Positions 1 to 21,119 of a stretch of DNA of 21,119 nucleotides are shown piece by piece; position 1 is the stretch's first letter, and the number at the start of each line of letters is the position of its first letter. The translations under genes and the position numbers were made by a program. The notes under the pieces were generated by a model. That model saw only the letters and a program-made list of their open reading frames with translations. It was not told the DNA's origin and ran no database searches. The stretch covers positions 1 through 21,119 of IMG/VR virus record IMGVR_UViG_3300007345_000359; one strand, 5' to 3'. This stretch comes from a virus.

Positions 1-147
1 AAACAAGTTGTTTCTTTTTATGGCTCTTCTCCGTTTTATACGTACGAAGAAAAACAGAAATGGGAATTGAAAACAAAGAAGCTTAAAGAAATAACTGATT
101 CATTTGGCAATGTTACATACCACAGAGTATTCAAAGCAAACGACTAA
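1..147 (+). CDS. C-terminal fragment of an unrecognised phage protein
   Basis: An open frame enters from the left edge and runs 48 codons to TAA at 145-147. The visible C-terminus is polar and Lys/Tyr/Phe-rich (for example YTYEEKQKWELKTKKLKE), with no motif I recognise. The next gene starts 6 nt after the stop in the same orientation, so this is probably the tail end of a gene in the same early operon. The real start lies outside the window. Function unknown. Confidence 0.6.
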   Translation, partial: KQVVSFYGSSPFYTYEEKQKWELKTKKLKEITDSFGNVTYHRVFKAND

Positions 148-153
148 ATAAAT

Positions 154-348
154 ATGAAAACAAATTATTCAAATATACTATTTTACTATTATAAAAAAGA
201 CGGAGCAAGAATTGACGGGCGAACAAACAATTTTGAAACAATGGTTTTAAATTACCGAAAATTACTGAGAGCCAATAAGAAAAACAGAGTTCAAAAGAAT
301 TCGTTGCGCTATAAATTTCCACATCAAATAGAATACAATCAAATATAA
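154..348 (+). CDS. Small hypothetical protein (64 aa)
   Basis: ATG at 154 lies 6 nt after the upstream stop and the stop is 2 nt before the next ATG, a tight spacing that supports a real gene. The product is basic and rich in Asn, Tyr and Lys; it begins MKTNYSNILFYYYKKDGAR. No family is recognised and there is no transmembrane segment. The leader (AAATAAAT before ATG) has no Shine-Dalgarno, like many other genes here. Probably an early host-takeover or accessory phage gene; that role is inferred from position only. Confidence 0.55.
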   Translation: MKTNYSNILFYYYKKDGARIDGRTNNFETMVLNYRKLLRANKKNRVQKNSLRYKFPHQIEYNQI

Positions 349-350
349 TT

Positions 351-494
351 ATGAAAGCACTGCTAAAAACATACACACTCGACACACTTACAGACATTGA
401 AACTGTCGAGCTTCCAGAAAACTACGACGGCAACCCACACGGAGACACTGTGCCTTTTTCAGTTGGCTCAAACCAATCAATTGAAGTTATTTAA
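351..494 (+). CDS. Small hypothetical protein (47 aa)
   Basis: A 47-codon ORF starting ATG at 351, 2 nt after the previous stop, ending TAA at 492-494 just before a clear intrinsic terminator. The product is acidic and Thr-rich (starts MKALLKTYTLDTLTDIETVE). No domain recognised. Its place as last gene before a terminator at 521-556 fits it being the final cistron of an early transcript. The leader is AATATAATT with no Shine-Dalgarno. Confidence 0.5.
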   Translation: MKALLKTYTLDTLTDIETVELPENYDGNPHGDTVPFSVGSNQSIEVI

Positions 495-520
495 AACAAT
501 CATAGCATAGTATAACAACT

Positions 521-556
521 AAGCCCTAAGTGTAAAAACTTGGGGCTTTTTTTATT
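521..556 (+). terminator. Rho-independent terminator
   Basis: A 10-bp stem, AAGCCCTAAG (521-530) with CTTGGGGCTT (539-548) and one G-U pair, encloses an 8-nt A-rich loop and is followed by a T run through 553. It ends the first group of small genes and lies just upstream of a promoter. Confidence 0.9.
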
Positions 557-570
557 TTAGTGTTGACATG

Positions 571-584
571 CGCTTTTGAAAGCG
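571..584. promoter_or_regulatory. Palindrome, candidate operator in the promoter spacer
   Basis: CGCTTT-TG-AAAGCG is a perfect 6-bp inverted repeat with a 2-nt centre. It lies between the -35 (563-568) and -10 (586-591) elements of the first candidate promoter, a usual place for a repressor site. No repressor gene that would bind it can be assigned; the excisionase-like HTH protein at 5000-5188 is one possible candidate. Confidence 0.45.
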
Positions 585-588
585 GTGT

Positions 589-600
589 ACTTAATTAAGT
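589..600. promoter_or_regulatory. 12-bp perfect palindrome next to the early promoter
   Basis: ACTTAATTAAGT is self-complementary across all 12 bases. It overlaps the downstream half of both candidate promoters. It may be a second operator or chance in AT-rich DNA. Confidence 0.3.
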
Positions 601-637
601 TAATACAATAATGTATTACTATAACTATTAAAAAACT

Positions 638-976
638 ATGACAAACGAAGAACACGCACGCATGAAGGCGCAAATTATAAAGGGCGAAGAAAACTTACGC
701 TCGCATTACGACCTTGAAGACAAGTCGACACTCAAAGGTTTATTATATACTTGTATCGAAATGATACAACAAGACGACAAGCTAATTACTTGCTTGGAGC
801 AAATGAAAGATTCCTTAGAGAAAGAAAACAAGGAGCTACAATTAGAAAAAGATAACGCCAAAGTTATTGAAAGAATACTAAAAGAAGTTATCAAAGAGAA
901 AGAAACAGAACTCTTAGACCTAGGAATTAAAAACAAATGGATGTCCCACCAATTAGAAGGAACAAGCAATGGATAA
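638..976 (+). CDS. Coiled-coil hypothetical protein (112 aa)
   Basis: First gene after the promoter at 563-604. ATG at 638 follows an A-rich leader without Shine-Dalgarno. The product is very charged. From about residue 45 to 95 it has a long heptad-like run of Leu/Ile with Lys/Glu (KDSLEKENKELQLEKDN and onward), which predicts a coiled coil and probably a dimer or oligomer. No enzyme or DNA-binding motif is recognised. Its 3' end overlaps the next gene by 8 nt, so the two are likely translated from one message. Confidence 0.7.
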   Translation: MTNEEHARMKAQIIKGEENLRSHYDLEDKSTLKGLLYTCIEMIQQDDKLITCLEQMKDSLEKENKELQLEKDNAKVIERILKEVIKEKETELLDLGIKNKWMSHQLEGTSNG

Positions 977-1085
977 CCCAACAGAAGAACAAGTTATTGA
1001 TTTACTATGCAATCTCCCTTTCCCTTGTTACTTTGGCAAGGGAAGAGACGGAGTTTTAGAAGTTAACATCCCAATTGAAGAATAA
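969..1085 (+). CDS. Small hypothetical protein (38 aa)
   Basis: ATG at 969 overlaps the end of the coiled-coil gene by 8 nt; TAA ends at 1085, 7 nt before the next ATG. AAGG/GGAAC sequence within the upstream gene could act as a weak ribosome site. The product starts MDNPTEEQVIDLLCNLPFPC and contains a Gly-Lys-Gly-Arg-Asp turn. It is acidic, with no recognised family. The operon packing is the main evidence that it is a gene. Confidence 0.45.
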   Translation: MDNPTEEQVIDLLCNLPFPCYFGKGRDGVLEVNIPIEE

Positions 1086-1092
1086 GAATATT

Positions 1093-1329
1093 ATGAAAGA
1101 CGAATGGGCGAGCACTTGGTATAATTTGATTTGCGAATCAGAACAATTAATAGAAGCAATCGGAGAGGGCGGAAGCGAATGCTTTGCCCCAAGCCAACTT
1201 AAAGAAATGAATAATAAATCTATTCGTTTATCTAAACAAGCAGAAGCCATAGCAAAAGCTTGGAGACAAAACAGAAGTGACAATTTATATGAATTAGCAG
1301 TCAAAAGATACAGAGAAATTATAAACTAA
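1093..1329 (+). CDS. Hypothetical protein (78 aa)
   Basis: The open frame extends upstream to a TTG at 1075 inside the previous gene, but the ATG at 1093 (MKDEWASTWYNLICESEQ) avoids that overlap and has the AATATT leader typical of this window, so it is preferred. The protein is mostly helical in appearance, with Trp at residues 5 and 9 and a basic C-terminus (AKAWRQNRSDN). No domain recognised. It is one of a run of small early genes of unknown role. Confidence 0.65.
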   Translation: MKDEWASTWYNLICESEQLIEAIGEGGSECFAPSQLKEMNNKSIRLSKQAEAIAKAWRQNRSDNLYELAVKRYREIIN

Positions 1330-1331
1330 TA

Positions 1332-1369
1332 AAATAAACTTATGGAAAATATAAAAACAGAAACAGAAA
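1332..1369 (+). repeat. Direct repeat copy 1: duplicated start region
   Basis: The 38 nt covering the leader and first codons of the gene at 1342 match 1597-1634 at 36 of 38 positions, including 22 identical bases across the start codon. Confidence 0.85.
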
Positions 1370-1602
1370 TACTTACAGTTAAACAGCTAGAGCATTTTAT
1401 ATGGCAATTAGAAATGGCTTATGCTGAACTTAAAACATTCGAGTCTTCAAATTATTCCGTGTCGGAAATAGATAGAGTCGATGAATGTAACGGAATGTTA
1501 ATGGATGCCTTGTATGAAAATTGCAAGGATTCAGAAATGACATTCCCAGAAAAACTAAAAGAGTTATTCAAACACTTAGCACATATACAACAAACTAAAT
1601 AA
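1342..1602 (+). CDS. Acidic helical hypothetical protein (86 aa)
   Basis: ATG at 1342 follows AAATAAACTT with no Shine-Dalgarno. The protein begins MENIKTETEI, a start shared with the next gene (MENIETEIER), because the leader and first codons are duplicated. The rest of the sequence differs from its neighbour. It is Glu-rich and probably all-helical (KQLEHFIWQLEMAYAELKTF). No family recognised. It lies 4 nt upstream of the next ATG in the early operon. Confidence 0.65.
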   Translation: MENIKTETEILTVKQLEHFIWQLEMAYAELKTFESSNYSVSEIDRVDECNGMLMDALYENCKDSEMTFPEKLKELFKHLAHIQQTK

Positions 1603-1634
1603 ACTTATGGAAAATATAGAAACAGAAATAGAAA
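1597..1634 (+). repeat. Direct repeat copy 2: duplicated start region
   Basis: Second copy of the 38-nt leader/start repeat seen at 1332-1369; differences are A/G and C/T after the codons for MENI. Confidence 0.85.
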
Positions 1635-1798
1635 GACCCAAGCTTACTCAATTTGAGATAGCTTTAATAGAACGAATCTTCAAACTAGGATTCGACTACC
1701 ACAGGCTTAGCGCTAGTGGCAAAGAAACATACAACGAACTATGTAGTATACTAGGAGTATCAAACCCCGAAGAGATAGAAAGCGGGGTATCAAAGTGA
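1607..1798 (+). CDS. Small hypothetical protein (63 aa)
   Basis: ATG at 1607 uses the same duplicated SD-less leader as the gene at 1342. The product (MENIETEIERPKLTQFEIAL) is helical and acidic, with a GVSNPEEIESG segment near the C-terminus. No domain recognised. Its TGA overlaps the GTG start of the next gene (GTGA at 1795-1798), which suggests translational coupling. Confidence 0.65.
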   Translation: MENIETEIERPKLTQFEIALIERIFKLGFDYHRLSASGKETYNELCSILGVSNPEEIESGVSK

Positions 1799-2040
1799 GT
1801 TCACCAACAGAAACATTAAATGTATATGCTAACTATTTAGAAGAAGGCGCAACTTTTGCTCCTCAACTTTCGGATGGTGAGCTACTAGACATAGTCATTG
1901 AAGCAACGAAAGAAGAACCAAGCGCAGAAGGCTTGCCAACTGACAGAGATATTCTTGTGGCAATCCATGGCGCATTGTATCAACGCTTCAAGAAGGAGTT
2001 CAACTATGAGACATTAGACAAGGAGGTATCCAATGCCTAA
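1795..2040 (+). CDS. Acidic hypothetical protein (81 aa), GTG start
   Basis: The start is GTG at 1795, in a GTGA overlap with the upstream stop; a GCGGGG stretch 5-10 nt upstream could help initiation. The protein is acidic and helical, with a LSDGELLDIVIEATKEEP segment and a conserved-looking PTDRDILVAIHGALYQRF segment. No family recognised. It ends inside the start of the DUF1281-like gene, an 8-nt overlap, and its last codons carry the strong AAGGAGG ribosome site for that gene. Confidence 0.65.
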   Translation: MSSPTETLNVYANYLEEGATFAPQLSDGELLDIVIEATKEEPSAEGLPTDRDILVAIHGALYQRFKKEFNYETLDKEVSNA

Positions 2041-2557
2041 TTGGTGTGAAAATGTATTAAGAATCCAAGGCGACAAAGAATCTTTGCAGAAGTTTCTCTT
2101 GTCTTGCAGATGGAAGGGCGCAAAAGGTAGGAGTGAATCCTTTTCTTTCATGCCATTTACCCCAAAAGAATACCAAGAAAAATGGGATTCCGATTGGGCG
2201 CGTGAATATTGGGGAACGAAGTGGGACGCAGATACCCACGGCATCTCCATATCGAAAGACGGCAGGCTATGTTACATATCTTTTGACACTGCTTGGTCTC
2301 CGCCAATACCAATGATATCAATATGGGAGAGGCTTTATCCAAGCTTATCATTTACTATACGCTACTATGAAGGTGGTATGTGGTTCATGGGAGAAGACGG
2401 AGTTGAAGAAGACCTACCAGTGTTGACAGATAACAACGAAGAACAAGAGGAAGCGCACTCAGTTTATGTTGAGAAGTTTCTTAGCTTTGAGGACATAGAC
2501 GGAGAGGCTTACAGAACTATGATAAGTATTCCATTAATAGAAGGAGAGAAGCTATGA
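2033..2557 (+). CDS. Api92/DUF1281-like protein (174 aa)
   Basis: The N-terminus MPNWCENVLRIQGD matches the hallmark start of the phage Api92-like / DUF1281 (YubB ferredoxin-like) family. That family is widespread on phages and plasmids and has no established biochemical role. A FMPFTP element near residue 40, a Trp-rich middle (WDSDWAREYWGTKWDAD) and FDTAWSPPIP near residue 85 also fit. The family fold is a ferredoxin-like alpha/beta sandwich. An AAGGAGG site 6-12 nt upstream fixes the ATG at 2033. The C-terminal 50 residues are acidic. It overlaps both neighbours by a few bases. Family assignment is by motif recall. Confidence 0.8.
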   Translation: MPNWCENVLRIQGDKESLQKFLLSCRWKGAKGRSESFSFMPFTPKEYQEKWDSDWAREYWGTKWDADTHGISISKDGRLCYISFDTAWSPPIPMISIWERLYPSLSFTIRYYEGGMWFMGEDGVEEDLPVLTDNNEEQEEAHSVYVEKFLSFEDIDGEAYRTMISIPLIEGEKL

Positions 2558-2832
2558 GGTTAGACGAAATCATTAGGTTAGACGAAATCATTTCAGAAGA
2601 CCCTGACATCCGCGCAATTGATACTGTCGTTGAGTTCTTATCTCATGACACTACCACGGATGAAGACCTTGCCTTCGAGCCAAGAGCATCACTCGCCAAT
2701 CACCTTACCAAATTGTTGACGACATTGCGCAAGAGTATTGTTGAAGACCTTTCGGTAGCTCACAGAGATTTGGAGGGTGAGAAGGCTGACCACGATATTA
2801 AAGAAGCAAAGATAGAGAGGGCTTATGAATAA
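2554..2832 (+). CDS. Acidic hypothetical protein (92 aa) with duplicated N-terminus
   Basis: ATGA overlap with the upstream stop; AAGGAGAG upstream is a good ribosome site. The protein begins with an exact duplication, RLDEII twice, encoded by an 18-nt tandem repeat. The rest is acidic and probably helical (VVEFLSHDTTTDEDLAFE, then KADHDIKEAKIERAYE). No family is recognised. The ATG of a 25-aa membrane peptide lies within its last codons. Confidence 0.65.
   Translation: MRLDEIIRLDEIISEDPDIRAIDTVVEFLSHDTTTDEDLAFEPRASLANHLTKLLTTLRKSIVEDLSVAHRDLEGEKADHDIKEAKIERAYE
2557..2592 (+). repeat. Perfect 18-bp tandem duplication
   Basis: AGGTTAGACGAAATCATT occurs twice in a row (2557-2574 and 2575-2592), immediately after the ATG of the 92-aa gene, and adds one extra RLDEII in frame. 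Confidence 0.95.
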
Positions 2833-2902
2833 AGAAAACCTTTTCATCTCACTAATCATAGTATTTTTAGTGATGTCATACGCTTTGTTATTTTTATATT
2901 AG
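2825..2902 (+). CDS. 25-aa membrane microprotein
   Basis: ATG at 2825 overlaps the upstream stop by 8 nt; TAG ends at 2902. The peptide is MNKENLF followed by about 17 hydrophobic residues (ISLIIVFLVMSYALLFL), a single predicted membrane segment with N-terminal charge. Its ribosome site would lie in AGAGAGGGC within the upstream gene (GAGAGG, about 5-10 nt before ATG). No family recognised. The intact frame, near-overlapping start and membrane-segment length argue for a gene, but at this size chance is possible. Confidence 0.5.
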   Translation: MNKENLFISLIIVFLVMSYALLFLY

Positions 2903-2924
2903 TTAATAGTTGACAGGCAACCAC

Positions 2925-2958
2925 ATGTGTCATAGGAATCTACCTATGGCACATTTTT
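2925..2958 (+). promoter_or_regulatory. Terminator-like hairpin over the exonuclease start codon
   Basis: ATGTGTCATAGG (2925-2936) pairs with CCTATGGCACAT (2943-2954) over 12 bp with one G-U pair and a 6-nt loop AATCTA, followed directly by T residues to 2958. The 3' arm holds the ATG at 2946, and the 5' arm and loop hold the AGGAA ribosome site. A TTGACA at 2910-2915 lies just upstream with a weak TAGGAA (2933-2938) 17 nt away. It may act as a translation-blocking hairpin, an attenuator, or both. Confidence 0.55.
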
Positions 2959-3701
2959 ATAACTGCACAAAAATCAAACAACCATTTCTTGAGAAAGAAA
3001 TTACTACCCCAAGCCAAGCTAAGAAACATAGTGATAAGATATTTCCTAGCATAACTACACTGATTGGTTCAACAATCAAAGACCCCTTCTTGGATTCAAT
3101 ACATAAGCCACGCTCGCTAGTTAAGTTCGCGAGGATGTCGGAGTATGATGACCTAAACTGGAAAGACCTAGAGCAACTGTGCTATGGTCTTGTTGAATCT
3201 CCCGAAGGACACATGATTCCAAGCGCTGAGTTTGGGACACAGGTTCACAACTCTTGTGAGAAGTTATTGAACGCAATGAAGTTCGGTGACGATGACTATC
3301 CGCCAAGCTTATACGATGAGTATGCCCAACCGTTTATCGATTGGGTTAAGGAAAACAATTACAAAATTGTTGGGACAGAATATCCTATCGCAGATAACCT
3401 TATTAAAACCTGTGGCACAATTGATGTTGTGCTAAAAGATGAGACGCGAAATCATATATTCATCTGTGACTACAAGTGTAGAAAGAGTAGACAGTTCTAC
3501 GACAAGGACTTGTGGCAAATGGCTATTGAGTGCGAGATGATAAGGCGCAGAGGATTAGACTACCTACCCAGTTGTATCTCTGTGTGTATTGACATCAATA
3601 CTGGCAAGCATCATCACAAGAAGTGGGATGAAGATAAGATGAAGGACGCTATACAAATTGTGAAGTATATCTCTAAACTATATTGGGCAATAAGAATGTA
3701 A
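2946..3701 (+). CDS. RecB-family PD-(D/E)XK exonuclease
   Basis: Probable phage recombination exonuclease that resects double-strand ends to give single strands for the annealing protein downstream. From ATG 2946 it is 251 aa. The RecB/Cas4-like motifs appear in order: IFPSITTLIG near residue 32, GTQVH with His101, E145 in VGTEYPI, D160 in CGTIDVV, the D175-Y-K177 core in ICDYK, and Gln191 in LWQMAIE. The frame is also open from a TTG at 2910, but ATG 2946 has AGGAA 7-12 nt upstream. Its start codon lies inside a 12-bp hairpin. It overlaps the next gene by 1 nt. Exonuclease function is inferred from motifs and from its pairing with an ERF gene. Confidence 0.85.
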   Translation: MAHFYNCTKIKQPFLEKEITTPSQAKKHSDKIFPSITTLIGSTIKDPFLDSIHKPRSLVKFARMSEYDDLNWKDLEQLCYGLVESPEGHMIPSAEFGTQVHNSCEKLLNAMKFGDDDYPPSLYDEYAQPFIDWVKENNYKIVGTEYPIADNLIKTCGTIDVVLKDETRNHIFICDYKCRKSRQFYDKDLWQMAIECEMIRRRGLDYLPSCISVCIDINTGKHHHKKWDEDKMKDAIQIVKYISKLYWAIRM

Positions 3702-3958
3702 TGAAGAATCCAAACTTAGCATACTACGAAGAACTAATACACGGAGAGGACGCGATACAATTCGACGGACTTGACTACGCCATAGTTGGTACAAGCCACG
3801 ATGGTTACTATGTGTATGATTACGACAGAATGATTCAGTGTTTCATTGCTGATTCAGATATGAATGAGGACGAAGCCATCGAATGGATTGATTACAATGT
3901 CCTTGGCACGAATGCGGGCAAGGGATTTATTATACTTTACTCTAATGAATCAATATGA
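3701..3958 (+). CDS. Conserved phage hypothetical protein (85 aa)
   Basis: ATG at 3701 overlaps the exonuclease stop by one base (TAATG); an upstream TTG at 3683 in the same frame is less likely. The protein contains FDGLDYAIVG, then YVYDYDRMIQ, then DEAIEWIDYNVLG. This architecture resembles small proteins common in marine phages, in which a Gly-Asp turn is followed by an acidic helix and EWIDYN-type ending. No function is known for them. It sits between the exonuclease and the resolvase-like gene. Confidence 0.75.
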   Translation: MKNPNLAYYEELIHGEDAIQFDGLDYAIVGTSHDGYYVYDYDRMIQCFIADSDMNEDEAIEWIDYNVLGTNAGKGFIILYSNESI

Positions 3959-4133
3959 AATCAAATATAAGCACGGAGACATGTCCAAAGAATATGTGGG
4001 CACAACAGTTAAGTGGGCACGAGACGAGAAGCAAGCGATTGGTTTCATATGTTCTAATAAGCCTGATAAACTTATGCGATGTTCTTCAAAGAAAAATGCT
4101 TTCCTTCAAATCATCTCTATAAAATGTATATAA
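3945..4133 (+). CDS. Small hypothetical protein (62 aa)
   Basis: ATG at 3945 overlaps the upstream gene by 14 nt. The frame is open from 3864, but that would overlap the upstream gene by nearly 100 nt. The product starts MNQYEIKYKHGDMSKEYVG, with a WARDEKQAIGFI helix following, and is basic at its C-terminus. No domain is recognised. It overlaps the resolvase-like gene by 10 nt. Confidence 0.55.
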   Translation: MNQYEIKYKHGDMSKEYVGTTVKWARDEKQAIGFICSNKPDKLMRCSSKKNAFLQIISIKCI

Positions 4134-4621
4134 GCGCAAACAAAGTTAAGGAGTTCAGAGAACTAAATAAACCCAATGATTGCCCTATACTATGGACGAA
4201 GATAAAGAACCCAGTGCTTGACCACGACCACCAGACGGGTGAGGTACGAGGGGTAATAGATAACAACGCAAACAATCTTATAGGTGTTATCGAGAATAAA
4301 TTTTTCTCATACTGTGCGGGCAACAAGGCAGACTTGCCTGATGTATTGCGCAGAGTAGCCGACTACTTAGATAGACCAAGGACTGGGTACTTGCACCCAG
4401 TTGGACTCAATCAATTAGTAAGTAGGTTCAAAAGAAAACATAAGGATGAACAGCTACTCATGTTGTCCCAATTTACTTTTGTTGAGGAAAATGAAATAAA
4501 AGCTTGCATTAATACAAAACATAGGGCAAAACTATACCGCACATTACTTAAAACATTTTATGAAACAAAAACTACAAAAGATTCAGAGCGAGTTGAACGC
4601 TCCAAAAACTCAGTTCAATAA
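4124..4621 (+). CDS. Endonuclease VII-like HNH nuclease (T4 gp49-type)
   Basis: Predicted branch-cutting recombination endonuclease acting on Holliday junctions and other branched DNA. From ATG 4124 (165 aa) the signature is CPIL near residue 20, then NPVLDHDHQTGEVRGV at 29-44 with the catalytic D-H-D-H, then NNANNLIGVIEN, as in endonuclease VII relatives. T4 endonuclease VII has two CxxC pairs for zinc; here only one Cys (C20) is in the expected place. A longer start at ATG 4079 is open but has no clear ribosome site. The 3' end overlaps the ERF gene by 62 nt, the largest overlap in the window. C-terminal residues beyond 90 are basic and unassigned. Confidence 0.75.
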   Translation: MYISANKVKEFRELNKPNDCPILWTKIKNPVLDHDHQTGEVRGVIDNNANNLIGVIENKFFSYCAGNKADLPDVLRRVADYLDRPRTGYLHPVGLNQLVSRFKRKHKDEQLLMLSQFTFVEENEIKACINTKHRAKLYRTLLKTFYETKTTKDSERVERSKNSVQ

Positions 4622-5009
4622 GTTCGGTAACTTTTATTACCGAAACCACGAAGACCAATGCAACGCATTGAAACCTCTTCTTGAAAAGTATAATACAACT
4701 CTCATCGTATCAGATGAGATAAAAGAGATGACAGGAATTATATTCTGTGAATCAACTGTTGCGTTGTACTGCACTGAAACAAATAAATTAGTTGGTGCAT
4801 CAAAGGCACAAGCTGGGATTGACCCAAAGAAAAAAGGAATGGATATTTCTATGACCTTTGGTTCGGCTTCAAGCTATGCTCGCAAGTATGCAATCAACGG
4901 GCTCTTCCTATGTGACGACAACAAGGATGCTGATGCTACCCACAAGTTTGATAGCAAGCCAGTGACCGAAAAGTCTCCACTTGAAACAGAGGAGGAAGAA
5001 TGGATTTAA
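4560..5009 (+). CDS. ERF-family single-strand annealing protein
   Basis: Probable recombinase mediator of the ERF superfamily, which anneals complementary single strands after exonuclease resection. The 149-aa product shows the usual start, IQSELNAPKTQFNKFG at 8-23 and FYYRNHEDQ at 25-33. The core signature SSYARKYAINGLFLCDD lies at 104-120, followed by an Asp-rich DNKDAD. The C-terminus is acidic (TEEEEEWI). It is somewhat short for the family but complete. It starts inside the 3' end of the nuclease gene and runs 10 nt into the HTH gene. With the RecB-like exonuclease and the SSB-like protein it makes a complete recombination set. Confidence 0.88.
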   Translation: MKQKLQKIQSELNAPKTQFNKFGNFYYRNHEDQCNALKPLLEKYNTTLIVSDEIKEMTGIIFCESTVALYCTETNKLVGASKAQAGIDPKKKGMDISMTFGSASSYARKYAINGLFLCDDNKDADATHKFDSKPVTEKSPLETEEEEWI

Positions 5010-5188
5010 CAAGAGCCTGCGAGCCACTCATCAAACCCAAGGAAGCTTGCGCAATCTTGGGAGTTAACATGAACTCCTTGAGGAGTTACATTAAAGCAAA
5101 AAAGTTTCCCACATATCAGCTATCGAAGAGATGCTTTCGATTCAGAAGGTCAGAGATAGAAGATTTCATTAACAATAATATTAAATAA
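5000..5188 (+). CDS. Excisionase/MerR-like HTH DNA-binding protein (62 aa)
   Basis: A single-domain DNA-binding protein of the HTH_17/excisionase type. The pattern LIKPKEACAILGVNMNSLRSYI (split over residues 10-31) is the helix-turn-helix, followed by the KFPTYQLSKRCFRFRRSEIEDF wing and helix typical of the family. GAGGAGGAAG 5-14 nt upstream sets the ATG at 5000. It overlaps the ERF gene by 10 nt. No integrase is visible, so it may be a transcription regulator rather than a recombination directionality factor; it is the only clear DNA-binding regulator here and a candidate for the palindromes at 571-600. Confidence 0.8.
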   Translation: MDLTRACEPLIKPKEACAILGVNMNSLRSYIKAKKFPTYQLSKRCFRFRRSEIEDFINNNIK

Positions 5189-5190
5189 CT

Positions 5191-5421
5191 ATGGAAAAAG
5201 AATACGATAATACTAACGGCGGAGCGTTGTTCCCCAATGACAGAAAAGAAAAGGAGTCACACCCTGACTTCAGAGGTAACATAAATATAGAAGGTAAGGA
5301 TTACTGGATTAAAGGATGGAAGAAGAGTTCCAAGTCAGGAATGAAGTTCATGTCCCTCTCAGTAACCCCGAAGGAAGCAACAAAGCCTGCGCCTGCCTCT
5401 AATGAGGAAGACCCATTCTAA
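5191..5421 (+). CDS. DUF736-like small protein with SSB-like acidic tip (76 aa)
   Basis: The sequence has GGALFPNDRK near residue 10, HPDFRGNINIEGKDYWIKGW around 24-43, then KSGMKFMSLSV. This is the beta-strand pattern of a small DUF736-like phage family, suggesting an OB-like or beta-barrel fold. The C-terminus is a flexible Ala/Pro linker ending ASNEEDPF, which resembles the acidic Asp-Asp-x-Pro-Phe tip of bacterial SSB. Its place between annealing protein and helicase suits an SSB role. The SSB function is inference; only the pattern is seen. It overlaps the next ATG by one base. Confidence 0.7.
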   Translation: MEKEYDNTNGGALFPNDRKEKESHPDFRGNINIEGKDYWIKGWKKSSKSGMKFMSLSVTPKEATKPAPASNEEDPF

Positions 5422-5810
5422 TGAAAGCGCCAACCCACACATCTGCTTTACCCGACACCTCAGGATACTATGACAAAGCTTGGTATGATGAGTACAGAGA
5501 AGAAGTAGTCAGGAATCTTTTAGCGGTAACAGCGAAGAAGAACAATGACTATACCACTGGCACAACTAACACTAATCCATTCGCAAACTTTGACAGAGCC
5601 AAAGACTTTGGGGTTGACCCTCTTATTGGGCTTTGCATTAGGATGCAGGATAAGTTTCAGAGAGCCATGACATTCGCAAAAGATGGCAAGCTTGAGGTTA
5701 CGGAAGGCAATGACCAAGTCGAAGATATATTCTTTGACATCATGGGTTATTGCTTGCTCGCTCAAGGTATGCTCGAAAGAGATAAGCAAGTTAAGAGGCA
5801 TATCTTTTAA
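5421..5810 (+). CDS. Nmad1-like (DUF1599) protein
   Basis: 129-aa protein matching the nucleotide modification associated domain 1 pattern: KKNNDYTTG at 39-47, NPFANFDRAKDFGVDP at 52-67, GLCIRMQDKFQRA at 70-82, then VEDIFFDIMGYCLLAQ at 100-115. Members are frequent in phages and have been linked to modified-base or nucleotide metabolism by genome context; no biochemical reaction is firmly known to me. It is the last gene before the terminator at 5823-5861. The start is ATG 5421 in a TAATG overlap. Confidence 0.8.
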   Translation: MKAPTHTSALPDTSGYYDKAWYDEYREEVVRNLLAVTAKKNNDYTTGTTNTNPFANFDRAKDFGVDPLIGLCIRMQDKFQRAMTFAKDGKLEVTEGNDQVEDIFFDIMGYCLLAQGMLERDKQVKRHIF

Positions 5811-5822
5811 ATAATAATAAGC

Positions 5823-5861
5823 AAATGCTAGGTTGACATCGAAGTCAGCCTAGCATTTTTT
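5823..5861 (+). terminator. Rho-independent terminator
   Basis: AAATGCTAGGTTGAC (5823-5837) pairs with GTCAGCCTAGCATTT (5844-5858), 15 positions with one G-U pair and a 6-nt loop, followed by a T run to 5861. It ends the recombination operon before the helicase gene. The TTGACA at 5833-5838 is part of the stem and has no matching -10. Confidence 0.9.
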
Positions 5862-5901
5862 CATATGAACACCGCACTACAAACTCAAACTAAAAACTTA
5901 T

Positions 5902-7191
5902 ATGGAGATACCGCACAACAAGGATGCCGAGGAAGCTGTACTAGCTTGTTGCATCAACGGAGGAGACACTAATATATTTGAAACATCACAACCACTACTG
6001 AGCTCAAAGGACTTTTACTTTGAAGACCACCTGCTAGTATGGGAATCAATGTGTGAGCTTTCGAGTGAGTCAACCACCATTGACTTAATCACAGTAACCG
6101 AAAGGGTTACTTCCAAGAACCCAAACATGAGGCTCACGACGATGGAGATATCCGATAAGGTTCATACCTCTGTGGGTTTGATGAACTACATTGATATCAT
6201 ACTAAAGAAGTCTCAGCTTCGGGCAATGCGCAGAGAGTACATGACTGCACTCGACAAGATTAAAGAAGACAAAGACCCACAGGTAATACAAGATGACATA
6301 ACCAGAGAGCTCGATGGGTTCAAGCCAAGAGAGAAGGAGGTTACGCATATCAAAAACTCTTTGGATGTAATCAAAGATGAGTTCGAGGCAATGGCTAGGG
6401 GAGATTTCAAACACGAATATATAATGACCCACATACCTCACTTGGATGAGAAGATAAAGCTTGAGTTAGGCTGTGTGTTTACGATTGCCGCCCCGACAAG
6501 TGTGGGTAAATCAGCACTGAGTATGAACATAGCGATGCGCAGTTGTTCTAAGGACAAAACACCGACCTTGGTATTCAGCCTTGAGATGCCACAGAAACAG
6601 CTTACGAAGCGTATGATAGGGGCTATGTCCAAATCAAATACAAAACAGATTGAAGAGGCAGTAGCGTCCCATAAAACCATAGATAAGGTGAACAATGCAA
6701 TCGACAAATTAAATGTTATGCCATTGCACACGATTCATACAGTAAAAAGCATCAATCAAATTGCCAGCGATGTGCGCAGATACAAGAAAGAGAAGGGCAT
6801 AAAGCTAGTGGTCATTGATTACTTGCAACTAATACCGTTTGACGCAGGCAGAATGGGCAAGGCAGACGGCATTGCTATGATTTCACAGAAGATAAAACAG
6901 ATAGCACTAGAGAATGATGTGGCTATCATACTATTATCTCAGCTCAATCGCGAGGGAGCGCGGTCAGACCGACCGGATTTGTATCACCTCAAGGATAGTG
7001 GTAGTATCGAGAACGATGCCGACATCGTTTTGATTATGAATTGTAAGAACAATGACCCCGAGTCTGCTAAGTTCACGGATGATTACGGTACTTATATGCA
7101 CATCAACTATGTGATAGGGAAGAACAGAGAGGGAGAGCGCGGGGTTCGTGGTTTCTTTAAGTTCTATTCTTCTTATGGAATTTTTTATTAA
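5902..7191 (+). CDS. dnaB: DnaB-like replicative DNA helicase
   Basis: Hexameric 5'-3' replicative helicase that unwinds the phage fork. The 429-aa protein has a DnaB N-terminal domain (IPHNKDAEEAVLACCI at 3-18) and a RecA-fold ATPase: Walker A APTSVGKS at 197-204, VFSLEMPQKQL at 224-234, Walker B VVIDYLQL at 303-310, the sensor SQLNREG at 346-352, then HLKDSGSIENDADIV at 362-376. A C-terminal GKNREGERGVRG loop is the usual end of the core. Length is slightly short of bacterial DnaB (about 450-470). ATG 5902 follows the SD-less leader AACTTAT. A terminator separates it from the upstream operon, so it may use another promoter or readthrough. Confidence 0.95.
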   Translation: MEIPHNKDAEEAVLACCINGGDTNIFETSQPLLSSKDFYFEDHLLVWESMCELSSESTTIDLITVTERVTSKNPNMRLTTMEISDKVHTSVGLMNYIDIILKKSQLRAMRREYMTALDKIKEDKDPQVIQDDITRELDGFKPREKEVTHIKNSLDVIKDEFEAMARGDFKHEYIMTHIPHLDEKIKLELGCVFTIAAPTSVGKSALSMNIAMRSCSKDKTPTLVFSLEMPQKQLTKRMIGAMSKSNTKQIEEAVASHKTIDKVNNAIDKLNVMPLHTIHTVKSINQIASDVRRYKKEKGIKLVVIDYLQLIPFDAGRMGKADGIAMISQKIKQIALENDVAIILLSQLNREGARSDRPDLYHLKDSGSIENDADIVLIMNCKNNDPESAKFTDDYGTYMHINYVIGKNREGERGVRGFFKFYSSYGIFY

Positions 7192-7203
7192 CCCTCAATA
7201 ATT

Positions 7204-7380
7204 ATGGACGCAATACAATTAAAAGAAAATACTGTCGAAAGACTTCAGACTAGAATAGATATGATTCGAGATGAGTCTCGCACCTTGTCGCATCGTATAG
7301 CAATCATGGGCAATAGGCGCAAGGAGTTGCAAGAAGAAAAGAAAAAACTTAAAGGTTTACTTCTTGAACTTGAGTCATAG
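7204..7380 (+). CDS. Small coiled-coil protein (58 aa)
   Basis: An ATG at 7204 starts 13 nt after the helicase stop behind the AATAATT leader seen at other genes here. TAG ends at 7380. The product (MDAIQLKENTVERLQTRIDM, ending LLLELES) is charged with heptad-spaced Leu/Ile/Met and a KELQEEKKKLKGLLLELE segment, consistent with a coiled coil. No family recognised. It is the last plus-strand gene before the convergent junction. Confidence 0.65.
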   Translation: MDAIQLKENTVERLQTRIDMIRDESRTLSHRIAIMGNRRKELQEEKKKLKGLLLELES

Positions 7381-7382
7381 TA

Positions 7383-7388
7383 TATAAT
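7383..7388 (+). promoter_or_regulatory. Isolated TATAAT, possible -10 of a small RNA
   Basis: A perfect TATAAT lies 3 nt after the last plus-strand gene. A start about 7 nt downstream would fall at the first base of the structured RNA at 7393. No good -35 is present at 16-18 nt; TTGAAC (7364-7369) is only 13 nt away. Confidence 0.3.
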
Positions 7389-7392
7389 TAAT

Positions 7393-7456
7393 TTTAAGGT
7401 AAGTGTTAGCAGTAATGCGCACAAAGGGCGTCATAGTCCTTAGTTGAATCCTTAAA
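7393..7456 (+). ncRNA. Candidate structured RNA, three-way junction
   Basis: P1: TTTAAGG (7393-7399) pairs with CCTTAAA (7450-7456). P2: GTGT (7403-7406) with GCAC (7419-7422), a 2-nt bulge, then GCA (7409-7411) with TGC (7416-7418), closed by a GUAA (GNRA) tetraloop. P3: AAGGGC (7424-7429) with GTCCTT (7436-7441), loop GTCATA. Two G-U pairs favour the plus strand. Arm sizes recall a tRNA acceptor, D and anticodon arm without a T arm, but the loops do not fit a tRNA. It sits 1 nt before the junction terminator. No known RNA family is recognised; the fold was made by eye. Confidence 0.35.
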
Positions 7457-7457
7457 T

Positions 7458-7519
7458 GTGTGGTAAAGCCCTGCTTGGTTTTTTATATTTCCCAAGTGGG
7501 GCTTTATATTTTACCACAC
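7458..7519. terminator. Terminator hairpin between convergent arms
   Basis: AAAGCCCTGCTTGG (7465-7478) pairs with CCAAGTGGGGCTTT (7492-7505), 14 positions with two G-U pairs, followed on the plus strand by ATATTTT. An outer stem GTGTGGT (7458-7464) with ACCACAC (7513-7519) encloses it and reaches the minus-strand stop codon of the 1824-aa gene. It should stop plus-strand transcription; on the minus strand the T tail is poor, so two-way action is less sure. Confidence 0.8.
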
Positions 7520-10500
7520 TAGATGTCTAAAAACTCTCGCGTTATACGAGTGGGTCTTGGTTCTATTTCTTCAAAGAGTCCCAAGAATCCTTCTTCTTTC
7601 TTTTGCATTCTCCTCTTCATGAAGTAACGCTCTCTTTCTCTTTTGAAGTCACGAAGTTCTGGCACTACATAATGCAAGGTATCGTACAACGGTAACTGTT
7701 TAAGGATACCTGATTCAAAAATCTTTTCTGGTGCTGAACCTTCTTTCTCAAACATCGCAGTCATCTTGTCACCTGTGTCAATTACGGCAGCTAAAGGAGC
7801 GGGTAATGCAAAGTTCATTACAGCAGTACCATATCCTTCGTTCCGTCCTTTGTACAACAAGTATTTATTTATACCAGCAACACGAACCATTGAGTTAAAG
7901 GTATAGTCAGAAATATATCCTACGCGTCCTGAGATAATATCTTTAACGAAATCAACTGGGATGCCTAGTAGCACGAAGTAACCCATGAGTGCCACAAGTG
8001 CAAGCATACCTTCTTTGAGTTCGTCAACACCTTCCTTGCCTCCAGTCTTCACGGCTTTGTTTAGACCCCTAGCTATTTTGTTGAACGCTAGATTGCGAGC
8101 AGTATTTATCTGAACAATCATAAATGATTTCATCGTATACCACATACGCATATTCGGGTCTTGCCTCACAGCCAATGGCATACGAAGCTCAGACAACGGT
8201 TGGTTCTGGAATAGCTTAGCTACAAGCGTGCTCTTAATTAAATCTTGTTGCCTTTGATTCCTGTTCCGTGGCTCAGTTCTTAACGCAACCAAGAGTTCCA
8301 TTGGTTCGTTCGGGTTAGTTACTTGTGGGCTAAGGAATCTGTTTATCTCTGCTAAGAACTTTCTTTGCTTGTTGTTAAACCTTCCTTCAAATTCTTTTTT
8401 GATAGAGCCATCTGGGTTAATGTAAGATAAGTTTAGACCCTTAGATATATTCATGTACCTCCTATAGTTTGCATCCATAGTAGTGTTCTTCATGATTTGG
8501 TCTAGCTTGCGGAAACCCGTTAGCTTCAATCCCCGTGAAGTTATCTTCATTAGTGCCGCATCTTTATCGCCACCAAAGTTCTCCTCAATCATCCTGTTTT
8601 GGTCTAGGTAATCTCCTACATTGAACTCCCTATTACCAATCATCGAACGAAGTGTTGGCAAGAACCCGTTGTCGTACATGATGAAAGGCAAATCATACAA
8701 CTGAGACATTGTAGATGTAACCTCAACAAGTAAACTAAAGTAACTGAACTGACGCATCCATGCAAACAGTTGAGCTTCTTGCGCACCCTTAGACATGATT
8801 GCCTTATATATTTGTGGCAAGTATTCTCTAAACTTTTGTTGGGATTCTAAATCTGGATTCTCTCTCATTAATTTAGCAACCAATCTGCCTAGTTCTGACG
8901 TAGGGTCATAATCAACTGTGATTCTATCTTTGCTCGGAGAGTTTGCCTCTGGCTTATTTAACCCAGCAAAATTAGCTGTCTCAATAGTAGTAGTCATTTG
9001 TATGATATACTTATTGAATGCTTTCACTGGGTCTAAATAAAATTGTACATCTTCCTCTGATAGCTTTTCGATGACACGGCTCTCTTGAAAGTTAGAGCGA
9101 CCCTTGCCCTTATACTTGGGGTCATTAAATAGTTTTTGGATAAACTGTACCTCTTGGATAGAACCTTCCTCGATGGGAGGTTGCGGTGTGGGTAACATTA
9201 TTGGAACAATCTCAATCTCTTGTTCTGTTACACCTAGCTCAGCAGCCCTCCTTGCTCTACCTGTTGAGGCAGCAGATAGCCTACCAAATGTACCGATGTC
9301 TTCACCATTTAATTTAAGTACAAACCGCTTTGACTTTAGATTTGCCCTACGCTTGTTCTCTGCGTCTATCTCTCCCAAGAATGTGCTTCTGTCTATGCCC
9401 GCATACTTCTTGAGGAATCCATCTCTGCCATCTGCGTTTAGATAACGAGGGAAGTATTGCTCAAGGAAGCCGATATCAATACCAGTATCCAGTGCATCAT
9501 TCATTACATTATCCAGTACCTTACGAACAGCTAGGTACTCATTGTACATACCGTATTGTTTGAGTAACGCATTGCGCTCTTCGATGAAACCAGTTTGTTC
9601 ATCTGCGCTATACCTAGAGTCAGTAGCCTTTGGGCTAAATGAAATCAATGCCCATAGCTTAATGTAATCAGCCTCGTTAGACTTCTTGAGTTCGTTGAAC
9701 TTATTGGCAAATGGTTTTGCCATCCTGTGTCTAGTAAGAATCTTCTCGTCCTTGTTTTGTAAATACTTATGAAAAGCTTTTTCTAAATCAGGATGTATGT
9801 TAGCCAACAGTTGTCCTACTGGAATCAAATACTTGGATGCAAAGCTCATCCCTTTCGGGCTATCTTCCTTGGGTAGGGGTTCGCTCTTTGGTTTTTCTTG
9901 TGACTCAAGAGCATTTTGTTGGTCTATAAATTCTTGAGAATCCTGAGTGTAATCATTTACATTATCGGATAGAGTACCAGTGTTAGGAGATATTCTAGAG
10001 CGAACTAAATCAATTAGCTTTTGGTCAACTGGTCTAGCCTCGGGGTCCATTTGTGCTAAAAGGTTTACTGAATCAATAAACAATGTAGCAACATCTGGGT
10101 TCTTTAATATATCTGCCTTAAAGAAATTTGATATGTATCGTTGTACATCTTGTACAAGTAGTGTGACTTTCTGGAAAGCCGTACCATTTTTTAAAATTGC
10201 TTTTCGCCTTGTGCTTTCTTCACTAGGAGTACCGTATGAAAATTCTTCTAACACTGCCCTAAAGAACTCAGCCCCTCTTCCGTGATGTTGACCATGATTA
10301 TATTGATAACCTTGACCGCCATACAATTCGTCCATTAACTCTCTTTGGGAAGGAGTTAAAGATTTGCTAATGTCTTCGTATAATTTAGAAATATTTTTAC
10401 CTTTTTTATTAGCGGCAACTCTAGCTAATGCGTGCATTAATTCATGGCGAACTGTCTTAATTATTCCAGCAGTTCCATCACCCTCTTTCAGCAACATATC

Positions 10501-12993
10501 TACATAGAATACAATAGTATGGTCATCGTCCGAAAGCACCTCGTCCATAGAAAACAATTTAGCATACGCGTCAGGAGTCTGTGCATACGCATAATACGCA
10601 ACGCTACTATTACCATTTGGTGCTTTGGTTATAAATTTTACCCTTAGTTTAGTTCCGCCCAAAGCAAGTAACGGTGACTTGAATACTCTATCAAACTTAT
10701 CTTTAATAAACTTTATAACACCGGCTTCCTCTATGTCTCTTTCTATATCGCTTTCTTCGGGTATTGGGTCAAGCTCTTGACCAACATCTATATCTGGTCT
10801 CTCACTCAATCTAGGCAATCTTCGTGCGCCCTTACCAAAATTAGTATAAGTTGTTTTATCGAAAAGACCTTTTAAATAAAAAACAGCCCCACCGGATATT
10901 ATAATTCTTTTACCAGTTGCGTCAGCGTATTCTTCTATAAAGTTTAGAACATCTTCTCTATCAAACTTTGAAGCAGTAGAAGAGGATTTGTTAATTTTTA
11001 TTTCAGAATCATTCTCTTGTATCGCAAAACCTTTTAGTGTTTTAAACTTTTTTTTGATTTGTTCCTTTATAGGTGTGCTTGTATCTACCTCTGGCTCTGC
11101 CTCTGGCTCTGCTTCTGGTGTAGTAGGTTCTGGTGCGGGCGGGTCTACTGGGTCTGGCTCAGTTGGCTCTGGTGTAGTGGGTTCTGGCTCTGGCTCAGTT
11201 GGAGCTGGCTCTGGCTTGCCCTTGAGTTCTACAACTGGGTCTCCATCTCTAGAGATATCATCCGCGTATAGTTCCCTGAACTTTGCCTCTGCTTCTTCTT
11301 GGCTACTAGCGACAACTTCTGTTGTAGTCTGTTGACCTGTTTCTTTAGATGTATAGGTAGCGGTATAAGTCTCGCCCTTTGTTTGTTCTATCTCCTTGCC
11401 TTTCTTCTTAGGCTTCTTCGGTGTATCTTTTGCCTCACCCTCTCTCTGGAGTCTAGCCTTTCTTTTCTTGGCTGCCCTCAAGGCAAACACATCAGCCATA
11501 GCATTTCGCACTCCACTGATAAACAATGGGTCTTCGCTCTTTGCATTGTCCTTAGCGTATTGTTCTCTCTCCTTGATTGCTTGGTCTATCTCTGAATCAG
11601 AAAGCTCATCAAGTTTTTTGCTAGTATCAACAGCCGTTTCTGTTTCTACCTGTAAAGCATATTCGGGATTACGAACATTGTATTCAACCAAGTCCCCTTC
11701 TCCTAGTATTTCAAGAGAGCCATCACTTCTTTCTACCTCAATCTTCTGGTCTTGCCCAAAGTTTTTAACTTTTACTGTCTCTAGGTTTCCGTTTATATCA
11801 AATACTGTTATCTCTGGCTCTGGGTCTCCGTCGAGTATTGCTCTAGCAATTTTCTCTCTGTCTACACTAGGCATTACTTCAAGGATTCTGTCTCTTTCGT
11901 CTTCTAGTCTTTGCTGACCCTCTGCTGTAATCTCCTTGCCTTGTAGTATTCTTCCGGAATCTCCGATGCCTGATGCGATACCACCGACTAATCCACCAAC
12001 CGTAAACTCCATGACTCTTCGACCAAGCGCATCACCCGTGATAAACTTTCGGTCATCATCATATAGGTTCTTAGCCATGATGTCTAGGGTCATACCATCA
12101 CCAATGGACTCCTGTAGACCCTCAGCTCCACCTCTCTTGAGTGCATTCATAGATGCTTGCCCGAGTGCGTGTTTAAATAATGGTTCAGAGACTGACTTGC
12201 CCATCCTTGCTTTTTGAATAACTGCCTTAAAGGCATTAGGCATACCAGCAACGTACTTAAATACTGTAGCATCAAGCACACCTGTTATCGCACCATATCC
12301 AAGACTACCTGCCGTGACTTTGTTCTTCTCATCAGCAGACATCTCAGTGATGTTTTTGCCCATAGTTCTTTCTGCGTCATCAATGAACTCCATCTGTCTG
12401 TTCATTGTTGCCATAGTATACAAAGAAGTACCTGCCGCAATAGCACCACCAACTGGACTACCAAGGGCTGTACCTGCTGCACCCATACCAATAGTTGTAG
12501 CAGCGTATGCTCCCATCTGACCAAGACCTCTGGCAACTTGGCTAATCAATACCTCTGCAGTACCCTGTGGCTGTGATATCTGTTCTGGTGCTAGGTTTTC
12601 AAAGAAGTCTCCTACATTCTGGGCATGAGCAATAGCCTTGTTCTCTACCTCTACTCGCTCATCGTTGCGTTCCTTGTAGTCTTCGTAGGACATTGTTCCA
12701 GCCTTGTCGCTGTTGATGAACTGCTCCTCTGTCATTGTCTCAGAGGCAATCATAGAAGCTAAATTAAATTGGATGCCCTCTACTGTCTTGCTACCAGTCT
12801 CGGCAAATCCAAGTAATGCCTCTCTGAATATAGTACCAAATATATTGTTACGCTTTTCTTGAGGGCGAAACCTTCTTCCATACACGGGAGCTTTGTTGAG
12901 TACATCGTACACAACCTTAGCATCATCCATGCCTTGGTATTTAGAGTCCTTAGCTTTTACCCTTTGGGCAAATGATTGTACTGTTTCTTGCAT
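7519..12993 (-). CDS. Large polyvalent/DNA-ejection virion protein with metalloprotease motif (1824 aa)
   Basis: Probably an internal virion protein delivered with the DNA into the host. The N-terminus (FAQRVKAKDSKYQGM, then NKAPVYGRRF) fits large phage ejection or polyvalent proteins. Residues 157-197 form a Gly/Ala hydrophobic region with GMGAAGTALGSPVGG glycine spacing. About 593-638 is a Pro/Glu/Thr linker of PEP and TPE units. A zinc metalloprotease motif HELMH is at 850-854 within TVRHELMHALA. The C-terminal third has a MLALVALMGYFVLLGIPVDF membrane-like segment from 1663 and resembles the large polyvalent protein (LPD38-like) end. ATG 12993 has no Shine-Dalgarno. It is the last gene of the minus-strand arm. 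The exact role is inferred from size, position and composition. Confidence 0.8.
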   Translation of the reverse strand: MQETVQSFAQRVKAKDSKYQGMDDAKVVYDVLNKAPVYGRRFRPQEKRNNIFGTIFREALLGFAETGSKTVEGIQFNLASMIASETMTEEQFINSDKAGTMSYEDYKERNDERVEVENKAIAHAQNVGDFFENLAPEQISQPQGTAEVLISQVARGLGQMGAYAATTIGMGAAGTALGSPVGGAIAAGTSLYTMATMNRQMEFIDDAERTMGKNITEMSADEKNKVTAGSLGYGAITGVLDATVFKYVAGMPNAFKAVIQKARMGKSVSEPLFKHALGQASMNALKRGGAEGLQESIGDGMTLDIMAKNLYDDDRKFITGDALGRRVMEFTVGGLVGGIASGIGDSGRILQGKEITAEGQQRLEDERDRILEVMPSVDREKIARAILDGDPEPEITVFDINGNLETVKVKNFGQDQKIEVERSDGSLEILGEGDLVEYNVRNPEYALQVETETAVDTSKKLDELSDSEIDQAIKEREQYAKDNAKSEDPLFISGVRNAMADVFALRAAKKRKARLQREGEAKDTPKKPKKKGKEIEQTKGETYTATYTSKETGQQTTTEVVASSQEEAEAKFRELYADDISRDGDPVVELKGKPEPAPTEPEPEPTTPEPTEPDPVDPPAPEPTTPEAEPEAEPEVDTSTPIKEQIKKKFKTLKGFAIQENDSEIKINKSSSTASKFDREDVLNFIEEYADATGKRIIISGGAVFYLKGLFDKTTYTNFGKGARRLPRLSERPDIDVGQELDPIPEESDIERDIEEAGVIKFIKDKFDRVFKSPLLALGGTKLRVKFITKAPNGNSSVAYYAYAQTPDAYAKLFSMDEVLSDDDHTIVFYVDMLLKEGDGTAGIIKTVRHELMHALARVAANKKGKNISKLYEDISKSLTPSQRELMDELYGGQGYQYNHGQHHGRGAEFFRAVLEEFSYGTPSEESTRRKAILKNGTAFQKVTLLVQDVQRYISNFFKADILKNPDVATLFIDSVNLLAQMDPEARPVDQKLIDLVRSRISPNTGTLSDNVNDYTQDSQEFIDQQNALESQEKPKSEPLPKEDSPKGMSFASKYLIPVGQLLANIHPDLEKAFHKYLQNKDEKILTRHRMAKPFANKFNELKKSNEADYIKLWALISFSPKATDSRYSADEQTGFIEERNALLKQYGMYNEYLAVRKVLDNVMNDALDTGIDIGFLEQYFPRYLNADGRDGFLKKYAGIDRSTFLGEIDAENKRRANLKSKRFVLKLNGEDIGTFGRLSAASTGRARRAAELGVTEQEIEIVPIMLPTPQPPIEEGSIQEVQFIQKLFNDPKYKGKGRSNFQESRVIEKLSEEDVQFYLDPVKAFNKYIIQMTTTIETANFAGLNKPEANSPSKDRITVDYDPTSELGRLVAKLMRENPDLESQQKFREYLPQIYKAIMSKGAQEAQLFAWMRQFSYFSLLVEVTSTMSQLYDLPFIMYDNGFLPTLRSMIGNREFNVGDYLDQNRMIEENFGGDKDAALMKITSRGLKLTGFRKLDQIMKNTTMDANYRRYMNISKGLNLSYINPDGSIKKEFEGRFNNKQRKFLAEINRFLSPQVTNPNEPMELLVALRTEPRNRNQRQQDLIKSTLVAKLFQNQPLSELRMPLAVRQDPNMRMWYTMKSFMIVQINTARNLAFNKIARGLNKAVKTGGKEGVDELKEGMLALVALMGYFVLLGIPVDFVKDIISGRVGYISDYTFNSMVRVAGINKYLLYKGRNEGYGTAVMNFALPAPLAAVIDTGDKMTAMFEKEGSAPEKIFESGILKQLPLYDTLHYVVPELRDFKRERERYFMKRRMQKKEEGFLGLFEEIEPRPTRITREFLDI

Positions 12994-13001
12994 TATATAA
13001 A

Positions 13002-13622
13002 TTATTCAGAGAAAAAGCCCATGGGGTCTACACCTAATTTAAGAAATTCTTCTGCGCCTTCTACCTCAAGTATTTGGTCTACATCTCCTATATTAATCTG
13101 TTCGTCTTTCCCTCCTTTGATTCTTCTAAATAATTTATTATCTTTGATTTTGTACAAGTCTTTCAATGACTCTGATTCCACTGACTTAACAAATGCGTCA
13201 ATCTTCTTTGGGTCATACAGTTCATCATCATCGTCATCATCAAAGCTAGATAAGAGCGCCTGTCCGTACAATGCCTTAGAAGCATCTCTACCAAACATTT
13301 TAAATATAGTATCTGCTCCAACCTTAAAGTCCTCGTCTGTTGGTTGAGTGACAACTAACTGCCCGTCTTCTCCTACGCTAGGAGTACCGGTGATTCCCAG
13401 TGTGGATGCAAACTCTGGATTGTTTTTTAGTAATCCCTGAAGACCAGTCTTAACTGCTTTGTCATCTTTCTTTGCTTTGAACTCACCTATGGCTTCTCCC
13501 ACTCGATTGCCTAAGTCTGCTATAGCTTGGCTTTGTATTGCAGAGGCATTGGTCATGCCTTGAGCATAGCCACCGTAATTCAATAACCTTGGGTCTACTT
13601 GTGTTCCTGTTTTAAATGCCAT
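13002..13622 (-). CDS. Probable internal virion protein (206 aa)
   Basis: Starts MAFKTGTQVDPRLLNYGGYA; the segment AQGMTNASAIQSQAIADLGN is an Ala/Gln helix typical of phage core or internal proteins. Six Asp residues run at 128-133, encoded by a repetitive GATGATGAC tract. The C-terminal part is charged and contains an LFRRIKGGKDEQINIGD strand pair. No catalytic motif is seen. It lies 8 nt upstream of the giant ejection-type gene and 7 nt downstream of the 290-aa gene, so its role in the virion is inferred from this neighbourhood. Confidence 0.7.
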   Translation of the reverse strand: MAFKTGTQVDPRLLNYGGYAQGMTNASAIQSQAIADLGNRVGEAIGEFKAKKDDKAVKTGLQGLLKNNPEFASTLGITGTPSVGEDGQLVVTQPTDEDFKVGADTIFKMFGRDASKALYGQALLSSFDDDDDDELYDPKKIDAFVKSVESESLKDLYKIKDNKLFRRIKGGKDEQINIGDVDQILEVEGAEEFLKLGVDPMGFFSE

Positions 13623-13629
13623 AATATTA

Positions 13630-14502
13630 TTATAACCCTATTAGTGCCCCTGCTATGCTTCCAAGCCCTGATGATAACCCTGAGCTTCGTGTAGCGTTAG
13701 CTTGAGCCTGTGCTCCCTGTAGCGTCATGTCCTGTGAGCGTTGTTGCATTGCTAAATTAATTCCTACATTTGGGTCAAACAATTGTGGACCAGTTGGCTG
13801 AGCAGCTAAGCCCGCTGCTTGTCCATATAGGCTAGCTCCCATAGCTGTCTGCTGAGTAGGTCTACCAAACAAGAACTGAGATGGGTCTCCGCCCAAAGCT
13901 CTTGATTGTTGGAATCCCATTTGACCAGCTTGCCGTGCTTCTGCTCGAAGTTGAGCCCTTGATGCTTCTCTTCCAAGTAATTCTTGGGCTAATGTTCCTG
14001 AGTCACCTACCCTGCCGCGAGATACACCAGCCATTCTAGCGGCTTGTTCTGCTTCTCTGGCTCTTTCTGGGGATAGTTGACCCTCGGATTCTGCATATAG
14101 GGTCTGTGCTTGCTGTGATTGCAAGTCAGCTAACCTAGCCGATTCGGGGTCAGCTGCCCTCAACGCTGCTGTGACATCACCACCTAGCTCACCAAGTAAT
14201 GCGGTCTCCCTCCTCTTTGCATCTTCTTCAAAATCTATGGCTTTCTCACCTGCCCTTTGTTGCAAGTCAATTAGACCAGCTTGGTCTTCAGTCCCAAATA
14301 ATCCAGCCTCTTGGTCAGCTAACTCTAGTGCAGTATACTGTGGTCTAAACTCAGCCTCTGCGTCTAGTAATCTTTGTTGTAACCTCTTGTCCGTAATGCC
14401 CTCAAAGCTCCCCTTGAAGTCCTTGCCGAATAAGTATTCACCCATTGATTCAGCTGGGTCAATTTGGTCTGGTTGTTTTATAACTGTTTTGCTGCCTCCC
14501 AT
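13630..14502 (-). CDS. Probable internal virion / adhesin-assembly protein (290 aa)
   Basis: A helical, Ala/Gln/Arg-rich protein with long charged helices (RLLDAEAEFRPQYTALELAD, later SPERAREAEQAARMAG) and a Gly/Ser C-terminus SSGLGSIAGALIGL that looks membrane-active. This is the composition of T7 gp14-type and related internal proteins of podoviruses, although no sequence motif is decisive. MGGSK starts after an SD-less AATAATT leader. Position between the fibre genes and the ejection gene agrees with an internal role. Confidence 0.7.
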   Translation of the reverse strand: MGGSKTVIKQPDQIDPAESMGEYLFGKDFKGSFEGITDKRLQQRLLDAEAEFRPQYTALELADQEAGLFGTEDQAGLIDLQQRAGEKAIDFEEDAKRRETALLGELGGDVTAALRAADPESARLADLQSQQAQTLYAESEGQLSPERAREAEQAARMAGVSRGRVGDSGTLAQELLGREASRAQLRAEARQAGQMGFQQSRALGGDPSQFLFGRPTQQTAMGASLYGQAAGLAAQPTGPQLFDPNVGINLAMQQRSQDMTLQGAQAQANATRSSGLSSGLGSIAGALIGL

Positions 14503-14504
14503 AA

Positions 14505-14969
14505 TTATTTCTTAAGTATTTTTGTAAAATATTTCCTAGATATATCTAAACGCCTTGGGTATCCGCCTCGTTCTCTCATTGCTACTAGCTTCTTTGTTAA
14601 CATATCTGGTTCTTTGTCCATGAAATCGTGTATCAATTCCTTCATCACATCGTTACTTTCAGCGAAAAGAAATGCCATAAATATTGTATCTCCGTTTTTT
14701 CTATCTTCCTCCCAATTTTCTATGAATGAAAAATCATCAGTATAATTACAATTATACCACATATGAACACCCACAACTTCTTCTCCATCACGGATAACGG
14801 ATATTGTTTTTTTAAAGTAATGATAAGCAACCATTGTGGAGATGGTATCTTCGTCCATTCCTCCAAATACTTTACCGTTTTCTTTTCTTATACAATACCC
14901 CACAATACTTTTTAATTCCTTAGGTACACCATTTATTTCTAGCCACTTTCTTATATAGCCAGCCTGCAT
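14505..14969 (-). CDS. Hypothetical protein (154 aa), possibly acetyltransferase-like
   Basis: Complete ORF packed 2 nt from both neighbours. It begins MQAGYIRKWLEINGVPKELK and has a central strand pair around SVIRDGEEVVGVHMWYNCNY, like a GNAT beta-hairpin, but the acetyl-CoA loop (Q/RxxGxG/A) is not visible. The C-terminus is basic (YPRRLDISRKYFTKILKK). Small acetyltransferase-like genes often sit among podovirus tail genes, which is why GNAT is considered. Function is left open. Confidence 0.65.
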   Translation of the reverse strand: MQAGYIRKWLEINGVPKELKSIVGYCIRKENGKVFGGMDEDTISTMVAYHYFKKTISVIRDGEEVVGVHMWYNCNYTDDFSFIENWEEDRKNGDTIFMAFLFAESNDVMKELIHDFMDKEPDMLTKKLVAMRERGGYPRRLDISRKYFTKILKK

Positions 14970-14970
14970 A

Positions 14971-15918
14971 TTATGCTATCTTAGTAATTTCAATAACCGC
15001 TGCACCTTCCCAGCTAGAGCTTGATGCACCAGATTCGGGTTCTGCATAAATAGCTAACCTATCATTGGTTGTATTGCTTACCACATAAGCAAAGGTAAAG
15101 GTTGCTATAACTCCGATATTAGTAGTACTCCCATTGGGGTATTGCCTCATAGCAACTCCGCCAAAAGTAATTGCAGTTGTGCTACCATGTGTAGGTACTA
15201 AAACTGCATTATATGCATCACCAGTTGAAGTATCATTGTCATCAATGTTTACTCCGGCTTTCACTAAATATGTTCCGGTGCTTGCAAATTGTATTTCTTG
15301 CCCAGAGTTTATACTAATTATAGAATTAGGGTCAGTCACTTCGGATAAGTTTTTAAAATATCTTTGAGCCTCACTATTTCTTGCAGTAAAAGTTGTTACG
15401 ATAGCTGGGGTTGGCACAAGGTTACACTGAGCATCTACATAAGCGGTTGTAGCTATGCGAGTTGAGTTATTACTAGCTGACTGTGTAGTGGTAGTTGGGT
15501 TACCTCCAAGTGCTACATCGTCTGCTATCATGGCAGTTTCTACTGCATCATTAGCGATAGTCACCGCTCCAGCATTAGTCATAGTAACATCACCACTAAG
15601 TGCGGCAGCAGTAAATCCGGTGCCGTCACCAATAAGTATCTGTGTATCAGTTACTGCTTTAGCAGATACAACTCCTAAATCATTCGCATCCCTTACTAGC
15701 ACTGTGTTGGCTGGGATGTGTTGCATCTTCTCAAAAGTTATACCATCTGATGCTCCTGTTGAAGTCTTAACGCTTAGTACCCCTGAGCCGCTTACCGCAA
15801 CACTACTGTTGTCTACGGAGTCAGCTGATATTGTAGCATTGTTAACTGCTGCGTTTAAAGTAGCCGCAGTTACTTGGTTTCCTGTTGAGAATGAATTTCC
15901 TGTTACGAATCTTGCCAT
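14971..15918 (-). CDS. Tail fibre / receptor-binding protein (315 aa)
   Basis: The N-terminus (MARFVTGNSFSTGNQVTAAT) precedes a repetitive Ser/Thr/Ala/Val beta region. ALSGDVTMTNAGAVTIAND at 106-124 and SASNNSTRIATTAYVDA at 147-163 match repeat units common in phage tail fibres. Residues from about 175 to the end form a beta-rich C-terminal head (STGTYLVKAGVNIDDND, IYAEPESGASSS) consistent with a jelly-roll receptor-binding domain. The ATG overlaps the upstream tail gene stop by one base (TAATG). The role is inferred from composition and position. Confidence 0.8.
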   Translation of the reverse strand: MARFVTGNSFSTGNQVTAATLNAAVNNATISADSVDNSSVAVSGSGVLSVKTSTGASDGITFEKMQHIPANTVLVRDANDLGVVSAKAVTDTQILIGDGTGFTAAALSGDVTMTNAGAVTIANDAVETAMIADDVALGGNPTTTTQSASNNSTRIATTAYVDAQCNLVPTPAIVTTFTARNSEAQRYFKNLSEVTDPNSIISINSGQEIQFASTGTYLVKAGVNIDDNDTSTGDAYNAVLVPTHGSTTAITFGGVAMRQYPNGSTTNIGVIATFTFAYVVSNTTNDRLAIYAEPESGASSSSWEGAAVIEITKIA

Positions 15919-18215
15919 TATGTTGCTGAGTTAGTTGATTTAAATGCCGATGTTGCGGCTGTCTTTATGTTTCTGATTCTAAAATTTCCGAATGAAGATT
16001 TGTTTGAAAGTTTTAATTGAGCTCCATATGCTCTCATATTCCCTATTCTACCACGAATGGCAACATCTTCCGGTGGAGTCTGTGCTTGAATCTGTTGTCC
16101 TCCAAGGTAATCACTTGCTTGACCAAGGTCAGATTTCTGTGTTCCTAAGTCTGTGTCAATGTTTTCTGTTTCAATCTCAATGAAAAAATCCGACCCAGTA
16201 ATCTCGTTGCCTTCAGCTGTTATGTCGAAACTATTGTACTTCTTCCTTCCAATATCTCCGTATGTATACATTCTTGTTTTTAGATTCCCGTCTATATAGT
16301 AAGTGCTTGATGATGTGCTACCTATTGTAGACAGTACACTATCAAATCCAGCCCTCGATATAGTAGAGAAATTACTATCATCGGAAGCAATCAAATGTAT
16401 TCCTCCGTTTTGGTTAATGCAATAAACACCTCTAGCATCACCAAGACCCGCTATAATTAAGTTAGTGTACTCAAATGTAGGAGTTGATTTAATCGTGTCT
16501 ATAGACTCCCACTGTTTATTTATAAAGTTGTATATCAATATAGCATTGTTGATTCCCTTGTCATTCTGACTCCCATCTGGGTTTGTTTTCAACGGAACGG
16601 CTATGTAATACCTGTTGCCAAAGTATACCGCGGCTGCATTCTTAGCAAACCTTTGGTCTATTTGGTCTATAGTTGCTTGAATTGGTTCTGAGATAGGCGT
16701 TTGAGTCCCACGCAAATTGTATTCATCAAAGAACTCTAGGGAATACACACCATTATCTGACAAGAAAAATACATTCTTACCAACTTGCACTATTGATTTT
16801 CTAGCTAACGCACCAATCTCATTGGTCAATACTTGAGTCGTAGCTTGGTTAGGGTTAACGGTATTGCTTACCCTGTATATACTATTCTTGTTAAATATTA
16901 ATATAGAGTCCTCAGTAAACGAAACAATCCCTACGGTAAAATCACTAGCTCCTGCATTGAATCTAAATGAACCAAAGATTTTATCATAAGTGTTGTTGTC
17001 TAAAATGTCTGAAACAATCACTTCATCGAATACTTTTCTTGATGAAACTGATGCACTGCCAGAGCTTCCAGTTTGGTCAAACTGATATGGAACTACTAGC
17101 CTTCTTTGGTGTAAAGTGCCAAACGCTGGGCAAGGCATATGGATAAAACCCAATCCCTCTGAAACTCTTTTAGAAAACTGAGGGTAAGTGGTAACAGCAG
17201 CATCTGCTTTATCCGCTACGGTATCATCAAAGAATGTAAATGTGTCAGTTGTCGCGCTCGTTATTGCCGCTACTGAGTGCTGTGAATTTAAAACTAATCC
17301 ACTGTCTCCTACTACTACACACCTTATGGTCTCCCCGACCTTATATCCGTGACCATTTAAACCTACGACTACTTTACCCGCTACTGCGTCAAATATCGTA
17401 GATGTCTGGGTAACATTAACGGCAAAATCTCCGTTGGAAGACAGGGATAGGGCTGGCTCTGTCGAGATGTTGTTTGCGGATAAATCTACTTCTAAAGCAA
17501 CAGCCCCTTTTCTAAATATGATTAACTTATTAAAAGCCTGAATCATACTTGATTCAGTTGTTATGCTAACCCCAGTAGGATAGAGCATAGTGAAAGTTGT
17601 GCTTGGGTCTGATACCTTGTAAGCAATTGCCTTGATATTTGTGGCAATAATAATATAGCTCTCGTTGTCCGCTGAGTTAGGGTCAGAAAAGCTACATGCT
17701 CCATATACTTGATTGACCGAATCGTCATCTAATATTGGATACTTAACAGTTACCGCCGTATCAGCACTTGAGCCACTAAATCCTCCGGCAACGGTTAAGG
17801 TATTTGTTGCTGTTTTAGTATAAGGTTGGTCTCCATCTGGGTCAGGGGTTATGCCCTCTACATTAGATAGATTTATTGTTCCGCTGTCGGCATATAAACT
17901 CCCTGTAATATTAGTAATAACTAGGTTGTTGCTGTTGGAGTCAGGTGCAGCTATGCTTGCGTCAGTGTCGTCAGCCGCTAAGGTAAACGGAAGGGTTAAT
18001 GAAGACACACCAGTTGCGATTGGCGCACCAATAGCATCTACCCCATTCCTTAATTGCCATTGCCCGTTTCTTTCTAGCCTACCATTATTACATTCAGCAA
18101 GTACCCCAGCACTTAATTGGTCTGGGCGCAAACGATTATTAAACCCAGTAAAACCTAGGTCTATGTCTTCAAGAACTCTATCGTCCTGCGGTCCGTACTT
18201 GTCGTATCTAGGCAT
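15918..18215 (-). CDS. Large tail protein, beta-propeller-like (765 aa)
   Basis: The N-terminus has a conserved tail signature: DIDLGFTGFNNRLRPDQL at 17-34, then AECNNGRLERNGQWQLRNGV at 40-59, as in marine podovirus tail or 'stabilization' proteins. The rest is mostly beta, with many short strand repeats (YIIIATNIKAIAYKV, SIYRVSNTV, NGGIHLIASDDSNF) of the kind seen in propeller folds. It probably forms part of the tail tube or nozzle where the fibre attaches. It directly precedes the fibre gene, overlapping it by one base. ATG 18215 follows TAAAAAATAAATA, without Shine-Dalgarno. Confidence 0.78.
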   Translation of the reverse strand: MPRYDKYGPQDDRVLEDIDLGFTGFNNRLRPDQLSAGVLAECNNGRLERNGQWQLRNGVDAIGAPIATGVSSLTLPFTLAADDTDASIAAPDSNSNNLVITNITGSLYADSGTINLSNVEGITPDPDGDQPYTKTATNTLTVAGGFSGSSADTAVTVKYPILDDDSVNQVYGACSFSDPNSADNESYIIIATNIKAIAYKVSDPSTTFTMLYPTGVSITTESSMIQAFNKLIIFRKGAVALEVDLSANNISTEPALSLSSNGDFAVNVTQTSTIFDAVAGKVVVGLNGHGYKVGETIRCVVVGDSGLVLNSQHSVAAITSATTDTFTFFDDTVADKADAAVTTYPQFSKRVSEGLGFIHMPCPAFGTLHQRRLVVPYQFDQTGSSGSASVSSRKVFDEVIVSDILDNNTYDKIFGSFRFNAGASDFTVGIVSFTEDSILIFNKNSIYRVSNTVNPNQATTQVLTNEIGALARKSIVQVGKNVFFLSDNGVYSLEFFDEYNLRGTQTPISEPIQATIDQIDQRFAKNAAAVYFGNRYYIAVPLKTNPDGSQNDKGINNAILIYNFINKQWESIDTIKSTPTFEYTNLIIAGLGDARGVYCINQNGGIHLIASDDSNFSTISRAGFDSVLSTIGSTSSSTYYIDGNLKTRMYTYGDIGRKKYNSFDITAEGNEITGSDFFIEIETENIDTDLGTQKSDLGQASDYLGGQQIQAQTPPEDVAIRGRIGNMRAYGAQLKLSNKSSFGNFRIRNIKTAATSAFKSTNSAT

Positions 18216-18218
18216 TAT

Positions 18219-18677
18219 TTATTTTTTACGAGGGTCTTCTTTTCTCCAAGCATTCAAGGCAGCGCCCACATTGTTAAAACCCTTCCATGAGTCTGGCTTT
18301 CTTGAGTCTGGCTTTCTAGCCTTCCAAGCTTTTACTTCTGCGGATGTAGCTTTTGAAGTTGAAGTAACGCCCGATGTATTTGGCTTACCAGTTACCGCTC
18401 TATTTGTGCCAGCTTTGGTAGATTTATTAGATGAACCTTTATTCCCAGCGGAATTAGCCATCATCCGCTGCGCTTTCCCCTGTCCCGTTGTTTTCTTTGG
18501 AGTTGACTTAGCTGCTGGCTTTGATGCTGCTGGTTTGCTCTCTGTACTTTCAGTAATGGGCTTACGTTTAAATAATTTACTAAACAATCCACTCTTAGTT
18601 GTACCAACACGAGCCCGCGATTTTGCTGCTCCTCCGGTCTTAAATCCTATTCTTCTACTTCCTCTCTTTGGGTCCAT
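18219..18677 (-). CDS. Highly basic low-complexity protein (152 aa)
   Basis: Lys, Arg, Ser, Thr and Ala dominate (KAGTNRAVTGKP, KPAASKPAAKSTPKK). Only residues 110-145 (VKAWKARKPDSRKPDSWKGF, ending NAWRKEDPRKK) look folded. That region holds a 15-nt tandem repeat (KPDSR then KPDSW). The composition is that of a nucleic-acid-binding or packaging protein, and five more basic genes follow upstream. No family is recognised. ATG 18677 has the AAAATT leader. Confidence 0.65.
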   Translation of the reverse strand: MDPKRGSRRIGFKTGGAAKSRARVGTTKSGLFSKLFKRKPITESTESKPAASKPAAKSTPKKTTGQGKAQRMMANSAGNKGSSNKSTKAGTNRAVTGKPNTSGVTSTSKATSAEVKAWKARKPDSRKPDSWKGFNNVGAALNAWRKEDPRKK

Positions 18678-18704
18678 AATTTTATTTTATATATTGTTAA
18701 ATTG

Positions 18705-18941
18705 TTAGCACTTCCATCTGCGGAGTGCTAGTGCTTTACGAGTTGGTCTGCCCTTTGAATCTTTCATCGGACCTTTGACGCCAGACATTCTGGCACAAAA
18801 TGATTTCTTCCTAGCCTTCTTCTTTCCTGTTGGCTTGGATTCAGTAACGGGTGGTTTGAGGTTAGCACCAGTCTTTCTTTTGAAGTAAGCTCTGCCCGCA
18901 GCAGTTAGCCCTCCTTTTTTACTTTTGTGTACTTTTCTCAT
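18705..18941 (-). CDS. DUF6321-like basic cysteine protein (78 aa)
   Basis: The signature GGLTAAGRAYFKRKTGANLK (residues 10-29) followed by KSFCARMSGVKGPMKDSKGR and PTRKALALRRWKC belongs to the DUF6321-type family found in marine phages and in some large eukaryotic viruses. Members have no known function. It is strongly basic with Cys in the SFCARM motif and at the C-terminus. It overlaps the 35-aa gene by 23 nt. Family name is from memory. Confidence 0.75.
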   Translation of the reverse strand: MRKVHKSKKGGLTAAGRAYFKRKTGANLKPPVTESKPTGKKKARKKSFCARMSGVKGPMKDSKGRPTRKALALRRWKC

Positions 18942-19026
18942 TCTTCTTTTTGCGGAATATACTATCGTAGTTTTTTTCGTACAACTTTTGATTGTACCCC
19001 TTCTTGGGTTGCATACCTTTGCCCAT
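18919..19026 (-). CDS. Small basic protein (35 aa)
   Basis: ATG complement at 19024-19026 overlaps the upstream stop by one base (TAATG). The product is MGKGMQPKKGYNQKLYEKNY followed by DSIFRKKKNEKSTQK, very basic with a KGYNQKLYEKNYDSIF segment reminiscent of small marine phage proteins. Stop TAA is at 18919-18921. The tight overlap on both sides, matching the style of the other cassette genes, is the main evidence. Confidence 0.6.
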   Translation of the reverse strand: MGKGMQPKKGYNQKLYEKNYDSIFRKKKNEKSTQK

Positions 19027-19262
19027 TACTTTTTTCGTTTATGTTGATACGGGATTCTCTTACTGCTAGTTTTGGTTCTTCTGAATTTTGTTTTTTCTGC
19101 CGAAGACATTTCCGATTGAGTCTTTGGAGTTTTAGAGCTAACTCTCTTTGATGGTCTGCAAGCTGGATATCCTCTTTTGCTTTTCTCGATGTTCTTTCTA
19201 CCGCATGGCTTGCCTGTTTTAACATCTACCCATTTCTCCTGATGCCATCTTCTTAGGCTCAT
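19026..19262 (-). CDS. Small basic Cys-Pro-rich protein (78 aa)
   Basis: Distinct motifs WVDVKTGKPCGRK (11-23) and YPACRPSKRVSSKTPKT (32-48), then EMSSAEKTKF. Two cysteines (C20, C35) and many Lys/Arg. I recognise this Trp-Val-Asp / KTGKPCGR / ACRPSKRVSSKTPKT pattern as a recurrent small viral protein without assigned function, seen in phages and large DNA viruses. ATG 19262 overlaps the upstream stop (ATGA). Function is unknown; DNA or RNA binding is inferred from charge. Confidence 0.72.
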   Translation of the reverse strand: MSLRRWHQEKWVDVKTGKPCGRKNIEKSKRGYPACRPSKRVSSKTPKTQSEMSSAEKTKFRRTKTSSKRIPYQHKRKK

Positions 19263-19423
19263 ACCTTTTTCCTCTTATACCCAGTAGCAGTCTTACGCTT
19301 GCCGTCTGGTCCTTTGACCTGACCCTTGCATACACGAACTGCATACGAGTTAGCATAAGCACTAGGATAAACCTTGTACTTTCTTTTGGCAGCAGCCTTA
19401 CCTCTAGCGCATAGTTTGCCCAT
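19259..19423 (-). CDS. Small basic protein with YPSAYAN motif (54 aa)
   Basis: MGKLCARGKAAAKRKYKVYP is followed by SAYANSYAVRVCKG and a basic end (GPDGKRKTATGYKRKKV). The CARGKAAAKRKYKVYPSAYAN pattern occurs in short proteins of marine phages and large eukaryotic viruses; no function is known. Cys5 and Cys32 could bind metal. ATG at 19421-19423 overlaps the upstream stop by one base and its own TGA overlaps the next ATG. Confidence 0.7.
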   Translation of the reverse strand: MGKLCARGKAAAKRKYKVYPSAYANSYAVRVCKGQVKGPDGKRKTATGYKRKKV

Positions 19424-19563
19424 TACTTCAACCGATTGATTCCAGTTCCTTTTTTCTTTGTACTGGTAGTTTTACGATTTTTAGCAAGCATTTGTGCCCG
19501 TTTATTTTTTTTAGCTGGTGGTCTTCCTACTTTACTTCCGTATGTTCCTTTTCCTTGTGGCAT
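19423..19563 (-). CDS. Small basic protein (46 aa)
   Basis: Starts MPQGKGTYGSKVGRPPAKKN and ends ...KGTGINRLK. It is short, basic and Gly/Pro-containing, the first gene of the small-basic cassette on the minus strand. The leader AAATAATTATG has no Shine-Dalgarno. Overlap with the next gene's start (TAATG at 19421-19425) supports it. Similar MPxGKGTYGSKVGRPP-starting peptides occur in other phages by my recollection. Confidence 0.65.
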   Translation of the reverse strand: MPQGKGTYGSKVGRPPAKKNKRAQMLAKNRKTTSTKKKGTGINRLK

Positions 19564-19565
19564 AA

Positions 19566-19877
19566 TTATTTTTTTCCTTGTTTGTTTTTAAAGTAGCAGA
19601 ATGCTACAAAGGTTGTCATAATAAGAGCCGTAATAAACCCAGCGTCTGCTGGTTCTGGGACTGTTCCCTTGTATTCAACTCCTAGTCTAAAGTCAAATTC
19701 ATCCCAAGTGTACTGCACGCCCTCGAACATTAAGCCGTCAAACTCTTGCCTTAGGTAACTAGGCTCGTCTGGAATAAGAAAAAATCCATAGCTTGTGGTT
19801 TCTGGTCTTGCGGGTTCTAACTGAATCAAAGGAAACTCCTCTTCTTCTGTTGGGAATAATTGATACTCGTGGCTCAT
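19566..19877 (-). CDS. Membrane-tail protein with PEP-CTERM-like C-terminus (103 aa)
   Basis: The N-terminal 70 residues are acidic and aromatic (PTEEEEFPLIQLEPARP, DEFDFRLGVEYKG). The C-terminus has three parts in the PEP-CTERM order: VPEP at 73-76, a hydrophobic segment FITALIMTTFVAFCYF at 81-96, and a basic end KNKQGKK. PEP-CTERM tails are substrates of exosortase-type transpeptidases in some Gram-negative bacteria. There is no visible N-terminal signal peptide, which argues against a normal exported PEP-CTERM protein; a C-tail anchor is the simpler reading. ATGA overlap with the upstream gene. Confidence 0.7.
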   Translation of the reverse strand: MSHEYQLFPTEEEEFPLIQLEPARPETTSYGFFLIPDEPSYLRQEFDGLMFEGVQYTWDEFDFRLGVEYKGTVPEPADAGFITALIMTTFVAFCYFKNKQGKK

Positions 19878-20038
19878 TTTTTAAATAAAGATGTAAAGAT
19901 TGCTACAAATTCTTTGAAGAACTTGCTGATAAAATTATTCTTTGGTAAGAACATCATCACTATTGATATTATACCAATGTATGCAAATGCGATGGCTAAT
20001 AAGTCATCTTTATAGTTAACAAATATGTAATCAATCAT
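19874..20038 (-). CDS. Small membrane protein (54 aa), possible holin/lysis factor
   Basis: MIDYIFVNYKDDL is followed by a hydrophobic segment LLAIAFAYIGIISIVMMFLP (13-32) and an amphipathic, Lys/Phe-rich end (SKFFKEFVAIFTSLFKK). It overlaps its neighbours with ATGA on both sides, so it is surely co-translated. One membrane segment plus an amphipathic helix fits small phage lysis proteins, but no family motif is present. Confidence 0.65.
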   Translation of the reverse strand: MIDYIFVNYKDDLLAIAFAYIGIISIVMMFLPKNNFISKFFKEFVAIFTSLFKK

Positions 20039-20811
20039 GATACTGGGGATACAATATTGTGGGGTTTTATGTCATCATCAAAGTCAACGGGTGTTTCTAC
20101 CCTGCGTATGGCATCAGAATCGCCCTCAGAATCCTCTGTACGCTCTTTTGATTCTTCTTCAGTGTCAGGGTTAGGCTTGACTTCTTCTTTCTCTTCCTCA
20201 TCCTCTGGTGATGGCTTATCTTTCTCTTCTAATTCCTCTTCTTCTGTGCTTTGTTCTTTATTACTCTCTTGCTTGTCGGCAGGCTTCTCGTCAGACTCTT
20301 CAGAAACGGAAGAGGATGCTGGTTTGGAATCCTCAGACTCGTCAGTTTCGGACTCTGTCGGAGGAAGTGAAAGATTAGGCTTAGCTTCTTCAACGAACAC
20401 TTGGGCTTCGGCAACCTTGTCGGCTATGATAACTTGCCCCCAACTATATACTGCATCGAAGTCTACAAAGTTATCTACAAATTTTGGTACTTCAAACCTT
20501 TCTTCTACGACATCTTGAGCTACTTCAGCTACGAAGATTTCCGTTCTGTCTTGAGCAATATCTACTTGAGTTACTGCAGCAGTAGACACAGCAACAGTAC
20601 CCGCAGCTCCTAGCTGAGATACTTGAGTTACAACTGGTAAGTCTTTGATTCTCTCTATTAAAGATTTCTTAAGCGCTTTAGACCCTTCTCTAGCTGAGTC
20701 TTGAGCTTGCTTAATGCTTGCTTTAATATCTTCGCTATCGTTTGAGCCAAGCACCGCAGAGATTGAATCCCTGAGAGTTCGCAGTTCTTGCTTTGCTTTT
20801 TGTTTATCCAT
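20035..20811 (-). CDS. Acidic low-complexity protein with hydrophobic core (258 aa)
   Basis: Residues 1-60 form a charged helix (KQKAKQELRTLRDSISAVL). Residues 63-80 are a hydrophobic, Gly/Ala/Val segment (QLGAAGTVAVSTAAV). About 85-145 is a folded region with SWGQVIIADKVAEAQVF. From 150 to 240 it is a disordered Glu/Ser/Asp/Lys/Pro tail. It lies between a holin-like gene and small membrane genes. It could be a spanin-like or membrane-linked lysis protein, or a structural scaffold; nothing decides. No family recognised. Confidence 0.65.
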   Translation of the reverse strand: MDKQKAKQELRTLRDSISAVLGSNDSEDIKASIKQAQDSAREGSKALKKSLIERIKDLPVVTQVSQLGAAGTVAVSTAAVTQVDIAQDRTEIFVAEVAQDVVEERFEVPKFVDNFVDFDAVYSWGQVIIADKVAEAQVFVEEAKPNLSLPPTESETDESEDSKPASSSVSEESDEKPADKQESNKEQSTEEEELEEKDKPSPEDEEEKEEVKPNPDTEEESKERTEDSEGDSDAIRRVETPVDFDDDIKPHNIVSPVS

Positions 20812-20833
20812 TTACAGTGACAATGATTCATAA

Positions 20834-21119
20834 TTATTTAACTGATGATGAGCCAAAGTAGAACCCTACGATGGCTAATACTGTTTGTCTAATCTCGGGC
20901 AGTATTACATACCCGTGTAAAGTCTGGTAGCTTGTTCCCTTTACGAAACCGAACCACTTGCTGTACTCATCCGCTACTGTAACACCTTCGCCACTGTGAG
21001 CCAATAGGAATGGAGCAATGATAGCTCCGAACATTACAGTACCTACGATGAACCTACGGACTATAGCACCACCGTCTCCACCTCTTTTGTCCGCTGCATC
21101 CGCACTAGCATCCGCTGAC
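20834..21119 (-). CDS. 3TM-holin-like protein, 5' end outside the window
   Basis: The open frame runs leftward from the window edge (about 95 codons visible) to the stop at 20834. An internal ATG at 21034 exists, but the frame continues upstream without stop through ASADAADKRGGDGG and AIVRRFIVGTVMFG, so the true start is outside. Two hydrophobic segments are seen: IVGTVMFGAIIAPFLLAHSG and ILPEIRQTVLAIVGFYFGSSSVK. The FYFGSSSVK end matches the YFGSR-K type end of GTA/3TM holins that carry endolysin across the membrane. No endolysin is in the window. Confidence 0.6.
   Translation of the reverse strand, partial: SADASADAADKRGGDGGAIVRRFIVGTVMFGAIIAPFLLAHSGEGVTVADEYSKWFGFVKGTSYQTLHGYVILPEIRQTVLAIVGFYFGSSSVK

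Follow-up and report, generated by a model that had tools for sequence, protein, structure and literature searches.

The recombination operon and its first gene

The window analysed here is a stretch of viral DNA of 21,119 nt (IMG/VR record IMGVR_UViG_3300007345_000359). An exonuclease gene (Table 1) heads a block encoding an endonuclease VII-like protein, an ERF annealing protein, an SSB-like protein and a DnaB helicase, and the open reading frames (ORFs) upstream of it are co-directional. The exonuclease, endonuclease VII-like, ERF and SSB genes bear out the placement of the element at the entry to a recombination module, as proposed in an initial annotation made from this sequence alone. 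The MAHFY start of the exonuclease was unvarying in 14 diverse aligned relatives, and the start codon was therefore assigned to position 2946. Phage C75C1 carries the only relative found in the phage collection (34% identity), and its gene order is similar. In searches for the host, a genome scan with the window protein returned zero relatives, and an alignment scan returned a single 32% relative. It came from an uncultured Opitutae bin and may sit on a phage contig. No match was found among solved structures.

Two small reading frames lie nearby. A small HTH_17 (excisionase/AlpA-like) protein encoded within the recombination block (5000-5188) is a candidate regulator. A possible 25-aa hydrophobic peptide (MNKENLFISLIIVFLVMSYALLFLY; 2825-2902) ends just 5' of the TTGACA that precedes the exonuclease gene.

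Table 1. Features around the exonuclease start in the window
Feature	Position	Strand	Remarks
-35 box TTGACA	2910..2915	+	36 nt before the A of ATG
5' arm of hairpin	2925..2936	+	Also most of the putative promoter spacer; shown by fold and terminator scan
Candidate -10 TAGGAA	2933..2938	+	Stem top and loop; 17-nt spacer; weak, 3/6 matches to TATAAT
Hairpin loop AATCTA	2937..2942	+	6 nt
3' arm with start codon and codons 2-3	2943..2954	+	Fold and terminator scan
Predicted transcription start, A of ATG (leaderless)	2946..2946	+	Predicted from the -35 box 36 nt upstream
Exonuclease gene, 251 aa	2946..3701	+	PHROGs exonuclease families, best E 1.3e-11
T5 tail	2954..2958	+	Made up of the last stem base, the Phe codon TTT and the Tyr codon's first T; may act as the tail of an intrinsic terminator

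A stable hairpin encloses the start codon

The exonuclease start lies in a hairpin that is real, conserved and far more stable than shuffled sequence. As first described, it has a 12-bp stem (2925-2936 with 2943-2954, one U.G among the pairs), a 6-nt loop (2937-2942) and T's directly after the stem, and its 3' arm holds the ATG at 2946. The fold of 2905-2975, proposed earlier as a check, reached -20.5 kcal/mol compared with a shuffled mean of -9.42 (z -4.66), and none of 200 shuffles was as low. The ATG was paired with a probability above 0.99 in a 63-nt context. A terminator scan also picked up the hairpin; because it reported four such sites in a 4-kb stretch, compared with 3.2 expected by chance, the scan alone is no proof, which comes instead from conservation. 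No Rfam family matched positions 2300-3500 up to an E value of 1.

Pairing is conserved and covaries among relatives

Exonuclease relatives were taken from seven scans of IMG/VR, one of which kept 80 of 339 relatives. An earlier context set used 103 of 116 sources, the window and its own copy (L028) included, after 13 loci with no clear MAHFY start had been dropped; a wider start pattern later admitted some of these 13, yielding 95 distinct start contexts once identical ones were removed. Contexts with TT[GT]AC[AT] located 34-37 nt before the ATG were classified as boxed (47/95) and the others as unboxed (48/95), four TTTAC contexts being moved from the unboxed to the boxed class before counting. 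Pairing was scored between the 7-nt core of the 5' arm and GGCNCAY, which covers the end of the ATG and codons 2 and 3, and a full score (7/7) was required. A looser label of 7 of 9 pairs, which gave some unboxed rows of the tree a hairpin, was abandoned in favour of box plus 7/7.

This comparison, called for by the initial annotation, showed that the pairing was kept: all seven pairs formed in 44 of the 47 boxed contexts and six in two more, whereas none of the 48 unboxed contexts reached 7/7. The remaining boxed context, L031, was unpaired, having lost the hairpin and retained the box at 36 nt. Likewise, the ATG was paired at P>0.8 in 42/47 boxed contexts versus 7/48 unboxed ones. Neither box nor hairpin was present at the exonuclease start of Phage C75C1. 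On the tree, the boxed rows then known fell into three clades, and a later scan added the TTTAC group.

With the 5' arm base named first, the third base of the Ala codon was paired as A-U in 38 contexts, U-A in 5 and G-C in 3, and that of the His codon as A-U in 13, G-C in 25, G-U in 6 and U.U in 2. When the arms were re-dealt among the 46 contexts with at least six pairs, full matches averaged 27.7 and never exceeded 34, compared with the 44 observed; because the contexts are related, these counts are not independent events, and the number of independent compensations is small, by our estimate at least two. Across the aligned contexts, the pairing is conserved with covariation: changes in the 5' arm, which is noncoding, keep step with synonymous substitutions at Ala and His. 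It is hardly credible that the pairing is due to chance or simply follows from conservation of the MAHFY coding sequence: coding does fix the 3' arm, but the noncoding 5' arm tracks the synonymous changes, and this covariation contradicts such an origin. Moreover, shuffled upstream DNA gave 7/7 in 1.9% of trials, compared with 36 of 38 contexts in the earlier boxed set, and unboxed contexts gave 0/48.

The same data bear on a DNA-level reading, which we consider highly improbable: a dimeric repressor would bind the inverted repeat as its operator, across the -10 and the start. A span from -10 to +9 is typical of operators, and a small HTH_17 protein is encoded at 5000-5188. However, the gap between the half-sites takes five lengths (12-16 nt from the arm end to the ATG), bad for a rigid dimer, and the U.G at +4, which pairs in RNA but would be mismatched in DNA, is kept in 28/46 contexts. 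The variable gap and the retained U.G make RNA the better fit.

The T tail and the proposed ribosome site vary among lineages

Five T's followed the stem in 21/47 boxed and 0/48 unboxed contexts, and the large clade around L037 and L051-L082 has no T run. The initial interpretation was borne out in part: one element could both end transcription and hide the start, and the pairing is conserved, but the T tail, and with it any termination, is confined to 21 of the 47 boxed contexts. As the tail is missing in the other 26, termination is not general. Judged from these patterns, hiding of the start is likely the constant function and termination a lineage-dependent extra.

A simpler account would make the hairpin a plain intrinsic terminator of the upstream operon that genome compaction has shifted into the beginning of the next gene; the hiding of the start would be a side effect. 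The T tail of the window stem agrees with it, as do the start codons CAT TTT TAT, which are used against the preference of the gene itself for CAC, TTC and TAC in L006 (elsewhere CAT 0/8, TTT 2/7 and TAT 2/13), L032 and L034, although T-rich early codons could also aid initiation. In addition, a separate strong terminator-like hairpin follows TTGACA in five of the six TTGACA-containing clusters of the unboxed clade (L016, L025, L094, L172 and L200, not L102). The TTGACA lies 54-63 nt before the ATG, the stem begins 8-11 nt downstream from its initial T, and T tails are mostly present. In L016, L172, L174 and L185, where the TTGACA is 54-60 nt before the ATG, the -10 position falls in or near the loop. 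Against this, most of the 26 boxed contexts that lack T5 still form a perfect stem on the ATG, and we regard the terminator account as unlikely.

The AGGAA at 2934-2938 had been read as the ribosome site of the gene. It does span the 5' arm and loop, but it is not a conserved ribosome site: among the 47 boxed contexts, matches to AGGAGGT covered at least five bases in none, four bases in 8, three bases in 8 and fewer in 31. The window itself has AGGA. In some lineages, the need to pair with CCTAT partly forces the AGGAA; other lineages lack it. For coding sequences of at least 120 aa, a Shine-Dalgarno match of three or more bases was found at 82/258 starts compared with 73/258 after shuffling, a crude count based on first-ATG starts; because starts here generally resemble shuffles, a missing Shine-Dalgarno sequence is weak evidence for leaderless translation.

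The box keeps a fixed distance to the start codon

In the 47 boxed contexts, the distance from box to ATG was 35 nt in 30, 36 nt in 11, 37 nt in 5 and 34 nt in 1. It was tighter than the distance from box to 5' arm, which ranged from 13 to 17 nt, and the loop also varied more. The TTGACA at 2910 had been noted as sitting just upstream of the stem, and it does, but it is not merely nearby, since its spacing of 34-37 nt from the ATG is fixed in 47/95 contexts. Against a promoter at this box, TTGACA is not enriched in the window (10 occurrences for 15.7 expected).

In a standard sigma-70 promoter, the first base of the -35 box lies approximately 35-36 nt before the RNA start. With the box 36 nt upstream, the predicted start therefore falls on the A of the ATG. 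The best -10 match at spacers of 16-18 nt averaged 3.29 of 6 over 24 clusters versus 2.51 in shuffles, and none of 300 shuffles was as high. Owing to the poor -10, a simple promoter scan did not pick up the 2910 site. The fixed box-to-ATG distance suggests a nested promoter, probably leaderless, that bypasses the hairpin. Within the leaderless RNA so predicted, weak pairing involves part of codons 1-2. The RNA may instead carry a short conventional leader with weak initiation independent of a Shine-Dalgarno sequence.

The tight spacing also bears on the suggestion that the exonuclease stays off until some signal opens the hairpin. Here the element would be a signal-responsive switch (an attenuator, a thermosensor or a protein-bound RNA operator), and the main mRNA would begin upstream. 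A stable start-codon hairpin with conserved pairing is the usual form of such switches, but the contexts, inspected by eye, contained no conserved competing pairing, and no Rfam match was found. Loop length and sequence vary, which argues against a conserved ligand or protein site. Furthermore, a switch leaves unexplained why the distance from box to ATG is tighter than that from box to stem. The opening signal was thus not borne out, and we consider a switch quite improbable. One candidate for a competing pairing, UGACA/UGUCA between TTGACA and the 5' arm, is possible in the window and broken in L029/L030; it was rejected as not conserved.

The same spacing recurs at other genes

Throughout the window and eleven related records, TTGACA was counted wherever it lay no more than 80 nt from a called ATG start. 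Fifteen of 38 sites lay 35-37 nt before a called ATG, compared with a mean of 0.59 across all 180 permutations of the hexamer, TTGACA included; the next-best permutation, ATTGAC, had 7 sites and overlaps TTGACA. Three gene families accounted for the 15 sites, namely that of the exonuclease, that of a small gene next to dnaB (at 36 nt; L116 and L120) and that of a gene adjoining the large terminase gene (terL). Based on its position and a weak, sub-threshold HTH match, the last was taken for the small terminase subunit and is referred to as terS-like.

Relatives of the terS-like gene came from a scan that kept 80 of 260. In 38 of 46 distinct terS-like contexts, TTGAC[AT] was located 35-38 nt before the first ATG, and in many AATAAT or TTTAAT followed at a 17-nt spacer. 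The other eight had no box at 33-39 nt (seven had none in reach, and one had it at 48 nt). In the four records examined, the gene stands first in the structural operon, which points away from the early block. In L126 and L132, the nearest called ORF on its upstream side is divergent; in L142 and L143, a small, doubtful same-strand ORF (67 and 76 aa) lies between the terS-like gene and the divergent genes. In L225-L275, the -35 box often lies within the palindrome TTGACTGTCAA(G), which has the look of an operator, one that would overlap the packaging operon's -35. The TTGAC box at this gene, often in the palindrome TTGACTGTCAA, could be a regulator site instead.

The terS-like gene has no hairpin, its ATG being paired at P>0.8 in 5/40 contexts versus 42/47 at the exonuclease. 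Given the orientation of its operon, co-directional read-through should be slight. This contrast between the two operon heads is the best argument that the hairpin exists to silence read-through.

Two further hairpins were observed in the window. A strong terminator-like hairpin with a T run (521-568) is followed by TTGACA at 563, and the first longer plus-strand gene of the early block begins at 638. Between the SSB/ERF block and dnaB, a 15-bp terminator-like hairpin (5823-5858) carries TTGACA in its stem. The DnaB start was considered as a second hairpin-gated gene and rejected; among seven distinct contexts, the 5823-5858 hairpin is present only in the window and the near-identical L001.

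Comparison with known regulatory elements

The closest parallel is gene e of phage T4, an established example of such gating. According to the portions of the report that deal with it, long early transcripts of gene e fold, which lowers lysozyme synthesis from them approximately 100-fold, whereas late promoters just upstream produce RNAs that lack the 5' part of the structure; soc, 49 and I-TevI have start-site hairpins of the same kind (PMC3014915). As far as that account goes, gene e resembles the window in that a hairpin hides the start in the long RNA and a promoter, predicted in our case, lies in the region of the 5' strand. It differs in that the window promoter is sigma-70-like, its predicted start is the A of the ATG, the gene encodes a recombination nuclease, and some relatives of the element carry a T tail. 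No context had the T4 late promoter TATAAATA between box and ATG at the exonuclease; TTGACA-like -35 boxes were found instead. The window element would work like that of gene e but, as this promoter is lacking, falls outside the T4 type.

Between the genes of T4-like phages, PeSL cassettes form composite promoter-terminator motifs (PMC4503421). On that description, the window element is similar in joining a predicted promoter to a stem-loop but differs in that promoter and stem-loop share sequence with one another and with the start codon. PeSL elements are defined by an early promoter joined to a stem-loop terminator and by their sharing between unrelated gene borders; in the window, TTGACA-bearing terminator-like hairpins also occur at 521-568 and 5823-5858. 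Compared with intrinsic terminators, the window has the same G+C-containing stem followed by T's, but the T tail lies in codons 3-5 of a gene and is not kept in all bearers of the hairpin.

The mRNA of lambda cI is the classic phage leaderless mRNA. In bacteria, a Sinorhizobium meliloti study lists 171 leaderless mRNAs, in which the RNA start is the first base of the AUG (PMC3616915). Unlike these, the window mRNA is leaderless by prediction only, and its leaderless start would be coupled to a hairpin that silences read-through. The regulation of pLS20 establishment, judged from the part of the text at hand, was set aside as not relevant.

A model for the operon head

We think it probable, from the arrangement of these elements, that a nested gate stands at the head of the recombination operon, in which read-through RNA is folded and locally initiated leaderless RNA is translated. 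Read-through RNA from the co-directional early genes would carry both arms and fold, which would hide the start codon; where a T tail follows, as in this window, the folded RNA may also terminate. A sigma-70-type promoter would lie across the hairpin, with its -35 at 2910, the 5' arm in its spacer and its -10 at the stem top and loop. RNA from this promoter would begin at approximately 2946, the A of the ATG, and, lacking the 5' arm, would leave the start codon free of the hairpin. Assuming that the host translates leaderless mRNAs, this short RNA would be used as one, and the predicted timing follows: early read-through would yield no exonuclease, and the gene's own promoter would be the sole source of it.

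A broader version, to which we give a little less than an even chance, would extend the arrangement to the phage group. Its operon heads would rely on leaderless sigma-70-type promoters, where the upstream genes are co-directional, selection would have shaped the promoter spacer, the -10 and the first codons into an RNA hairpin, and only locally born RNAs would be translated. In this group-wide reading, approximately 50 bases would serve as promoter, terminator or translational lock, and, at once, as the start of the coding region.

Our literature search turned up no account of a start-codon hairpin that has a promoter nested in it and a leaderless start; subscription literature was mostly outside its coverage, and the result is no proof of absence. 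If the model holds, a promoter can also supply one arm and the loop of a hairpin by which read-through into the gene it drives is silenced, and leaderless initiation is the escape. It would also provide a sequence-only rule for recognizing leaderless genes and operon borders in uncultivated phages, namely that the -35 box precedes the ATG by 34-37 nt and that a hairpin is present only if the upstream genes are co-directional. In addition, the element would offer a compact, insulated expression part.
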